Notes under the pieces: generated by a model
Told to the model about the DNA's origin: nothing
Database searches by the model: none
What the model saw: only the letters and a program-made list of their open reading frames with translations
Position numbers and translations under genes: made by a program
Shown: positions 1-64,000 of the stretch, piece after piece
How the letters are laid out: every line of letters starts with the position of its first letter
Position numbering within the stretch: the first letter of the stretch is position 1
Source: Pedobacter mendelii
GTDB taxonomy: Bacteria; Bacteroidota; Bacteroidia; Sphingobacteriales; Sphingobacteriaceae
Direction of reading: 5' to 3'
Length of the DNA stretch: 64,000 bases
Assembly (NCBI RefSeq): GCF_014635725.1
Contig: NZ_BMDJ01000003.1
Span: 310,001-374,000, forward strand

Positions 1-2
1 AA

Positions 3-401
3 GGATTTGCAAAATCAAAAGATTACATCACTCGTTGGTTAGCAGCAGTTCCTGATACGATCAAAAACCAAATTAAAACGAGTTTCCCTGGTATGCCGGG
101 TGCAGGAGGTTCTGATTTTGCATCGTTTGTAGCGGCTGGAGCTTTGGGTTATTCATTAAGTTCTACAAGCTGGGATTATGGAACTTATACATGGCACACC
201 AACCGCGACAGCTATGATAAATTAGTTTTTGATGAGATAAGAAGCAATGTGATTTTAGCTGCGATTATGGTTTATATGGCTTGCGAAGACCCCGAAAAAA
301 CGTCAACAGAGAAAGCAACAGATTTACCTGTAAATCCTCGAACAGGCAAGCCTACAGAATGGCCAGTTCAAACAAAATCGAATAGAAAAGGTGGATTATA
401 G
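3..401 (+). CDS. M28 family peptidase, C-terminal part (5' end outside window)
   Basis: An open frame runs in from the left edge and ends at a TAA. Only the last ~132 residues are present. The visible part has GAGGSDFASF, which fits the late His/Asp metal-ligand region of M28 zinc aminopeptidases (usually GGSDHASF), followed by WDYGTYTWHTNRDSYDK, a stretch typical of carboxypeptidase Q-like M28 enzymes of Bacteroidota. Here the usual His after GSD appears as Phe. Such proteins are normally exported exopeptidases that trim peptides in the periplasm or outside the cell. The signal peptide and catalytic core lie outside the window. A hairpin with a T-run follows at once. Family assignment is from motif memory. 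Confidence 0.8.
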   Translation, partial: GFAKSKDYITRWLAAVPDTIKNQIKTSFPGMPGAGGSDFASFVAAGALGYSLSSTSWDYGTYTWHTNRDSYDKLVFDEIRSNVILAAIMVYMACEDPEKTSTEKATDLPVNPRTGKPTEWPVQTKSNRKGGL

Positions 402-428
402 ATAATTCATCTAGACACTTTTTTAAAC

Positions 429-458
429 GGAGCATTTGGAAACGGATGCTCCATTTTT
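429..458 (+). terminator. Rho-independent terminator after the M28 peptidase
   Basis: A 7-bp stem GGAGCAT/ATGCTCC with a 10-nt loop is followed by A and five T, 28 bases after the peptidase stop codon. Confidence 0.75.
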
Positions 459-494
459 ATGCTATTAATTTCCCTGTACAGACTTATGCTCGAT

Positions 495-618
495 AAACCC
501 GATAAAGTGAAAATACTTTTTGTTGCAGTGCTCCAACAAGCTTAGCATGACTTGAACAAAAAGATTGAAACGATAGCGGGACTATCAGAACCAAAGGATT
601 ACTGCATTTGCTTTTCAA
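495..618 (+). repeat. Dispersed intergenic repeat, copy 1
   Basis: The copy opens with AAACCCGATAAAGTGAAAA, carries an internal inverted repeat CTTTTTGTT/AACAAAAAG, then TTGAAACGATAGCGGGAC, and ends near TTGCTTTTCAAG. The same ordered blocks recur at 5224-5316, 8093-8194 (minus) and 22387-22480. It lies between the peptidase terminator and the convergent cydB end. No coding content is seen. Confidence 0.7.
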
Positions 619-686
619 GTAATTTTAGCGAATCGGGATAGTAATATAACGGTCTTCTACAGCCTCAGACTGACAATACTGTAAAA

Positions 687-1691
687 CTATTCCTCTTTCT
701 TCTGGAATTTATAAAATAAATATCCTAAAAAAGGTAAAATTAAAACACTACCCAAAAGCAAGGCCAGACCTAAACTATAAATTGTTTTCTCGGGTCCGAT
801 GGCTTCAAAAAGTGAAATTGCATTTCCATTTTTTAGGCGAATAAAGTTTGGAAAGTGGGCATAACTTATTGCAAGCAAAATCATGGTAACTTGGAAACCG
901 GCAAGAATTCTAAGCACTTGTGTTTTTCCTTTTATCAACAAGTACCAAAGTAAAATAAGCGATAAACTTGCTAAGACGATGGCAGAAAGTCCTACCGGGT
1001 TTTTGAAAACCCAATCTGTTAATGGTATATTATCTAATTGTGCAGCGATAAAAACCATAGCTCCGAAAACTACTGCAGCGATATTCATGTATTCGGCCTT
1101 CTTAATAAACCGACGTTTATCATAAGCTTCTGTAGTTTCGCCGATTAAATAAATGGCTGCAAGAAAACCACAAAGTGCAACCGTAAATAGCCCTACCGAT
1201 ACCGAAAACCAATTTAACCAACTATAAATGTATGCAGAAGAAAAATCTTTAGCGTTCGTATCGATATGACCTGAAATTAAACTGCCGGCAATAATGCCTA
1301 AGAACAGTGGTGTGATAAAACTGGAGTACCTGAAAATACGATTATAAAGCCAATGCATATCATCTTTTATTGCATCGTAATGCCGAAATACAAATGCAGT
1401 ACCGCGAGCAATGATACCAATAAGCATAATTAAAAGCGGGATATGAAGGTAAACGGACATGGTGGTATAAATACGCGGAAACCCGACAAAAAGAATTACA
1501 ATGGCGATGATAAGCCACATGTGATTCGCTTCCCACACTGGTCCGATAGCTTGATACATGGTTTTACGGGTTTTACTTCGATTGTTTGCAGATGTAAATA
1601 ACTCAATAATTCCAGCTCCAAAATCTGCCCCGCCCAATAGGAAATAAAGCAAAATACCCAAACATAAAAAAGTAATTACAACGTATTCCAT
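687..1691 (-). CDS. cydB: Cytochrome bd ubiquinol oxidase subunit II
   Basis: The 334-aa polytopic membrane protein is CydB, the partner that stabilises the haems of CydA in the quinol-oxidising, oxygen-reducing cytochrome bd complex of the inner membrane. It starts MEYVVITFLCLGILLYFLLGG and continues ADFGAG, the CydB N-terminal signature, and has the conserved GPVWEANHMWLI block around residues 50-60. About eight to nine hydrophobic segments follow, and the length is in the usual range. It lies 89 bp downstream of cydA on the same strand, so the two probably form one transcript. The pair implies respiration at low oxygen. No CydX-like peptide was recognised. Confidence 0.96.
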   Translation of the reverse strand: MEYVVITFLCLGILLYFLLGGADFGAGIIELFTSANNRSKTRKTMYQAIGPVWEANHMWLIIAIVILFVGFPRIYTTMSVYLHIPLLIMLIGIIARGTAFVFRHYDAIKDDMHWLYNRIFRYSSFITPLFLGIIAGSLISGHIDTNAKDFSSAYIYSWLNWFSVSVGLFTVALCGFLAAIYLIGETTEAYDKRRFIKKAEYMNIAAVVFGAMVFIAAQLDNIPLTDWVFKNPVGLSAIVLASLSLILLWYLLIKGKTQVLRILAGFQVTMILLAISYAHFPNFIRLKNGNAISLFEAIGPEKTIYSLGLALLLGSVLILPFLGYLFYKFQKKEE

Positions 1692-1753
1692 AAGTTATCT
1701 TGTTGCCACATGTTAACACGGATTTGGCTTAGTGTATCTTTTAAAAATTGTTT

Positions 1754-1783
1754 ATCTGTGGTTATTCTTTTCATCTGTGGTTA
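1754..1783. repeat. Short direct repeat in the cydA-cydB gap
   Basis: The 11-mer ATCTGTGGTTA occurs at 1754-1764 and again at 1773-1783, the second copy including the cydA stop codon. It is probably a simple duplication within the spacer. Confidence 0.5.
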
Positions 1784-3109
1784 ATTCGTTTTAACAATCG
1801 ATTTATCATTGTACAGCACAGGAACCATTTTTATTTGTCGATACAGCAAGAATGTAACTACAATGCTCAGCGAAAAGTAAATTGCCGAGAAAATATAAAA
1901 GGAATATGCAATGCCAGGCATTGGTGTCACAGCATCTTTGGTACGCATAACGCCATATATTATCCAGGGTTGACGGCCAACTTCGGTAACTACCCAACCA
2001 GCTTCTAAGGCAAGGTAGCCAAGCGGAATAGCTAACACAAACAATTTAAGCAACCAGCGTTTCTCCACAAGTGGTTTCTTTCTGATTAGATTGACAAAAT
2101 ATATTAGTGAAATTAAAGCCAATAATGTTCCTATTCCAACCATAATCTGGAATGCATAATGCGTAATAGCTACTGGAGGGTGTTCATCTTCGGGAATTTT
2201 ATCTAATCCCTTTACTTCAGCTTCGAAATCGCCATGGGCAAGAAAACTAAGTGCTCTTGGAATTTTAATTGCACCTTTTACGGTTTTATCTTTTTCGTTT
2301 ACAATCCCGCCAATTAAAAGTGATGCAGGCTTTTCAGTTTTATAAAGCGCTTCCATAGCAGCAAGTTTCGCAGGTTGCCTTTTAGCTACATCTTTTGCAG
2401 AAATATCGCCACTCAAAGGTTGTAGCAATGCTCCAATACAAGCGAATACTGCAGCTATTTTAAATGCTTTCAGATGAAATTCCTTGTTCTGATTTCTCAA
2501 TATCATTAGCGCATGTACACCTGCTACTGCAAAGCCTGTGGCAGTAAATGCAGCCAGACACATGTGTAATGCCTGAGAGAACCATGCCTTATTAAACATG
2601 GCTTGAATCGGGTCGACATTTAAGTATTGTCCGTTTACAAAATCGAAGCCAGCAGGGCTATTCATCCATGCATTTGCGGCAACTACCAAAATCCCTGAGG
2701 CTAATCCGCTTACTCCAACAACCATCCCTGTGAACCAGTGAAACCACTTATTCAATTTATTCCAACCATAAAGGAAAAATCCCAGAGCAATTGCCTCGAT
2801 AAAAAAGGCCGTTCCTTCCAACGAAAATGGCATCCCAAAAATCGGACCTGCATGTTCCATAAATTTAGGCCAAAGCAATCCTAATTCAAAGGATAACATT
2901 GTACCGGAAACAGCACCTGTAGCAAAAAAAATAGCTACACCTTTACTCCAGGCCTTTGTTAGGTTTTTATAAACTTCATCGTTCGTTTTTAACCATTTAT
3001 AATGCGAAACAGCCATAAAGAATGGCATAACCATACCTATACAAGAGAAAATGATATGAAAGCCTAAGGATAAGGCCATTTGGGATCGTGCTGCTAAAAA
3101 ATCATCCAT
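1781..3109 (-). CDS. cydA: Cytochrome bd ubiquinol oxidase subunit I
   Basis: CydA carries the haems b558, b595 and d and oxidises quinol with reduction of O2 to water. The 442-aa protein starts MDDFLAARSQMALSLGFHII, with the haem-ligand His in the first helix at residue 18. It has the GRQPW motif (in EVGRQPWII) late in the protein and about nine membrane spans. It is about 80 residues shorter than the E. coli protein, which suggests the short Q-loop type. A TATATTTG promoter element sits just upstream, and cydB follows in the same direction. Together with the cbb3 cluster at the far end of the window it gives the cell two high-affinity oxidase types. Confidence 0.96.
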   Translation of the reverse strand: MDDFLAARSQMALSLGFHIIFSCIGMVMPFFMAVSHYKWLKTNDEVYKNLTKAWSKGVAIFFATGAVSGTMLSFELGLLWPKFMEHAGPIFGMPFSLEGTAFFIEAIALGFFLYGWNKLNKWFHWFTGMVVGVSGLASGILVVAANAWMNSPAGFDFVNGQYLNVDPIQAMFNKAWFSQALHMCLAAFTATGFAVAGVHALMILRNQNKEFHLKAFKIAAVFACIGALLQPLSGDISAKDVAKRQPAKLAAMEALYKTEKPASLLIGGIVNEKDKTVKGAIKIPRALSFLAHGDFEAEVKGLDKIPEDEHPPVAITHYAFQIMVGIGTLLALISLIYFVNLIRKKPLVEKRWLLKLFVLAIPLGYLALEAGWVVTEVGRQPWIIYGVMRTKDAVTPMPGIAYSFYIFSAIYFSLSIVVTFLLYRQIKMVPVLYNDKSIVKTN

Positions 3110-3134
3110 ATCTGATATTGGATTTTGTGTAACA

Positions 3135-3142
3135 CAAATATA
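3135..3142 (-). promoter_or_regulatory. Probable -7 promoter element of cydAB
   Basis: Read on the minus strand the bases are TATATTTG, an exact match to the Bacteroidota TAnnTTTG element, 25 bases before the cydA ATG. The next bases form a TTTGTGT/ACACAAA palindrome (3124-3138) that could be an operator. No convincing -33 box was seen. Confidence 0.5.
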
Positions 3143-3247
3143 GCAGATAAGGCTTAGGATATAGCGGTTTTAGAGTGGTTGTTTAGATTTATTTTAAATA
3201 TAGAATGTTTATAAATTGAAGAAAGTTTTGGGTTAATGGGACAATTA

Positions 3248-3282
3248 GATTCGCAGATTATGTCAGTATCAATCTGCGAATC
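3248..3282 (-). terminator. Strong hairpin after the MBL-fold gene
   Basis: A perfect 12-bp inverted repeat GATTCGCAGATT/AATCTGCGAATC with an 11-nt loop starts 12 bases past the stop of the gene ending at 3295. It lacks a clear T-run on either side, so termination is probable but not certain. Confidence 0.5.
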
Positions 3283-3294
3283 TGTAGCTAAAAA

Positions 3295-4194
3295 TTAAGC
3301 ACCTTTCAATTCATCATAGGCAGCACTCAAACTTCTCTGAATACCATCGCCTTGCCATTCTGGTGCTTTTGGTATTGATGTTGCCTTCAAAATATCTTCT
3401 TTCGATTTTCCAGCTTTGATTTCTCCACCTACAAAAGCCATCAAATTTTTTAAATAATCCTGATAAGCTTTTACATCTGCCTTCGTTCCTGTCACTTTTT
3501 CTGGGTCTAAACTATGTCCCCAAATAAACAGTGTATCTTTATCAAATTGCTTCTGGATTTTATCCAATGCAGTAATCCAATTGCCAATATGTGCACCATT
3601 TTCTCTATCAATATACGGAAACCTACGATTGAATACTAAATCGCCTACGTGAACGATATTAGCATTTTCGAAGTGATAAACTGCATCTCCATTTGTATGA
3701 CCAGAACCATAATAGTAAGCACTAATTTTTTCATCGCCGACAGGCGCTTTCCAACCTGTGCCGAATGTTGTGTCGGGCAATAATTGTTTATCTAAATTAT
3801 TTGCTTTTTCAGCAGCCTTTTTCTGATTTACAAGTGAGTTTTGATGTGCTACTACTTTCTCTGCCAAACCTTTAAATGCAATATTCCCTGCGGTATGATC
3901 GCCGTGATGGTGAGTATTGATTAAATATTTGAAAGGTTTCTCGCCAAGTTTTTTCAATTCTTCTATAACATGAGGCGCTGATGTAGGGAATTGGGAATCA
4001 ATAGCAACAAATCCATTTGATGAATTGAGCCAACCAATAGTTCCACCTTGCTCGGTAAAAATACCAACGTTATTTCTTAATGGTTTGAAATTGTACGCTC
4101 TGAATAATTCTTGCTGTGCAAAAACATCTGTTTTATAAATCGAAAGCATAGCCATAGCCAATGCAGAATTTTTGATAAAATTTCTTCTTTCCAT
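3295..4194 (-). CDS. Exported MBL-fold metallo-hydrolase
   Basis: The protein has the metallo-beta-lactamase fold signature THHHGDHTAGN (HxHxDH), a later GHTNGD histidine and a C-terminal GHSLD histidine, the usual set for a dinuclear zinc site. I choose the ATG at 4194, giving MERRNFIKNSALAMAMLSIY, because a twin-arginine-like RRNFIK motif followed by a hydrophobic stretch then stands at the N terminus. The frame is open to 4218, but that adds only eight residues before the signal. Export through Tat would place a folded, metal-loaded enzyme in the periplasm. The substrate cannot be read from sequence; relatives include subclass-B-type hydrolases and quinoprotein-relay proteins, so beta-lactamase activity should not be assumed. 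Confidence 0.82.
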   Translation of the reverse strand: MERRNFIKNSALAMAMLSIYKTDVFAQQELFRAYNFKPLRNNVGIFTEQGGTIGWLNSSNGFVAIDSQFPTSAPHVIEELKKLGEKPFKYLINTHHHGDHTAGNIAFKGLAEKVVAHQNSLVNQKKAAEKANNLDKQLLPDTTFGTGWKAPVGDEKISAYYYGSGHTNGDAVYHFENANIVHVGDLVFNRRFPYIDRENGAHIGNWITALDKIQKQFDKDTLFIWGHSLDPEKVTGTKADVKAYQDYLKNLMAFVGGEIKAGKSKEDILKATSIPKAPEWQGDGIQRSLSAAYDELKGA

Positions 4195-4204
4195 TTTCGT
4201 ATTT

Positions 4205-4236
4205 AACTTAAAAGCCACAGCATCTTGCTGTGGCTT
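4205..4236 (-). terminator. Hairpin terminator downstream of the 67-aa gene
   Basis: Arms AAGCCACAGCA and TGCTGTGGCTT pair perfectly over 11 bp around a 3-nt loop. On the minus strand the stem is followed by TTTAAGTTAAAT. It separates the small gene at 4278-4481 from the MBL gene. Confidence 0.6.
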
Positions 4237-4277
4237 AAATTTAATAATTTTTGGTTATAAATTATTTCATTACAAAT

Positions 4278-4481
4278 TTATATTCCAGAACCTGGTGTTG
4301 TACCTGGCTCATGACCTGGTCCGAAAGAATTATTCTTGCGGCCTTTATCTTTATTGAATAAATTGGTGCCTACTTTTGATGATTTGTTTTCATCAAGTTT
4401 CCTATCGTCTTTAATATCTTCTGCTGATTTGTTTAGCAAGTCATTCTCAACAACTTTACCTTTTTCTTTATTATTTTCCAT
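4278..4481 (-). CDS. Small hydrophilic protein with Gly/Pro-rich tail, paralogue of the next gene
   Basis: The 67-aa protein is highly charged (Lys, Asp, Glu, Asn) up to about residue 50 and ends in NNSFGPGHEPGTTPGSGI. I do not recognise a family. The last 27 residues align without gaps to the last 27 residues of the protein at 4617-4817, with 13 identities including FNK, RK, NSFG, HE and GS. That supports both as real, duplicated genes. It has its own terminator-like hairpin at 4205-4236. There is no signal peptide, membrane span or modification enzyme beside it. A precursor peptide role is possible but unproven. Confidence 0.55.
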   Translation of the reverse strand: MENNKEKGKVVENDLLNKSAEDIKDDRKLDENKSSKVGTNLFNKDKGRKNNSFGPGHEPGTTPGSGI

Positions 4482-4616
4482 TGTTTTTCAATTTGATATA
4501 TTAGAAGAACAAGCGAAAAATAATATTGTTTTTGTTAGTTGTTTTAGGAATGAGTTTAAACATAACGGTTTCTTTCCTTTCGTAGAAAAGATTTTTATTT
4601 TGCTTTTGATTTAAAA

Positions 4617-4817
4617 TTATAACATTGAGCCAGACAATTTTCTTAATTCATGTATGCAACCAAATGAATTAAATTTCCTTTTATGAACCTTGTTAAAGTG
4701 ATTTGAAGATTCAAACGAAAACGGCAGCAAAATGAATTTGTAAATGTGCTTTCTTTCTGATAGCGATTTTCCATTCTCAAGATTTGTTGATTGTGGATTG
4801 GTTTCCTGATTTTCCAT
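4617..4817 (-). CDS. Small protein, diverged paralogue of the 67-aa protein
   Basis: The 66-aa protein begins MENQETNPQ, where the neighbour begins MENNKEKG, and ends FNSFGCIHELRKLSGSML. The shared positions are listed under the neighbouring gene. The Gly/Pro-rich tail of the neighbour is largely lost here and replaced by HELRKLSGSM, and the middle is more hydrophobic (IYKFILLPFSF). It lies 135 bp upstream of the 67-aa gene on the same strand. It may be a diverging or decaying duplicate. Function unknown. Confidence 0.45.
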   Translation of the reverse strand: MENQETNPQSTNLENGKSLSERKHIYKFILLPFSFESSNHFNKVHKRKFNSFGCIHELRKLSGSML

Positions 4818-5055
4818 AACAATAAGTTTTATAAAAGCTTGGTTGCTTTTGTGGGTTGATTAAATTTTAAAAAGAATATGTATTGATTCTACTACCGAGA
4901 ATTAAAGAAAGCTGTTTTTAAAATTTGTTTAACCTTATACCAAGGGATTTTTGATAAGGTTTCGTTGAGGAACTAAATGTTATTGGCAGTTTTGGAGTGC
5001 CTTTATCTTATTTAAATATAAGTTTTTGTTTTGAGATTTGCAAATGATAAATCTT

Positions 5056-5176
5056 CAGTTGACTTAAGTCAACGGCGATGAAATGCAACTAGCCAAATAA
5101 AGTCGGAGGTAATGAAGTGCAACTAATTTAAAACTGAAGCCATTAAATTCATTGCCGTCTTGCTTCAGCAGACGGA
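5056..5176. repeat. Composite palindromic intergenic element
   Basis: This lies in the 565-bp gene-free stretch 4818-5382. The left part has a perfect 16-bp palindrome GTTGACTTAAGTCAAC (5058-5073) followed by GGCGATGAA. The right part, read on the other strand, has a CCGTC/GACGG hairpin followed by GGCAATGAA. The two heads face each other about 60 bp apart, and ATGAAATGCAACTA and ATGAAGTGCAACTA form a near-direct repeat between them. No transposase is present. It resembles a small non-coding mobile or REP-like unit. Confidence 0.5.
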
Positions 5177-5223
5177 TTTAAAAATTTATTTTCTTTCCCA
5201 AGCACCACAAACCTTTGTAACCC

Positions 5224-5316
5224 AAACCTGATTGACGTGGAAACCAAAAGCTTTTTCTGCTTTTGTTGGAACAGAAAGCAGGACTAACTTTAACAATTGC
5301 ACTACAATTGCTTTCA
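5224..5316 (+). repeat. Dispersed intergenic repeat, copy 2
   Basis: Blocks in order are AAACCTGATTGACGTGGAAA, an inverted repeat CAAAAGC/GCTTTTG, then TTGGAACAGAAAGCAGGAC and ATTGCTTTCAAAA. It matches copies 1, 3 and 4 in block order while the hairpin arms differ in sequence. Confidence 0.7.
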
Positions 5317-5329
5317 AAAAAAATCGGCA

Positions 5330-5358
5330 TAAAAAAAGTCTCGAATTGCTCCGAGACT
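5330..5358 (-). terminator. Rho-independent terminator after the cysteine desulfurase gene
   Basis: Stem AGTCTCG/CGAGACT, read on the minus strand, ends in a run of seven T. The same stem sequence is used at 14259-14282 and 19523-19544. Confidence 0.8.
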
Positions 5359-5382
5359 GTTCCTATTTGGTTATTGATATTT

Positions 5383-6531
5383 TTAGGCTAAAGCATTTTG
5401 CTTAACCACCATTTTAACTTTTTCGATTACATAATCTAATTCTTCTTTTGTAGTAAATTTACTGAAAGAAAAACGAACAGAGGGACGATTTGGATCGGCG
5501 TTTATACCATTTAAAACGTGCGAACCGATGTTAGAACCAGAAGAACAGGCACTACCGCCGGATGCGCAAATTCCATTAATATCTAAATTGAATAATAACA
5601 TATCGGCCATGTCCATTTCAGGAAAAGAAACGTTTAATACGGTATAAAGGCTTTTATCTGCATCGGTTTCACCATTAAAGGCAATACCCGAAATTTCTGC
5701 AATTAGTTGCTCTTTTAAATAATCTTTTAAGCCTTGGATGTGATTTTGGTGTTGTTCCATTTCCGTATAGGCAATTTCTAAAGCTTTTGCCAAACCAACA
5801 ATACCGTAAACATTCTCTGTTCCGCCACGCATATTGCGTTCTTGTGCGCCACCATAAATCATTGGTGGAATTTTGATATTACTATTTACGTATAAGAAAC
5901 CAACACCTTTCGGACCATGAAGTTTATGTGCAGCGCAAACAATAAAATGTGCTTTTAAATCGCGAACATTATGTGTGTAGTGCCCCATTGTTTGAACGGT
6001 ATCTGCGTGATAAATTGCATTATATTTTTCGCAGATATCGCCAACTTTAGCCATATCAGTTAATGTGCCTAATTCGTTATTTGCATGCATTAGAGACACG
6101 AAAGTACGTTCATTATTTTGAAGCAATTCTTCTAAATGTGCGTAATCTACATTGCCTTTTTCATCGACTTTTACAAAACTCAACTTATCAATCTCGCCGT
6201 TTTTAAGCATGATATTTAAAGTCTGTTCTACAGCGTGATGCTCGATTTTTGAAGTAATTGCATGTTTAATGCCATAAGCTGATATACCGCAACGAATCGC
6301 TGTATTATCTGCTTCGGTACCGCCCGAAGTGAAAAATATTTCGGATGGTGATGCACCCAAAAGATTTGCAACCGTTTTACGTGCCTTTTCTACTAAAGTC
6401 CTTACTTCTCTTCCAAGCGCATGAATAGCCGATGGATTACCAAAATAGTTCTCCATCACGTTTGTCATTTCTGCAATTACTTCCTTATCTAAAGGCGTTG
6501 TAGCTGCATTATCTAAATAAACTCTCTTCAT
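5383..6531 (-). CDS. Cysteine desulfurase, NifS/IscS family
   Basis: The 382-aa enzyme is a PLP-dependent class V aminotransferase-fold protein that removes sulfur from cysteine to feed Fe-S cluster or thio-cofactor assembly. The N-terminal VYLDNAATTPL, the GGTEADNTAI cofactor-phosphate loop (70-79), HADTVQ (175-180), the PLP lysine in AAHKLHGPKG (K203) and the persulfide cysteine in GGSACSSGS (C329) are all present, with length as usual. It lies 3 bp after glmM on the same strand, suggesting co-transcription, and is followed by a terminator. Whether it is the main IscS or a dedicated paralogue cannot be told, since no IscU or SufU is nearby. Confidence 0.93.
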   Translation of the reverse strand: MKRVYLDNAATTPLDKEVIAEMTNVMENYFGNPSAIHALGREVRTLVEKARKTVANLLGASPSEIFFTSGGTEADNTAIRCGISAYGIKHAITSKIEHHAVEQTLNIMLKNGEIDKLSFVKVDEKGNVDYAHLEELLQNNERTFVSLMHANNELGTLTDMAKVGDICEKYNAIYHADTVQTMGHYTHNVRDLKAHFIVCAAHKLHGPKGVGFLYVNSNIKIPPMIYGGAQERNMRGGTENVYGIVGLAKALEIAYTEMEQHQNHIQGLKDYLKEQLIAEISGIAFNGETDADKSLYTVLNVSFPEMDMADMLLFNLDINGICASGGSACSSGSNIGSHVLNGINADPNRPSVRFSFSKFTTKEELDYVIEKVKMVVKQNALA

Positions 6532-6534
6532 GTG

Positions 6535-7923
6535 TTAGTTTAATTTAAGGATTTCTTTAATATCAGAAATGATTTTGTTGGCCAAACTTTCGGCAACCGT
6601 TTCATTTTCGGCCTCACTATAAATACGGATAATCGGTTCTGTATTAGAACGACGTAAATGAACCCATGTTTTATCAAACTCGATTTTTAAACCATCAATT
6701 GTGCTATAAGGCTGATTTTTATATTTTTCTTCTACTTGTTTTAACAAATTATCGATATCCATTTCTGGCGTAAGGGTAATTTTATTTTTGGAAATATGGT
6801 ATTGAGGATAACTGCTTCTTAATAAAGAGATAGATTTACCAAATTTAGCCAAATGTGTTAAAAATAAAGCAATTCCAACTAAAGCATCTCTGCCATAATG
6901 CGATTCAGGATAGATAATTCCACCATTTCCCTCGCCGCCAATAATTGCATCGGTTTCTTTCATTTTATTAACCACATTCACTTCTCCAACTGCCGATGCG
7001 TTATATTCTGAACCTGCTTTCTCAGTAACATCGCGTAAAGCACGTGTTGAAGAAAGGTTTGAAACCGTATTTCCTGGAGTATTTTTCAATACGTAATCTG
7101 CAACTGCAACCAAGGTATATTCTTCGCCAAACATCCTTCCGTCTTCGTTTACGAAACATAAACGGTCAACATCTGGGTCAACTACGATACCTAAATCGGC
7201 ATTTTGTTTTTGTACTTCTTTCGAAATTTCAGTTAAATTTTCAGGAAGCGGTTCAGGGTTATGCGGAAACTGTCCGTTTGGTTCGCAATACAATTCGGTA
7301 ACTCTGGTTACGCCCAAAGCCCTTAACAAAGCAGGAATAAAAATTCCTCCGGTAGAATTTACGCAATCTATAACAACTTTAAAATCGGCTTTTTTAATTG
7401 CTTCAACATCAACCAAAGGCAACGCCAAAACTTTATCTATGTGTTTTTGCAGATAAGTATCATTTTTAATCACCTTACCTAATTTATCTACTTCAGCAAA
7501 TTCGAAACTTGCGCTTTCTGCCAAATCTAAAACTTCTTTACCATCTAAATCGCTAATAAATTCACCATCATGATTTAATAATTTCAAGGCATTCCATTGT
7601 TTTGGGTTGTGACTTGCGGTTAAAATAATACCGCCACCAGCTTGCTCACCTGGCACCGCAACTTCTACAGTTGGCGTGGTCGATAAGCCTAAATCGATCA
7701 CTTCGATACCCAAACCTTGCAAGGTTCCGAGAACCAAATTGTTAACCATTTCGCCCGAAATACGTGCATCACGACCTAAAACGATTCTTTTGTTTCCTGT
7801 TTTTTGTACTACCCAGCTACCAAAAGCAGCTGTAAATTTCACTATATCTATCGGTGTTAAGCCGTTTCCAGCTTGTCCGCCAATGGTTCCTCGTATTCCT
7901 GAAATCGATTTTATTAAAGTCAC
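6535..7923 (-). CDS. glmM: Phosphoglucosamine mutase / phosphohexomutase
   Basis: This 462-aa alpha-D-phosphohexomutase would interconvert glucosamine-6-phosphate and glucosamine-1-phosphate on the way to UDP-GlcNAc, peptidoglycan and LPS. The active serine is in TASHNPKQWN (S104), the Mg loop is DPDVDRL (D249, D251, D253), the sugar-binding GEGNGG motif is around residue 335, and the phosphate-binding loop RRSNTEPIIRIY is near the C terminus. Four domains are accounted for. In Bacteroidota this clade is annotated GlmM, although phosphomanno/phosphoglucomutase activity is hard to exclude from sequence. It leads an operon with the cysteine desulfurase; a TATTTTTG promoter element lies at 7946-7953. 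Confidence 0.88.
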   Translation of the reverse strand: MTLIKSISGIRGTIGGQAGNGLTPIDIVKFTAAFGSWVVQKTGNKRIVLGRDARISGEMVNNLVLGTLQGLGIEVIDLGLSTTPTVEVAVPGEQAGGGIILTASHNPKQWNALKLLNHDGEFISDLDGKEVLDLAESASFEFAEVDKLGKVIKNDTYLQKHIDKVLALPLVDVEAIKKADFKVVIDCVNSTGGIFIPALLRALGVTRVTELYCEPNGQFPHNPEPLPENLTEISKEVQKQNADLGIVVDPDVDRLCFVNEDGRMFGEEYTLVAVADYVLKNTPGNTVSNLSSTRALRDVTEKAGSEYNASAVGEVNVVNKMKETDAIIGGEGNGGIIYPESHYGRDALVGIALFLTHLAKFGKSISLLRSSYPQYHISKNKITLTPEMDIDNLLKQVEEKYKNQPYSTIDGLKIEFDKTWVHLRRSNTEPIIRIYSEAENETVAESLANKIISDIKEILKLN

Positions 7924-7945
7924 TTCGTGTATTTTATTTGAAGCT

Positions 7946-7953
7946 CAAAAATA
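7946..7953 (-). promoter_or_regulatory. Probable -7 promoter element of glmM
   Basis: Minus-strand bases TATTTTTG match TAnnTTTG, 23 bases before the ATG. No clear -33 box was found. Confidence 0.4.
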
Positions 7954-8092
7954 AGAAAAAAAACAAGATAGCAGCTATTTTAAGCAGGCTTGGCTTGTTA
8001 ATTTACATTGTTTTTATATCTATTTATACGATGTATTTAATAGAAATTCGGTTGCTGGTTTTAGTCAAACGTGTGACTGATTTTTTTATTTT

Positions 8093-8194
8093 TTGAAAAG
8101 CAATTGTAGTGATGCTTCGGTTATAGCAGTCCCGCCCTCGTTTCAAATCCTCGTCTCGTTCCTCGCCTTGCGGGTTTTTCACTAAGTCGGGTTT
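8093..8194 (-). repeat. Dispersed intergenic repeat, copy 4
   Basis: Read on the minus strand the order is AAACCCGACTTAGTGAAAA, a variable middle, TTTGAAACGAGGGCGGGAC and ACAATTGCTTTTCAA, matching the other three copies. A reading frame crosses it on the minus strand but is composed mostly of the repeat. It lies in the gene-free stretch 7924-8589, which also holds the inverted repeat at 8263-8338. Confidence 0.7.
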
Positions 8195-8262
8195 AAAGAA
8201 ATTAGGATTGTGAGGCAAAACGAAAACTACTGCCGCGACTTTTGTCTCTCTCTTTTGGCGTT

Positions 8263-8338
8263 CGTCATTCCCAATTTAGTTGGGAATCTTAAAGCAGAAT
8301 GCTGGCGCATTAAGATTCCCGTATGCATGGGAATGACG
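8263..8338. repeat. Intergenic inverted-repeat element
   Basis: Outer arms CGTCATTCCC and GGGAATGACG pair perfectly, and inner arms GGGAATCTTAA and TTAAGATTCCC pair perfectly. Each half is itself a small hairpin (TTCCC/GGGAA). The whole unit is 76 bp and symmetric, as in REP/MITE-like intergenic units. No coding content. Confidence 0.65.
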
Positions 8339-8554
8339 TGAGATTGAATACGATGCTTTTTCATTAAACATATTATTCGCTATACTCCCCAATTAAAAAC
8401 TGAATGCTGATTTCCAAAATAAGACATTAGTCATCAAACTTTATTATAGATAAGTTGAAGATTAGCTTATGTTTAGCATGACAAATTATTGAACTAACAA
8501 TCATAAAATTGCTTAGCCATGAAATTAATATACTCTGTTTAACCCAAATTTATC

Positions 8555-8562
8555 TAAGTTTG
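8555..8562 (+). promoter_or_regulatory. Probable -7 promoter element of the methyltransferase operon
   Basis: TAAGTTTG matches TAnnTTTG and lies 28 bases before the chosen ATG at 8590. This also argues against the longer open frame from 8509, whose start would lie upstream of the promoter. Confidence 0.5.
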
Positions 8563-8589
8563 CAAATTCGAAAACAAAAGGCTTTTTTT

Positions 8590-9321
8590 ATGCAGCGTAA
8601 GTGGTTTCAGTATTGGTTTAATTCGCCCTATTATCATATTCTTTACCAACAACGAAACGACGCTGAAGCCGAATTTTTCATCGACAACATCACCAAATTT
8701 ATTAATCCAAAGTCTGATTCTAAAATGCTTGATATTGCCTGCGGCAAAGGAAGGCATTCAATTTATTTAAATAAAAAAGGCTTTGATGTAACCGGAATTG
8801 ACCTATCTGAGCAAAGTATAAAATACGCAAAGCAATTTGAAAATGAAAAATTACATTTTTTAGTTCATGATATGCGGAGATTGTTTTACATCAATTACTT
8901 CGATATTGCGCTAAATTTATTTACTAGTTTTGGTTACTTTGATACTGAAAAAGATCATGTAAATGCTTTAAAAACCTTTAGAAAGTGCTTATCAGTCAAT
9001 GGAATTTTGGTTATCGATTATTTCAATACCGAAAAAATCCTTCGAAATTTAAATTCTTGTGAGACGAAATCGCTCGACGGAATTATATTTAACATCACAA
9101 AAAATGTTGTCGAAGGCAAGATAATAAAGAAGATAAATTTTGAGGATAAGCAAAAGGTTTACAATTTTGAAGAACGTGTTCAGGCTTTTAGTTTTGAGGA
9201 TTTTGAACGAATGTTAACAAAAGCTGGCATGACAATCGAAAAAGCATTTGGCAGCTATTCTCTTGATGGTTTTGATGAATCGAACTCCGATCGTTTAATT
9301 CTAATTTGCAAAAAAGCATGA
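8590..9321 (+). CDS. Class I SAM-dependent methyltransferase
   Basis: The Rossmann-type motif I is clear: MLDIACGKGRHSIYLNKKGF, followed by the acidic end of strand 2 in VTGIDLSEQSI. A post-I HDMRR and a motif with NLFTSFGYF follow, which fits small-molecule methyltransferases of the Methyltransf_11/25 type. Start choice is the ATG at 8590 (MQRKWFQYWF), giving 243 aa; the frame is open further upstream, but the promoter element at 8555 makes 8590 more likely. The substrate is unknown. It overlaps the following PAP2 gene by 4 bases (ATGA), and the ZIP transporter follows, so the three form an operon. Confidence 0.85.
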   Translation: MQRKWFQYWFNSPYYHILYQQRNDAEAEFFIDNITKFINPKSDSKMLDIACGKGRHSIYLNKKGFDVTGIDLSEQSIKYAKQFENEKLHFLVHDMRRLFYINYFDIALNLFTSFGYFDTEKDHVNALKTFRKCLSVNGILVIDYFNTEKILRNLNSCETKSLDGIIFNITKNVVEGKIIKKINFEDKQKVYNFEERVQAFSFEDFERMLTKAGMTIEKAFGSYSLDGFDESNSDRLILICKKA

Positions 9322-9881
9322 TAGAAAGCATACAACAATTTGATGTTGAACTGTTTTTGAAAATCAACCGCGGACTTTCGAACGGCTTTTTGGATTGGTT
9401 AATGCCTTTAATGAGAAACCGATTTTTCTGGTCGCCACTTTACCTTTTTATTATTGTTTTTTGCATTAAACAATATAAAAAACAGGGGTACTATATTATT
9501 GGAATGGTACTTTTCACTTTCGCAATGGGCGATTTAATTGCGTCGAGATTAGTAAAACCATTTGTAAATAGAATCAGACCGTGTAACGATTTGAGCTTGG
9601 CAAATGAAATTATTCATCGGGTTCCTTGTGGCAGCGGCTTAAGTTTCCCCTCAGCGCACGCCACCAATCATTTTGCCATTGCCGTATTTTTGATTTGTAT
9701 TTTCTACCGTCGCTGGAAACCAATTTTACCAATCGGAATATTCTGGGCAGTAATTATTAGCTTTGCGCAGGTTTACGTCGGTGTTCATTATCCTGTCGAT
9801 GTTACTGCTGGAGCATTACTTGGAATAATAATCGGTTTTGTCTGTTCAAAAATATTTAAAAAAATTCAACCTGATTTTTAA
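9318..9881 (+). CDS. PAP2-superfamily membrane phosphatase
   Basis: The protein is a PAP2 (type 2 phosphatidic acid phosphatase) family integral membrane enzyme. The three-part active site is visible: KPFVNRIRP, then FPSAHATN, then VYVGVHYPVDV, corresponding to KxxxxxxRP, PSxH and the HxxxD part of the third motif. About five hydrophobic helices are present in 187 aa. Likely substrates are undecaprenyl pyrophosphate or lipid phosphates in the cell envelope, but specificity cannot be read off. I use the ATG at 9318, which overlaps the methyltransferase stop (ATGA); an in-frame TTG lies 12 bases earlier. The stop overlaps the next start by one base. Confidence 0.88.
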   Translation: MIESIQQFDVELFLKINRGLSNGFLDWLMPLMRNRFFWSPLYLFIIVFCIKQYKKQGYYIIGMVLFTFAMGDLIASRLVKPFVNRIRPCNDLSLANEIIHRVPCGSGLSFPSAHATNHFAIAVFLICIFYRRWKPILPIGIFWAVIISFAQVYVGVHYPVDVTAGALLGIIIGFVCSKIFKKIQPDF

Positions 9882-10603
9882 TGGAAGCTTGGAAATTTGC
9901 TGTACTTTTTTTCTGCGCTTTTTTGGGCGGCGCCGCCATATTTTTGGTTAAAAGCGATAAATCTAAACTGCTGAAACTAATATTATCTTTTAGTGGAGCT
10001 TATCTTTTCGCCATAACCGTTTTACATTTAATTCCTGATGCATACAGCGGACCAGATAAAGGACAAATTGGAATTTTTATTCTAATTGGTTTCTTATTGC
10101 AAATATTTTTAGAGCAATTTTCTGAAGGTGTAGAACATGGACACATCCACAAACACCACGGCGACAATGTTTTCCCTTTTGGTATAATGATTAGTCTTTG
10201 TTTACATGCTTTTTTAGAGGGTATGCCACTTGCTAAAGACCAGCATAACGAACTTATATTTGGGATTTCATTGCATCATATCCCTGCTGCTTTTGCATTA
10301 GCCAGCATTTTAATGCAAAATCATTTCAAAAAAGGAAGCATTATAATTTATTTACTAATTTTTGCTATTATGGCTCCTTTAGGCTTTTATGTAAGCATTG
10401 GCTTAAGTAATGGAACAATTGGTGGCATCGATGCGTATTTTAATAAAATAATGGGGATTGTGATTGGTATTTTCTTACATATTTCTACCACTATTTTATT
10501 CGAATCTAGCGCCGACCATAAAATTAATACTCGCAAAATGATAGCTGTATTATTGGGGATTGGTGTTGCACTGATTGGGTTCTTTGCGGGGCATGCGCAT
10601 TAA
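9881..10603 (+). CDS. ZIP-family divalent metal transporter
   Basis: A 240-aa multi-span membrane protein of the ZIP (ZRT/IRT-like) family, which moves Zn2+ or other divalent cations into the cytoplasm. Evidence is HLIPDA in the second helix, a His-rich cytoplasmic loop GVEHGHIHKHHGDN (residues ~85-98), and the transport-site motifs LCLHAFLEGMPLA and SLHHIPAAFAL in helices 4 and 5. It is translationally coupled to the PAP2 gene (TAATG overlap). The metal is not determined by sequence. A small hairpin CCAAAAGG/CCTTTGG lies ~20 bases after the stop (10624-10641). Confidence 0.9.
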   Translation: MEAWKFAVLFFCAFLGGAAIFLVKSDKSKLLKLILSFSGAYLFAITVLHLIPDAYSGPDKGQIGIFILIGFLLQIFLEQFSEGVEHGHIHKHHGDNVFPFGIMISLCLHAFLEGMPLAKDQHNELIFGISLHHIPAAFALASILMQNHFKKGSIIIYLLIFAIMAPLGFYVSIGLSNGTIGGIDAYFNKIMGIVIGIFLHISTTILFESSADHKINTRKMIAVLLGIGVALIGFFAGHAH

Positions 10604-10704
10604 TTTATAGTTTGTAGTTTTTCCCAAAAGGATGCCTTTGGCACACTTAGTTCTTCGGCACCTATAAATTAAGAACAGAAAACTGATAATTTTCATTAAA
10701 TTAG

Positions 10705-11343
10705 ATGATGGAAGAAATTGTAAATGAGCCAAATGTAGAATACAAAAAAAGGCATTTTACTGTTGCGGAATACCTGGAGATGGAAAAGACCTCACAAGAA
10801 AAACATGAATATTTTCAGGGTGAGATATTTCCATTACATCGGGATGAAAGTAACGGAGTAAAATCAATGTCTGGTGCTGGTTTTAATCATAATCTTATTT
10901 TCTCCAGTGTATTCGGTTTTCTCTCTTCTAAGCTTGGCAGTTCTAAATGCATTCCTTTTGGTAGCGATATGAGAATGAATATACCAGAAAACACACTCTT
11001 TACCTATCCCGATATTTCTGTATATTGTAATGAAATTAAGCATCCTAATGAGGATAAAGACACCAATTTAGAGCCAACAGTAATTATCGAAATTCTATCT
11101 CCATCTACTAAAAATTACGATAGAGGTGGAAAATTTAAGCTTTACCGAGATATCCCAACACTCAAAGAATACATACTAATTGATTCTGAATCTATTTCTG
11201 TTGAGGCTTTTTATCTCAATGGAAAACAAAACTGGGAGCTTATCGAATACAAAGAAACTGATGATGCTTTAAACTTTGTTTCAATAGGATTTGAATTGGC
11301 ATTAAGCGATATTTACAATCATGTGCGTTTCTCTAAAAGTTAG
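10705..11343 (+). CDS. Uma2-family (DUF820) restriction-endonuclease-fold protein
   Basis: The 212-aa protein has the order typical of Uma2/DUF820: a [13 protein letters not shown] strand, PDISVYC, then [19 protein letters not shown] and YILIDSE, in which D, E and the YILID strand supply the PD-(D/E)xK catalytic pattern. Members are common in Bacteroidota and cyanobacteria, often in many copies, and are linked with nuclease folds or mobile DNA, but their biological role is not settled. It stands alone, 101 bp after the ZIP gene on the same strand. Two adjacent ATG codons make the start uncertain by one residue. Confidence 0.82.
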
Positions 11344-11371
11344 AACTGAAAATTGAAGACTACCAACTGAT

Positions 11372-11515
11372 TTACTTCTTCTCTTTCATCTTTCCATAGC
11401 CCCAAGGACAATGTTTACACTTGTTTTTGCAGCAATAACCTCGCTTTAAGTGATAGGCTTCTGTAAAAACCATCAATCCATCTTCATTAAAATAAAAGTC
11501 TTCGCCCTCTTTCAT
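11372..11515 (-). CDS. Small Cys-rich DUF5522-like protein
   Basis: A 47-aa frame, MKEGEDFYFNEDGLMVFTEA then YHLKRGYCCKNKCKHCPWGY, fits the DUF5522 family of very short bacterial proteins with a C-C-x3-C-x2-CP cluster that looks able to bind a metal. The start is the ATG at 11515, preceded by a short AATGAGTGA-type direct repeat region (11518-11556). It lies 75 bp downstream of the MBL-fold nuclease on the same strand, so it may be co-transcribed. Family name is from memory of the pattern; function is unknown. Confidence 0.75.
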   Translation of the reverse strand: MKEGEDFYFNEDGLMVFTEAYHLKRGYCCKNKCKHCPWGYGKMKEKK

Positions 11516-11589
11516 AATTAATGAGTGAATGAGTGAATTTTGAATGAGTGAATGTTTGAAATCATCATAATCTTGAAAAATCCCGTTCC

Positions 11590-12531
11590 TTAGTTTAGTA
11601 TTTTAACTTCTAATTTATCCTTAAAATATTCTTTTAATTGTGTTCCATCTCCATGCAAAGTCCAAACCTGTTTTGGCTTCACTTTTTCAATGGTTTCTAA
11701 AATCGCTTCCCAATCTGCGTGGTCTGAAATATATAGGGAAATGCCATTCTGTTGCTGCAAGTTTTTCCAGCCAGAAGCGAAAGCCCTAACCACATTTATT
11801 GCCTTGTGGTAGCTATGAAAAACCATCGGCGGTACAATATAAACCTGATACTCATGATTATTCTTCATCACTTTTCTATCGTACATTTTGTAATTGCCGA
11901 TTTTCATTCCGTAATCTTCATAGATTTTTACGAAAGGCATAATGCTATGGTGGACCATCACATTTTTTGCAGGGCAATGCTCGTTCAATAACTGAATAAT
12001 CCGCTGGCTTTTACCTAATGCATAAGAGCCAAGCATGATATTCGCATTGGTTTCATTCAGTTTTTTAATCTCATCAATTGGCGATGGATGTTTAGTTTCA
12101 GGATTGGCAAAAGTGCTTTCCGTAATTAAAACATCGGCTTGAATAAACTCAAAAGGCTCGCAAGTGGCATCGGGTTCAATTTTGTAATCGCCCGTATAAA
12201 GATATTTTACATCCTGATATTCCATTAAAACCTGCGCTGAACCTAAAATATGTCCTGCAGAATAAAAAGTGATGGCTACATCTTTAATCTTAAAAGTTTC
12301 TTGGTATTTCTTTACATGAAAATCAACCGCGGCAAACTTACGGTAACGATGTTTCATAAATGTTTCAGTAGCGGCAGTACAATATACATTCTGACTCCCG
12401 CCAATGGCATGGTCGCCATGCGCATGAGAAACCACTGCTTCTTGCACAGGCTGTTGTGGGTCTAAATAAAAATTGCCATAAACGCAATATAATCCCGTTG
12501 GTGTGATGGTAATAAAATCGTCTAAAATCAT
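11590..12531 (-). CDS. MBL-fold exonuclease-like protein (mRNA 3'-processing factor type)
   Basis: A 313-aa protein with the beta-lactamase nuclease signature SHAHGDH (HxHxDH), YSAGHILGSAQV, YTGDYKIEP, ITESTFAN and a late YISDHADW/TLHGDG pair, which together match COG1236-type nucleases of RNA or DNA. Related proteins sit beside ATP-dependent DNA ligases as ligase-associated DNA exonucleases, and this one has similar length and opening (TPTGLYC). No ligase or DEAD helicase is adjacent here, so the DNA-repair link is inference. The gene starts 94 bp from coaE. Confidence 0.8.
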   Translation of the reverse strand: MILDDFITITPTGLYCVYGNFYLDPQQPVQEAVVSHAHGDHAIGGSQNVYCTAATETFMKHRYRKFAAVDFHVKKYQETFKIKDVAITFYSAGHILGSAQVLMEYQDVKYLYTGDYKIEPDATCEPFEFIQADVLITESTFANPETKHPSPIDEIKKLNETNANIMLGSYALGKSQRIIQLLNEHCPAKNVMVHHSIMPFVKIYEDYGMKIGNYKMYDRKVMKNNHEYQVYIVPPMVFHSYHKAINVVRAFASGWKNLQQQNGISLYISDHADWEAILETIEKVKPKQVWTLHGDGTQLKEYFKDKLEVKILN

Positions 12532-12625
12532 GACCAGGATTTGTGGAAGTTAAGGATATGACAAGATTTTAGTTTGTTAAGCATATTTGATATAAAATAA
12601 TTTAATGAAGTATTTAAGATTATTC

Positions 12626-13234
12626 TTAAATCTGCAAATTAGCTGCCACTTCCAAAAACTGTTTATGCAAAGCCAAAACTTGCTCAATCACAGAATGTTC
12701 TTCATCATTGTTTATAAAATAATTGGCCATCTTTGATTTATCTTGATCGCTCATTTGCTTATCCATTATAGCTTTCACCTGTTCTGCAGCAACATTATCT
12801 CTTTGCATTACTCGCTTAAGTTTGGTATTTAAAGGAGCAGTAACCAAAATAGACGTATTACACATTTTGTAAGAACCGCTTTCGAAAAGCAATGCTGCTT
12901 CCTTTAATATATAAGGAGTGTTCGAATTAATCTGCGTTTCCCAAGTGTCAAAAGCTCTAAAAACTGCAGGATGTACTAATGCATTTAGCTTTGCAAGTTC
13001 GGCTTCGTTATTAAATACAATGCCAGCTATGTATTTATTATTCAGTTTTCCATTTTCAAAATAGCTTTCTTTACCAAAAGTCGATTTTACACCTTCGATA
13101 AGTAGTAAATCTTTAACCATTATATTTTTAGCTTCGATATCTGCATAAAAAACAGGAATGCCCAAAACTTCAAAAACCTTACAAACAGTCGTTTTACCAC
13201 TACCAATCCCTCCTGTTATACCAACTTTATACAT
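12626..13234 (-). CDS. coaE: Dephospho-CoA kinase
   Basis: This is the last enzyme of coenzyme A synthesis, phosphorylating the 3'-OH of dephospho-CoA in the cytosol. The 202-aa protein opens with the P-loop GITGGIGSGKTTVCKVF, and has FYADIEAK, the NALVHPAV substrate motif, and KEAALLFESG with the usual LLFE block. The lid region is around RVMQRDN. Length is normal. Its ATG overlaps the YbbR-like gene stop by one base (TAATG), so the two are translationally coupled. Confidence 0.95.
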   Translation of the reverse strand: MYKVGITGGIGSGKTTVCKVFEVLGIPVFYADIEAKNIMVKDLLLIEGVKSTFGKESYFENGKLNNKYIAGIVFNNEAELAKLNALVHPAVFRAFDTWETQINSNTPYILKEAALLFESGSYKMCNTSILVTAPLNTKLKRVMQRDNVAAEQVKAIMDKQMSDQDKSKMANYFINNDEEHSVIEQVLALHKQFLEVAANLQI

Positions 13235-14181
13235 TATTTTTCTACTATAAAATCTACTTTAGATGGACTGATATTTATCAACTTGCAATAATCAGGAAAC
13301 TCTGTAAGTTTCACAGTAAATTGATTATGATGCAAAACGGACCATTCATCCACATCAACTGTTGCTGTAATAAAACTTTGATCAACCTGCTCAAAATAAC
13401 TTAACGCAACTAAAAAAGTAACCTTAATCTTTTTAGGGTAAAGCTTTATGCTATTGTAATTTCTGTTATTGGTAATTTTTAAAGGAACTTCAACTGTTTT
13501 TTCTGTGAATTCATCTACGGGTAATTTTACCTCAACAGTTGATGGAAATATGCTTACGTTTTTATGCGTACTATGTTGCATATTTACCCTAACAGTTGTG
13601 CTACTCTGCACTTTACTTAATTTTAGTGTATCAGTGGCCCATGTTTCAATTTTTTTAAGCTCTTCAATCGGGCCAGTAACCGTTACAAATTTGGGGTTCA
13701 CCTTTATTTCACTTGCAATACCATATTGCTTTATAAAATCTACATTTTGCATTAAGCTTACAGGTACCTTTTTAACGGTACGCTTGGTAAAATCAAAATA
13801 CAAGGTATCGGGTTTTACAGATATTACTTTTTGAGAGGTTTCTAATTGTTTGTTAATGTTGTATAACTGATCTGAAAATACAATAAACTCTCTTGTATTT
13901 AATTGATTTAAACTTACAGCTATAGATTGGGGATTAATTCTTAACCGTGCAAAAAGTAATTGCCAACCTGTTCCCTCAACTTGTAAATCTACAGTATCAG
14001 ATTGTAATGGGTGAAAAGCACGTTTTTGAGGGAAGTTTTTATAGATGAGAACAGTTTTAGCAGTGTAAACATATTTATTATTTAAAGCCATAAAAAGCCA
14101 CGCAGCTATAGCCAATAGCAAACATGCTAAAAGGCTAAACACACGTCTTCTCTCTATTATAGTTAGTTTAACAAATGGCAT
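13234..14181 (-). CDS. YbbR-like (CdaR-type) domain protein, membrane-anchored
   Basis: An N-terminal membrane helix (VFSLLACLLLAIAAWLFMAL, residues ~14-33) is followed by ~270 residues of beta-rich repeats with patterns such as PKFVTVTGPIEELKKIETW and KKIKVTFLV, typical of YbbR domains. In Firmicutes CdaR/YbbR proteins modulate diadenylate cyclase CdaA; no cdaA is adjacent here, so that role is inference. I choose the ATG at 14181 (MPFVKLTIIERRR) because it puts basic residues just before the membrane segment; the frame is open to 14232. It is coupled to coaE. A terminator separates it from yajC. Confidence 0.72.
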   Translation of the reverse strand: MPFVKLTIIERRRVFSLLACLLLAIAAWLFMALNNKYVYTAKTVLIYKNFPQKRAFHPLQSDTVDLQVEGTGWQLLFARLRINPQSIAVSLNQLNTREFIVFSDQLYNINKQLETSQKVISVKPDTLYFDFTKRTVKKVPVSLMQNVDFIKQYGIASEIKVNPKFVTVTGPIEELKKIETWATDTLKLSKVQSSTTVRVNMQHSTHKNVSIFPSTVEVKLPVDEFTEKTVEVPLKITNNRNYNSIKLYPKKIKVTFLVALSYFEQVDQSFITATVDVDEWSVLHHNQFTVKLTEFPDYCKLINISPSKVDFIVEK

Positions 14182-14249
14182 AAATAAATTCCATGTTTTA
14201 TTTGGAAAAGGATAGTTTAATCCAAAATTCAATTAAATCAAATGTAGTA

Positions 14250-14282
14250 AAACAAAAACAGTCTCGAAAACATTCGAGACTG
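14250..14282 (-). terminator. Rho-independent terminator after yajC
   Basis: Stem CAGTCTCGA/TCGAGACTG with a 6-nt loop, followed on the minus strand by TTTTTGTTTT. It ends the nusB-DUF1573-yajC unit. Confidence 0.8.
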
Positions 14283-14306
14283 CACATTATATTTTTGCTG
14301 ATTAAA

Positions 14307-14624
14307 TTATACTTTCGCTGGAGTAGTTGAGGCCTTTGTCGCATCTAAAGAAATTGCAGATTTATCAAATCTGATTTTACCGCCTCCTTCTGTTTCAATT
14401 AAAAATGTTGTATCATTTGCACCAACAATTTTGCCATGAATACCCGCTGTTGTTACAATTTTATCGCCAATACCAAGTTCAGCAACTAATTTTTTATGGT
14501 CTTTTGCTTTTTTAACCTGCGGGCGAATCATAAAGAAGTAGAAAACTACCATAATTAGTACCATGGGTACAATTGTACCTAACATACCACCACCTGCTGC
14601 TTGTAATATTACTGTTGATGTCAT
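14307..14624 (-). CDS. yajC: Preprotein translocase accessory subunit YajC
   Basis: A 105-aa single-span inner-membrane protein associated with the SecDF complex. The membrane helix is at residues ~16-34 (MLGTIVPMVLIMVVFYFFMI), followed by the YajC hallmark RPQVKKAKDHKKLV and the domain with LGIGDKIVTTAGIHGKIVG. It lies 32 bp downstream of the DUF1573 gene and probably shares a transcript with it and nusB. Confidence 0.95.
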   Translation of the reverse strand: MTSTVILQAAGGGMLGTIVPMVLIMVVFYFFMIRPQVKKAKDHKKLVAELGIGDKIVTTAGIHGKIVGANDTTFLIETEGGGKIRFDKSAISLDATKASTTPAKV

Positions 14625-14656
14625 TTCTTATTTATTTGTATTATTTATTTTTTAAT

Positions 14657-15112
14657 TTATTTTTTGGCAAGTACTTCTCCAACCAAATGAACCGTACTTA
14701 CATTTGGGTTTGCATTTGAAGTAACTGTTACGACTTTATCTTGCATACCCATTTTACCTTCGCTGTTGAATACTACTTTTATTACACCTTCTTTTCCGGG
14801 CAATATTGGTTCTTTTGGTGTTTCAGGAATTGTACATCCACAAGTTGCAGTTGCATTAGAAATAATTAAAGGACTTTTACCTGAATTTTTAAATTTAAAT
14901 TCATGCTGAACCTTTTCACCCTGCTCAATTTTTTCGAAATCATAGATATCACGCTCGAAAGAAATAACAGCTGCATCAGCAGGCGCAATTTTTGAAACAT
15001 TGGAGGTGTCGTTTCCAACAGAAACTTTTGAAGTTTCAGGAGAATTTGTGTTTGCATTACGACAAGCTGCAAAAGATAATGCAGCTATAGCCAGGATGAA
15101 TATTCTTTTCAT
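14657..15112 (-). CDS. DUF1573 lipoprotein
   Basis: The ATG at 15112 gives a 151-aa lipoprotein with signal MKRIFILAIAALSFAAC and a lipobox Cys at residue 17. The longer frame would need a TTG start inside nusB. The mature part carries a DUF1573 domain, an Ig-like fold: FERDIYDFEKIEQGEKVQHEF, then FKNSG and CGCTIPETP, and GKEGVIKVVFNS. DUF1573 proteins are abundant in Bacteroidota envelopes; function is not known. The ATG follows the nusB stop by one base, so translation is coupled. Confidence 0.88.
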   Translation of the reverse strand: MKRIFILAIAALSFAACRNANTNSPETSKVSVGNDTSNVSKIAPADAAVISFERDIYDFEKIEQGEKVQHEFKFKNSGKSPLIISNATATCGCTIPETPKEPILPGKEGVIKVVFNSEGKMGMQDKVVTVTSNANPNVSTVHLVGEVLAKK

Positions 15113-15113
15113 T

Positions 15114-16064
15114 TTATTCTTCAATTAATCCGCGACCAATCTTTTTTATGGTATTAGTTTTCTTTAAATCGCCTAAAATTTTGTCTAAAATACCGTTTAT
15201 AAATGAATTACTTTTCGGTGTACTGTAATCTTTTGATAACTCCAGGTACTCGTTAATGGTTACTTTTACCGGAATTGAAGGGAAATTAAGTAATTCGCAA
15301 ATTGCCATTTTCATCAAAATAGTATCCATTAATGCGATACGTTCTGATTCCCAATTTTTAGTTCTTTCGGCAATCATTTCCTGATATTTTACATCATTTT
15401 GCAAAGTATATACGAATAAGTCCTGAACAAATTTACTATCCTCTACCCAATCAGCACTTATTTCAGTAAGCTTATTTTTAAAAGGATCATCTGATGTAAA
15501 GTTTTTGAGTGTTTTGGCAACCATACCTTTCATCACTTCATGATCAACTTGCCAATTGATAAATTTCTCTTCAAAAACCTGAATAATTGACTGATTTTTT
15601 AAGATGATTTTTCTAAAAATGTATTTGATAATATCTTTTGATGATTCTAAACTTTCATTAGAATCTGCAAGGTATTCTGCATATTCTTTTGAAGCTTTTA
15701 ACGAGTTGTAAACTGTTTTACGGATTTCCGGATCGAAACCCCAATCTACCTTATACTTTTTAATACAAGAAACATATTCAGGATTTTGCTGCATTAAAAC
15801 ACTAAATTTATTATGCAGTAATTTCATGTTCGGATTGATGTCTTCTGCAGTTTTTATGTGCTTGTTGGCACGTTCTGCAGCATCATTAGCAGTAAACTCA
15901 GTAACTTCCACCATTAAAGAAAGCATCCAGATGTACATTTCGTACACACTATCAATACTCTGCATTAAAGTTTTAAGTTCACCTTTAATGTCTTTTTTGT
16001 CTGCCATGTGCCAAGCAAAAATATTTTGCAAAGCTTTAATTCTTAAGTGCCTTCTGTTTAACAT
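15114..16064 (-). CDS. nusB: Transcription antitermination factor NusB (long Bacteroidota form)
   Basis: The C-terminal ~120 residues (RTKNWESERIALMDTILMKM, then AICELLNFPSIPVKVTINEYLELSKDYSTPKSNSFINGILDKI in continuation) match NusB, the helical RNA-binding protein that works with NusE/S10 in antitermination at rRNA operons. The N terminus MLNRRHLRIKALQNIFAW also fits. At 316 aa the protein is about twice the E. coli length because of a helical insertion between these parts, which is usual in Bacteroidota. It heads a unit with the DUF1573 gene and yajC. Confidence 0.92.
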   Translation of the reverse strand: MLNRRHLRIKALQNIFAWHMADKKDIKGELKTLMQSIDSVYEMYIWMLSLMVEVTEFTANDAAERANKHIKTAEDINPNMKLLHNKFSVLMQQNPEYVSCIKKYKVDWGFDPEIRKTVYNSLKASKEYAEYLADSNESLESSKDIIKYIFRKIILKNQSIIQVFEEKFINWQVDHEVMKGMVAKTLKNFTSDDPFKNKLTEISADWVEDSKFVQDLFVYTLQNDVKYQEMIAERTKNWESERIALMDTILMKMAICELLNFPSIPVKVTINEYLELSKDYSTPKSNSFINGILDKILGDLKKTNTIKKIGRGLIEE

Positions 16065-16109
16065 GAATGTAAGAACGAGTGTGGTTTATATAACCGATTA
16101 ATAAAATGT

Positions 16110-17198
16110 TTAATATGTTGATTTAATTTTTTTTATGTCTGCAATACGCTTTTCAGCAATACGATTTGCTGCTATATTTGTTGGTATTTTCTCAGTTTTA
16201 CTTAATTTGATAACGTTTCTTGTTGCTTCGTAAATATTTTCTGTTAACTGAACAGTACGCTTTTTACCAAAACCAGTTAATTCAGAATAGCAAGAGATTA
16301 ATCCGCCAGCATTAATTAAATAATCAGGAGCAAAAAGAATTCCTTTTTTCATTAGCAACTCACTATCTAAAACTTCATCTTTTAACTGATTATTTGCCGA
16401 ACCTGCGATAATTGCAAATTTCATGCGCTCAATGGTTTTGTTATTTACCGTAGCACCCATTGCGCATGGCGCATAAATATCGGCATCTATTCCGAAAATT
16501 TTATCAGCTTCTATTGGTTTTGCTTTGTATTTGCGGGCTACGTAAGTTAATTGTTCCTGGTTAATATCACTGATTAAAACTTCTGCATTTTCTTTTCTAA
16601 GCAAAGCAACCAAATGCTCACCTACGTTTCCAATACCTTGTACAACGATTGTTCTACCTGCAAGCATATCCGTACCAAAAACTTCTTTAACACTTGCTTT
16701 AATACCTAAATATACACCTTGAGCAGTAAAAGGTGCGGGATTTCCTGCACCACCTATCGATTCTGGAACGCCTGTAACATGATTGGTTTCCATGCGTATG
16801 TATTCCATATCGCGGGTATTTGTCCCCATCTCTTCAGCAGTAATGAATTCGCCATTAAGGTTATTAATAAACCTACCATAGCTTCTCATTAAACTCTCTG
16901 TTTTATCTTTTCTCGAATCGCCAATGATTACCCCTTTTCCACCACCTAAATTTAATCCTGTTATAGCAGATTTGTAGGTCATTCCTCTTGATAAACGTAA
17001 GGCATCTTCTAAAGCTTCCCCTTCGGTAGCGTAACTCCACATACGTGTTCCGCCTAAGGCTGGCCCCAATGTAGTATCATGAATGGCAATAATTGCTTTT
17101 AAACCCGAGTCGGCATCATTACAGAAAACCAACTTTTTATGCCCGTAAGCACTTAATTGCTCTAAAATGGAAGAATCTGACGAAGAATTTGCTGGCAT
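16110..17198 (-). CDS. Leucine dehydrogenase-type Glu/Leu/Phe/Val dehydrogenase
   Basis: An NAD-dependent amino-acid dehydrogenase that would deaminate branched-chain amino acids to 2-oxo acids. Evidence is the LGPALGGTRMW substrate motif, the catalytic-lysine region MTYKSAITGLNLGGGKGV, the AEEMGTNTRDMEYI block and the NAD-binding VVQGIGNVGEHL. The ATG at 17198 gives 362 aa, near the leucine dehydrogenase norm; a longer frame would start at a TTG that lies inside the promoter region. The small size excludes hexameric glutamate dehydrogenase. It stands alone and is divergent from the ABC exporter. Confidence 0.88.
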   Translation of the reverse strand: MPANSSSDSSILEQLSAYGHKKLVFCNDADSGLKAIIAIHDTTLGPALGGTRMWSYATEGEALEDALRLSRGMTYKSAITGLNLGGGKGVIIGDSRKDKTESLMRSYGRFINNLNGEFITAEEMGTNTRDMEYIRMETNHVTGVPESIGGAGNPAPFTAQGVYLGIKASVKEVFGTDMLAGRTIVVQGIGNVGEHLVALLRKENAEVLISDINQEQLTYVARKYKAKPIEADKIFGIDADIYAPCAMGATVNNKTIERMKFAIIAGSANNQLKDEVLDSELLMKKGILFAPDYLINAGGLISCYSELTGFGKKRTVQLTENIYEATRNVIKLSKTEKIPTNIAANRIAEKRIADIKKIKSTY

Positions 17199-17222
17199 AA
17201 TGAACGTTCGGCTAACCTGCTG

Positions 17223-17230
17223 CAAAATTA
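17223..17230 (-). promoter_or_regulatory. Probable -7 promoter element of the leucine dehydrogenase gene
   Basis: Minus-strand TAATTTTG matches TAnnTTTG, 24 bases before the ATG at 17198. It overlaps the alternative TTG start at 17225, which argues for 17198. Confidence 0.45.
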
Positions 17231-17292
17231 AAATAAAAAACCATTATTACATGATTTTAACTAAACTATAACAAAATTTGTTGCGCATTGGC

Positions 17293-17300
17293 TAAGTTTG
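17293..17300 (+). promoter_or_regulatory. Probable -7 promoter element of the ABC exporter gene
   Basis: TAAGTTTG lies only 6 bases before the ATG at 17307. If it is used, the transcript would start at or within a few bases of the start codon, giving a leaderless or nearly leaderless mRNA. Confidence 0.4.
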
Positions 17301-17306
17301 TGAAGT

Positions 17307-19097
17307 ATGAAACACCTGAGTCGCTTAAATAAATACTTTCTTAAATATAAATGGTGGATTATTCCCGGAAGTATTTTCGTTGTAATTTCTAATATTTTCG
17401 GTGTTGTACCTGCTCAGGTTATTGGTTATGCCTTCGATTTAATTACAGAAAATATTCAAATATATAAGTTGTTTAATGGCTTTAATCGCCAACAGGTTAT
17501 TTATGATATTTTTAGCAACATCCTTTTATACTTTGGCCTTTTGGTTATTATACTTTATATATTAAGAGGGCTTTTTTTATTTTTTATGCGCCAAACAATT
17601 ATTCTAATGTCGAGGCATATTGAGTTTGATATGAAGAATGATATCTATCAACATTATCAAAAATTAAGTTTAGGTTTTTATCGCAGAAATAATACAGGCG
17701 ATTTAATGAATCGGGCAACTGAAGATGTAAACCGTGTTAGAATGTATGTTGGTCCTGCAATTATGTACACCATAAATACCTTCGTATTATCGGTACTAAT
17801 TATTTGGTCGATGTTTGATGTAAACGCTAAACTGGCTATTTATTGCCTTTTGCCATTACCGTTTCTGGTTATCATCATATATTATGTAAATACATTAATT
17901 TTTAAGAAAAGCGGAAAAATTCAGGAACGCTTATCAGACCTATCGAGTTTTGTACAAGAACGTTTTTCTGGAATCAGAATTATTAAATCTTATGTACGTG
18001 AAGATTACACCAGAAATATGTTCGAAGCACAAAGCAATGAATATAAAAAAGATTCGATGAGTTTAGTTAAAGTTTCTGCCTTGTTTTACCCAACAATGCT
18101 ACTTTTAATTGGCTTAAGTACTATTCTAACCATCTATATTGGTGGCATTCAGGTTATGAATGGAAGCATCACAGCTGGAAATATTGCAGAATTTATCATT
18201 TACATAAACCAGTTAACTTTTCCCGTAACAATGCTCGGCTGGGTTACCTCTTTAATTCAGCGGGCAGCAGCTTCGCAAAAGCGGATAAACGAATTTTTGG
18301 ATATTCCCTCAGATATTCAATCAATAAACAAAGAAGAAAAAATATTAAAAGGAAACATTAGCTTCAATAATGTAAGCTTTACTTATCCTGATACGGGCAT
18401 ACAAGCATTAAAAAATGTAAGTTTTAAAATCAATAATGGCGAGTTTGTAGCAATAATTGGCAAAACTGGTTCTGGAAAATCTACTTTGGCCAACTTAATT
18501 ATGCGCATGTATGATGTAGAAAAGGGTTCAATCAATATTGACGGGCAAGATTTAAAGTCATTAAACCTAAAAAATTACCGTACGCAGATTGGTTTCGTTC
18601 CTCAGGAAGTTTTCCTTTTTTCTGATACCATTAAAAACAATATTGCTTTCGGCTTAGATACTGTTACGGATGATGAAGTTTACGATGCTGCAAAAAATGC
18701 TTCGGTTTACCATAACATTATTGATTTTGAAGAAAAGTTCGAAACCATGCTTGGAGAACGCGGAATAACCCTTTCCGGTGGTCAAAAACAACGTGTATCA
18801 ATTGCAAGAGCATTAATTAAAGTCCCTAAAATTTTAATATTTGATGATTGTTTATCTGCTGTTGATACTAAAACTGAGGAAGAAATTCTACAAAATTTAG
18901 GCAAAATTATGAATGGTAAAACCAGCATTTTAATTGCGCACAGAATTTCCACCATTAAAAATGCAGATAAAATTTTAGTATTAGATGAAGGTAAAATCAT
19001 TGAGCAAGGCACACATAATGAATTGCTTAGTTTAAATGGCAGTTATACCGAACTTTACAATAACCAACTTTTAGAAGAAGAAAGCAGAAGTAGTTAA
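17307..19097 (+). CDS. ABC exporter, fused permease and ATPase (MsbA/multidrug type)
   Basis: A 596-aa half-transporter with an N-terminal six-helix ABC type I exporter domain (~20-310) and a C-terminal nucleotide-binding domain. Walker A is GKTGSGKST (~391-399), the signature is LSGGQKQRVSIARAL, Walker B is ILIFDD (D513), and the H-loop is IAHRIST. The residue after Walker B is Asp (D514) where the catalytic base is normally Glu. Lipid, LPS precursor or drug export are the usual roles, but the substrate cannot be set. It is followed after 78 bp by the DUF3276 gene. Confidence 0.92.
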   Translation: MKHLSRLNKYFLKYKWWIIPGSIFVVISNIFGVVPAQVIGYAFDLITENIQIYKLFNGFNRQQVIYDIFSNILLYFGLLVIILYILRGLFLFFMRQTIILMSRHIEFDMKNDIYQHYQKLSLGFYRRNNTGDLMNRATEDVNRVRMYVGPAIMYTINTFVLSVLIIWSMFDVNAKLAIYCLLPLPFLVIIIYYVNTLIFKKSGKIQERLSDLSSFVQERFSGIRIIKSYVREDYTRNMFEAQSNEYKKDSMSLVKVSALFYPTMLLLIGLSTILTIYIGGIQVMNGSITAGNIAEFIIYINQLTFPVTMLGWVTSLIQRAAASQKRINEFLDIPSDIQSINKEEKILKGNISFNNVSFTYPDTGIQALKNVSFKINNGEFVAIIGKTGSGKSTLANLIMRMYDVEKGSINIDGQDLKSLNLKNYRTQIGFVPQEVFLFSDTIKNNIAFGLDTVTDDEVYDAAKNASVYHNIIDFEEKFETMLGERGITLSGGQKQRVSIARALIKVPKILIFDDCLSAVDTKTEEEILQNLGKIMNGKTSILIAHRISTIKNADKILVLDEGKIIEQGTHNELLSLNGSYTELYNNQLLEEESRSS

Positions 19098-19175
19098 TTT
19101 GTGTTAAATTCTATTTTGAACTTTAAATATTTGCTTTATATTTACCGAAACCAAAAACCAACATCAATACCAACC

Positions 19176-19499
19176 ATGGGAGAATTCGACAATAAAGAGA
19201 GAGAAGAAGTTTTTTCAAAGAAAGTAAGAGCAGGTAAGAGAACTTATTTTTTCGACGTGAAGGCTACTCGTTCAGGTGATTATTACTTAACAGTTACCGA
19301 GAGCAAGAAAAGATTAGAAGACGGTGTGTTTGTAAAACATAAAATCTTTTTATATAAAGAGGACTTTGAAAAATTTGCAGAAGGCCTTACAGAAACTGTT
19401 GAATACATTAAAACACACCAGGATGTTATAGAGAAGCGCTACGAATACTCTGAAAACGGAGAACATAGCGCAAAAGCAAGCGACGATTTTTCTTTTTAA
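19176..19499 (+). CDS. DUF3276 (PUR-alpha-like) nucleic-acid-binding protein
   Basis: With the ATG at 19176 the protein is 107 aa, MGEFDNKEREEVFSKKVRAG then KRTYFFDVKATRSGDYYLTVTES in continuation, matching the bacterial PUR-domain family (DUF3276), whose fold resembles eukaryotic Pur-alpha and binds single-stranded nucleic acid. It has no signal peptide. The frame is open upstream to the ABC gene, but homologues begin near MGEFDN. A strong terminator follows at 19523-19550. Confidence 0.87.
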   Translation: MGEFDNKEREEVFSKKVRAGKRTYFFDVKATRSGDYYLTVTESKKRLEDGVFVKHKIFLYKEDFEKFAEGLTETVEYIKTHQDVIEKRYEYSENGEHSAKASDDFSF

Positions 19500-19522
19500 G
19501 TAAATATAATTTCAATACTTGA

Positions 19523-19550
19523 AGTCTCGATTTTCATCGAGACTTTTTTT
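19523..19550 (+). terminator. Rho-independent terminator after the DUF3276 gene
   Basis: Perfect 8-bp stem AGTCTCGA/TCGAGACT, 6-nt loop TTTTCA, then seven T. Confidence 0.88.
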
Positions 19551-19581
19551 ATGTTTAAAATCAACTCAAAAGTACATCATT

Positions 19582-20493
19582 ATGAAAAAAATCATCTCTT
19601 CACTCCTACTACTTTTCATTATTCTATCTTCATACGGACAGGAAAAGATTGACAAGAAGCTACAATCAAAATTAGATGAATTAGTCAAAGGCTTTAATGG
19701 AGATGTTGGGATTTATGTTAAAAGTTTGAAGACCGGTAGATCAGCATCAATAAATGCCGATACAATTTTCCCGACAGCAAGTATGATAAAAGTACCGATA
19801 ACTTGTGGAATCTTTAATAAAATAGAGAAAGGAGAACTAAATTATCACAGCGATTTAATGTATTGCGATAGTTTATTATATGCTGGCGAAGATATTTTAG
19901 GTTCGTTTAAAGATAGCGAGAAAATTGCCTTGAGCAAGGTTTTAATGCTAATGATTACCACAAGCGACAATACAGCGAGTTTATGGTTGCAGCTTTTAGC
20001 AGGAACAGGAAATGCGATAAATGAAGTTATGGCTAACAACGGATTAAAAGATACCAGAGTTAATTCTCGAACGCCGGGAAGAAGCCTAAATCAAAAAAAA
20101 TACGGTTGGGGCCAAACAACACCTAAAGAGATGGCAACATTACTAATGTTAATTAGAAATGGTAAAATGATAAGTCCTGCTGCATCTGAAAGGATTTATA
20201 GAAATTTAATTCGCATTTATTGGGATAGCGAAGCACTTTCTCAAATTCCCCCAACTGTACAGGTAGCATCAAAATCTGGTGCCGTGGATGCTGCTCGATC
20301 GGAAGTTTTATTGGTAAATGCACCACATGGCGATTACGTTTTCTGTATTACTACAAAAAACCAGAAAGATACTTCGTGGAATTATGGCAACGAAGGATGG
20401 ACAATAATTAGAAAACTCAGCAATCTTTTATGGAATTATTATGAGCCAAATTTTGGCTGGAAACAACCAGAAGGCATGCAGAAATACTTTTAA
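19582..20493 (+). CDS. Exported class A beta-lactamase-like serine hydrolase
   Basis: With the ATG at 19582 there is a clear signal peptide MKKIISSLLLLFIILSSYGQ. The mature enzyme has the serine beta-lactamase/PBP triad: S67-M-I-K70, S128-D129-N130 and K231-S-G. The omega-loop region (residues ~160-172, RVNSRTPGRSLNQ) has no Glu at the place of the class A general base, so rapid hydrolysis of beta-lactams is doubtful. It may act on peptidoglycan-like peptides instead. It stands alone behind a terminator. Length 303 aa is normal for the family. Confidence 0.8.
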   Translation: MKKIISSLLLLFIILSSYGQEKIDKKLQSKLDELVKGFNGDVGIYVKSLKTGRSASINADTIFPTASMIKVPITCGIFNKIEKGELNYHSDLMYCDSLLYAGEDILGSFKDSEKIALSKVLMLMITTSDNTASLWLQLLAGTGNAINEVMANNGLKDTRVNSRTPGRSLNQKKYGWGQTTPKEMATLLMLIRNGKMISPAASERIYRNLIRIYWDSEALSQIPPTVQVASKSGAVDAARSEVLLVNAPHGDYVFCITTKNQKDTSWNYGNEGWTIIRKLSNLLWNYYEPNFGWKQPEGMQKYF

Positions 20494-20498
20494 ATAAC

Positions 20499-20963
20499 TT
20501 AAGCTTTGGCCATGCTTGCTGCAAAAAGCAATATAAAAAGGAAGTAACAAACCATTATAACAATTGTAAAAATACCCCAGAATTTAAATAATGATTTCAT
20601 GTTCATCATAGCATCATTTAAGCTTTCCTGGTCGCCAAATAAAACACCTTGTTTTCCTTTATTTGAAAATTTGAAAAGCAATAAACTCGGATAAAAATAC
20701 ATTAATGCCAATACTAAATAAATAAGCGTTACCCCTATTGCACCAGCACCTGCAAAAGGACCTAGTTGTGCAAGAACTGAAGGGTTTGCAGTTATCGCAG
20801 CTCCAATTCCAAAAGAACCGATGATCAAAAAAGCAGATAAAATAAATCCAATAACGGATAAAAATCTAGCCCATTTAGAAATTTCATAAATATAGCTTCT
20901 CATTTCTTCAGTTACTATTAATTTTATTTCCTGAGGCGTTTGCTCTAAATCTTCTATGCTCAT
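20499..20963 (-). CDS. DUF5362-like small membrane protein
   Basis: A 154-aa protein with a short cytoplasmic N terminus and about four hydrophobic segments (~35-58, 70-95, 128-150). The segment FKFSNKGKQGVLFGDQESLN between spans 3 and 4, followed by a membrane span, recalls DUF5362 proteins of Bacteroidota. Function unknown. It converges with the serine hydrolase, the stops being 5 bases apart. Confidence 0.55.
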   Translation of the reverse strand: MSIEDLEQTPQEIKLIVTEEMRSYIYEISKWARFLSVIGFILSAFLIIGSFGIGAAITANPSVLAQLGPFAGAGAIGVTLIYLVLALMYFYPSLLLFKFSNKGKQGVLFGDQESLNDAMMNMKSLFKFWGIFTIVIMVCYFLFILLFAASMAKA

Positions 20964-21040
20964 TTTTATAATTTTGGATAAACTTAGATAAAATATCCAT
21001 TAGCAACAAATTGCTGACTTAAAATAAAGGTTTAAAAGCT

Positions 21041-21048
21041 TATCTTTG
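21041..21048 (+). promoter_or_regulatory. Probable -7 promoter element of ychF
   Basis: TATCTTTG matches TAnnTTTG about 100 bases before the ychF ATG. In between, CAATATAATCGTAAAT-type AT-rich direct repeats occur (CGTAAATCAATATAA twice near 21113-21144). Confidence 0.4.
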
Positions 21049-21149
21049 CCGCCTGAAAAAGGTGAAAGTGAAGAGCTAGGTTTAACTAAAAACCAAAAAC
21101 GAACAACCAAAAACGTAAATCAATATAATCGTAAATCAATATAATATAA

Positions 21150-22244
21150 ATGGCATTACAATGTGGTATTGTTGGCTTACCAAATGTGGGTAAATCGACA
21201 CTTTTTAACTGTTTATCGAACGCAAAAGCGCAAGCGGCAAACTTTCCGTTCTGTACAATTGAGCCCAATGTTGGCGTAATTACTGTGCCCGATGAAAGAT
21301 TAACAAAACTTGCAGAATTGGTGAAACCGAATAAAGTTCAGCCAAATACAATTGAGATAGTTGATATTGCTGGTTTGGTTAAAGGTGCATCCAAAGGTGA
21401 AGGCTTAGGTAATCAGTTTTTAGGAAATATCCGTGCTACAAATGCAATTATTCATGTTTTACGTTGTTTTGATGACGGTAATGTAATTCATGTTGATGGC
21501 TCTGTTGACCCGATTCGTGATAGAGAAATTATTGATACAGAACTACAACTTAAAGATCTGGATACTGTTGATAAGCGTATTCAAAAAGTGGAGAAAATGG
21601 CTAAAACCGATAAAGATGCAAAACGCACTTTTGACATTTTAACTGTTGTAAAAGCTCATTTAGAAAGTGGTAAATCTATTCGTACGGCTACATTAACTCA
21701 AGAAGATTTTGATTTCATTGAGGATTTAGGTTTATTAACGCAAAAGCCTGTAATGTACGTTTGTAATGTTGATGAGGCTTCGGTTATTACAGGTAATAAA
21801 TACGTTGATTTGGTTAAAGCAAATGTTGCTGATGAAAAAGCAGAAGTTTTAGTAATCTCTGCAAAAATCGAATCAGAAATTGCAGAATTGGATAGTTATG
21901 ATGAACGTGAAGAATTTTTAGCAGATTTGGGTTTAACAGAATCAGGTGTAAACAAGCTGATTAGAACTGCTTATAAATTATTAAACCTTTACACCTATTT
22001 TACCGCGGGTGTACAAGAAGTTAGGGCATGGACAATTACTAAAGGTTTTACAGCACCACAGGCAGCTGGAGTAATTCATACAGATTTTGAAAAAGGTTTT
22101 ATCCGTGCCGAAGTTATTAAATACACCGATTTTGTAACCTTAGGCTCTGAAAATGCTTGTAAAGAAGCAGGAAAATTAGGTGTTGAAGGAAAAACTTATA
22201 TCGTAGAAGATGGAGATATTATGCATTTTAGATTTAATGTTTAA
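21150..22244 (+). CDS. ychF: Redox-regulated ATPase YchF
   Basis: A 364-aa Obg-family P-loop protein that prefers ATP and associates with ribosomes. N-terminal MALQCGIVGLPNVGKSTLFN carries the G1 loop, then ANFPFCTIEPNVG, the VDIAGLVKGASKGEGLGNQF switch region, NVDE in place of NKxD, and the C-terminal TGS domain (TYFTAGVQEVRAWTITKG, then DFVTLG and GKTYIVEDGDIMHFRFNV). The length and all motifs are normal. A clear terminator follows. Confidence 0.97.
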   Translation: MALQCGIVGLPNVGKSTLFNCLSNAKAQAANFPFCTIEPNVGVITVPDERLTKLAELVKPNKVQPNTIEIVDIAGLVKGASKGEGLGNQFLGNIRATNAIIHVLRCFDDGNVIHVDGSVDPIRDREIIDTELQLKDLDTVDKRIQKVEKMAKTDKDAKRTFDILTVVKAHLESGKSIRTATLTQEDFDFIEDLGLLTQKPVMYVCNVDEASVITGNKYVDLVKANVADEKAEVLVISAKIESEIAELDSYDEREEFLADLGLTESGVNKLIRTAYKLLNLYTYFTAGVQEVRAWTITKGFTAPQAAGVIHTDFEKGFIRAEVIKYTDFVTLGSENACKEAGKLGVEGKTYIVEDGDIMHFRFNV

Positions 22245-22288
22245 ACCCCAAACCCCTAGAGGCTTATAAAATCATAAAGAATAAGAAG

Positions 22289-22318
22289 AGCTGCCCAAAA
22301 AAGGCAGCTTTTGTTTTT
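22289..22318 (+). terminator. Rho-independent terminator after ychF
   Basis: Stem AGCTGCC/GGCAGCT with a 6-nt A loop, followed by TTTGTTTTT. Confidence 0.85.
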
Positions 22319-22386
22319 ATAGTTATTTTTTCTTAAGATGAAGTCTAACGCACCAAAACTAAAATAATAGCATTAATTAGCTTTTT

Positions 22387-22480
22387 AAACCTGATTGAAG
22401 TGGAAATCTCCCGATTTTTCATAGGGAATTGAAACAGAAAGCGGGAAGAATCTTTAATAGAAATACTAACGTTGCTTTCC
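22387..22480 (+). repeat. Dispersed intergenic repeat, copy 3
   Basis: Blocks are AAACCTGATTGAAGTGGAAA, a TCCC/GGGA hairpin, ATTGAAACAGAAAGCGGGAA and GTTGCTTTCC. It fills most of the space between the ychF terminator and the convergent HAD gene. Confidence 0.7.
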
Positions 22481-22520
22481 AAAAAAAATTAACACAAATA
22501 ATTTAGCTTTTTCGATAAAT

Positions 22521-23141
22521 TTAAACCTCCAATCCAAAGCCTGCTAATTGCGCTTTAGTGTCTTCGTAACTTGTATGATGAATACCTTGTAAACCCAAAC
22601 CTTCTGCAACCTGCACAAAAAGCATTCTATCATCTATATACAAACTCGTTGCAACATCACTTTGCGAAATATCTATCGCGACTTTAAAAATATCGGCGTC
22701 TGGCTTGCGGAAATGAACAAAACTTGATGAAACAAAGAAATCAACAAACTCATTTAGCTTGAAAGTATTAATTCGATATTGATTAAGTTCTCTTCCCTCA
22801 TTGCTTATTACTGCAACTTTTAAATTATACTTCTTCTTTAAATCGCAAATTAATGCAATCATATCATTATATGGCAGCGATTTTTTGAACATGAATTCCT
22901 TAAAATCATCGTAAGAAAACGAACGTTCTTCGTAAAAAACCAATCTTTCTAAATACTCATCCAAAGTGATTTTACCTACTTCGTAAGTATCAAAAGTCAG
23001 GTGATGCCTTTCTTCAACTTCTGCAGAATCTAAATTGAAAAGCACCGCAGCTTCACCCCTAGCCTTTCTATCCCAGCCATTGGTTAAGAGTACGCCACCG
23101 ATATCGGTAAAAAGTGTTGTGATTTTTGCTTGATTTTCCAT
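22521..23141 (-). CDS. HAD-superfamily phosphatase
   Basis: A 206-aa cytosolic HAD hydrolase, subfamily IA-like. Motif I is TLFTDIGGVLLTNG, where the second Asp of DxD is replaced by Gly; motif II is VAVISNEG, motif III KPDADIF and motif IV YIDDR. The second motif-I Asp normally acts as acid/base in phosphatases, so DIG may alter activity, though similar DxG-type sequences are common in this clade. It follows mgtE by 9 bp on the same strand. Substrate unknown. Confidence 0.8.
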   Translation of the reverse strand: MENQAKITTLFTDIGGVLLTNGWDRKARGEAAVLFNLDSAEVEERHHLTFDTYEVGKITLDEYLERLVFYEERSFSYDDFKEFMFKKSLPYNDMIALICDLKKKYNLKVAVISNEGRELNQYRINTFKLNEFVDFFVSSSFVHFRKPDADIFKVAIDISQSDVATSLYIDDRMLFVQVAEGLGLQGIHHTSYEDTKAQLAGFGLEV

Positions 23142-23150
23142 AAAATTGAT

Positions 23151-24527
23151 TTAGAGCAATACGCCTTTTAAAAATAAAACTGCAAAACTGAAATATATAA
23201 TTAATCCGGTAACATCAACAAGGGTTGCTACAAAAGGCGCTGATGATGTTGCTGGGTCGGCACCAAGTCTTTTAAGCAAAATTGGAAGCATTGAGCCGCT
23301 TAATGAACCCCAAAGCACCACAAAAACTAGTGAGACGCTTATGGTAAAAGCAATTAAAAGCCAATGTTCTCCATAAGTGTTTGGCCAGGCCAGGTGCCAG
23401 AAAAAAATTCTTAAAAAGCCTATAACCCCCAAAGAAAAACCCAATAAAAAACCCGAGCTAATTTCTCTATTCATTACTCGCCACCAATCTTTTATGGTTA
23501 CTTCGCCTAAAGCCATTGCCTGGATAATTAGTGTGGATGCCTGAGAACCACTATTTCCACCACAAGAAATAATTAATGGAATGAATAAGGCCAACACTGT
23601 TGCTTTATGAATTTGTCCTTCGAAAAAGCCCATTGCGGTTGCAGTAAGCATTTCGCCAAGCATTAAAATTGCCAACCAACCCACACGCTTTCTAACTAAA
23701 TTAAATATGGAAGTATCAAGATAGGGCTCATCTAATGCTGCGGTACCACCAATTTTGTGCATATCTTCTGTGTATTCCTCGTTTGCAATCCACAAGATAT
23801 CATCAACAGTTACAATACCCAAAAGAATATTATTTTCATCAACAACAGGCAAAGCCACGCGGTTATTCATTCTGAAAATATTAATGGCATCTTCCTGCGG
23901 GTCGTTTGCCTTTAAAGCGATAAACCTTTTATCAGTTAGCTCGCCAATAATTGCATCAGGGTCAGCCAACAAAACCTCCCTAATTCTGATGTCATCAAGC
24001 AGAATACCATCTTTATCAATAACATAAACTACATCAATGGTTTCTGAATTTTTACCGTAGCGCCTGATATGCGAAAGCACTCTTGAAATAGACCATTCAG
24101 GCTTTACGGCAATATAATCAGGGGTCATTAAACGACCAATACTATCTTCTTTATAACCTAAAAGCGCTAAGGATTCCTTACGTTCATCTGGAGGAAGAAG
24201 CGTAATCATTTTTTTAACTACATCACCTTTTAATTCACTAAAAAGAGCGGTACGATCATCAGGTGGTAAATCTTTTATAATTTGATTAAGCTTATTGCCC
24301 GATAGTTTTTTGATAATACGCTCTTGAGTCGGAAAATCGAGAATCCTAAATACGTTTACTGCCCGGTTTAACGAAATTGTTTCGATAAATTTAGCTGCAT
24401 ATTGCGGAAGTTCATCAATCAGTTCTTCTACATCAGAAATATTCAGCGCATCCAAATATTGTTTTAACGCTTTATCATTCTCTTTTTCAAGCAGTTCCTG
24501 AACCTCTTCTACAACCAATTCTTCCAT
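23151..24527 (-). CDS. mgtE: Magnesium transporter MgtE
   Basis: A homodimeric Mg2+ channel of the inner membrane. From the ATG at 24527 (MEELVVEEVQ) the 458-aa protein has the helical MgtE N domain (~1-125, with LPPDDRTALFSEL and LPPDERKES), two CBS domains (~135-255, LMTPDYIAVKP and VDDILWI), and a C-terminal membrane domain with the pore region IPLIISCGGNSGSQASTLI (~320-340) and GADPATSSAPFVATLVD. A frame start two codons earlier would be TTG. The HAD gene lies 9 bp downstream. Confidence 0.95.
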   Translation of the reverse strand: MEELVVEEVQELLEKENDKALKQYLDALNISDVEELIDELPQYAAKFIETISLNRAVNVFRILDFPTQERIIKKLSGNKLNQIIKDLPPDDRTALFSELKGDVVKKMITLLPPDERKESLALLGYKEDSIGRLMTPDYIAVKPEWSISRVLSHIRRYGKNSETIDVVYVIDKDGILLDDIRIREVLLADPDAIIGELTDKRFIALKANDPQEDAINIFRMNNRVALPVVDENNILLGIVTVDDILWIANEEYTEDMHKIGGTAALDEPYLDTSIFNLVRKRVGWLAILMLGEMLTATAMGFFEGQIHKATVLALFIPLIISCGGNSGSQASTLIIQAMALGEVTIKDWWRVMNREISSGFLLGFSLGVIGFLRIFFWHLAWPNTYGEHWLLIAFTISVSLVFVVLWGSLSGSMLPILLKRLGADPATSSAPFVATLVDVTGLIIYFSFAVLFLKGVLL

Positions 24528-24792
24528 AAACAACTAAATTTTTATTACATGCTTAAACCTTTATAAATGGTTCGCAAAGGTGCATTTTTATTTTTTAAAA
24601 AGCCAATTTTGCCATCAACAGGAAGTTAATTTATGGTAAAGTAAATACAGCAAATTCTTTTATCTTAATATTTGGAATTCATTATTTCTGCGATATGCAA
24701 AATCAACAGACAAACGAACATGTTGTTTTAATAAACCTCAAATTATGCTGATTTTAACTTCTATATAAGAAGAAAGTAACATTTTGATTTTC

Positions 24793-24800
24793 TATATTTG
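24793..24800 (+). promoter_or_regulatory. Probable -7 promoter element of the tRNA-Arg gene
   Basis: TATATTTG ends 9 bases before the first tRNA base, the right place for a short 5' leader. Confidence 0.5.
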
Positions 24801-24809
24801 CAACTTTAT

Positions 24810-24881
24810 GCTCCCGTAGTTCAATGGATAGAATTATGGTTTCCGGTACCATCGATATGAGTTCGAATCTCGTCGGGAGCA
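24810..24881 (+). tRNA. tRNA-Arg (anticodon CCG)
   Basis: A full cloverleaf can be drawn: acceptor GCTCCCG/CGGGAGC, anticodon stem ATGGT/ACCAT around loop TTCCGGT (anticodon CCG, reading CGG), and T arm ATGAG-TTCGAAT-CTCGT with one T-G pair. The discriminator base is A and the CCA end is not encoded. A terminator hairpin follows 5 bases later. Confidence 0.95.
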
Positions 24882-24885
24882 CTTC

Positions 24886-24928
24886 ACGAGACAAACCAGT
24901 TTTAAGCTGTTTGTCTCGTTTTTTTTAT
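24886..24928 (+). terminator. Rho-independent terminator after tRNA-Arg
   Basis: Stem ACGAGACAAAC with its complement GTTTGTCTCGT, interrupted by a few bases near the loop, followed by eight T. Confidence 0.85.
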
Positions 24929-25420
24929 TTCCCACAACTCGATGTTAATCATACATATTAGCTCCACCTCTTCGTTCAATCTGGGTTTTCGATAACCATT
25001 CTCATGATAGACTAATTTTTCAGTTAAAATAGCAAATATAATTTCGCTTTTTACGTCTATTTCGTTCTCAAAATATGCCTTATCGATATTTAAAAGGGTG
25101 TTAAATAATTTTTTTAATTATGTTGTTTACATCTTCTTATTTTTATTAAAATAGTTTAATTTTTTTTAAGACAATACAACTTTTCCTCATATATACCCAA
25201 AATTGGGTTTTACTAAATTTTAAACTTTTCGAGTTTGCTATTATACTAATCTCATTAATCATTGACATATGTAGATCAGAGATTAACATGAAGGTAATTT
25301 TACAGACCTTTCTAAGTTCGAATCAATAATTCGAATTTTTTAAATTAATCAACATTAATATTTTAAATTTGATTTGCTTAAGTAAACAATAAATAAAATT
25401 AATAACCTTCTACCCTATCA
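24929..25420. other. AT-rich stretch without recognised genes
   Basis: About 490 bases between the tRNA terminator and the PAS gene. I see only AT-rich sequence, a small palindrome ACCCAAAATTGGGT (about 25195-25208), and no coding frame or RNA family. It is likely the promoter region of the PAS gene. Confidence 0.4.
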
Positions 25421-26041
25421 ATGAATTACCTGGAAGACACCAAAAAACTGCTTGATAAATCCAATTACTTTTACATTATTACCGCTGGTATGGATGGAAA
25501 CTATTCCTATGTGAATAAGCATTATGCTAATCAGTTTGCTTACATACATAGAGAACTCCAGGGTCAGCCCTATCACATTACTATGCATGAAGATGACCGG
25601 GACATCTGCCGGGAAGTTTCTGAAAAATGCTTCGCCAATCCAGGTTTGCTTTTTCCCGCCACTATCCGCAAGCATGATGGAAAAGGCGGATATATTTATA
25701 CCCAATGGGAGTATTGTGCGATCTTGGATGAAGAAAACAATCCGGTTGGAATTTTCTGCCTGGGTTATAACATAACTGAGTTTATTGGGGACAAGATTCG
25801 TTTGAATGGCGCAATGGATCAAATCCAGGAAAAGTCAAATCTTTTAAATAAGGTTGCTTTTCAGCAGTCCCATTTAATCAGGGCACCACTTACCAATATT
25901 CTTGCCCTTGCTGCAATCCTGGAGAAACAGACTAATAACAAAAAACTTTTGTCAATATGTAATATGATCCTGGAGAGTGCCCTCAATCTCGATCAAGTGA
26001 TTAGAGATATTGTTGGTGATATTAACCACCAGAAACAATAG
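25421..26041 (+). CDS. PAS protein with HisKA-like dimerisation domain but no ATPase domain
   Basis: The 206-aa protein has a PAS domain (~5-120: YFYIITAGMDGNYSYVNKHY, and a closing NNPVGIFCLGYNITE) followed by a DHp/HisKA-like hairpin with an H-box QSHLIRAPLTNILALAAIL (His151) and a second helix ending LDQVIRDIVGD. The HATPase_c domain that should follow is missing: the stop codon comes directly after the DHp. No HATPase sequence is visible downstream. A single-domain response regulator follows 114 bp later on the same strand. It could act as a phosphotransfer or adaptor protein served by another kinase. No membrane span is seen, so it is cytosolic. Confidence 0.75.
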   Translation: MNYLEDTKKLLDKSNYFYIITAGMDGNYSYVNKHYANQFAYIHRELQGQPYHITMHEDDRDICREVSEKCFANPGLLFPATIRKHDGKGGYIYTQWEYCAILDEENNPVGIFCLGYNITEFIGDKIRLNGAMDQIQEKSNLLNKVAFQQSHLIRAPLTNILALAAILEKQTNNKKLLSICNMILESALNLDQVIRDIVGDINHQKQ

Positions 26042-26155
26042 GATTAGATAAAATTAGGTATCCTATTTTTAGTAAAACAAGTGAAATTAAAATTTGTTAT
26101 AAAGTTAAAAGTCTAGTCTTTCTACCATATTTGATTTTAATACTACTTGCAAAAG

Positions 26156-26569
26156 ATGAATTACGAAACCCTGATTATAGATGACGATGATATTGCTCTT
26201 TTCTTGCACGAAACCATCTTGCAAGACTGTGGATTCGCTAATGAACTTAAAACTTTTAATAAAGCCCAGCATGCATTAGCATATATTGAATCCTATCAGA
26301 ATAGTGCCGTGAAATATCTTATTTTCTTAGATATCAACATGCCAGTAATGAATGGATGGCGGTTTCTTGAAGCCTTGGAGAATTACCCCAACAGCGCTGA
26401 TATTAAAGTGATTATGGTTACCTCCTCAATCGAAAAAAGCGATAAAGAACGTGCAATGTCAGTCAAATTTGTAAACGCCTATTTGGAGAAGCCATTAAAG
26501 CAGGAGCAAATTCGCAAACTCCAAAACAATATTAACTTTAAGGATTTCTTTATAAGTAATGGTAGGTAA
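26156..26569 (+). CDS. Single-domain response regulator (receiver only)
   Basis: A 137-aa receiver domain with no output domain. The acidic pocket is IIDDDD (residues 7-12), the phosphoacceptor is D59 in FLDINMPVMNGW, the switch Thr is in VIMVTSS, and the conserved Lys is in LEKPLK. I use the ATG at 26156 because the frame start at 26147 is TTG. It probably works with the PAS/HisKA protein just upstream. Similar stand-alone receivers act through protein-protein contacts or as phosphate sinks. Confidence 0.88.
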   Translation: MNYETLIIDDDDIALFLHETILQDCGFANELKTFNKAQHALAYIESYQNSAVKYLIFLDINMPVMNGWRFLEALENYPNSADIKVIMVTSSIEKSDKERAMSVKFVNAYLEKPLKQEQIRKLQNNINFKDFFISNGR

Positions 26570-26800
26570 GCGATAAGGACTAATAATATGCCTGTTAAAA
26601 CCAGTGTTTCAAGCCTTTATTACTATGCATTGTCCCATTTTTTCAATTCATAAGCAGCGTACCAATAACGATATTCCATTCTATAAGCCTAAGTTATCTT
26701 TTATCGGTTTTCAGCTTGGCGAAGTGGCGGAAATCGAAGCAGAAAACTTCAATTTTGCACAAAAGTTGAACCGAAGAACAACTGTTGAATTTGGCACTAA

Positions 26801-26833
26801 ACCCGCCATTTTGCCAAACTGATGTTGGCGGTT
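26801..26833. repeat. Imperfect palindrome at one edge of the VOC gene (attC-like shape)
   Basis: Arms ACCCGCCAT and GTTGGCGGT(T) pair with two mismatches, and just outside TTTGGCA pairs with TGCCAAA. A single copy of the same motif, ACCGCCAAC, occurs in inverted orientation at 27557-27565 beyond the other end of the VOC gene. The layout recalls a cassette recombination site, but the integron core GTTRRRY is not matched and no integrase is present in the window. Confidence 0.45.
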
Positions 26834-26839
26834 CGTTGT

Positions 26840-27520
26840 TTATTCAATATTGTTGGTTAAGTATCCATTTTCAAGTTCTACCAAGTCAAGTTTAATAAAT
26901 TCTTGAAGATGTTTTGAATTTAAATGTTCGTTAAATGATTGTTCGTTTCTGAAACATTCCCAAATAATTATTGTTGTCGGGTCGTCTTTTAATTGTTTAA
27001 TGTCAAATGAAATATTTCCATTTTCCAATAATGTCTGGTTTCTTAAAGTTTTAATTTGTGAAATTACAAAGTCGGTTTTAGTCGGGTCTTTTATTTTTAA
27101 AATTCCTGTTGAATAAAATTGTTGCTCTACTTTTTTTGGTTCAATTAAGTCCCACTGATTACCATACAAATCTTCAAAAACAGCAACTATTCCATAGTCT
27201 TCAAAACTTGGTTCTCTTATAATTTTAATTTTGTTGTCAATTAGGTTTTGATAATCCCTTTTGAAATTGTCGGTATGTAAAAACAGAAAAACTCGTCCAC
27301 CAGTTTGATTTCCAATTCTACTTTTTTGTTCGTCATTAGCGCCTTTTGCTAATAATAAAGAACACTCATTTGCACCTTTTGGTCGAACTAAAACCCAGCG
27401 TTTTGTATCTGATAAAACGGTGTCCTCAATTAAAGTGAATTGTAATTTTTGTGTGTAAAATGCAATTGCCTTGTCATAATCGTCAACAACTAATGCAATA
27501 CGTGTCAAATTTTGTTTCAT
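26840..27520 (-). CDS. VOC-family protein fused to an antibiotic-biosynthesis-monooxygenase-like domain
   Basis: Residues ~1-130 are a glyoxalase/bleomycin-resistance/dioxygenase (VOC) fold: MKQNLTRIALVVDDYDKAIA then FYTQKLQF, SLLLAKG, and closing VAVFEDLYGNQWDLIEP, with the metal-type Glu in the last strand. Residues ~135-226 look like an ABM/quinol-monooxygenase ferredoxin-like domain (STGILKIKD, TTIIIWECFRNEQSFNEHL then NSKHLQEF). VOC proteins may detoxify small molecules or bind drugs; no substrate is suggested. The gene stands alone, minus strand among plus-strand neighbours, and is bracketed by inverted GTTGGCGGT motifs at 26824 and 27557. That suggests entry as a mobile unit. Confidence 0.8.
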   Translation of the reverse strand: MKQNLTRIALVVDDYDKAIAFYTQKLQFTLIEDTVLSDTKRWVLVRPKGANECSLLLAKGANDEQKSRIGNQTGGRVFLFLHTDNFKRDYQNLIDNKIKIIREPSFEDYGIVAVFEDLYGNQWDLIEPKKVEQQFYSTGILKIKDPTKTDFVISQIKTLRNQTLLENGNISFDIKQLKDDPTTIIIWECFRNEQSFNEHLNSKHLQEFIKLDLVELENGYLTNNIE

Positions 27521-27556
27521 TATTCATTTTGTTTTCGGTGTCGGTTTTTTACAATG

Positions 27557-27565
27557 ACCGCCAAC
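27557..27565. repeat. Inverted copy of the VOC-bracketing motif
   Basis: ACCGCCAAC is the exact reverse complement of GTTGGCGGT at 26824-26832. It lies 37 bases upstream of the VOC start codon. Confidence 0.45.
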
Positions 27566-27751
27566 TTCTCAATTTGGTCTGACTGGCTGCTTTATTTCAG
27601 CGTTCAATCGATTGATGATTTGAAATTAAAAACTCATCATCCACAACACCTCAATTCATTTTTGGTATGGCTTGCTACCATATCTCGTCCTTTACTTATA
27701 ACCACTTTGTCATCTGGCCATTTAAGAAGGATTTCAACGATTGCCGTCAGA

Positions 27752-28042
27752 TCATGTATCATAGAATATTGAGATCTCACACAAAAAAGCCAAAATGCTA
27801 ATTAAGAAATCATCGGCATAATGTGATATTATTTTGATTGGGATACGTGAAAGGTTTTTTTTTACGCTTACAGCTTTCAACCCGCAACTGCCTGCTTCTA
27901 TCCGAAATCTTACCTGATCTCCTATCCTTAAAAACAAGGAGTTTTTGGGCATTTCAAAATCAATGTCCTGAAGATTTGAATCCATAATTTTTCCTTTGCC
28001 CCTTAACGCATTATATTTAAATATCTTGCCATACCTTAACAT
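27752..28042 (-). CDS. Cold-shock-domain-like OB-fold protein
   Basis: From the ATG at 28042 the 96-aa protein reads MLRYGKIFKYNALRGKGKIM, then IGDQVRFRIEAGSCGLKAVSVKK. The spacing GxIxxYxxxxGxGxI...GDxVxFxI...GxxAxxV follows a cold-shock domain, but the RNP1/RNP2 aromatic motifs (KGFGFI, VFVHF) are largely lost. It may bind nucleic acid as part of a diverged family. The last ~30 residues are hydrophobic (FLISILAFLCEISIF). The alternative start further upstream is TTG. Assignment is tentative. Confidence 0.5.
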   Translation of the reverse strand: MLRYGKIFKYNALRGKGKIMDSNLQDIDFEMPKNSLFLRIGDQVRFRIEAGSCGLKAVSVKKNLSRIPIKIISHYADDFLISILAFLCEISIFYDT

Positions 28043-28054
28043 ATTGAAATTCAA

Positions 28055-28970
28055 AACAAAGTAATATTTTTTACCCGTAATTTATATATAAAAAACTACT
28101 TTTACAACGCTACTACTTTCAACTAATAATTTCTTAAAAAGCATTTCATTGCACTTCTGCTTTCAAGCTTAAACCAAACTCAGACCGCTAAAAGTTGCAT
28201 TAGATATTCTCAGACTATACTCCAATTTATGGCACAATACATTTGAATTTAACAAAAGATTACAGATTACTTCAGCATCGATTAACTACGTACAGTAAAA
28301 AGGTGAATAATAAAATCACTTTATAAAAAGGCAGCATAAGGCTCAAAACTTTTACCTGCTTAATAATGTTGTACAAGCATTAATTCATTAAAATTATATA
28401 GATTCAGGAGAAAAAATTTGAAATAAAGAAGGGCGATACTGAATAAATTGTCGAGCCTCAGGAAAACGGCAATCACAGAATTCTTAAGGAAAAGAGAAAT
28501 ATTAGTTTATGATGTAAGCTCAAACTTGATGAACTGGCATATGCAGGCATTTGAGATTTGATATACTAATCCTGTGCACCAATCTAATAAATATAAAGCT
28601 CAGGACTTTATCCGGCCTTTGGTACCTGAACTTTCAGGCAGAAACGACATTGAGGTTTTAATCCCTTGGGAATTTGATATTCCTAAATATATCAAACCTA
28701 TTGAAATATATAAGAAGTGGAGCAGAGGAATTAACTTGATAAGGTCTAAAGCCGAATAGGCGTTCATTATCCATTGGACAGAATTGGCTTCATAGATTAC
28801 CTATTCTGAAGTCTGCAATTCGCCTTACATCTTCAAAAAAATTTCGTTGGTTTCTTAGGATAACCTCACTAAAAAAATCAGTTTTTAAGCTGTATCTCTC
28901 GTTCTTTTTTATTTTATCTGGATACTGTTTATAATAGATTTTTAGAAATTTTATTTATAAACGTCAATAA
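28055..28970. other. Gene-poor stretch with a possible decayed reading frame
   Basis: About 900 bases with no convincing gene. One plus-strand frame is open from ~28448 to a TGA near 28559 (ending LVYDVSSNLMNWHMQAFEI) and resumes in the same frame to 28759 (61 codons from a GTG at 28574, including RPLVPELSGRNDIEVLIPWE). The composition is protein-like and could be a broken gene interrupted by a stop, but I recognise no family. The rest is AT-rich. Confidence 0.25.
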
Positions 28971-29006
28971 TAATAAAACCGGACTTTTAAGTTTAAAAGT
29001 CCGGTT
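28970..29006 (-). terminator. Rho-independent terminator after the TlpA-like gene
   Basis: Stem AACCGGACTTTTAA/TTAAAAGTCCGGTT with a 2-nt loop. Read on the minus strand it is followed by TTTTATTA. It closes the SusC/SusD operon about 100 bases after the last stop. Confidence 0.8.
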
Positions 29007-29105
29007 AGTTAACATGATAAAGTATTTAAAATTATTTAATCACCGGCAATAAATTTCAATATTATCATCGTTAATTTTAAAGCTACCAAATAAAAAAACT
29101 TTAAT

Positions 29106-30605
29106 TTACTTCGTTTTTACCATATCAATCATCATTGAAATTTCATCTACAGCAGCTTCATTACTTCCATCAAAGCCTGTTAATTTAAATCTTATGTTTC
29201 CTGATCCGTCAATTATAAATTTGGCCGGGATACCAACTACATTATAACTGCTAACAACTTTATTTTTTTTAGTTTGTGCATCTTTTATATCCATTAAAAC
29301 CTCAAAACTGTACTTCATATTTTTAATAAATGCACTGGCATCTTCTGTTGGATTAGCCTCTCTTTCCCAGGTATGAATAAATAAGAATTTAACATCCTCA
29401 TCATTCTTATACTTATCTACTGCCATTTGCATCGCCGGAAAAGAAGCTTTGCATGGACCGCACCAAGTTGCCCAAAAATCTAAAATTACTATTTTGTCTT
29501 TATAATCCACTAAGGAAACCTGTTTACCATCTAAATCGGTTAAGGTAAACCCTGCAGCTGGTTCTTTAATCATATCCTTTGTTAATTTCTTGCTCAATGC
29601 CTCAAGATAACTTTTCCTTATCGCTAATGCATATTCATCAAACCCGACATCGTTTCCTTTAACCTTAACATATAGCTTTTTAAAATCAGCTGCCATTGCA
29701 GCATCAGCTTTGCCCGCTTTAACAACTTCCTCAAGTTTATCGTAAGCTTCCTGGTCTTTTTTTAAGCCCATTAAAATTTGTGCGTAACGATAATTTAATT
29801 TAGGATTTAAGCTTGTACTTTTTTTATAAGCCATTTCAGAATATTCTAATGCCTCGTTGTACTTTTTACGATCGTAAAGAATGTTAGCATAAGTACTGGC
29901 TAAACCAGGATAGCCTGATGCTGAAAATTTAGCCCAGTTTTCATTTCCTTTTTTACCATCTAGGTAAGAAAATGCATTATCCATTGCCATTTTAGCATAA
30001 ATTTCTGCGTTAGCCAAATCACCATTTTTATGAAAAGCGGTTGTAAGGCCAGAGTATGCATTACCTTTCCAAAAATCTACTTCAAGCATTTTTGCATAGG
30101 CATTTGCTTTAGCAACATTCTTTTCAGCAGCATATTTGTTTGCTATTATAGACCGTACGTAATCATAATCCAAACGGTCAGAAACATCTTTATTTTCATA
30201 TTTTTCTGGTGGGAATTTTTTAATCCATGCTTTATAAGCAGCTTCTGCTTCAGCAGCTGTTTTCATTTCGTAAAAGTCCTTAGATGCTTCTCTTCTTGCT
30301 TCCACACCTAATGGAAAACGGACTATAACATCTTTGTAAAGTTGTTCAGACCGCTTTAAATCGCCCGACTGGTAATAATAGTTTGCAGCCATTAATACCG
30401 ATTTTTCTGTATTCCCTTTTGATAGTTCAGCTAGTTTAGACCTCAGCAATTGCTTGTCAGATGAATCTTTTGATGCAACCAATCGGTTAAGGTATTTAAT
30501 TGTTGTGTCGGCTGTTGATTTATTCTGTGCCTGTGCAACATTTACCATGGCCGTAAGCAAAAGTAAAGCGCAAAGTGGTTTTAAAAATTTCATATTGATT
30601 TTCAT
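29106..30605 (-). CDS. TlpA/thioredoxin-fold protein with TPR-like repeats, exported
   Basis: From the ATG at 30605 the protein is 499 aa with a signal peptide (MKINMKFLKPLCALLLLTAM, cut near AQAQ). The middle (~60-350) is helical with TPR-like units such as NYYYQSGDLKRSEQLYKDVI and ILYDRKKYNEALEYSEMAYK. The C-terminal ~140 residues are a TlpA/thioredoxin domain with WATWCGPCKAS active-site cysteines. It probably reduces or forms disulfides in the periplasm. The frame is open back to 30674, overlapping the SusD stop, and an ATG at 30593 is also possible, so the start is uncertain. SusC/SusD operons ending with a thioredoxin-like gene are frequent in this family. Confidence 0.82.
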   Translation of the reverse strand: MKINMKFLKPLCALLLLTAMVNVAQAQNKSTADTTIKYLNRLVASKDSSDKQLLRSKLAELSKGNTEKSVLMAANYYYQSGDLKRSEQLYKDVIVRFPLGVEARREASKDFYEMKTAAEAEAAYKAWIKKFPPEKYENKDVSDRLDYDYVRSIIANKYAAEKNVAKANAYAKMLEVDFWKGNAYSGLTTAFHKNGDLANAEIYAKMAMDNAFSYLDGKKGNENWAKFSASGYPGLASTYANILYDRKKYNEALEYSEMAYKKSTSLNPKLNYRYAQILMGLKKDQEAYDKLEEVVKAGKADAAMAADFKKLYVKVKGNDVGFDEYALAIRKSYLEALSKKLTKDMIKEPAAGFTLTDLDGKQVSLVDYKDKIVILDFWATWCGPCKASFPAMQMAVDKYKNDEDVKFLFIHTWEREANPTEDASAFIKNMKYSFEVLMDIKDAQTKKNKVVSSYNVVGIPAKFIIDGSGNIRFKLTGFDGSNEAAVDEISMMIDMVKTK

Positions 30606-30673
30606 ATTTAGTATCGATGAGTCAAGTATAGGCTGCCATAGCTTAATTGGCCTGGCAACCTGAATATTATTCA

Positions 30674-32062
30674 TTAATTATAACCCGGATTTTGAGTTAA
30701 ATTAGAATTTAAATTTATCTGGCTTAAAGGTATTGGATACAATTGAGCAGTTGTTTTGTAGGTCGATTTTAATGGTCCCAGAACAGCATCTGCAGTACCT
30801 GTTCTTTTTAAATCGAACCATCTGTTACCAAATTCACCAAAAAATTCTAATTTTCTTTCTTTAGCAATTGCGGTTAAAAGTGTTGCTTGAGTTGAAGCAG
30901 TTGTGTTTACCAATCCTGCTCTGGTACGGATTATATTTAAATCACTTTGTGCGCCAGAAATATTAGCTTGCTGTGTTCTTGCTTCTGCACGGATCATATA
31001 TACTTCTGCTAAGCGAAACAAAACGGTATATTCATTCCCTAATGTTGCTGCGGTAGCCGTTTGAACTTTATACTTGTTAATTCTATAGTATTTTATTGCA
31101 TTAAAAGTTGTAGAATCAATCCATGTTGTTTTTCGGTTGTCATTTAACTCAAAATCTTTTGTAAAGTTATTGTACAAAACGTAGTTAGGAGGCGAAACAT
31201 TGTTAGCAGAGCTAGTAGTACGATACGTAGAAAAAGCTGATGCACCAAAAAGGGTAGATAATTGTAAAATTGTTTCTGGACTGGTATTGATGAAAGTATT
31301 GGCAGTGGTTGCCATAGTGTAAGTACCAGAACCAATTATTTTTGTAGCTTCTACTTCTGCATTTACATAATCTTTATTGTACAAGTAAACCTTTGCCAAT
31401 AATGCAGTTGCTGCCCATTTATTTGCCCTCACTTTTAAAGCCGCTGTACCAACATAACTTGTTGGCAAAAGATTTTGCGCATCCTTTAAATCTGTTAGTA
31501 TTTGTGTGTAAGTTTCGGTAATACTTGCTCTTGGATTACGGGCATTGTTTAGCTCTGTTGGGTCTAAACTAATCGGTACGCCACCAAAATAATTTACCAT
31601 ATTGAAATACATCATTGCCCTGAAAAATTTAGCTTCACCTGTTAATTGGCTTTTCACAGCAGCAGAAATACCAGCTGACTTATTTACACCATCAATAATT
31701 AGGTTACTTTGCCTGATAACCTGATAGGGATAATCCCAAAGATAGGATGATGAAATTGAAACGTTTGATGGCAGTACATTCTGAGCGAACAGAATTAAAT
31801 CAGCATTGGATGTGGTATTTTGCAGCTCATCAGCAGAAAGTCCGCCAAGCCAGCTTACATATTGTAGGGAATTGACCGTTAAAAAGTAAGAATATAACGT
31901 CAAAGTGGCACTCGTAGCCGAAGCATCGTTGGCAAAGGCATCTTCTCTGGAAATAAGGTTTGTTGCCAAATCGGCCTCCACAAATTTTTTGCATGAAGAT
32001 AAAGTAACGGCAACCAAGGCAAGGATGATAGCCTTTTTGAAAAACATATAAATAATTTTCAT
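30674..32062 (-). CDS. SusD/RagB-family outer-membrane substrate-binding lipoprotein
   Basis: A 462-aa lipoprotein with lipobox ALVAVTLSSCKK (Cys at residue ~24), placing it on the outer face of the outer membrane as lid for the SusC channel. The SusD N-terminal region has EDAFANDASATSATLTLYSY, and the family motif ARTQQANISGAQSDLNIIRT followed by RAGL and ERKLEFFGEFGNRWFDLKRT are typical RagB/SusD signatures. TPR-like helices occupy the middle. It lies 11 bp downstream of susC. The nutrient is unknown; no carbohydrate enzyme is in the operon. Confidence 0.95.
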   Translation of the reverse strand: MKIIYMFFKKAIILALVAVTLSSCKKFVEADLATNLISREDAFANDASATSATLTLYSYFLTVNSLQYVSWLGGLSADELQNTTSNADLILFAQNVLPSNVSISSSYLWDYPYQVIRQSNLIIDGVNKSAGISAAVKSQLTGEAKFFRAMMYFNMVNYFGGVPISLDPTELNNARNPRASITETYTQILTDLKDAQNLLPTSYVGTAALKVRANKWAATALLAKVYLYNKDYVNAEVEATKIIGSGTYTMATTANTFINTSPETILQLSTLFGASAFSTYRTTSSANNVSPPNYVLYNNFTKDFELNDNRKTTWIDSTTFNAIKYYRINKYKVQTATAATLGNEYTVLFRLAEVYMIRAEARTQQANISGAQSDLNIIRTRAGLVNTTASTQATLLTAIAKERKLEFFGEFGNRWFDLKRTGTADAVLGPLKSTYKTTAQLYPIPLSQINLNSNLTQNPGYN

Positions 32063-32073
32063 AATTCTCTTAA

Positions 32074-35000
32074 TTAAAATGAACAGTTTAAACCAAATAC
32101 AATTGTACGTAACTGAGGAGCAGCAATATACTGACCCGTTCCAAGTCCAGGTCCAGTGCCAGGAACTGTTGATTCAGGATCGTAAGTATATTTCTGCTTC
32201 GCCCAGGTATACAGGTTTTGTCCCTGAACGTAAATACTAAGATTGGATAGTTTTAATTTATTTGTTAATTCTTTTGGGAAACTGTAATTGATGCTAACGG
32301 TTTTAAGCTTAAGGTAAGAAGCATCACCCCAATTCACATCAGAAGATGTAAGATTGCCATAAGATGGATCATTCACTGTAGACGCGGCAGGAAAAAGTGC
32401 AACATCGCCTGGTGCCGCCCACCTATCTAACAACGCTGTGCTTAGATTAGTATAGTTAATTCCTGCCGGGCTTGAGCTTAAAGTCGAATTTAGTATTCCA
32501 TAACGATGGTTATACTGGAACATAAAATCTAAAGAGAAACTCTTATAACTAATACTGTTATTCATTCCTCCGAAATATGGATGACCATAATAACCTACAT
32601 ACCTATCGCTCGCAAAACTGATAAGTCCATCTCCGTTCAAATCCTGATAGGTTGGTAATCCTGTAGCAGGGTTAACACCAGTGTATTTATAAAACCGCCT
32701 GATGTCAGTTGGTTGCCCAACCACGTAGGTACTGGCATAAAAGGTATTTGCAAGGTTATCGAATTTAAGCAGCTTACTTCTGATGATACTTAAATTGATA
32801 TTGGTTGTCCACTTGAAGCTTCCGGAAGCCACATTAATAGTTGTCAGTTCAAACTCAAAACCTTTGTTTTGAACAGTTGCATCCATATTAGCTGTGTACC
32901 CGGTACTTCCAGACTGTGATGGAATGGTTATAAAATTTAGCAGGTCGGAAACGCGGTTACGAAAATAATCCGCCTTTAAGAAAATCCGGTCTTTAAAAAA
33001 ACCAAGCTCTACTGCTACATCAAGTTTTTTATTGGTTTCCCATTTCAAATCAGGATTTTGAATATTTGAAGGAATAATTGTTGTGGCACCATCGTAATTA
33101 TATGCAGTACCTGAAGTAGAATAAAGACCAAGATATTGATAGTTCGAAATCTGATCATTACCGGTAAGGCCATAACTAGCCCTTAACTTACCGAAACTTA
33201 AAAAAGTAAAGTCTTTCATGAAATTTTCCTCAGTGAATATCCAAGAAGCACCTACGGCACCAAAATTTCCAAACTTATTATTATCACCGAAACGTGATGA
33301 ACCGTCTCTTCTAAAGGTTCCATCAACAATGTATTTTCCCTTCCAGTTATAATTCAGACGTCCAAAAACAGCATTGTACTTATAAAAGCTATTTGCATTT
33401 GCAGATGTGGTAACCGCCGCTGCACCGGTTAGCGAATAAAGTAAAGCTTCATTATTGTATCCCGTACCGTTCAATAAAATTCCGGCTGCATTGGTTTTTT
33501 GAAAAGTCGTACCAATTAAAGCTTCCAGATTACCCGCCCCTATTTTAGCTGTATATACCGCTTGCGGTTCAATGATATAGGTGTCGTTATTATTATCTGC
33601 ATACCTCAAAGTGCTCACTTGTGCCGTTGCAGGATTTTGAGAGCTGGCCGGATTTATCTGCTGTTGTTTTAGTCTGGTTGTGGTATAACCTAAATTTGCC
33701 CTTACCATTAAATTTTGTAAAATTTTATAAGAAAGATTAAGGTTGGTTAATAAATTACTCGTTTGGGCATCGGTTCTTTTAGGATCGTAAGAAAGCGGGC
33801 TTGTAGATGTCCAGTTTACAGTTCCGTTTGCATTATATAATGGATAATTTGGTGCAAGTGCATAAATACTGCTTAAATCTGTATTTGGCAAAAGATTTTT
33901 CATGTATGCATAATTTACTGAACCATCAATACTGAATTTTCCATCAGCACTTTTATGCCCTGCATTTAACCGGCTCGAAAATGTCGTTGCACCATAATCA
34001 CTTCCATAAACAGTACCTTGCTTACGGTAAGTTGAAGAAAAAAGGAATGAGTTTTGAGCATTTCCACCCGAAACCGACCCAGTTAAGTTTGTAGTATGTG
34101 CCGTATGTCCAATAAAATAATCTTGCCAGTTTGTATAAGCATTCTGATCCCAAGTAGTTAAATCTAAAGCATTTGCTGCAGTCGGTGTAACACCCGAACG
34201 AGCAAAGGCAGCTTTACGCGTTGCTAGGTATTCCTCTGTATTCATCATTGGAATGAAGTTGGATACATTTGAAACACCACTGTTGAGGTTGAAATTGTAA
34301 CTGGTTTTTCCTGTACTACCTTTCTTTGTCGTAATTAATACAACACCATTCGAACCACGTGAACCATAAATAGCGGTGGCATCGGCATCTTTTAAAATAT
34401 CGATACGCTCAATATCTTCGGGTGCAATCATGCTAAAAGGGCTCACGGCTCCGTTAGCTGCACTAACTCCATTTGCATTTAAATTATCAGCAGCAGGTTG
34501 CGCACCATTAAAAAGTGTAAATGGAACACCATCAATTACATATAATGGTATAAATCCAGCACCTGAAAGACCTGTATAAGCGCCCCTGATATTCATTCTT
34601 ACGCCTGCGCCCGGTAAGCCATTATCTTGTGTAATTTGTACACCGGCAATCCTGCCTTGCAGGGCTAACAATGGATTTTCAATTGTTTGTTTACCAATTT
34701 CAGTTGCCGTGATTGAACTTACAGCACCCGTATTGTTTCGTTTGGTTGTACTTCCATAGCCAATAACCTGAACCTGATCTAACGATGAAGCTGAAACATT
34801 AAGGCCAATATCCAGCAAGCTTGCAACACCGCTTTGCAATAAACCCTGATTAATTTTCAGCTCTTTTGTTTCATAGCCAATGTAAGAAATCACCAAGATG
34901 TCGTTTTCTTCCAGATCAAGTACAAATGCACCTGTGGAGCCAGTTATTGTATATTTTTTTGTTCCCTTTACCGTAACGGTTGCACCAACAAGTGGATTTT

Positions 35001-35433
35001 TATTTTCATCAACAATACGTCCGTTAAATCTAGAGGAAGTAAATACAGAACTGATTTTATCTAAAAAAGAAGATTCTTCTCTTTTAATGAGTATTGTATT
35101 TTGTTCAATGGTGTAGGTTAATGATTTATCTTTTAATATATATTTTAATACTTGTGCCAAAGGTGCATTTCTAAAATTGACACTAACTTTAGCCCCATCA
35201 TTAAGAATATTTGTAGCATATAAAATTCTATAATTGGTTTGCTTTTCAACTTCCTTAAATAAATTGTTGATGGTTACATCTTTTCCTGAAAAAGTTAATT
35301 TTTGGGCGAAACTGCTGGCACTAGCATGCATGATTATAGTTGTCATGATGATGACGATGAGTTTCATAATGAGCAGGATTTTTTTGGATGGGTACGTCAA
35401 ATACCTTCCTTGATAAAAAGGATTAAAATTCAT
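32074..35433 (-). CDS. SusC/RagA-family TonB-dependent transporter with STN domain
   Basis: An 1119-aa outer-membrane transporter. In order: signal peptide (~1-44), STN domain (~45-100, VTINNLFKEVEKQTNYRILY), carboxypeptidase-regulatory-like domain (~135-205, GRIVDENKNPLVGATVTVKG), TonB plug (~225-350, with YGSTTKRNNTGAVSSI and the SusC-type DADATAIYGSRGSNGVVLIT), and a long beta-barrel ending in an aromatic LNCSF. The STN domain is the part that signals to a FecR anti-sigma factor, and the sigma and fecR genes lie just upstream on the same strand, fitting ligand-induced transcription. Confidence 0.95.
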   Translation of the reverse strand: MNFNPFYQGRYLTYPSKKILLIMKLIVIIMTTIIMHASASSFAQKLTFSGKDVTINNLFKEVEKQTNYRILYATNILNDGAKVSVNFRNAPLAQVLKYILKDKSLTYTIEQNTILIKREESSFLDKISSVFTSSRFNGRIVDENKNPLVGATVTVKGTKKYTITGSTGAFVLDLEENDILVISYIGYETKELKINQGLLQSGVASLLDIGLNVSASSLDQVQVIGYGSTTKRNNTGAVSSITATEIGKQTIENPLLALQGRIAGVQITQDNGLPGAGVRMNIRGAYTGLSGAGFIPLYVIDGVPFTLFNGAQPAADNLNANGVSAANGAVSPFSMIAPEDIERIDILKDADATAIYGSRGSNGVVLITTKKGSTGKTSYNFNLNSGVSNVSNFIPMMNTEEYLATRKAAFARSGVTPTAANALDLTTWDQNAYTNWQDYFIGHTAHTTNLTGSVSGGNAQNSFLFSSTYRKQGTVYGSDYGATTFSSRLNAGHKSADGKFSIDGSVNYAYMKNLLPNTDLSSIYALAPNYPLYNANGTVNWTSTSPLSYDPKRTDAQTSNLLTNLNLSYKILQNLMVRANLGYTTTRLKQQQINPASSQNPATAQVSTLRYADNNNDTYIIEPQAVYTAKIGAGNLEALIGTTFQKTNAAGILLNGTGYNNEALLYSLTGAAAVTTSANANSFYKYNAVFGRLNYNWKGKYIVDGTFRRDGSSRFGDNNKFGNFGAVGASWIFTEENFMKDFTFLSFGKLRASYGLTGNDQISNYQYLGLYSTSGTAYNYDGATTIIPSNIQNPDLKWETNKKLDVAVELGFFKDRIFLKADYFRNRVSDLLNFITIPSQSGSTGYTANMDATVQNKGFEFELTTINVASGSFKWTTNINLSIIRSKLLKFDNLANTFYASTYVVGQPTDIRRFYKYTGVNPATGLPTYQDLNGDGLISFASDRYVGYYGHPYFGGMNNSISYKSFSLDFMFQYNHRYGILNSTLSSSPAGINYTNLSTALLDRWAAPGDVALFPAASTVNDPSYGNLTSSDVNWGDASYLKLKTVSINYSFPKELTNKLKLSNLSIYVQGQNLYTWAKQKYTYDPESTVPGTGPGLGTGQYIAAPQLRTIVFGLNCSF

Positions 35434-35506
35434 ATTTTCGTTTGTTTGGGTTAATGCGTAAATGGACTTCAGAATTCGTTTTTAAAGGGTTAACTCAGAT
35501 ATTTTT

Positions 35507-35535
35507 CCATGGATGTGCTAGTAACACATTCATGG
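35507..35535 (+). terminator. Hairpin with T-run between fecR-like gene and susC
   Basis: Arms CCATGGATGTG and CACATTCATGG (one mismatch) with a 7-nt loop, followed on the plus strand by TTTTTTCTTTT. The T-run is on the strand opposite to the flanking genes, so it would not work as a normal terminator for fecR. It may be part of the susC leader. Confidence 0.4.
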
Positions 35536-35650
35536 TTTTTTCTTTTAAACCCTATTGCCTTAACGCGGTTGGAGTAGCTTTTTCTTCATTTGTTTGGTTT
35601 TTTTAGTTGATATTTATTTTCTATTTAGGTGGTTAGCCTAAAAGACCTAT

Positions 35651-36790
35651 TTATTTTACGGTTACGATATTACCGTTTATATAAAATTTTATGTTCCCAG
35701 TTTCTTCAAGCATTTTAAGCACAACGGAAATCTGATCAAAGCGTGATACAGAACCGGAGAAAGCTGGTAAATTATCAATGCCTTCCTCTAAGACGAATTT
35801 AACACCATACCACCTTGATAATTTGCGAAGAATACTTTTAAGGCTCTCATCCTGAAAACGGAACTCTCCATTTTTCCAATCTACAGCAGTTATTGGATCT
35901 ATCTGCCTAACATCAAAATGACTACCGCTTAAAATTGCCTGTTCACCCGGTGCAATTATTTTTTCAGTATTTGAATTACTCACTTTTACTGCCCCTTCTA
36001 ATAGGGTAGTTTTAACAACGGGTTCATTACTGTAACTATTAATATTGAAATGGGTACCCAAAACCTCCACTTCCTGCGTAGCACTATTTACAAGAAAAGG
36101 ATGGTTTTTATCTTTTGCCACTTCAAAATAAGCTTCTCCACCCAACTCAATAATCCTTTTAGCACCAGCAAAATGATTTGGAAACTTTAATTTTGTTCCT
36201 GCATTTAACCAAACCTTTGTTCCATCAGGCAAATCAACCTGATATTGGCCACCCAATGGCGTTTCGATTGTGTTATATTTATTAGAATCTGGATTTTTAC
36301 CTGCATTCAAAACCGAAAAAACCAATAAACCACTTGCAGACTTTTTTATGCTTATTCCATCTAATTTTGCCAATTCACCTGTTTTACTTGTTGCAAGATT
36401 AATCTTCCGTCCATCGCTTAAAGTTAAAACGGCCTCATTTCCACCTGGCTTAATATCGTTAGCAAATCTATTATCAAAAGATTCATTTTTTATTTTTACT
36501 AAATACAAGCCACCAAGTATAAAAACTGCAATAACTGCTGCAGCTGCAGAAATCTGCCATAATTTTATAGATTTGGCTTTAGGGCTTACAGTTTTTTTAT
36601 TATCGAATAATTCATTTTCTATAAGCTGTTTAACCTTTAATCCTAAAGCTTGCTTTTCAGTTTCTGAAGCATCCCAGGAATTTGACAACAACTGCTCTTC
36701 AATAAATGAATCAATTAAATACTGCTCTTTTGGGTTTGTATTTTCATCAATGTATTTTTTTAATAACGATTTAGCTTGGTCGGTTTTCAT
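35651..36790 (-). CDS. FecR-family anti-sigma factor
   Basis: A 379-aa single-span membrane protein. The cytoplasmic N-terminal part (1-~75) would hold the sigma factor; the helix is ~74-96 (LWQISAAAAVIAVFILGGLY); the periplasmic part has a FecR domain (~115-215, with TPLGGQYQVDLPDGTKVWLN then AGTKLKFP and GEAYFEVAKDKNHPFLV) and a C-terminal DUF4974 domain (~305-378, FRFQDESLKSILRKLSRWY). It relays the state of the SusC transporter to the ECF sigma factor encoded 98 bp upstream. Confidence 0.93.
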   Translation of the reverse strand: MKTDQAKSLLKKYIDENTNPKEQYLIDSFIEEQLLSNSWDASETEKQALGLKVKQLIENELFDNKKTVSPKAKSIKLWQISAAAAVIAVFILGGLYLVKIKNESFDNRFANDIKPGGNEAVLTLSDGRKINLATSKTGELAKLDGISIKKSASGLLVFSVLNAGKNPDSNKYNTIETPLGGQYQVDLPDGTKVWLNAGTKLKFPNHFAGAKRIIELGGEAYFEVAKDKNHPFLVNSATQEVEVLGTHFNINSYSNEPVVKTTLLEGAVKVSNSNTEKIIAPGEQAILSGSHFDVRQIDPITAVDWKNGEFRFQDESLKSILRKLSRWYGVKFVLEEGIDNLPAFSGSVSRFDQISVVLKMLEETGNIKFYINGNIVTVK

Positions 36791-36888
36791 AGATTCATAA
36801 TACGGTTTGGTAGCGTGTTACAATAGGATATTCCAAAAAGATGGTTTTGGTAGTAGATTTATTTGAAATAAATTGAAATAAAAATATT

Positions 36889-37482
36889 TTATCTAAAAAA
36901 ATACAACAATAAGGCACTCACTGCAATAGAAAACCTTCCTTTTATTGCTTCAGATATAATTTTTAGAGAATTACTGATTTGTTTTTTAACTGTTAGCTCA
37001 GAAATATTTAGCTTTTTAGAAATTTCCCTATAAGATAACTGTTCATCTCTACTAAGAATATAAATTTCCCTCATTTTTTTAGGCAATTTTGCAATACCTT
37101 TATCTATTTCGAGCAGTAAATCTTTCAGCGAAATGTTTTGTTCAATATCCTGGCTCTTGTCTGCAATAAAATCAGCCAGTTCTTCAACAAAATGAGTATT
37201 ATGGACATTCCTTTCTATATAGCGGAGTGAAAGGTTTTTGGTACTTTTAATAAGATACGCACAAAGAGTTCCTTTAATGGAAATTTCGTTTCTCCTATTC
37301 CAAAGGGAAATAAAAATCTCCTGAACAATATCAGCAGATTCTTCTTCAGATTTTGTTAATCTTATCGAATAAGAAGCCATTTTTTCCCAATAGCGATTAT
37401 ATATTTCAGAAAATGCAAACTTATCTTCCTTTTTAAGTAGAAAGAGAAGTTCATCATCCGATAAATTCGAAAAGGACACCAT
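36889..37482 (-). CDS. ECF RNA polymerase sigma-70 factor (FecI-like)
   Basis: The ATG at 37482 gives a 197-aa two-domain sigma factor; the frame start at 37512 is TTG. Region 2 is seen in FSEIYNRYWEKMASYSIRLT and SADIVQEIFISLWNRR; region 4 in LPKKMREIYILSRDEQLSYR then EISKKLNISELTVKKQISNSL, the helix-turn-helix for -35 recognition. It is the first gene of the sigma-fecR-susC-susD-tlpA series. It would be released by the FecR protein and activate susC. A short hydrophobic C-terminal tail (AVSALLLYFF) is present, as in other Bacteroidota ECFs. Confidence 0.93.
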   Translation of the reverse strand: MVSFSNLSDDELLFLLKKEDKFAFSEIYNRYWEKMASYSIRLTKSEEESADIVQEIFISLWNRRNEISIKGTLCAYLIKSTKNLSLRYIERNVHNTHFVEELADFIADKSQDIEQNISLKDLLLEIDKGIAKLPKKMREIYILSRDEQLSYREISKKLNISELTVKKQISNSLKIISEAIKGRFSIAVSALLLYFFR

Positions 37483-37636
37483 AGATTTGTAAGAATACGA
37501 ATATAAATACAAAATGGCCTAAAAGTTTAAGATTATTGAACATTAAATGATTTGACTTAATTAACCATTTAAAAAATATTAACTTAAGTTTTAAACTTTG
37601 TTAAAAGTATAGTGTGGATACTACCTTTTAAGGTTT

Positions 37637-37656
37637 GCAAATAAACATTTATTTGC
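37637..37656. promoter_or_regulatory. Perfect 20-bp palindrome upstream of the sigma gene
   Basis: GCAAATAAACATTTATTTGC pairs 9 on 9 bases around CA. It lies ~155 bases before the ECF sigma start and ~20 bases before the GH5 terminator. It could be an operator or part of a transcript end. Confidence 0.4.
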
Positions 37657-37672
37657 GCTTTTTTAGACATTG

Positions 37673-37717
37673 GAAAAAATAACCTGTACGAATGTTGCGC
37701 CAACACTCATACAGGTT
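37673..37717 (-). terminator. Rho-independent terminator after the GH5-like gene
   Basis: AACCTGTACGAATGTTG pairs with CAACACTCATACAGGTT (two mismatches) around a 3-nt loop. On the minus strand it runs into ATTTTTTCC. It starts 10 bases after the stop. Confidence 0.8.
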
Positions 37718-37726
37718 AAATTTACT

Positions 37727-38722
37727 TTATAATTTATTGTAAACTACACTAAAATAAGAACTAAGTGTAAATGATGATGCACTTCCATTAGAAGCCCAAG
37801 ATGGACTAACCATGTTCATACTATTACCATCGCCGTTCCATGCCCAACCAAGAATGGTCCATCCTTTAGATTTTGCGTAATCTACAATGGCCGACCAGTT
37901 TGCACCAGAACCACCCTGGTTACCAAACTCACCCAGTATGCAAGGTTTTCCTGCAGAAGCCAAATCATCTATATCAGAAGTATTCATATATCTTCCTTTA
38001 GCCTGGTTGTAAGCGCCCGGATATATGTGAGCAGAAAGGATATAATTACCATCGTTAAGCTTCGTTCCACCGTTTAAACCTTTCGCCGCAGCGGCAGCAA
38101 TAGCTGTTTCTTGTCCATAGCCCGAAATATCAATGATGATTGGTCCACTGTAAACCTGCCTTACTATTGAAATTGCATTGTTATAAGCAGATGCAAAGCC
38201 ATTTGCAGTAAGGTTATGGCTCCCCCACTCATTCATCAGGTTTACAGTAAAAGAACCAGAGGAGGCCAAATTAGCATAATTAGCTTTCCACCAATTTGCA
38301 GCGGCTGTAAGTTCAGCGGTATTATCAGAACCTAACACGCTAGATTTATGGTAGGTTGCAATAACTGTGTAGCCGTTGCTTTTCGCTTGTGATATCCAGG
38401 TTTTCGCCTGACTTACTTTATCCGGCTCAATTTCAAGGCGTACTGTTTTAATCTTGGTTTGCTGCTTCATTAACGACCAACCAAAATTAGGATTGCCATT
38501 ATTGTAATAAGATGGCTGAATGTTTACACCATTACCGATACCTGATGTTAATTCTGTTTGTGCCACCATTGTCGTTTCTGTAGCACCAGCTGGATTCATA
38601 TTCTGTTCTACATCTGCATTTTTTTTGCAGCTATTTAACAGACCCAAAGAAAGTAATATACCGATATTTAAAAAGTAGATTTTAGCTGACCACCAATTAG
38701 TGGTAAATTGATAATTTTTCAT
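37727..38722 (-). CDS. Glycoside hydrolase family 5-like lipoprotein (mannanase/cellulase type)
   Basis: The ATG at 38722 gives 331 aa with a signal peptide ending in a lipobox LLNSCKK, so a surface or periplasmic lipoprotein. The (beta/alpha)8 catalytic residues of clan GH-A are visible: the acid/base Glu in FTVNLMNEWGSH and the nucleophile Glu in PCILGEFGNQGG, with the HIYPG His/Tyr strand between. In most GH5 enzymes the first is NEP; here it is NEW, which is known in mannanase-like subgroups. Likely substrates are beta-mannan or beta-glucan. It is a single-gene unit between two terminators. Confidence 0.82.
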   Translation of the reverse strand: MKNYQFTTNWWSAKIYFLNIGILLSLGLLNSCKKNADVEQNMNPAGATETTMVAQTELTSGIGNGVNIQPSYYNNGNPNFGWSLMKQQTKIKTVRLEIEPDKVSQAKTWISQAKSNGYTVIATYHKSSVLGSDNTAELTAAANWWKANYANLASSGSFTVNLMNEWGSHNLTANGFASAYNNAISIVRQVYSGPIIIDISGYGQETAIAAAAAKGLNGGTKLNDGNYILSAHIYPGAYNQAKGRYMNTSDIDDLASAGKPCILGEFGNQGGSGANWSAIVDYAKSKGWTILGWAWNGDGNSMNMVSPSWASNGSASSFTLSSYFSVVYNKL

Positions 38723-38941
38723 AATCAAAAGGGTTTAGATTTGGTTAAAAATTCCTTTCAAAACGCAAATCACTGTGCACCATGAATTACGGACAAAAGG
38801 AATTAAATTTTCTATATACCAAATTTATCTTCTATTTAGTCATTTAGCTAATATCATTTCTTCAATTTTTGATATTATATAAACACTTAAAATACTAACC
38901 CGTAATTGAAAACATACATATCCAACTCTACAAAAAATATC

Positions 38942-38999
38942 AAAAAAAAAGGAATAAATACATGAAAGAAATTCTTAATTTGCTTTTTGTATTTATTCC
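38942..38999 (-). terminator. Terminator hairpin after the 62-aa gene
   Basis: GGAATAAATACA and TGTATTTATTCC pair perfectly (12 bp) around a 25-nt loop, followed on the minus strand by TTTTTTTTT. It starts 28 bases past the stop of the gene at 39027-39215. Confidence 0.7.
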
Positions 39000-39026
39000 C
39001 AGAATAGAATTTAAGTTATTTTTAAA

Positions 39027-39215
39027 CTACAACAAACCGTATAGTCCGTGAGTGTATTTGCGTAAAGAATCGGAAACAGATTGCATTTTATCCGGAGACG
39101 GCCCTGTTACTTTATAGGCCTGAAGGTACATTTCTAAATTTTGATGATTTTCTTCTTCTTTGGAGAATCTGTTTAGCGTGTCATTTTGGATTTCGTCTGT
39201 TTTTAAAGGAGCCAT
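39027..39215 (-). CDS. Small hydrophilic protein of unknown function
   Basis: A 62-aa protein, MAPLKTDEIQNDTLNRFSKE then EENHQNLEMYLQAYKVTGPSPDK, ending KYTHGLYGLL. It is probably all helical, without signal peptide or Cys. I do not recognise a family. Support for a real gene is its ATG start, its own strong terminator and the lack of an overlapping gene. It lies 103 bases beyond the end of the LacI gene on the same strand. Confidence 0.5.
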   Translation of the reverse strand: MAPLKTDEIQNDTLNRFSKEEENHQNLEMYLQAYKVTGPSPDKMQSVSDSLRKYTHGLYGLL

Positions 39216-39318
39216 ATAATATTATTTTTATATGGAAGCAACATGCTTAATTGAGAATAGTTTTATAGCAAATTAAAAAAATTATTTAACTTAAATATTG
39301 AAGGTTTTATTTAGCAAA

Positions 39319-40347
39319 TTAGTGCTTCAAGGCATCAATATTGGTTGATTGCCTTTCAACTACAGTAGGTTCTAAAATAATATTACGAATATCATCGTAT
39401 GGGTTTTGCTTTGCAACCATTTGCAAAAACATTTCTGCACAAGAGGTTCCAATTTGGGCCGGATACTGGTTAATAGTGGAAAGACTTGGAGTAATGTATG
39501 CAGAAAAAGCCTCATTAGCAAAACCAATAACGCCTATTTTTGGTGGAGTTTCTCCAGTTTCGTTAAGTTTTTTTATCACGCCAAGTGCTGTAAAATCATC
39601 ACCGGCAATAATCGCATCAGGCTTATCTTTATTTCTCATTAATCGCCCGGCACCGTATCTGCCATCTTTAATAGAAAGGTCACTAAATATAATATTACGC
39701 TCTTGTATAATCATACCATTCGCCTTAAGTGCATCTTTATATCCTTCAAGGCGATCTTTAAAAATTTTAATCTGATGTATTGTTGTTATAAAGGCAATAT
39801 TTTTATAACCTTGTTTTATAAGGTGTTCGGTGGCAATATATCCAGCCTGGTAATCATTTAGTGTTATCGTTGGCACATTAATTTCCTGATTAACGCGATC
39901 AAATATTATCAGTGGTTTATTTTGCTTAATTATTTCTTCAAAATGAGAAATATCATTAGTTTCGAGAGACATCGAAGCCATTATGCCATCTACCTGAGCT
40001 TCAAGAAGAGTTTTAACACCTTTTATTTCATTCTCTATTGATTCTTTAGACTGAAATAAAATAATTCTGTAACCACTGTCTTTTAGTCCCTCTTCAATAT
40101 TATGAATTATGGATGCAAAAAAGTGCGCTTCTATGGAAGGAACGATAACGCCGACAATAAAGGATTTACCTGATTTAAGTGCAGATGCAAGTTTATTAGG
40201 GCTGTAGTTTAATCGCTCAGCTACTTCTTCAACGGCTTGTCTGGTTGCTTTACTAATTGCAGGAAAACCACTTAGCGCCCTGGAAACCGTTGAAACCGTT
40301 ATGCCCAGTTCTTTGGCAATGTCGTATATGGTTGTTTTTTTCTTCAA
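39319..40347 (-). CDS. LacI-family transcriptional regulator, likely of xylose genes
   Basis: A 342-aa repressor with an N-terminal LacI helix-turn-helix and hinge (TIYDIAKELGITVSTVSRAL then SGFPAISKATR, and LNYSPNKLASALKSGKS), and a periplasmic-binding-like sugar domain (~60-335: VGVIVPSIEAHFFA, AIIAGDDFTALGVIKKL, VIGFANEAF). The start codon read from the frame is TTG at 40347; no in-frame ATG lies upstream before a stop. It sits 100 bp downstream of xylA and may be co-transcribed. A LacI-type palindrome lies over the xylB promoter, making this protein the natural regulator of the xyl genes. Confidence 0.9.
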   Translation of the reverse strand: MKKKTTIYDIAKELGITVSTVSRALSGFPAISKATRQAVEEVAERLNYSPNKLASALKSGKSFIVGVIVPSIEAHFFASIIHNIEEGLKDSGYRIILFQSKESIENEIKGVKTLLEAQVDGIMASMSLETNDISHFEEIIKQNKPLIIFDRVNQEINVPTITLNDYQAGYIATEHLIKQGYKNIAFITTIHQIKIFKDRLEGYKDALKANGMIIQERNIIFSDLSIKDGRYGAGRLMRNKDKPDAIIAGDDFTALGVIKKLNETGETPPKIGVIGFANEAFSAYITPSLSTINQYPAQIGTSCAEMFLQMVAKQNPYDDIRNIILEPTVVERQSTNIDALKH

Positions 40348-40388
40348 TACTGAACCAGAAATTGATAAAACTTATGTAACTAATAATG

Positions 40389-40414
40389 CTTTACAAATCT
40401 TAAGACCTGTAAAG
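40389..40414. promoter_or_regulatory. Inverted repeat before the LacI gene
   Basis: CTTTACA at 40389-40395 and TGTAAAG at 40408-40414 are a perfect inverted pair separated by 12 bases, 42 bases upstream of the LacI start. It could be an autoregulatory site, but it does not resemble the palindrome at 43301. Confidence 0.35.
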
Positions 40415-40447
40415 AACTACCAATACGCATTTTACAATGCTAAACTT

Positions 40448-41779
40448 CTAAATATATCTGTTAATAACATTTTCTAAATATTCTTGTTTTCCACTTCTTA
40501 CTTCAGGCTCTCCGTTTTCCGCCGCATAGTTTCTTAAATCTTCCAAAGATAGTTGACCCTTTTCAAACTCTGCCCCTTTACCACTATCATAAGAAGCATA
40601 TCTTTCTGCTCTAATTTTTTTATAGTCAGACTTTTGAAGAATAGCATCTGCCGTTATCAATGCCCTTGCAAAAATATCCATTCCTCCAACATGGGCATAA
40701 AATAAATCTGCCGGATCTGTAGAGTTTCTTCGGATTTTAGCATCAAAATTAACACCACCACCTTTTAAACCTCCACCTTCTAAAATAATTAACATTGCTT
40801 CGGTTAATTCATTGATATCATTTGGAAACTGGTCTGTATCCCATCCATTCTGGTAATCTCCACGATTTGCATCAATTGAGCCTAATAAACCATTATCTAC
40901 CGCAACTTGTAATTCATGCTGAAAAGTATGACCTGCAAGAGTAGCGTGGTTAACTTCAAGGTTTAATTTAAAATCATCAAGTAAATCATACTGTTGTAAA
41001 AAGCCTTTGACTGTTGCAGCATCATAATCATACTGATGTTTTGAAGGTTCACAAGGCTTAGGTTCGATAAAGAAAGTGCCTTTAAAACCTTGTTTTCTGG
41101 CATAATCTTTAGCAGTATGCAAAAATTTAGCTAAATGTTCCTGCTCGCGTTTCATATTGGTATTAAGCAAACTCATGTAACCCTCTCTACCACCCCAAAA
41201 AACATAATTTTCGCCACCTAAAGCTATTGTTGCATCGAGGGCAGCTTTAACCTGGGCAGCTCCATGCGCCAAAACGTGAAAATCGGGATTGGTTGAAGCA
41301 CCATTCATGTAGCGTTTATGACTAAATAAATTAGCTGTTCCCCAAAGTAATTTAACACCACTATCTGCTTGTTTTTGTTTAGCATACTCAACGAGTGTTT
41401 GTAATCTGCGTTCATTTTCGGCAATATCATTACCATAGTCTACTACATCTACATCGTGGAAACAATAATATGGGATTTGCATTTTAGTTATAAATTCAAA
41501 TGCAGCATCCATCTTATCTTTCGCTCTCTCTACAACGTCTTTCTTTTCATCCCATGGAAAAACATGGGTTGCTCCACCAAAAGGATCGGCTCCATTGCCA
41601 TTAAAAGAGTGCCAATAAGCACACGCAAATTTAAAATGTTCTGTCATGGTTTTTCCTGCCACAACTTTATCGGCATCGTACCACCTGAATGCAAGTGGGT
41701 TATCACTTTCCAAACCTTCAAACTTGATTTGATTTATATCTTTAAAAAATGCTTTTGCTCCTGTTACTACTTTTGCCAT
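40448..41779 (-). CDS. xylA: Xylose isomerase
   Basis: A 443-aa enzyme that interconverts D-xylose and D-xylulose with two divalent metals. Evidence includes [13 protein letters not shown] (catalytic His), [54 protein letters not shown] (metal Glu), [17 protein letters not shown] and GSIDANRGD. The length is the usual for class II enzymes. It is the second gene of xylB-xylA, with a 12-bp gap. Confidence 0.97.
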
Positions 41780-41791
41780 TGTATTATGTTT

Positions 41792-43279
41792 TTATTTCTG
41801 ATTATTTAGTTCTTTTATTAATATTTTTTTCCAATCCTGATAAATCACTTCATAAGCCTGCGTATTTTTCGGTTCCATGTAGGTAATGATTTTATGCGCT
41901 GAAAATGCATCATTAGCAGTTTTATAAATTCCTGCACCAATTCCTGCGCCAATGGCTGCCCCCACACTTCCATCATTTTCATATAATTCTAAACGAACGC
42001 CAGTTACATCAACAAATGTTTGTGCAAAAACATCACTAAGAAATAAATTTGCTTTGCCCGCCCGAATCACTTTTGGCTGCATGCCGTTCTCTCTCATAAT
42101 GTCTAATCCATAACGAAACGAAAAGGCAATCCCCTCCTGAACTGCTCTAAAAATATCAGATTGATTGTGTGTATTCAGATTTATACCGAGTAATTGAGCA
42201 CCTGTATATTTGTTTCCCAGCATACGTTCTGCCCCATTACCAAATGGCAAAACGCGTAAGCCATTGCTTCCTATTGGAGCTGCTGCCGAAAGCTTATTTA
42301 ATTCAGGATAACTTAACTGAGGAGCAAAATTATTTTTTGCCCATCGATACATGCTACCAGTACCATTAATACATAGCAGAACACCTGTATGCGGTGTTTC
42401 ATTGGTATAGGTTACATGCGCAAAAGTATTTACCCTTGAATTAGAATCATATGTTAAAGCATCGCTAACCCCATAAATAACACCTGATGTACCAGCTGTT
42501 GCAGCCACTTCGCCAGGTTTTAAAACGTTTAATGATAATGCATTATTTGGTTGGTCGCCAGACTTATAACTCACTGGAATACCTGCCGTTAATCCAAGAA
42601 TCTTCGCGATTTCATCCTTTAGATAACCATGAACCGAAAATAATTGCCTTAGTTCAGGAATAATTTTTTTATCAAATTGATAATGGTTCATTACCTCTTC
42701 AGATAATTCATTCTTGCTGAAATCCCAAAATATTCCTTCTGATAGTGCCGGAATGCTGGTTGTAATTTCGCCAGTTAGTTTCATTGCTATAAAATCACCC
42801 GGCAGCATAATTTTATCTATACATTCGTATATTTCTGGTTCGTTTGCCTTAACCCACGCCAGCTTTGAAGCTGTAAAGTTACCTGGAGAATTTAGTAAAT
42901 TACTTAAAGATTTTTCGTGGCCTATAGCATCAAAGGCTTGCTCGCCAAGTACTACAGCTCTGCTATCGCACCAAATTATACTATCTCTTAGTACATTTTG
43001 ATCTTTATCTACAATGACTAAGCCGTGCATTTGATAGGCTATTCCTATTGCTTTTACTTCTTTAAGATTAACTCCGGAAACATCCCTCAACTGAAGAATT
43101 GCTTTTTGCGTATGTTGCCACCAGTCGAGCGGCGATTGTTCAGCCCAGCCCGTTTGTAAAGACTTTATTTCGGCTTCTTTTTCAGGATAATTGGATGTAG
43201 CAATGCATTTTTGCAATACAGAATCAACAACTGAAACTTTGATGGATGATGTTCCTATATCTATGCCTAATAAATACAT
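41792..43279 (-). CDS. xylB: Xylulokinase
   Basis: A 495-aa FGGY-family sugar kinase phosphorylating D-xylulose to D-xylulose 5-phosphate for the pentose phosphate pathway. The N-terminal MYLLGIDIGTSSIKVSVVD is the phosphate-1 motif; AIGIAYQMHGLVIVDKDQNV and SIIWCDSRA are typical of xylulokinases; GVLLCINGTGSMYRWAKNNF and EGIAFSFRYGLDIM are in domain II, with AGKANLFLSDVFAQTF and ENDGSVGAAIGAG. It opens the xylB-xylA unit; an operator-like palindrome sits at its promoter. Confidence 0.95.
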   Translation of the reverse strand: MYLLGIDIGTSSIKVSVVDSVLQKCIATSNYPEKEAEIKSLQTGWAEQSPLDWWQHTQKAILQLRDVSGVNLKEVKAIGIAYQMHGLVIVDKDQNVLRDSIIWCDSRAVVLGEQAFDAIGHEKSLSNLLNSPGNFTASKLAWVKANEPEIYECIDKIMLPGDFIAMKLTGEITTSIPALSEGIFWDFSKNELSEEVMNHYQFDKKIIPELRQLFSVHGYLKDEIAKILGLTAGIPVSYKSGDQPNNALSLNVLKPGEVAATAGTSGVIYGVSDALTYDSNSRVNTFAHVTYTNETPHTGVLLCINGTGSMYRWAKNNFAPQLSYPELNKLSAAAPIGSNGLRVLPFGNGAERMLGNKYTGAQLLGINLNTHNQSDIFRAVQEGIAFSFRYGLDIMRENGMQPKVIRAGKANLFLSDVFAQTFVDVTGVRLELYENDGSVGAAIGAGIGAGIYKTANDAFSAHKIITYMEPKNTQAYEVIYQDWKKILIKELNNQK

Positions 43280-43300
43280 TTTTATAATAATTTAATTTGG

Positions 43301-43320
43301 TTATGCAAACGGTTGCATAA
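43301..43320 (-). promoter_or_regulatory. LacI-type operator at the xylB promoter
   Basis: TTATGCAAACGGTTGCATAA is a perfect inverted repeat TTATGCAA/TTGCATAA around ACGG, the size and form of LacI/GalR-family operators. It starts 22 bases upstream of the xylB ATG and overlaps a promoter-like TATATTTA (43318-43325, minus strand, 7 of 8 to TAnnTTTG). The LacI gene at 39319 is the likely binder. The rest of 43321-43591 shows no other feature. Confidence 0.7.
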
Positions 43321-43591
43321 ATATAGTTTTAAAACTATTAAAGCCAAATTTTTTTTATAAAAAACAGAGAAAATAAAGAATCAAGAAAAGCACTATAAAG
43401 GCATAAGTACTTTAAAAAAAAGCATTATTCTTTGAAAATTATATAATTAACGGCATATTTCAGAAATATAAAAATGAGGGTTTTGGAATATTTTCCGAAT
43501 TACTTGATTTATCAACAAAAAAAATTAAAATGCTATAAATCAAATTAATAACGGAAAATATCTATCTTTTATAGTGTATGAAATGATATAA

Positions 43592-45244
43592 TTAAATACT
43601 ATTATACATCTTTTCATAATACTCTATTGCCATTCTGGAAGATTCGAATTTAGGTAAAACGCCCTCTATACCTTTTTGAATCATCGAAAACCATTTAGCA
43701 GGATTCTGATAGTAAATTGGTAGAACATCATCTTCAAGAATATCCATAAGATTTGAATTTTCCTGAGCATCTCGCTCAGCTTGAGAAAGCTCATCAGCTG
43801 CAGGCTGAATAATAAAACAGTTTTCTCCATCAACAGCAAATTCCGGAACCCATCCATCCGGAAGTGAAAGATTTACAGCTCCATTCATTACAGCCGTCAT
43901 TCCACTGGTACCAGAAGCTTCGCGATACATTTTGGGATTATTTAGCCAAACATCCGCACCTTTTTTAAGCAATGCAGATAAGCCGAGTTCATATCCGGTC
44001 AGAACTGCACAATTGGCAAAAGAGCGGGTTTTATCAATAATTTGATTAAACATTTTATTAGCATCAACATCTTCAGGATAAGGTTTGCCTGCCCAAATTA
44101 TTTGCACGGGCATATCTGTTTCACGGAGAAACTGCAAAAACCGTTCCCAATGGTACATGATAAGATCTGCTCTTTTGTAGGCAGCAAATCGCCTTGCCCA
44201 AACAATTGTTATTAGATCTTCTCTGAAAATTTTTCCTGTTTGATTAGCAACCTCTTTAAAAAGCAGCGATTTCATTTCCTTTTTTCTAACATCTGCGCCT
44301 TCCTCATCATTTGCTTTTATCAATTCATCAAAAGCAGAATCTTTCCAATAGTTACGATTTTGAGCATTCGTAATTGATATAATTTCGCAAATATTACTAT
44401 AACCGCCCCACATTTTGCGGGCAACTTCACCATGTAATTTAGATACTCCATTTGCCTTTCCCGAAAATTTAAGTGCAGCAAGAGTATAATTAAATTTATC
44501 GCCATCAAGGCCAAGTATAAATTTAACCTCGTGTTCTTGCAGGTGATAGAAGAACGACATCTCTTTAAGTAAAGCGAAATCATGTTCCTCATTGCCTGCT
44601 AGTTCGGGCGTATGTGTGGTAAAAACCATTCTTTTCTTAATCTCATCTAGGTTTTTAAATTTTGAATATAAATAGAAATTAAGCGGAACAGCATGTCCTT
44701 CGTTCATGTGATAAATATCAGGTGTAATATTTAACTGTTCCAAAAGCAATCCTCCCCCAATACCTAAAATAATAGATTGGGCAATTCTTGTTGTTTCATT
44801 CGGATCGTATAAACGATGGGTTATGCTTCTGCTTACGTAGTCGTTTTCTTCTAAATCGGTGCCTAAAAGAAATAAAGGCGCTGAACCAAAAGTTTCGGGT
44901 CTTAATAAAAAAGCCTTTACTTTAACCAATCCATTATGAACGGGAACGGAAAAAACGATTCCTGTATCTTCCAAAAAAGAATAATCTTTTTGAATAAATA
45001 TAGGCTCCATATTATTTGTTTTATCCCTAACCTGATCATAATAACCATATTTCCAAAGCATGCCTATGCCAATTAGATTCTGCTTAAGCTCATATGCACT
45101 TCTTAGGTGTGAACCAGAAAGAAAACCAAGACCACCACTATAAATTTTTAGCGATTGATCGATAGCAAATTCCATAGAAAAGTAAGCAACTAATTTGCTG
45201 TAACTTGTGTTGGGTGTATACCCTGTAATATCTGTAATGGTCAT
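43592..45244 (-). CDS. Alpha-glucan phosphorylase family protein (GT35-like), lacking the cofactor lysine
   Basis: A 550-aa protein of the short alpha-glucan phosphorylase type (glgP/TIGR02094-like): YFSMEFAIDQSLKIYSGGLG, FLSGSHLRSAYELK, HMNEGHAVPL, FTTHTPELAGNEEHD, IIWAGKPYPEDVDANKMFNQ and LNNPKMYREASGTSGM. In glycogen phosphorylases the motif continues GTxxMK, with Lys bound to pyridoxal phosphate; here it reads GTSGMTAVMNGAVNL, with Thr450. Without the Lys the canonical PLP-dependent phosphorolysis is unlikely, so the real reaction may differ. It stands alone upstream of the xyl genes. Family membership is secure; activity is not. Confidence 0.85.
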   Translation of the reverse strand: MTITDITGYTPNTSYSKLVAYFSMEFAIDQSLKIYSGGLGFLSGSHLRSAYELKQNLIGIGMLWKYGYYDQVRDKTNNMEPIFIQKDYSFLEDTGIVFSVPVHNGLVKVKAFLLRPETFGSAPLFLLGTDLEENDYVSRSITHRLYDPNETTRIAQSIILGIGGGLLLEQLNITPDIYHMNEGHAVPLNFYLYSKFKNLDEIKKRMVFTTHTPELAGNEEHDFALLKEMSFFYHLQEHEVKFILGLDGDKFNYTLAALKFSGKANGVSKLHGEVARKMWGGYSNICEIISITNAQNRNYWKDSAFDELIKANDEEGADVRKKEMKSLLFKEVANQTGKIFREDLITIVWARRFAAYKRADLIMYHWERFLQFLRETDMPVQIIWAGKPYPEDVDANKMFNQIIDKTRSFANCAVLTGYELGLSALLKKGADVWLNNPKMYREASGTSGMTAVMNGAVNLSLPDGWVPEFAVDGENCFIIQPAADELSQAERDAQENSNLMDILEDDVLPIYYQNPAKWFSMIQKGIEGVLPKFESSRMAIEYYEKMYNSI

Positions 45245-45393
45245 ATTGTGCGATAATAAAGATTAAATCAGATCAAAAATAATCATTTTATCAACACCTT
45301 TTGCTTAACAATGTTTTACAAAAGATATAGTTACTTTAAAACTTACTGAATATTACAAGATTGATCTGGTAGGATGAAAGTTTTTAAAAAACA

Positions 45394-46092
45394 CTACTTA
45401 CAGTCTATCGCCTGCCCATAAGCAGAGCTATTTTTTGGCGATAAAAATGGAATACCTAAATCTGCAGAACGCAGTAAAAAAAGCAAACCCATAAAAAACA
45501 TAAACCATGGAATAAGTTTATTGGTATTAAAACGGATATACTTTTTTAAAAAAATTCCGCCTAAAGAAATCATCATCATTAATGGAGCAGTTCCCAAACC
45601 GAACAGAAACATAAATATTCCGCCCGATTTAATATTTCCTGTATTTAATGCCGTTGCCAACGCCAGATAAACCATTCCACAAGGAATTAAACCATTAAGC
45701 ATGCCTGCAAATAATCCCCATGCTGGCAAATTAAATACCTTGCCCATGGCTTTACTTAATGGGCTTAATGCCTTAGTCTGAATTTTAGAAAAAAAATTAT
45801 TATACGCCTTATTAAAATGTAGTGCAGTAAAAAGAATCATTAAAGAACCAATAATTATACTAAGCATTTTCTGATTACTAAAAAATAAAACACTGTTACC
45901 CAATGCGCCAACTATTAAACCTAGAGCGGTGTAAACGAATATCCTACCGAATTGATAAAGTAAAAGTTGCAAGCCAGAATTGAAGAGATTCTCTTTTTTA
46001 AATGGCATACCAATCATTATCGGCCCGCACATTACGGCACAATGTAAACTTCCAAAAAAGCCCATCAAAAACGCAAGCGGTAAAAAGTTCAT
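45394..46092 (-). CDS. TauE/SafE (UreH-like) membrane protein of the cbb3 cluster
   Basis: From the ATG at 46092 the protein is 232 aa with about six membrane spans. It opens MNFLPLAFLMGFFGSLHCAV then MCGPIMIGMP, a motif with two Cys near the membrane face that is shared by TauE/SafE- and UreH-like proteins attached to cbb3 clusters. A role in copper or cytochrome biogenesis is often assumed for such genes. Its start overlaps the fixH stop (TGATG), making it the last gene of the operon. Confidence 0.82.
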   Translation of the reverse strand: MNFLPLAFLMGFFGSLHCAVMCGPIMIGMPFKKENLFNSGLQLLLYQFGRIFVYTALGLIVGALGNSVLFFSNQKMLSIIIGSLMILFTALHFNKAYNNFFSKIQTKALSPLSKAMGKVFNLPAWGLFAGMLNGLIPCGMVYLALATALNTGNIKSGGIFMFLFGLGTAPLMMMISLGGIFLKKYIRFNTNKLIPWFMFFMGLLFLLRSADLGIPFLSPKNSSAYGQAIDCK

Positions 46093-46520
46093 CACAATAT
46101 AATATTATCTTTGTACAAATAATCTTTATTTCCCGATCTCCATTGCAAATTTAAAAACCACATTCCCTTTGCCATTTTGGTTATATCAACCAGAATAAGA
46201 TGAGCATCTCCTGATGTTTTTCCTTTCAATTTAACATCATCCAAACTATTAGCGGGTCGCATTAATACAAGTTCATATTTAGCAGTTGCTTTTATTTGAA
46301 TTATAATTTGCTTTTTGGTAATCGTAATTTTTGGTTTTGCATCATCATTAAGGACATTTTTTTTCGCATTGTATTCCGCATTGTAATTAATTCCTTTTTC
46401 GTAGTAATTTTCTTCAATAAGTGCGTCCCTGCCATGTACATAAAACATATATACAACCATGCAAACAATAAATAGCATAAATGTAACCATGCCCAATACT
46501 ACTTTTGTTCCCCAATTCAT
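46092..46520 (-). CDS. FixH/CcoH-type cbb3 oxidase assembly protein
   Basis: A 142-aa protein with one N-terminal membrane span (VVLGMVTFMLFIVCMVVYMF) followed by VHGRDALIEENYYEKGINYN, the FixH hallmark EENYYEKGI, and a small beta domain with LVDITKMAKGMWFLNLQW. FixH/CcoH binds and stabilises CcoP during assembly. It sits between ccoG and the TauE-like gene, as expected. Confidence 0.92.
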   Translation of the reverse strand: MNWGTKVVLGMVTFMLFIVCMVVYMFYVHGRDALIEENYYEKGINYNAEYNAKKNVLNDDAKPKITITKKQIIIQIKATAKYELVLMRPANSLDDVKLKGKTSGDAHLILVDITKMAKGMWFLNLQWRSGNKDYLYKDNIIL

Positions 46521-46553
46521 ATTCTTTTTTAACTGCTTACAAAAATTAATTTA

Positions 46554-47924
46554 TTACTCTTCTGCTGGTTGAGCGAAAAAACTAGTCGCTGCTGTACTTA
46601 AGATTTTACCATCGGCAATTATTTCAAAAACCACATCTGTTTTATACTTCTTAATGGAATTGTTTTTTCTAATTAAAAAGAAGGTAACATGTGCAGAACC
46701 TTCTTTAGGCAAAATATCTGCCTTTTGTATAAAATCAATTTCATCGGTATCGCTTTGTGATTTAAACCTAAACTTAATCGTTTTATTGGTTTTGTTAATC
46801 AGCTCTGCATTATAGAGGTTGCTGGTTTTATCCTTACCCCTACTTTGGTAAAGTGTTCCGCTTGCTCTTAAAACTATTGTTTGAATATCTTCCCGTTTAT
46901 AAATTAGAGATGAAAAAACTAGCATAACGATAAATAGAACAGCAGCGTATCCATAAGATTTCATACCAATTCTATATTGTTTTCTTTCTTTTATAAAATC
47001 TTGATTGAAGAAACCTATAAGGTTTTTAGGCTTATTCAATTTGAGCATAACCTCATTACAAGAATCAATACACGCTGTACAGTTTACACATTCCAATTGG
47101 GTTCCATTTCTTATATCTATCCCAGTCGGACAAACCTGAACACACAGTCCACAATCAATACAATCTCCAAATTTTAAATCGGCTGCACTTTTTTGCGAAT
47201 GTCCTCTCGGCTCGCCTCTCGAAAAATCGTAGGCTACAACTAAGCTCTGATTATCCAGCAAAACGCCCTGCAACCTACCATAAGGGCAAATAACCGTACA
47301 AACTACTTCTCGGACATAAGCGAAAACGCCATAGAAAATAAATGTAAACAGGCAAATAGATAAAAAGCCTGAAACATGTTGTGAAACTGGTTCAGTTATA
47401 ATTTTAACCAATAAATTTGAGCCAATAATGTAAGCTAGAAACGTGTTTGCTATGGCGAAAGAAATTACAAGAAAGATAAAGTGTTTAATGCTTTTTTTTA
47501 AGATTTTATCAACGTTCCATTTTTGAGCATCGAGCTTTCTTTGTTTATTAGCATCGCCTTCAATCCAATATTCAATCCTGCGGAAAACCATTTCCATAAA
47601 AATGGTTTGCGGACAAGCCCAGCCGCACCATAACCTTCCCAAAACAACGGTAAAGCATACTATAAACATGATAAATATAAGCATTGCCAATGCAAAAAGA
47701 TAAAAATCTTGTGGTGTAAATATTAATCCAAAGAATACGAATTTTCTCTCAATAAAATTAAGCAGCACTAATTGTTCTCCGTTAAACCGTAAAAAAGGAA
47801 ATGAGAATAAAAGTAAAAGCAAGCCATAGCTTACCCACTTCCGATAAGTGTACAACTTGCCCGATGGTTTTTTAGGGTATAGGGAATTTCTGCCTTTACT
47901 TTCAGATTTATTTTTTTGTGCCAT
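46554..47924 (-). CDS. ccoG: CcoG/FixG/RdxA polyferredoxin, cbb3 assembly
   Basis: A 456-aa membrane protein with about five spans and two 4Fe-4S motifs: FGDCIDCGLCVQVCPTG and ECVNCTACIDSC, plus RLWCGWACPQTIF near the first spans. The C-terminal ~130 residues are an Ig-like FixG domain. CcoG reduces Cu(II) to Cu(I) for insertion of copper into the oxidase. The start overlaps the ccoP stop by 17 bases. Confidence 0.95.
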   Translation of the reverse strand: MAQKNKSESKGRNSLYPKKPSGKLYTYRKWVSYGLLLLLFSFPFLRFNGEQLVLLNFIERKFVFFGLIFTPQDFYLFALAMLIFIMFIVCFTVVLGRLWCGWACPQTIFMEMVFRRIEYWIEGDANKQRKLDAQKWNVDKILKKSIKHFIFLVISFAIANTFLAYIIGSNLLVKIITEPVSQHVSGFLSICLFTFIFYGVFAYVREVVCTVICPYGRLQGVLLDNQSLVVAYDFSRGEPRGHSQKSAADLKFGDCIDCGLCVQVCPTGIDIRNGTQLECVNCTACIDSCNEVMLKLNKPKNLIGFFNQDFIKERKQYRIGMKSYGYAAVLFIVMLVFSSLIYKREDIQTIVLRASGTLYQSRGKDKTSNLYNAELINKTNKTIKFRFKSQSDTDEIDFIQKADILPKEGSAHVTFFLIRKNNSIKKYKTDVVFEIIADGKILSTAATSFFAQPAEE

Positions 47925-48873
47925 CTGTTTTGGTTACACTATCACCAATCGCTTTCTTTTCATTATCCTTAACATCTTTTTCTTCGTATTTTTCGCCTTG
48001 TGGTGCTTTAGCGCCAGGGGGATTTGTTCCACTTAAAGAAAGTATGAAATTAGATACTGCACTAATTTGTTTTGAAGTTAAATTTTTCTCCCAGCTAATC
48101 ATTCCCTTTTCTGGAACACCATATTTTATTGTTTTAAAAACGTTATTAATCCCACCTCCATGTAACCAATACGCATCGGTTAAGTTAGGGCCAATAACAC
48201 CTTGACCTCTATCTCCGTGGCAAACAACACAGTTACCTGTAAAAATGCTTTTGCCTTCTTCCAAAATGATTTGCGAGTTATCAAACTTTACAGAGTTTTC
48301 ATCAATTGTATTTGCTGATTTCTCTAAGTAAGCGGCTTTTTCTACCTGCGCTTTTGCCACTTCATTTTCGTATTCTTTATCCTGCAAATCACCATAACCA
48401 CCAATATGATAGTAAAAAAGGTAGCCCGCAGCAAAAATCATTGTCCCAAAAAATAAGAAATTAAACCATGCCGGAACAGGGTTATTAAGCTCTTTAATAC
48501 CATCGTATGAATGTTGTATTACCAAATCCTCCTCCTCTTCAATTGGCCGCAGGCTTAATAATTTATTCCATATTGATGGTTTAGTTGGTTTTTGTTTTAA
48601 CCAGCTGTCATAATCTAAAACTGGTACATTAACTGCCTTCAAGTACGGCGTTGGATTTAATTGCTCCTCGTACATCACCTTAAATGCATTAAGAAGTGTT
48701 ATCGAAACAAAAAGCAGCACAAGGGTAAAAAGTAAAAGAATTACAACTAGCATTTCAGCGCTGTTTAAGCCTAGTCCGGGTTCAGAAGGAATAACAATAG
48801 CCGTTTTTCCGTCTGCAGCAAACGCTGATACTGATAAAAACAAAAATAAAAAGGATAGCTTAATCTTCTTCAT
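47908..48873 (-). CDS. ccoP: CcoP subunit of cbb3 oxidase, monohaem type
   Basis: The chosen ATG at 48873 (MKKIKLSFLFLFLSVSAFAA) gives 321 aa; a GTG further upstream is less likely. There are two membrane spans (~35-60 and ~135-158), the CcoP N-terminal domain with HSYDGIKELNNPVPAWFNFL, and one cytochrome c domain with CVVCHGDRGQGVIGPNL. Only one CxxCH is present, whereas textbook CcoP has two. It delivers electrons to the catalytic subunit. The stop overlaps ccoG. Confidence 0.9.
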   Translation of the reverse strand: MKKIKLSFLFLFLSVSAFAADGKTAIVIPSEPGLGLNSAEMLVVILLLFTLVLLFVSITLLNAFKVMYEEQLNPTPYLKAVNVPVLDYDSWLKQKPTKPSIWNKLLSLRPIEEEEDLVIQHSYDGIKELNNPVPAWFNFLFFGTMIFAAGYLFYYHIGGYGDLQDKEYENEVAKAQVEKAAYLEKSANTIDENSVKFDNSQIILEEGKSIFTGNCVVCHGDRGQGVIGPNLTDAYWLHGGGINNVFKTIKYGVPEKGMISWEKNLTSKQISAVSNFILSLSGTNPPGAKAPQGEKYEEKDVKDNEKKAIGDSVTKTDGTKK

Positions 48874-49042
48874 ACGATATAGGTTGATTTTCTTGAATAG
48901 GAAGTTCACTCATTACTTCAATATGTTTTTTATTTAGTTTTAGCAGATAAATACCCACAATTACAAAAAATACCATAAACATAAGTAAAGAGGTAATTAG
49001 GTAAAGTTCACCTCCGGCTAAGTCTTTTATTTGATTAAACAT
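48860..49042 (-). CDS. CcoQ-like small subunit of cbb3 oxidase
   Basis: A 60-aa protein with one hydrophobic span (LITSLLMFMVFFVIVGIYLL) and a polar tail with KLNKKHIEVMSELP. It sits between ccoNO and ccoP, 4 bp from the former and overlapping the latter by 14 bases, the typical place of CcoQ, which stabilises the oxidase. Confidence 0.8.
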   Translation of the reverse strand: MFNQIKDLAGGELYLITSLLMFMVFFVIVGIYLLKLNKKHIEVMSELPIQENQPISYEED

Positions 49043-49046
49043 AATA

Positions 49047-51188
49047 TTATTGATTTGAAGGAATAGTTTCTTTATTGGCTTTTATATCGGTACCTAAGCG
49101 TTGTAAATAAGCAATGATGGCTACAATTTCTCTATCGCTTTTTATTTTGATGTTGTTTTGTTTTAAATCAAAAGCAATTTTATCAGCCTGAATTTTTAAA
49201 TCAATGTTTGCTTGTTTATCATAACCTTCGGGATATGGCACACCCAGCGTTTGCATCGCTTTTATTTTACTTGGCGTTGAGGTTATATCTAGTTTTTGCT
49301 CAATTAACCATGGATAAGGAGGCATAATACTTCCAGGCGACATAGAAGTAGGGTCAAATAAATGATTAAAATGCCAGGCATCAGAATACTTCCCGCCTAT
49401 GCGGTGCAAATCTGGCCCGGTTCTTTTACTTCCCCACAAAAAAGGATGGTCGTAAACAAATTCGCCGGCCTTACTATATTCTCCATATCGTTCCGTTTCT
49501 GAACGGAATGGACGAACGGTTTGAGAATGGCAGTTTACACAACCTTCCCTGATGTATAAATCTCTACCTTGAAGTTCTAAAGCAGAGTAAGGTTTTACAC
49601 TTGCAATTGTTGGTATGTTTGATTGTATGGTAAAAGTTGGCATCATTTCTACCATACCTCCAATAAGAATTATGATTAAAGAAAGTACCATAAATTTCAT
49701 TGGCTTACGCTCTAAAACCCTATGCCAAGCCTTATCAGCCGGAGAACTATCAACAATTATTTTTGCCAGAGGCATAGCTTCAGCAGGTTCATTGGCAACA
49801 AGTTTTGCGCTTAGCATTGTTTTGGTGAGATTATACGCCATGGCGATAACACCCGTTAAATACAATGCACCACCAATTGAACGCAAAATATGCATTGGAA
49901 TAATTTGTAAGGTTGTAGCCAGAAAATTTGGATATTTTAACAAGCCTTCCGGTGTAAACTCTTTCCACATTAAGCCTTGTGTAAAGCCAGCCCAATACAT
50001 TGGTACAGCATAGAAAAGAATACCTAAAGTGCCTATCCAAAAGTGAAAGCCAGCCAATTTTTTAGAGTATAGTTCGGTTTTATAAATTCGTGGAATTAAC
50101 CAGTACAAAACACCAAAGGTTAAAAATCCATTCCACCCTAGTGCGCCAACGTGTACATGTGCAACAATCCAATCAGTAAAATGTGCCACACCATTTATTT
50201 GTTTAAGAGATAACAAAGGTCCTTCGAAGGTTGCCATACCATAAGCGGTAAGTGCTACAACCATAAATTTCAGTGTAACATCTTCCCTTACCTTATCCCA
50301 TGCGCCACGTAAAGTTAAAAGACCATTAATCATACCGCCCCAACTTGGTGCAATAAGCATAATAGAGAATGCTACGCCTAAAGATTGAGCCCAACCGGGA
50401 AGCGAGGTATATAATAAATGGTGAGGACCTGCCCAGATGTAAATAAAAATTAAAGACCAAAAGTGAAGAATACTCAGCTTATAAGAATAAACCGGTCTAT
50501 TCGCCATTTTAGGCAAGAAATAATACATCATTCCCAGATACGGTGTAGTTAGAAAAAATGCTACGGCATTATGTCCATACCACCATTGCACTAATGCATC
50601 TTGAACGCCAGCATACACATAATAACTTTTCATAAAAGAAATTGGCAACTCGAAAGAGTTTACGATGTGTAAAACAGCAATGGTAACAAAGGTGGCTATG
50701 TAAAACCAAATGGCCACATATAAATGTCTTTCTCTTCTTTTAATAATTGTACCAAACATGTTTACGCCAAAAACCACCCATATTATTGTTATAGCAATAT
50801 CTATCGGCCATTCGAGTTCGGCATATTCGTGTGATGTAGTAAAGCCTAAAGGAAGTGTTATAACTGCCGAAACAATTATGAGTTGCCAGCCCCAGAAATG
50901 AATTTTGCTTAGCACATCGCTAAACATTCTGGCTTTTAATAAGCGTTGAAGCGAATAGTAAACACCCATAAAAATTGCATTACCTACGAAGGCAAAAATT
51001 ACAGCATTAGTATGTAATGGTCTGATTCTCCCGAAAGTAGTGTATTGGCTACCAAGGTTCATTATAGGCTTAAAAAGTTGCATGGCTGCAAGTAAACCAA
51101 CAGTCATTCCTATAATTCCCCACACCAACGTGGCGAGAGCAAAGTTTCGAACAATTTTATTATCGTAAGTAAATTTTTCTAACAGCAT
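49047..51188 (-). CDS. Fused CcoN-CcoO: cbb3-type cytochrome c oxidase subunits I and II
   Basis: A 713-aa fusion. Residues 1-~480 are CcoN with at least twelve spans (LVQWWYGHNAVAFFLTTPYL carrying the CuB His-Tyr region, then HHLLYTSLP and FTDWIVAHVHVGALGWNGF with haem ligands). Residues ~500-713 are CcoO: one span (FMVLSLIIILIGGMVEMMPT), then ALELQGRDLYIREGCVNCHS with the c-type haem site CVNCH, and TGPDLHRIGGKYSDAWHFNH. In Proteobacteria these are separate genes; fusions are common in Bacteroidota. It is the catalytic core of the high-affinity terminal oxidase. Confidence 0.95.
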   Translation of the reverse strand: MLLEKFTYDNKIVRNFALATLVWGIIGMTVGLLAAMQLFKPIMNLGSQYTTFGRIRPLHTNAVIFAFVGNAIFMGVYYSLQRLLKARMFSDVLSKIHFWGWQLIIVSAVITLPLGFTTSHEYAELEWPIDIAITIIWVVFGVNMFGTIIKRRERHLYVAIWFYIATFVTIAVLHIVNSFELPISFMKSYYVYAGVQDALVQWWYGHNAVAFFLTTPYLGMMYYFLPKMANRPVYSYKLSILHFWSLIFIYIWAGPHHLLYTSLPGWAQSLGVAFSIMLIAPSWGGMINGLLTLRGAWDKVREDVTLKFMVVALTAYGMATFEGPLLSLKQINGVAHFTDWIVAHVHVGALGWNGFLTFGVLYWLIPRIYKTELYSKKLAGFHFWIGTLGILFYAVPMYWAGFTQGLMWKEFTPEGLLKYPNFLATTLQIIPMHILRSIGGALYLTGVIAMAYNLTKTMLSAKLVANEPAEAMPLAKIIVDSSPADKAWHRVLERKPMKFMVLSLIIILIGGMVEMMPTFTIQSNIPTIASVKPYSALELQGRDLYIREGCVNCHSQTVRPFRSETERYGEYSKAGEFVYDHPFLWGSKRTGPDLHRIGGKYSDAWHFNHLFDPTSMSPGSIMPPYPWLIEQKLDITSTPSKIKAMQTLGVPYPEGYDKQANIDLKIQADKIAFDLKQNNIKIKSDREIVAIIAYLQRLGTDIKANKETIPSNQ

Positions 51189-51254
51189 AATACAAAATGA
51201 GTTTGTTTGTGCAGTAAAGGTACCGTGGTATGCTGATTTAAATGATGATGGTGA

Positions 51255-51434
51255 TTAACTGGAAAAGTGATCTTCTTCACTTTTTCCTGCTGTAACATCA
51301 TCATCAAAAAGAATACGTATCGCGGGCGTATGAACATCGTCATTCTGTCCATTTTTATAGGCCCAGAAGAAAGCTGCAAGGAAAATTAATGCCATTAAAA
51401 CACTGCAGCCAATTAAAAAGTAAAGAATGTTCAC
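51255..51434 (-). CDS. ccoS: cbb3 oxidase maturation protein CcoS
   Basis: A 59-aa protein, starting at GTG: MNILYFLIGCSVLMALIFLA then AFFWAYKNGQNDD, a single span followed by an FWAxKxGQFDD-type motif characteristic of CcoS, needed for haem/copper insertion into CcoN. The GTG start overlaps the ccoI stop (GTGA). It lies 66 bases upstream of ccoNO. Confidence 0.9.
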   Translation of the reverse strand: MNILYFLIGCSVLMALIFLAAFFWAYKNGQNDDVHTPAIRILFDDDVTAGKSEEDHFSS

Positions 51435-53818
51435 GCTAGTTTATTTTTTTTGGCGAACCACTTTGTTGCCAGAGTTGTAAATGAGATAATGGTTATTGTG
51501 CTAATGGGCATAAGTACTGCTGCAACTAATGGATATAATGTACCTTGTACAGCATAATAAATACCTATGCAGTTATATGCGATAGCAATAGCAAAGCTTA
51601 TTTTTATAATTTTCAATCCATCTTTACTTTGTTGAATAAAATTTGAAAGAAAGTTTAATGAGTTTCCCTTTAGAATTGCATCGCATCCAGGTGTAAAATT
51701 GTTAATATTGTCCGTTATTGCGATTCCAAAATCGCTTTGTTTTAATGCACCTGCATCATTTAATCCATCGCCCAACATCATTATTTTATTGCCTTCATGT
51801 TGAAGTTCTAAAACAGCGCTAAGTTTTTGATGAGGGTTTTGACGAAACCTGATTTTTGTATTTAAAGGAAAAATTGCTTTTAAATCGCATTCATCCTTAT
51901 TTGTATCACCAGATAAAACTTGGAGTTTGAAGCTATTCTTTAAATTGCTGATAAGTTCTTTTAAGTCAGGGCGCCAATGCTGGTTTATAGAAAAGTAACC
52001 TTTATACACACCATCAATAACGACATGCACTCCATTACCCGATGCTTTTTTTAAATGAGCGGGTAAAAGTGAAAGATTTCCGGCATAAACTTTTTGTCCC
52101 TTAATTTTTCCGCTTAAACCTTTTCCAGGTGTTTCTAAAAAATTCTGAACAGCATAAAATTTATTTGCATTTAGTTTTTTTAAAATTTGCCTGCTCAATG
52201 GATGCGCGGAGTTTCGAATTAATGAGCAAACCGCTATCTCTTCGGAGCTATCAAGCATTCCGCTAAATGATATATCTGCAGTTTGGCTGCTTGTTAAAGT
52301 GCCTGTTTTGTCGAATATAATGGTGTTGCATTTGGCAAGTTCTTCAACAGCATCGGTATTTTTAATATAAAATCCGTTTTTATCGAAAACAGATAATATA
52401 GCAGATAAAGTAAAAGGTGTGCTTAATGCTAAAACGCATGGGCAAGCAACAATAATTACAGCTGTAAATGCCGACCAGGCTTTGTGGCTATCACTTTGAA
52501 ATAACCAATATCCGGTAGCACAAAATGCAATTGTAAACACACCCAAACTAAAATATTTGGCTACGCTATCATTAAAATTCTGCTTTAAATCATGCTTTTT
52601 ATAATGTTCGTTGTTCCATAAGCCAGTTAAATAGCTTTGAGATACAGGCTTTACCACCTCAAGTTCAATGGCTTCTCCGGTTTGCCTTGAACCAGCATAA
52701 ATAATTTCGCCCAAAACCTTATTTACAGGTTCCGATTCACCTGTAACAAAACTCATATCCATTCTACCATTGCCTTTCATTAAAATAGAATCTGCCGGAA
52801 CCAGCTCTCCATTTCTAATCCAAAGGCGCTCGCCTATTTTGATTTCATTTATGGATACAGGTTTTTCTTTTCCATTCTGCAATGCTGTTACAGCAATGGG
52901 GAAATAAGAACGATAATCTCTATCGAATGAAATATGATGATAAGTTCTTTGTTTGAGCCATTTTCCCATCAAAAGCAAAAACACAAGTCCTGTTAGCGTA
53001 TCAGCAAAACCTGGCCCCAAGCTAAAAACAACCTCAAATGCCGTACGTAAAAACAATACCGCAATAATTAAGGCTAAAGGTGTATCAAGATTTATGTGTT
53101 TGTGTTTTATACTTGTAATTGCAGAAATAAAATAATCGCGACCACAATAAAAAGCCACAGGAATAGCAAAAGCCAAATTTAGCCAACCAAAAAGCAATTG
53201 AAATTGTTGCTCAAAACCCGAAAGACCAAAATATTCGGGAAAGCTAAAGAGCATAACATTGCCCATGCAAAACCCTGCAACAGCAATTTTTAAAACCAAT
53301 GTTTTATCAATAGAATTACGATTTTCTTTAACAACATCTTGAAGACTAATTAGTGGCTCGTAACCAATCTGATTTAGTGTTTGCACTAAACGTTTTAATG
53401 ATATTTCTTCATGATTGAAGCTTATTGTAACTTGTTTTTTAAGAAAATCTATACGCGAACTGAAGATTGCAGAATTAATTTTATAGAGATGCTCTAATAA
53501 CCAAATACAAGAGCTGCAATGAATTGCCGGAATGTAAAAAGTAATTATACTCGAACTTTCGTGCCTGTAATCTAATAGTTGGGTAATAATTTTAGGCTCA
53601 TCAAGGTATTCTAAATGGTTTTCGCTTTTAAGCTGCTTACCAGGATTGTTATTGTAAGCATAATAATTGCAAAGGTTATTTTCTGAAAGAATTTTAAAAA
53701 CACCCATACAACCTGCGCAACAAAAATCTTTATCGCCTACTTCAAATTTTAGTTTGGGTAAATCCTCTCCGCAGTGGTAACAAACTAATTTTTTTACTAT
53801 TTTCTCTTTACTTTCCAT
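51431..53818 (-). CDS. ccoI: CcoI-type copper-transporting P-type ATPase
   Basis: A 795-aa P1B-type ATPase. The N terminus has a Cys-rich metal-binding stretch (CYHCGEDLP, FCCAGCMGVF) and an HMA domain with IHCSSCIWLLEHL; the membrane part has the CPC motif in IIVACPCVLALSTPF; then the phosphorylation loop DKTGTLTS, GDTNKDE-type and MLGDGLNDAGAL motifs. It supplies copper for the cbb3 oxidase. It precedes ccoS (4-base overlap) and follows hemN by 12 bp. Confidence 0.94.
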   Translation of the reverse strand: MESKEKIVKKLVCYHCGEDLPKLKFEVGDKDFCCAGCMGVFKILSENNLCNYYAYNNNPGKQLKSENHLEYLDEPKIITQLLDYRHESSSIITFYIPAIHCSSCIWLLEHLYKINSAIFSSRIDFLKKQVTISFNHEEISLKRLVQTLNQIGYEPLISLQDVVKENRNSIDKTLVLKIAVAGFCMGNVMLFSFPEYFGLSGFEQQFQLLFGWLNLAFAIPVAFYCGRDYFISAITSIKHKHINLDTPLALIIAVLFLRTAFEVVFSLGPGFADTLTGLVFLLLMGKWLKQRTYHHISFDRDYRSYFPIAVTALQNGKEKPVSINEIKIGERLWIRNGELVPADSILMKGNGRMDMSFVTGESEPVNKVLGEIIYAGSRQTGEAIELEVVKPVSQSYLTGLWNNEHYKKHDLKQNFNDSVAKYFSLGVFTIAFCATGYWLFQSDSHKAWSAFTAVIIVACPCVLALSTPFTLSAILSVFDKNGFYIKNTDAVEELAKCNTIIFDKTGTLTSSQTADISFSGMLDSSEEIAVCSLIRNSAHPLSRQILKKLNANKFYAVQNFLETPGKGLSGKIKGQKVYAGNLSLLPAHLKKASGNGVHVVIDGVYKGYFSINQHWRPDLKELISNLKNSFKLQVLSGDTNKDECDLKAIFPLNTKIRFRQNPHQKLSAVLELQHEGNKIMMLGDGLNDAGALKQSDFGIAITDNINNFTPGCDAILKGNSLNFLSNFIQQSKDGLKIIKISFAIAIAYNCIGIYYAVQGTLYPLVAAVLMPISTITIISFTTLATKWFAKKNKLA

Positions 53819-53830
53819 ACCAATCTTTAA

Positions 53831-55177
53831 TTAAACAGATAAACTGAACAGCTGCGTTTTTGGCTGTTTAAGCCATAGTTTCTCATCAAAGGCCATGCAA
53901 ACATTTCTAAGGAACGATTTTCCATGAGCTGTAATTTTTATTTCCTTTTCATTAATTGATATTAATTTATCTATCAATAAAGGCTGCAAGCGTATATTCA
54001 CTGCCTCAGGAATTCTATTATGATAAGTGGTATTTTCTTTACACATAATATTTAGGATATGCTTTCTGATTTCCAAATCTTCTGCAGTTAACAAATGTCC
54101 TTTCTCAACAGGAAGAATTCCATTTTGAATTTTATCGAGATAGGTTTCTACTGTTTTAGTGTTTTGGGCAAAAGCTGTCCAGCTATCGCTTATAGATGAA
54201 ACACCCAAGCCTATTAATAAATGAGTATGTTGGTTGGTATAACCCATAAAGTTTCGATGGAGTTTCTGTTCTTTAACTGCGTGAAACAATGAATCGCTTT
54301 TAAGCGCAAAATGATCCATACCTACATCTTCGTAACCAGCATAAAAAAACATTTGCCGGCCAGCCTGATAAAGTGCAAATTTCTCATCCCCAGCCGGGAT
54401 ATCTTTTTCAGTATAATGTCTTTGGCCTGGTTTTAACCATGGAACATGAGCATAACTGTAAAAAGCAATACGATCTGGCTTCATAATAATTGCTTCCTTA
54501 ATGGTTTCTTTTAACCCAGAAATAGTTTGCCCGGGTAAGCCATAAATCAGATCGAAATTGATGGAAGTATAACCGATTTTTCTGGCATCTTCTGTAACTT
54601 TTGAAACCTGATCTGGTGTTTGGTAACGATTGATGAGAAACTGAACTTTCGCATCAAAATCCTGAATACCAAGACTCAATCTTCTAAAACCAAGGTTATA
54701 AAGGGCTATTAAATGATGGGAAGTTGTATTTCCTGGATGTGCTTCAAAAGAAAATTCTGCATCGTTAGCAATTTCTGCATTATGCATTACTCCTTTTATT
54801 AATTCTTGAAGGTTTTCTGCCTTAAAAAACGTGGGTGTTCCGCCGCCGAGGTGCAGCTCTTTAATTTTTGGTGTTCCGCCTAAAATTTTAACATACATTT
54901 TCCATTCTTTAAGCAATGCATTTATGTAAGGCTTTTCTACTAGATGGTTTTTTGTAATTCGGGTATTACAACCGCAATAAGTACACATACTTTCACAAAA
55001 AGGAAGGTGGATATATAGACTTATACCCTCTTCGTTATAATTTGAATATGTTTTTGTTACAGATTTTAGCCAATCATTTATGCTAAAAAGTTCATTATCC
55101 CAATAAGGTACAGTTGGGTAGCTGGTGTACCTTGGTGCAGCAACATTATATTTTTTTAGTAGCGCAGCATTTTCCAT
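53831..55177 (-). CDS. hemN: Oxygen-independent coproporphyrinogen III oxidase
   Basis: A 448-aa radical-SAM enzyme that converts coproporphyrinogen III to protoporphyrinogen IX without O2. The radical-SAM cluster is CESMCTYCGC (Cx3CxxC), followed by LHLGGGTPTFF, FEAHPGNTT, RLSLGIQDFD and a C-terminal HemN domain. The opening YNVAAPRYTSYPTVPYWD is typical of true HemN rather than the HemW type. Its ATG overlaps the upstream gene stop by one base (TAATG). It links haem supply to the oxidase. Confidence 0.95.
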   Translation of the reverse strand: MENAALLKKYNVAAPRYTSYPTVPYWDNELFSINDWLKSVTKTYSNYNEEGISLYIHLPFCESMCTYCGCNTRITKNHLVEKPYINALLKEWKMYVKILGGTPKIKELHLGGGTPTFFKAENLQELIKGVMHNAEIANDAEFSFEAHPGNTTSHHLIALYNLGFRRLSLGIQDFDAKVQFLINRYQTPDQVSKVTEDARKIGYTSINFDLIYGLPGQTISGLKETIKEAIIMKPDRIAFYSYAHVPWLKPGQRHYTEKDIPAGDEKFALYQAGRQMFFYAGYEDVGMDHFALKSDSLFHAVKEQKLHRNFMGYTNQHTHLLIGLGVSSISDSWTAFAQNTKTVETYLDKIQNGILPVEKGHLLTAEDLEIRKHILNIMCKENTTYHNRIPEAVNIRLQPLLIDKLISINEKEIKITAHGKSFLRNVCMAFDEKLWLKQPKTQLFSLSV

Positions 55178-55605
55178 TATTTTAAAGTTTTAACCACTGC
55201 ACATTCATTTTGGCAACAACATGCATTGCCCACGCATTTGCCCGCAGCCCATTGATCAAGGTTTTTAATAACCTGCTCCATACGCAGCTTAGGCGTTATA
55301 TTACTTGGTTGTAATGGAACATTTGCCACTTTCATTCCGGCAGAACCAGCTGCTTTTAAATCAAGATGGTCAGTTTCAAAAGACGAAGTTGCAATATATC
55401 TTATACCAAGAGATTTAAGTCCCTGAATCATAGCTTCGCTTAGATAATCGTTATTAAATACTAAAAGTGCTTCTTTTCCAGCTGCAAATGAAAGCGTATC
55501 GGCCGTTAAGCTGTTTGCAATTATAGTAATGTCGTGCTTTTTATAGTTGGCGAGAACCAACCATTCTTTTTCATCGGGCTTAATGTTATAAGCTATAGCT
55601 TTCAT
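55177..55605 (-). CDS. Stand-alone catalytic-domain remnant of a D-2-hydroxyacid dehydrogenase, Cys-rich tail
   Basis: A 142-aa protein. Residues ~1-103 look like the first half of the catalytic domain of D-lactate-dehydrogenase-type enzymes (VFNNDYLSEAMIQGLKSLGI, then RYIATSSFETDHLDLKAAGS and GMKVANVPLQPSN). In such enzymes an NAD-binding Rossmann domain is inserted next; here the chain goes directly to MEQVIKNLDQWAAGKC, which resembles the closing C-terminal helix. The NAD domain is absent, so catalysis is unlikely. The tail GKCVGNACCCQNECAVV is Cys-rich and could bind metal or an Fe-S cluster. It lies in the hemN operon, downstream of the regulator. Function unknown. Confidence 0.7.
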   Translation of the reverse strand: MKAIAYNIKPDEKEWLVLANYKKHDITIIANSLTADTLSFAAGKEALLVFNNDYLSEAMIQGLKSLGIRYIATSSFETDHLDLKAAGSAGMKVANVPLQPSNITPKLRMEQVIKNLDQWAAGKCVGNACCCQNECAVVKTLK

Positions 55606-55674
55606 ATACAGAGTTTATGTGAACAAAACTATGGCGAAAGTGACTTATAATTGATGAGGAAGATTAAGCTAAAA

Positions 55675-55690
55675 TGTGATTTTTATTACA
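55675..55690 (-). promoter_or_regulatory. CRP/FNR-like palindrome upstream of the dehydrogenase-like gene
   Basis: TGTGA-N6-TTACA matches the CRP-type TGTGA-N6-TCACA at 9 of 10 positions. It lies inside a longer imperfect palindrome (AGCTAAAATGT/ACATTTAGCT) 70 bases before the start of the gene at 55605, and 20 bases below the regulator gene. The regulator encoded next door is a possible binder, but the palindrome may also be a terminator stem. Confidence 0.45.
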
Positions 55691-55709
55691 TTTAGCTTTT
55701 AAAAACCAT

Positions 55710-56741
55710 TTAATGTTTTATATTTTTAAGTTTTTCCACTGATAGAATATTAATGGCATTACCTGTTTTATCGATAAGTTTTTCATCTTTAAAATCAGCC
55801 AACATTCTGCTTATCGTTTCGCTTGCAGTGCCAACTAATGCTGCCAAATCATCTCTTGATATGCGAATGGTACAGCTATCTTCTTTGCCATCGCCAAATT
55901 TTGCCGCAACTTGCAATAACGCTTCAGCAACTCTTTTTCTAACTGAAGAATACGCCAGTTCAAGCATCTGTTTTCCTTTATCGCGTACATTTCCTGATAA
56001 CAGCCCAATAAATATTTTAGATACTGCCTGATGATTTAGCAAGTATTCCATAAAATCGGTTTTAGGTATTTGGATAATATCCGATTCGAATAATGTTGCT
56101 GCATTATCTGCATACATTTCGCCATTACATAAGCTCTCATATCCAAAAAAATCACCATCATGATAAAGACTTGAGCTAAGTTCTCTCCCATCTTTAAAAC
56201 GTTTATATGTTTTAACCTGACCTTTTAATAAATAGTAGAGATGGGTAGGTTCATCACCCTCAACATATATAATTTGTTTATTACCAATCAATCTGGTTTT
56301 TCCTTTTTTCCGAAGTTCATCCATTACAGCTTCGGTATTTATTGCCAAAGAGTTAAAACCTGTTGCTTGCTGTTTCTTTTTGAACCTACTCTCTATCGCT
56401 TTAAAAAGTTCAATATCATCAAATGGTTTAGTAAGATAATCATCAGCACCCATTTCCATGCCTTTACGCATATCTGCCCGTTCTGTTTTTGCTGTAATGA
56501 AGATAAATGGGATGTTGGCCGTGCTTTGATTCTTATTCAACAAATACAAAACACCGTAGCCATCTAATTCCGGCATCATAATATCACAAAGAATAATATC
56601 AGGTATGTGTTTTAGTGCCATATCTACCCCAAGCTTACCATGTTTTGCGGTAAGAGTTTCATAACCTGCAAGATCTAGCACTTCGGCTGTACTTTCTCTT
56701 ATATCATCATTATCTTCAATTATTAAAACTTTTTTGTTCAT
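55710..56741 (-). CDS. Receiver domain fused to a CRP/FNR-family regulator
   Basis: A 343-aa regulator. Residues ~1-120 are a receiver domain with phosphoacceptor D53 (IILCDIMMPELDGYG) and T/K residues in FIFITAK and TKPFDD. Residues ~135-260 are a cyclic-nucleotide-binding-type beta-roll (YLLKGQVKTYKRFKDGRELS, then HDGDFFGYESL). Residues ~265-340 are a Crp-type winged helix (RISRDDLAALVGTASETISR then MLADFKDEKLI). No Cys cluster for an Fe-S FNR site is seen. It is a receiver-CRP fusion, probably phosphorylated by the kinase encoded 23 bp upstream. Confidence 0.92.
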   Translation of the reverse strand: MNKKVLIIEDNDDIRESTAEVLDLAGYETLTAKHGKLGVDMALKHIPDIILCDIMMPELDGYGVLYLLNKNQSTANIPFIFITAKTERADMRKGMEMGADDYLTKPFDDIELFKAIESRFKKKQQATGFNSLAINTEAVMDELRKKGKTRLIGNKQIIYVEGDEPTHLYYLLKGQVKTYKRFKDGRELSSSLYHDGDFFGYESLCNGEMYADNAATLFESDIIQIPKTDFMEYLLNHQAVSKIFIGLLSGNVRDKGKQMLELAYSSVRKRVAEALLQVAAKFGDGKEDSCTIRISRDDLAALVGTASETISRMLADFKDEKLIDKTGNAINILSVEKLKNIKH

Positions 56742-56764
56742 GGGATGAGATTTATGATGATAAG

Positions 56765-57964
56765 TTATTTTATGAACCGAAAATTGAGCGTAAAAATAGT
56801 TCCCGAATTTTGTTCGCTCTCACAAACCACGGATCCATTCATTAATCCAACATATCGCTTTACAATATTAAGCCCAAGCCCGGTTCCGGGAATATCGCCG
56901 GTATTGTGTGCCCTAAAAAAAGGCTCAAAAAGATTATTCTGATCGGCTTTAGGAATGCCTATACCATTATCTTTAACTTCCAGAATAAGCTCGTCATCTT
57001 TTAATATAGTATTAAATTGTATTAGTGTATCCTCTCCCGAATATTTTATGGAGTTAGATATCAGATTTATGATACAGTTTTTGAGCAGGTTAGCATCCAG
57101 GTAAACTTCAGCTGTGGTACCTGTATGTTCATAAATAATATGCTGATTTTGTTTAGTCATCATTTGCATTTCTTCCGCTATTTCTTCAGCAAAGCTGATA
57201 ATATTAAAAGATTGAGCAGAAGCTTCTACCTTACCTGCCTCAAGTTTTTCTAATGATAAAAAATCGTTTAAGATGGTTGTTAAGTTGTTTATCGAATTCT
57301 TAATTTTCAATGTATGTTTTTCTACACTTGCCGTATCCTGCTTTGTTGTGTATTTATCAATTAACGAAGCTGATAACTGTATAGAGCTTAGCGGCGTTCT
57401 AAACTCATGTGATGCCATGGAAACAAATCTTGTTTTTAGCTGATTTAGTTCCTTTTCTTTTTGAAAAAGTGCCCGCATATTCTCTTTAGCCATTTCAAGT
57501 TCCGATACAAGCTTAACCAAATCTTGAGTACGTTCTTTTATTTTAACTTCTAGCTTTTCAGTATAACTTTTAATCTGCTCCTCGTTTGCTTTTTCTTTAC
57601 TTAAATCGTGTATAAAACCAGTGTATATTTTCCTATCGCTAAATTTTATTTCGCTAACACCTAATCTGAAAGGAAAAACAGAACCGTCTTTGCGCTTTCC
57701 TGATACTTCTCTACCAGTACCAATAATGTGCTTTTGACCGGTATGTTCATATCTCGAAAGATATTTATCATGGCGTGAATAATCTGGTTCAGGCATTAGT
57801 TTTGATATATTTTGCCCTACCAATTCTACTCTTTCATAACCAAAAAGTTCGAGCGCAGCCGGATTTAAATGTTCAATAATTCCTTTATCATCTATAGTTA
57901 TAATTCCATCTATGGCATTTTCAATTATTGCATCTAAAAATTTCGATCTATCCATTAAACTCAT
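56765..57964 (-). CDS. PAS-domain sensor histidine kinase, cognate to the receiver-CRP regulator
   Basis: A 399-aa cytosolic kinase without membrane spans. Residues ~5-125 are PAS (AIDGIITIDDKGIIEHLNPA, then FGYERVELVGQNISKLMPEP, as in FixL). A coiled coil (~130-180) leads to HisKA with SMASHEFRTPLSSIQLS and HATPase_c with NLISNSIKYSG, DNGIGIPKADQ and GTGLGLNIVKRY. FixL-type haem ligation would need a specific PAS His; none is clearly identifiable here, so oxygen sensing is inferred from context. It precedes the regulator on the same strand. Confidence 0.92.
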   Translation of the reverse strand: MSLMDRSKFLDAIIENAIDGIITIDDKGIIEHLNPAALELFGYERVELVGQNISKLMPEPDYSRHDKYLSRYEHTGQKHIIGTGREVSGKRKDGSVFPFRLGVSEIKFSDRKIYTGFIHDLSKEKANEEQIKSYTEKLEVKIKERTQDLVKLVSELEMAKENMRALFQKEKELNQLKTRFVSMASHEFRTPLSSIQLSASLIDKYTTKQDTASVEKHTLKIKNSINNLTTILNDFLSLEKLEAGKVEASAQSFNIISFAEEIAEEMQMMTKQNQHIIYEHTGTTAEVYLDANLLKNCIINLISNSIKYSGEDTLIQFNTILKDDELILEVKDNGIGIPKADQNNLFEPFFRAHNTGDIPGTGLGLNIVKRYVGLMNGSVVCESEQNSGTIFTLNFRFIK

Positions 57965-58012
57965 CTGTATGTAATTGTAAATATAGAAAAGTTATTATGA
58001 TGCCTTTTTTCT

Positions 58013-59782
58013 TTATTGGATAATGATTTTATTTAACTTAACCTCTGCAATTGCAAGTTCTTTCAACTGCTGAGCCGCCTGAGTAGTAAATTCACCAAAT
58101 AAAATTTTGTAATAATTTATACCCTCTGAAAGCTGTAATTTAAATCTGGTTAACCGTTTCATTTTTTTATCGCCAAAGTTTTGAAATTGTTTCCTAATAT
58201 CTTCCTGAAAGTAATCGATATACAAATTAAGCTCATTAATAAAAAAATGTGACCTTTCTACTTTTTCTAATAAATTTACCTTCCCATAAATATGTCCAAC
58301 CATATCATCAAAAGAATATACATCAGAGAAATAAGCTAAATTAGGCCCCGGACAAATGGCAACGGCCTTATTTTCTTTAGGTTTAAAAATGTTATACTTT
58401 AAATATGCAGAAGAGCACAGTCCTTCGCAAAGACAAACTTTTTCGGTTACTTCATTAAATTGCTGTTGGTATTCATCATCTGATAAACCAGCATTTTTTA
58501 AACTCTTTATTTTTAAGTTTTGATATTCTCTTGATGCAGTGCAAATGGCCTGCTTTGTAAACTCCGTATTGTTGCAAAGATATTTCTTGGTACATGGACT
58601 ACCTGGCCTACCTTTTTCAATGCGTTCTTTTCTTTGTAAATCTATTGTACTGTTTTTAAAATTATTAAATTTTATACCCAATGGAGAAACGCTGCTCAGG
58701 TAAAAATCACTTTCTTGTGAGTCCGTTAGCTGCACTAATGTTTCAGCATCTACATTTGTAACTTCGGGTACCAAAAGAAAAGGACTGCCCCAGCCTGCAG
58801 CGTCAATTCCATAGTATTTTAACAAAAAGTTATGCTCTGCAGAAGTACCTATTCCGCCCTGAACGGTAATTCTTTGTTTGGGTAAGTCTGAAATTATTAT
58901 CCCTTTTACAGCTAAAGCATTTTTGTAACTTTCTATTAGCTCATTAAACATTTCGCTTTTTTTTACTTTAAAATCCTGTAAAATGGGGCCTAAAAGATAC
59001 CCTTCAGTAGCAAATGCATGTCCGCCACAGTTTAAACCAGATTCTATTCTGAACTCTGACACCCATAATCCTTTTTTAGCTAGAAACTTAGCCTGAATTA
59101 ATGCCGATCTAAAATCGCTAACCTTCAATATTATTTTCTTTTTTTGAACACCTTTCTCATCAGGGGAAAAATCTTTAAAGTTTTCCATATAACTATACAA
59201 TCTCGGGTTCATACCAGCCGAAAGAATAACCGAAGAAGTTAAATTACTTTCTGCAAATCCGCGTAAAGCTGCAAGAGCATCTGTATTTAAATCGCCCGAA
59301 TATTCATTGTTAATGTAGTTCATTTTATCAACCTTTGCCATGATATTTACATCTACAGAACCTAATTTCATAGCATTGCGCAATACATTCTGAAAAGTTG
59401 TTTTCTCATCTCCTTCCGGATAATCCTTCATCAAATCGTAGCTTCGTTTAAGTTTTGACGTTTCGGGCAAAAGCTCAAAATAACGGCAGATATCATTACC
59501 TGCTTCAAAATTTTGTTTTTTTAGTACATTAAATTGCTCATCTATTCTTTCACCTAAAAAATTTAAATAGGATGTAATTCTTTTTGAGCGATAATCTGTT
59601 TCCTGCTTATCTATAGGTATATATTTTACTGTATATTTTTCTGAATGATAAGCCCGCATGCGCTCAATTAATTCATCATCTACGATTGATAAAACAGAGG
59701 AAACGCCATATCTGGCTACTTTTAATGGTGTATCAATAGAATAACCCAGACCTAAAACCGGGATGTGGAAAGTATGCAACAT
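58013..59782 (-). CDS. Large Cys-rich protein of unknown function in the cbb3 locus
   Basis: A 589-aa protein I cannot name. N-terminal VLGLGYSIDTPLKVARYGVS and a central GLNCGGHAFATEGYLLGPIL, then ITVQGGIGTSAEHNFLLKYY, then AAGWGSPFLLVPEVTNVD, look like a TIM-barrel of the nitronate-monooxygenase/glutamate-synthase type that could bind flavin. A later part has cysteines at about 397, 403, 414, 450, 452, 456 and 477 (CTKKYLC, VCLCEGLC, ICPGP), suggestive of an Fe-S or metal site. No signal peptide or membrane spans. It opens the block before the kinase, 48 bp from it, with an FNR-like box upstream. I infer a redox enzyme used at low oxygen. Confidence 0.7.
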   Translation of the reverse strand: MLHTFHIPVLGLGYSIDTPLKVARYGVSSVLSIVDDELIERMRAYHSEKYTVKYIPIDKQETDYRSKRITSYLNFLGERIDEQFNVLKKQNFEAGNDICRYFELLPETSKLKRSYDLMKDYPEGDEKTTFQNVLRNAMKLGSVDVNIMAKVDKMNYINNEYSGDLNTDALAALRGFAESNLTSSVILSAGMNPRLYSYMENFKDFSPDEKGVQKKKIILKVSDFRSALIQAKFLAKKGLWVSEFRIESGLNCGGHAFATEGYLLGPILQDFKVKKSEMFNELIESYKNALAVKGIIISDLPKQRITVQGGIGTSAEHNFLLKYYGIDAAGWGSPFLLVPEVTNVDAETLVQLTDSQESDFYLSSVSPLGIKFNNFKNSTIDLQRKERIEKGRPGSPCTKKYLCNNTEFTKQAICTASREYQNLKIKSLKNAGLSDDEYQQQFNEVTEKVCLCEGLCSSAYLKYNIFKPKENKAVAICPGPNLAYFSDVYSFDDMVGHIYGKVNLLEKVERSHFFINELNLYIDYFQEDIRKQFQNFGDKKMKRLTRFKLQLSEGINYYKILFGEFTTQAAQQLKELAIAEVKLNKIIIQ

Positions 59783-59854
59783 AAGGTTGTTTTTATTATC
59801 GCAAACCTATTAAACACTAATTAAATCAGGAAAGAGTATGATTACATTAAAAAA

Positions 59855-59866
59855 TGATGAGCATCA
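59855..59866. promoter_or_regulatory. FNR/FixK-like box upstream of the 589-aa gene
   Basis: TGATGAGCATCA is TGAT-N4-ATCA, the core of the FNR/FixK consensus TTGAT-N4-ATCAA, lacking only the outermost bases. It is centred about 78 bases before the ATG at 59782. Confidence 0.5.
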
Positions 59867-59951
59867 CTTTTGCAAAATTCTCGTTTTAGCTTAGCCCTAA
59901 AAATGTTTAATTAAGCGACAGAAATAGAAATCACAGCCTTAAATAAATTAA

Positions 59952-60398
59952 CTAATCTATTGGAATTATTTTATTGAACTTTGCTTCAGTATCAACCGGA
60001 CCATCTGCAGGGTAAGTTTTATAGTTAATTGTAAGCACAAAGTTTTTGATGTCAAATTTGCCTTTATCAAAAAAAGAATAATTTATTGGTGTGGTAACGG
60101 TTGCACCTGATACTTGTTTTGCTACTTCTTCGGTTACATTAACTGCTAAATTATCGTTTGTAATGGTGTATTTTCCATTTAGCATTAAAGACCAATCTCC
60201 GGTAGCTTTATTTATAAACTTTAATGTGAATTTTCCCCCTGGTTCAAAAATCAATATACGGGAAGTTCCGTATAGTGGTGCTTCTTGCCAGGCACCTGTT
60301 AATACATCTTTTGGCAAATCAACATCTTTATTTTTCTTACAAGAGAAAATAAAAAGAGATAAAAAAATAACAATTCCGTAGGTACTTAATGTTTTCAT
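59952..60398 (-). CDS. Small lipoprotein, lipocalin-like
   Basis: A 148-aa protein with a lipoprotein signal MKTLSTYGIVIFLSLFIFSC (Cys at 20) and a beta-rich mature part: LTGAWQEAPLYGTSRILIFE, GGKFTLKFINKATGDWSLML, NGKYTITNDNLAVNV. The G-x-W start and the strand pattern recall lipocalin-like proteins common in Bacteroidota. Function unknown. It is convergent with nothing and is separated from the 589-aa gene by 169 bases. Confidence 0.6.
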   Translation of the reverse strand: MKTLSTYGIVIFLSLFIFSCKKNKDVDLPKDVLTGAWQEAPLYGTSRILIFEPGGKFTLKFINKATGDWSLMLNGKYTITNDNLAVNVTEEVAKQVSGATVTTPINYSFFDKGKFDIKNFVLTINYKTYPADGPVDTEAKFNKIIPID

Positions 60399-60470
60399 GA
60401 GCTTAATTTAGATTCTTTTTTATTGGTAAAACGCAGTTGATATCAAAAAAGCTACAACCTATTAGATTTT

Positions 60471-60929
60471 TTAAAAATCGTCATTTTCCATTCCTGCTTC
60501 TAACCTTTTTAATTCACCATCCATATCAAGCATGGCCATTTCCTGCTTAGCAATAATTTCCCTGCAATTAGCCAGCTGATTTCTTAAATCCATTATTTCC
60601 TTTTGAAGCTCAATCATGCTTTTTCCTGTTTCTTCATGCATTTTTCGTAATTCAAGGCGTTTCATAAAATTGCCTTCACTAAGAAAAATTTCCAATCCCG
60701 ATTGTTTGCCAATAAGAGCAGGAAGTGGGTGCCCATAAGCCTCACCAATAAGTATAATTAAGTTTAGTTGATTTAGCAACTGAAGATACTCGGATGCTAA
60801 TATGGCATTACCTCTAAAAATATGCAAAACGCGATCGGCCTTAATATATTCTTCGTGCTGAAATTCCTGAAGTATTCTGTCTAGCAATTCGCATTTAGCT
60901 GAGGTCAGATTAACGGGGAACCTATCCAT
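60471..60929 (-). CDS. Hypothetical protein with C-terminal coiled coil
   Basis: A 152-aa cytosolic protein. The first ~95 residues are helical and mixed (LLDRILQEFQHEEYIKADRV, ILASEYLQLLNQLNLIILIG); the last ~55 are a heptad-rich coiled coil (KMHEETGKSMIELQKEIMDL then RNQLANCREIIAKQEMAM). I do not recognise the family. It lies 72 bases upstream of the lipoprotein gene on the same strand, so they may share a transcript. Confidence 0.55.
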   Translation of the reverse strand: MDRFPVNLTSAKCELLDRILQEFQHEEYIKADRVLHIFRGNAILASEYLQLLNQLNLIILIGEAYGHPLPALIGKQSGLEIFLSEGNFMKRLELRKMHEETGKSMIELQKEIMDLRNQLANCREIIAKQEMAMLDMDGELKRLEAGMENDDF

Positions 60930-61309
60930 TTATGATAATTTTGATATAATAAAGCTTAAAATTTTAAAAAACTTTATGAGAAATAAATATATAAAATATT
61001 TACTTAGCCCATAATAATTTTGGATTTATGCAAAAAAATCAATCATTTTTAATTTTCAGCTCCAACAAGCTACTCTTTTCTTATCAAGTTAAAATATTAA
61101 ATATAACTGAGATAAAAATAATTACACTTACTACTTAAAAGTTTTTGCAGCAGCAATTTTTTCAGGCAAATTTATGATAATATTTAGCGATTGTGCAGTT
61201 TCACTCCTGGTATATAACCATTTTATCTTTAAATTGTTACAGGATTTCTGTTTAGACTGCTAAAACAATCCACAATCATTCGATACATTAGCTTTCTTAA
61301 TATTATTGC
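60930..61309. other. Intergenic region before the M28 gene
   Basis: About 380 AT-rich bases between divergent genes. No RNA, operator or repeat is recognised beyond ordinary AT-rich promoter-like sequence. Confidence 0.3.
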
Positions 61310-62659
61310 ATGAAAAAAATATTTACTTTTCTTCTTTTAGGTGGTTTATCCATATCAACAAAAGCGCAAACCATTGTAAATCGTAATACTGATATCGATA
61401 AAATGGTTAAGTCTGTTAATCCAGATTCATTAAAATCTTACATCACAAAAATGGTTGCCTTTGGAACCAGAAGCACTATAAGCGATACAAAGAGCAAAAC
61501 AAAAGGAATTGGTGCGGCCAGAAATTGGGTAGTAAGCAAATTCGGCCAATTTGCTAAACAGGGTGATGGCAGATTAACCACTTTTTTAGATACCGTTACA
61601 ATTAAAGCTGATGGTAAACGTGTTGATCAGCCAATAAATTTAGGTAATGCAGTTGCAATTTTGAAAGGAACTGATGTTAATGATAAACGTGTTTTTGTAG
61701 TGAGCGGTCATTTAGATAGTCGTGTAACAGATGTTATGAATAGGGTAAGTGATGCCCCCGGCGCTAACGACGATGGCAGCGGTGTTGCAGGTGTAATTGA
61801 AGCAGCAAGAATAATGAGTCAATATAAATTCCCTGCTACTATTATTTTTGTAGCCGTTAGTGGCGAAGAGCAATCTTTATTAGGCTCGGGATTTATGGCA
61901 GCAAAAGCAAAAAAAGAAGGTTGGAATATCGAAGCGATGCTAAATAATGATATGATTGGTAGCAACAACGCAAGCGAAACTCAAATAATAGACAACACTA
62001 AACTTCGTGTATTTAGTGAGGGTTTACCAAGTTTCGATTTAGATAAAAATGCAAAGAACATTCGCCAGTTTGGATTGGAGAATGATGGTAAAAGCAGACA
62101 ACTTGCTCGCTACGTTAAAGAAACTGGCGAACGTTATGTTGATCAGTTAGAAATAAAATTAATTTATCGTAACGACAGGTTTCTACGTGGTGGCGACCAT
62201 ACGCCTTTCGTAGAAAACGGCTTCGCTGCCGTGAGGCTTACAGAAATGAATGAAAACTTCGAACATCAACATCAGGATTTAAGAATAGAAAAAGGAATTA
62301 AGTATGGCGACTTAATTGAGTTTATGGATTTTGAATACCTAAGAAAAAATACTGCTGTAAATATTGCCGTATTAGCAAACCTGGCTAAAGCGCCCTCAAT
62401 GCCAACTGAAGTTAAAGTTGATGTTAAAAACCTAAGCAACTCTACATTTCTTTTTTGGAAAGCACCTGTAAATGGAACTGTAAAAGGTTATTATGTTTTA
62501 ATGCGTGAAACCAGCAGTGCGGTATGGCAAAAGAAATTTTTTACCACGGCTACCGAATTACGTTTGCCTTACAGCAAGGACAATTATCTTTTTGCGGTTC
62601 AAAGCACGGGTAATGATGAGAATGAAAGTTTACCTGTTGTGCCTGCAATTGGCAGATAA
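61310..62659 (+). CDS. Exported M28-family zinc peptidase
   Basis: A 449-aa aminopeptidase with a signal peptide MKKIFTFLLLGGLSISTKAQ. The M28 metal site is visible: VVSGHLDSRV (His, Asp), GANDDGSGVAGV, VSGEEQSLLGS (catalytic Glu and metal Glu), MLNNDMIGSNN, and GGDHTPFVENGFAAV (late His). The C-terminal ~80 residues (VKNLSNSTFLFWKAPVNGTV then KGYYVLMRETS) resemble a fibronectin-type domain. It cleaves N-terminal residues from peptides outside the cytoplasm. Another M28 end is at the start of the window. Confidence 0.93.
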   Translation: MKKIFTFLLLGGLSISTKAQTIVNRNTDIDKMVKSVNPDSLKSYITKMVAFGTRSTISDTKSKTKGIGAARNWVVSKFGQFAKQGDGRLTTFLDTVTIKADGKRVDQPINLGNAVAILKGTDVNDKRVFVVSGHLDSRVTDVMNRVSDAPGANDDGSGVAGVIEAARIMSQYKFPATIIFVAVSGEEQSLLGSGFMAAKAKKEGWNIEAMLNNDMIGSNNASETQIIDNTKLRVFSEGLPSFDLDKNAKNIRQFGLENDGKSRQLARYVKETGERYVDQLEIKLIYRNDRFLRGGDHTPFVENGFAAVRLTEMNENFEHQHQDLRIEKGIKYGDLIEFMDFEYLRKNTAVNIAVLANLAKAPSMPTEVKVDVKNLSNSTFLFWKAPVNGTVKGYYVLMRETSSAVWQKKFFTTATELRLPYSKDNYLFAVQSTGNDENESLPVVPAIGR

Positions 62660-62702
62660 GAAACATTTAGGTTTTACGCTTGTTTAATCAGAAATTAGCA
62701 GA

Positions 62703-63176
62703 ATGAAATTTAAACCGGTAGCATTTATTATCAACATTGTAATAACATTAAGCATTGGCGCATTAGGTGGTTGGGCAACGGCAAAATCGGTTCAAACCTG
62801 GTACCCAACATTAAACAAACCGTCTTTTAATCCACCAAATTGGCTATTTGCCCCCGTTTGGACAAGCCTTTATGTGTTAATTGGTATAGCTGCTTACCTT
62901 GTTTGGATTAGAAGAGACAAAATTGCTCACTTTCCAAGAACCGTGGCAATTTATTTCATCCAATTGATGTTAAACTTAGCTTGGTCTTTTATATTTTTTT
63001 ATTTACATGAGGTTGGATTTGCGCTCTTTGAAATCATTCTGCTGTTAATTTTCATCATTATTAACGCTTTAATGTTTTATAAAATAAATAAATGGGCAGG
63101 ATTAATTTTTATTCCTTATATCCTTTGGGTAAGTTTTGCATCATTTTTAACTTATAACATCTTTATACTGAACTAA
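62703..63176 (+). CDS. tspO: TspO/MBR-family protein
   Basis: A 157-aa, five-span membrane protein. The tryptophan-rich TspO signature is seen in GGWATAKSVQTWYPTLNKPS and FNPPNWLFAPVWTSLYVLIG, with LMLNLAWSFIFFYLHEVGFA later. TspO proteins bind and break down or transport porphyrins and are linked with stress and oxygen responses. It lies 43 bp after the peptidase gene, likely in the same transcript. Confidence 0.92.
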   Translation: MKFKPVAFIINIVITLSIGALGGWATAKSVQTWYPTLNKPSFNPPNWLFAPVWTSLYVLIGIAAYLVWIRRDKIAHFPRTVAIYFIQLMLNLAWSFIFFYLHEVGFALFEIILLLIFIIINALMFYKINKWAGLIFIPYILWVSFASFLTYNIFILN

Positions 63177-63204
63177 ATTTTAAAAGAAAACCTTATTTTT
63201 AGGG

Positions 63205-64000
63205 GTGGTAACTTTTAAAAGATATTTGCTGATGCTTTTCGTTTTGTGCTGTAACCAATTACAGGCACAAAAGGTTGGTCTTGTTTTTAGTGGTGGCGGT
63301 GCAAAAGGTTTAGCACACATTGGTACACTTAAAGCGCTTGAAGAAAACCATATTCCGATAGATTACATTACAGGCACATCAATGGGTGGTATTGTTGGTG
63401 CCATGTATGCCGCAGGCTACTCCCCTGCTCAAATAGAAACAATTGCCACAAGCGATGATTTTCAGAACTGGGTTAATGGACGCTATACAAGTGATTACAC
63501 TTATTTCTTCGAAAAGAATGCACCCAACGCATCCATGCTAACTGCAAAAGTTGCTATTGATACAGGTTTTCATTTCAGCTTTCGCTCGAACCTGATTAAC
63601 GATATTCCTTTAAATTTCGCTTTTTTAGAGCTATTTTCTCAGGCATCTGCAGTTTCAAAAGATAATTTCGATAATCTTTTTGTGCCGTATCGATGCATGG
63701 TGGCCGATGTTCTTTCGCAAAAAAGCATTACTGTAAGTAAAGGTAGTTTAGCCGAAGCCGTGAGGGCAACTATGACCGTTCCTATTGTTTACCGCCCGAT
63801 AAAATTGGATGGTAAATATGTTTTCGATGGTGGTTTATATAATAATTTTCCTGTAGATGTAATGGAGCGAGATTTTAAACCCGATTATGTTATTGGAGCA
63901 AACGTTTCTTCGAAAACTTATAATGAATACCCAAAAAATAATGATGACCGCTTAATGAATCGTTTTCTTGTATTTATGTTTTTATCGAAATCAGATTCTA
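63205..64000 (+). CDS. Patatin-like phospholipase, N-terminal part (3' end outside window)
   Basis: A frame open to the right edge. A GTG at 63205 gives the signal peptide MVTFKRYLLMLFVLCCNQLQ, then the patatin motifs: oxyanion loop FSGGGAKGLAHIG, nucleophile GTSMGGIVG (GxSxG) and the Asp in FDGGLYNNFPVDV. If the ATG at 63232 is used the basic residues of the signal are lost, so GTG is favoured. In Bacteroidota such proteins usually continue with POTRA and an outer-membrane barrel; that part would lie beyond the window. It acts as a lipid acyl hydrolase. Confidence 0.88.
   Translation, partial: MVTFKRYLLMLFVLCCNQLQAQKVGLVFSGGGAKGLAHIGTLKALEENHIPIDYITGTSMGGIVGAMYAAGYSPAQIETIATSDDFQNWVNGRYTSDYTYFFEKNAPNASMLTAKVAIDTGFHFSFRSNLINDIPLNFAFLELFSQASAVSKDNFDNLFVPYRCMVADVLSQKSITVSKGSLAEAVRATMTVPIVYRPIKLDGKYVFDGGLYNNFPVDVMERDFKPDYVIGANVSSKTYNEYPKNNDDRLMNRFLVFMFLSKSDS

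Follow-up and report, generated by a model that had tools for sequence, protein, structure and literature searches.

A FabX-like protein family of Bacteroidota with a CRP/FNR-type promoter and a possible role in unsaturated fatty acid synthesis at low oxygen

What does a 589-residue protein of no named family do beside genes for respiration at low oxygen? The question is raised by a 64,000-nucleotide stretch of Pedobacter mendelii DNA (contig NZ_BMDJ01000003.1, positions 310,001 to 374,000; "the window" below means this whole stretch), in which a reading made from the sequence alone had proposed an undescribed redox step used under low oxygen. The range given there, 58013-59866, comprises the open reading frame and an upstream box. 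The gene and its main neighbors are the following.

58013..59782, minus strand: gene of the FabX-like protein, encoding 589 aa from an ATG start, with homologues of roughly equal length
56765..57964, minus strand: PAS sensor histidine kinase (Pfam), beginning 48 bases past the FabX-like gene
55710..56741, minus strand: receiver domain fused to a CRP-type regulator (Pfam)
53831..55177, minus strand: HemN, oxygen-independent coproporphyrinogen III oxidase (TIGR00538 above cut-off)
49047..51188, minus strand: fused CcoN/CcoO of a cbb3 oxidase (NF011053, TIGR00780 and TIGR00781 above cut-off)

The PAS kinase and receiver-CRP regulator, both by Pfam, and hemN, above cut-off, were thus found as the sequence-only reading had described them. 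Of the full cbb3 set that it also named, the CcoN/CcoO fusion and CcoG scored above cut-off and CcoP under its cut-off. A P-type ATPase in the window scored above the general cut-off and under the metal-subfamily cut-offs.

The absence of a named family, also claimed earlier, was borne out. Against Pfam nothing scored above cut-off (the sole listed match, CotJB at E 0.009, fell below it), NCBIfam gave no match at E up to 1, PHROGs no relative (nothing better than E 0.14), and the PDB sequences no match at E up to 10. A PDB profile search matched apolipoproteins, but these matches were confined to the C-terminal helices and were set aside, with no relative found. Scanning the 36 rows of alignment A1 (see below) singly against Pfam gave nothing consistent, the commonest family occurring in 4 of 36 (25 of the 34 families were listed), and a literature search that took in few subscription papers or preprints returned no publication on the family. 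Homologues are of about equal length and 43-78% identity. The gene is single copy in its own genome. Members of the family occur in 133 of the 201 sampled genomes of the same taxonomic family and in 112 of 296 sampled across the phylum Bacteroidota, where copies are nearly all full-length at 44-66% identity, apart from a truncated one in genome G483. Named genomes gave at least 587 confirmed stretches when scanned, and the 80 best were used; these come mostly from Pedobacter, Mucilaginibacter, Dyadobacter, Sphingobacterium, Pontibacter, and Chitinophagaceae, and include MAGs labelled Ignavibacteria/Ignavibacteriae, Sumerlaeota, and Omnitrophota, labels that are possibly wrong. Plasmid-borne homologues were looked for, and none was found. 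Two alignments were made: A1, with 36 of 95 proteins including the window protein, and A2, with 53 of 81 (the window protein plus the 80), the flagged L176 being left out. Two broken or cut copies (L087 and L089) were excluded from the protein counts, yet are counted among 40 loci chosen for spread.

The sequence-only reading had called the product a possible flavin protein with TIM-barrel-like motifs and had found it unplaceable. The AlphaFold model computed from 53 rows (pLDDT 90.6, pTM 0.91) supports the first point, as it is an NMO-type FMN TIM barrel, and revises the second. Foldseek placed FabX at ranks 1-4 and 7 (best E 2.3e-10) and PfaD at ranks 5, 6, and 9; by VIA-align, five FabX entries lead with a Z of 27.9 and an rmsd of 3.2 angstrom over 329 residues, compared to Z 23.9 and rmsd 6.2 for PfaD, Z 22.6 for FabK, and Z of about 22 for quinone reductase/NMO entries, including the NADH:quinone reductase PA1024. 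FabX (HP0773 of Helicobacter pylori; PDB 7e1q, 9lt5) is an acyl-ACP dehydrogenase/isomerase that carries FMN and a [4Fe-4S] cluster and acts in the synthesis of unsaturated fatty acids. Because model residues 1-501 align on FabX 15-363, they cover nearly the whole of FabX; what is extra consists of helices at about residues 36-140 and a three-helix bundle of a common kind at 510-589. The folded C-terminal fragment (residues 345-589) gave a best E of 0.18 in a structure search, with PfaD weakly on top, and the cysteine subdomain alone gave no significant match; that FabX was absent from the matches listed for the fragment says nothing either way. The suggested AlphaFold/Foldseek check therefore identified a fold whose nearest characterised member is FabX. 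We regard a FabX-like flavo-iron-sulfur fold as very likely, with FMN and a cluster presumably bound.

Profile comparison agreed with the fold. The FabX query was the Helicobacter pylori sequence, checked against the PDB chain, and a third alignment (A3) held 24 FabX rows, namely, 23 of 25 Bacteroidota FabX proteins and the Helicobacter one. With hhalign, A1 matched these 24 rows at E 2.1e-6 over 246 columns (the alignments being shallow, Neff about 3) and A2 at E 3.1e-5. As controls, the best of 60 column shuffles reached E 0.02, reversal 0.14, and the best of 50 unrelated neighbor families 0.0077. Against 25 FabK rows, the values were 0.019 (A1) and 0.11 (A2), i.e., at noise level given the best shuffle of 0.02, while the FabX and FabK profiles detect each other at E 1.7e-38. 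Before the FabX alignment was used the match was unconvincing, a single FabX sequence giving E 0.019 over 81 columns of A1; when parts were compared separately, the match was weaker than with the entire alignment, at E 0.00063 for the barrel against the FabX barrel and 0.0018 for the cysteine part. The Pfam NMO model (PF03060) gave no match for the window protein or for homologues L171 and L131, and NMO was not among the 25 of 34 Pfam families listed for the A1 rows; one Bacteroidota FabX scores 209 bits against it, and a FabK of the phylum also scores above 200. Altogether, the fold and sequence evidence places the family nearer FabX than FabK, though far from both.

We then compared individual residues with those of FabX, using the following parts of the protein.

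59012..59044, minus strand: residues 247-257, ESGLNCGGHAF, with E247, C252, and H255 all invariant
58844..58861, minus strand: residues 308-313, QGGIGT, the NMO-type barrel glycine motif by alignment (AGGI in FabX)
58763..58795, minus strand: residues 330-340, GWGSPFLLVPE, counterpart of FabX QMATRF, with invariant G330 and FabX Q240 lost
58340..58594, minus strand: residues 397-481, cysteine subdomain with C397, C414, C450, C452, and C477-PGPN, all invariant
58016..58255, minus strand: residues 510-589, C-terminal three-helix bundle, outside the FabX-aligned part, generic and without an informative relative

The two motifs singled out from the sequence, GGIGTSAEH (residues 309-317) and GWGSPFLLVPE, are present and lie on conserved columns, and both ends of the Cys-rich part noted earlier, C397 and C477, are invariant in all 36 A1 and 53 A2 rows. 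The same invariance holds for C252, C414, C450, and C452, as well as for N146, R225, E247, H255, W331, S366, and the CPGPN motif. According to PMC8626469, the FMN ligands of FabX are N99, E175, Q240, and T243; the catalytic base H182 is held by S273; the [4Fe-4S] ligands are C300, C304, C308, and C320; F339-T340-G341 is adjacent to FMN; and helix 7 binds ACP through K152, I156, K159, R160, and R164. The A1 and A2 profile alignments to FabX agree on N146=N99, S222=S149, R225=K152, I229=I156, C252=S179, H255=H182, G309/G310=G220/G221, G330=Q240, S333=T243, F335=F245, S366=S273, C397=C300, and C414=C320; among these, S222 is not invariant, unlike N146, R225, H255, S366, C397, and C414. The catalytic histidine is thus kept in every row (36/36 and 53/53), within GGH. 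The FMN ligands are kept in part: N146 is retained, position 333 holds S/T, and Q240 is replaced by Gly in every row. FabX E175 aligns on S248 in both comparisons, one residue away from invariant E247, so that the pairing of E247 with E175 is a reading by eye with a one-residue shift. For the ACP helix, the register differs between A1 and A2 (K159 on K236/K232, R160 on K237/F233, R164 on E243/K237). The helix bears nearly invariant R225, K232, K236, and K237, and an ACP contact there is plausible from the alignments, its exact position varying with the register.

The cysteines differ more. The FabX motif CX3CX3C plus a fourth Cys is present in 25 of 25 Bacteroidota FabX proteins read, with four invariant columns in A3; in the window family only C397 and C414 are kept at FabX places, C304 and C308 falling on Y401 and N405, and a CxC at 450/452 is found instead. 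Because the cluster motif is not kept, we call the protein FabX-like, not FabX. The spacing is accordingly C-x16-C-x35-C-x-C, compared to CX3CX3CX11C in FabX, and C397, C414, C450, and C452 are our candidate cluster ligands. The roles of C450, C452, and C477 were assigned by eye from sequence order and the VIA-align aligned range; read in this way, CPGPN (477-481) falls on FabX FTGAN, apparently replacing it, and C477 on F339 near FMN. The window protein shares with FabX the NMO-type FMN barrel, the catalytic His in GGH, the FMN-ligand Asn, an SP(V/L)G motif followed by a cysteine subdomain after the barrel, a positive helix at a putative ACP face, and a low-oxygen setting; it differs in the Q240-to-Gly replacement, and it alone has the helical insert at about 36-140, the C-terminal bundle, and no Pfam NMO match. 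The protein may work like FabX.

The box reported upstream at 59855-59866 and called FNR-like was examined together with the promoter region.

59855..59866, minus strand: FNR/CRP-like palindrome TGATGCTCATCA, upstream of the gene and conserved in homologues
59802..59809, minus strand: TAGGTTTG, a match to TAnnTTTG, which we take to be the consensus of the -7 promoter element in Bacteroidetes; the palindrome center is 59 bp away

Within the window, TGATN4ATCA occurs 4 times compared to 1.7 expected, and 7 of 100 shuffles reach 4. The box alone is therefore weak evidence, and it is counted as real because it is conserved in homologues. After removal of duplicates and short sequences, 175 upstream regions gave 153 distinct ones, of which 95 carry TGAN6TCA within 300 bp, compared to 16.7% of 1398 control ORFs from the same loci; base-shuffling of the 153 left 13.4 on average and at most 23 over 200 trials. 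The distance from palindrome to TAnnTTTG (at most one mismatch) was 37 in 39 cases and 59 in 28, with a median of 1 over all distances from 20 to 109; such pairs at 37 or 59 occur in 60 of 153 upstream regions, 44 without mismatch. These two distances differ by 22 bp, i.e., two helical turns, a spacing that matches class II and class I activator sites. Among the 1398 control ORFs, only 28 pairs lie at 37 or 59, and 21 of these precede ccoNO, hemN, or a D-lactate-dehydrogenase-like gene. The palindrome at fixed distances from a promoter element, which bore out the earlier claim, suggests that the FabX-like gene is in all likelihood under CRP/FNR-type activation; as to the activator, the neighboring receiver-CRP protein is no more than a guess. 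The signature varies among lineages: in nine Sphingobacterium loci examined, the palindrome is present in 8, 77-78 bp before the start codon, with a -7 match at 37 or 59 in 1 of these 8, and of 9 readable Bacteroidales upstream regions, 1 has it within 150 bp and 3 have it within 300 bp. In the window, ccoNO and hemN both lack the strict arrangement. The genome of the window has 9 occurrences of the strict pattern (3 at 59 and 6 at 37, compared to 1 and 0 in a reversed control), one before the FabX-like gene and two others before genes for acetate kinase and a fatty-acid hydroxylase; as a clean regulon list it was rejected, the other six genes being unlike a low-oxygen set.

Is the link to respiration also a physical one? 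Seven genomes (the window, L095, L096, and L098-L101) share the order FabX-like gene, PAS kinase, receiver-CRP, D-LDH-like gene, HemN, P-type ATPase, and CcoNO, and in six Mucilaginibacter or MAG loci (L102, L103, L106, L109, L111, and L113) the gene and the cbb3 operon diverge from each other. The kinase, regulator, and hemN adjoin it in a different order in some other Pedobacter and Dyadobacter, and in others they do not; in Sphingobacterium, the neighborhood is of housekeeping type. Genes of nos/nor type lie near in nine named loci (L122 of Daejeonella, L158 of Pontibacter, and MAGs), namely, NosZ and NosD above cut-off, NosL, and a NorB-like member of the COX1 family accompanied by a small cytochrome c. 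Five loci have NadA and NadB downstream, and four of these five also have a gene of the tyrosine phenol-lyase/tryptophanase type. Of the best 80 named loci (out of at least 587), 34 have cbb3, hemN, norB-like, or nosZ genes in their flanks (21 cbb3, 20 hemN, 9 denitrification) and 38 have no listed gene. Of the 40 loci chosen for spread, 4 have any of these four genes, including three that belong to the window's own family; cbb3 occurs in 3, all from that family. Such counts are lowered by short contigs and, in the best 80, raised by their being nearest relatives; L074, whose ORF was not clustered, is absent from the comparison. Across the phylum panel, cbb3 is present in 87 of 112 genomes with the family compared to 118 of 184 without (odds ratio 1.95, p 0.019, ignoring descent), leaving 25 of 112 carriers with no cbb3 match. 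The proposed link to cbb3 genes is thus strong in close relatives (21/80) but weak in the spread sample (3/40), and the regulatory link extends further than the physical one. The earlier proposal of an undescribed low-oxygen redox step would stand if read as a putative FabX-like step.

The fold, the distant homology to FabX, the catalytic His, one FMN ligand, the six cysteines, and the promoter signature are all supported by computation, and from them we infer the following mechanism. The protein would be a distant, enlarged FabX relative in which FMN, held in the NMO-type TIM barrel, removes two hydrogens from an acyl chain on acyl carrier protein, with invariant His255 as the base that abstracts the proton at C2. 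The electrons would be stored or relayed by an iron-sulfur cluster in the cysteine subdomain (C397, C414, C450, and C452), and C477 would sit by the FMN. The 2-enoyl-ACP product would be isomerised to cis-3-enoyl-ACP and elongated to an unsaturated fatty acid. A CRP/FNR-family activator would turn the gene on from a promoter layout shared in relatives with the cbb3 oxidase and hemN, and such a promoter would make the step available when the oxygen-dependent acyl-ACP desaturase cannot act. We give this reading, in which the family makes unsaturated fatty acids at low oxygen, close to even odds (about 0.48); that acyl-ACP is the substrate is a little better favored, and the direction of the reaction, an electron acceptor other than oxygen, and the binding regulator are likewise proposals. 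FabX itself requires oxygen in vitro, according to PMC8626469, which counts against the proposed role.

Several other readings have to be weighed against it. The same fold could serve an acyl-thioester oxidoreductase with another product, e.g., a PfaD- or FabK-like trans-acting enoyl reductase working in the reducing direction on a polyketide, polyene, or branched chain. PfaD, a trans-acting enoyl reductase, and FabK, enoyl-ACP reductase II, have the barrel in common with the window protein (Z 23.9 and 22.6), FabK also the catalytic His, and PfaD is of similar overall length and is weakly the top match of the C-terminal fragment (E 0.18). However, PfaD trails FabX by 4 Z units and has about twice its rmsd, at 6.2 angstrom, the match to the FabK profile (E 0.019) does not rise above noise, and no polyketide-type gene was found among about thirty labelled neighbor clusters, some labelled by eye. 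We know of no conserved cysteines of the window-family kind in PfaD. FabK has an NAD(P)H motif where the window protein has its cysteine subdomain, and other characterised NMO-family members lack a [4Fe-4S] cluster, as stated in PMC8626469. We consider this reading unlikely, and about equally so a redox protein for protection or repair under nitrosative or low-oxygen stress, resembling NMO or quinone reductase and not a lipid enzyme. The latter would suit the NosZ, NosD, NosL, NorB-like, Rrf2, and ScdA/hemerythrin genes that neighbor it in some lineages, and the fold group does include NMO and PA1024 (Z about 22), but the closest fold is FabX, a Lys/Arg-rich helix lies at the FabX ACP-binding place (in uncertain register), and the palindrome is also found where denitrification genes are not near.

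Less probable still is a drifted FabX proper with the same oxygen-dependent chemistry. The fold, the His, and part of the FMN site match FabX; on the other hand, neither the window protein nor two homologues match Pfam NMO, against which a Bacteroidota FabX reaches 209 bits, the FabX cluster motif is lost, the lengths are 589 and 363 residues, and C477 falls on F339 near FMN, the end of that alignment having been read by eye.

For the preferred reading, synthesis of unsaturated fatty acids at low oxygen, the nearest physiological parallel is NGO1024 of Neisseria gonorrhoeae, presumably the gene named UfaA. This FabX relative, required without oxygen, has the physiological role that we propose for the window family; PMC11300592 cites it as indispensable for making unsaturated fatty acids anaerobically, with an unknown electron acceptor. 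In the same source, NGO1024 is about 36% identical to the Parabacteroides FabX, which is in turn about 40% identical to HP0773 and raises ceftriaxone tolerance in a Bacteroides host; the window family is far more divergent. We propose that the window family carries out an NGO1024-type step in this much more divergent enzyme, under CRP/FNR-type control. The broader claim is that much of Bacteroidota has an undescribed oxygen-independent, CRP/FNR-activated route to unsaturated fatty acids, with a differently built iron-sulfur site, an extra flavin cysteine, and electrons entering the respiratory chain used at low oxygen, or going to some other carrier, in place of oxygen, the enzyme standing in for a missing FabX; we hold it tentatively, the odds being somewhat against it. 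If true, it would explain membrane fluidity in microaerobic and denitrifying growth and would give a name to a family in 112 of 296 sampled genomes, closing the gap left by an oxygen-dependent desaturase and by a canonical FabX that is rare among sampled genomes, in a phylum that is abundant where oxygen fluctuates.

The acyl-ACP desaturase (PF03405) would yield the same end product, unsaturated acyl-ACP, with a fold unrelated to that of the window protein. It is present in 54 of 112 panel genomes with the family compared to 27 of 184 without (p 6e-10, ignoring descent) and missing in the other 58 carriers. The window's own genome encodes a single desaturase of this kind, located beyond the window (G000:C3:492186); the other panel genomes of its genus (G013 and G035) have a desaturase and neither the family nor cbb3. 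No fatty-acid gene was seen beside the FabX-like gene when one desaturase sequence was compared with the loci and the window, the only matches being in the FabX loci L186 and L189 of a single genome. FabX is present in 2 of 296 panel genomes (E up to 1e-30), neither with the FabX-like family. Among 60 genomes of one order, that of one panel FabX genome, FabX is present in 25 (counted at E below 1e-100, weaker matches being probably FabK), the FabX-like family in 10, and both in 1 (hypergeometric P 0.026, ignoring descent). Replacement of FabX by the family fits a shared role, the test being a weak one. As a separate observation, in the FabX genome G432, FabX adjoins a divergent gene where the desaturase model matches.

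The palindrome TGAN6TCA stands exactly 37 or 59 bp from the -7 element TAnnTTTG upstream of ccoNO, hemN and the D-lactate dehydrogenase-like gene in related genomes (fetched loci L095 to L163). This arrangement appears to be a general signature of low-oxygen promoters in Bacteroidota, and its spacing could serve for regulon prediction. In the genome of P. mendelii itself (G000; C, contig), the arrangement shared with the FabX-like gene also precedes one gene for acetate kinase and one for a fatty-acid hydroxylase, the pattern matches being as follows:

G000:C5:351507-351571, TGAN6TCA/TAnnTTTG arrangement
G000:C1:208368-208410, TGAN6TCA/TAnnTTTG arrangement

The window also encodes a short protein of the dehydrogenase type:

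55177-55605, minus strand, D-lactate dehydrogenase-like protein of 142 aa (counterparts in related loci: clusters 9 and 66)

This protein corresponds to the N-terminal portion of D-lactate dehydrogenase and ends in a cysteine-rich C-terminal tail, CVGNACCCQNEC; some relatives (L115, L121 and L122) encode a full-length enzyme of this type, of ~350 aa. Genes of this kind have, in several loci, promoters with the same CRP/FNR-type layout as the FabX-like gene.

Downstream of the FabX-like homologues in five loci (L153, L160, L161, L175 and L069) are genes for quinolinate synthase (NadA) and L-aspartate oxidase (NadB), accompanied in four of the five by a tyrosine phenol-lyase/tryptophanase-type gene. 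NadA and NadB here are possibly spare copies of an oxygen- or NO-sensitive NAD synthesis. Locus L087 (G293:C1:4371176-4372865) is a broken second copy of the FabX-like gene in a genome that also holds an intact one. In another genome (G432, loci L186 and L189), a canonical FabX gene is divergent from a gene matched by the acyl-ACP desaturase model PF03405, such that an oxygen-dependent enzyme, as assigned by that match, and a FabX-type enzyme adjoin.
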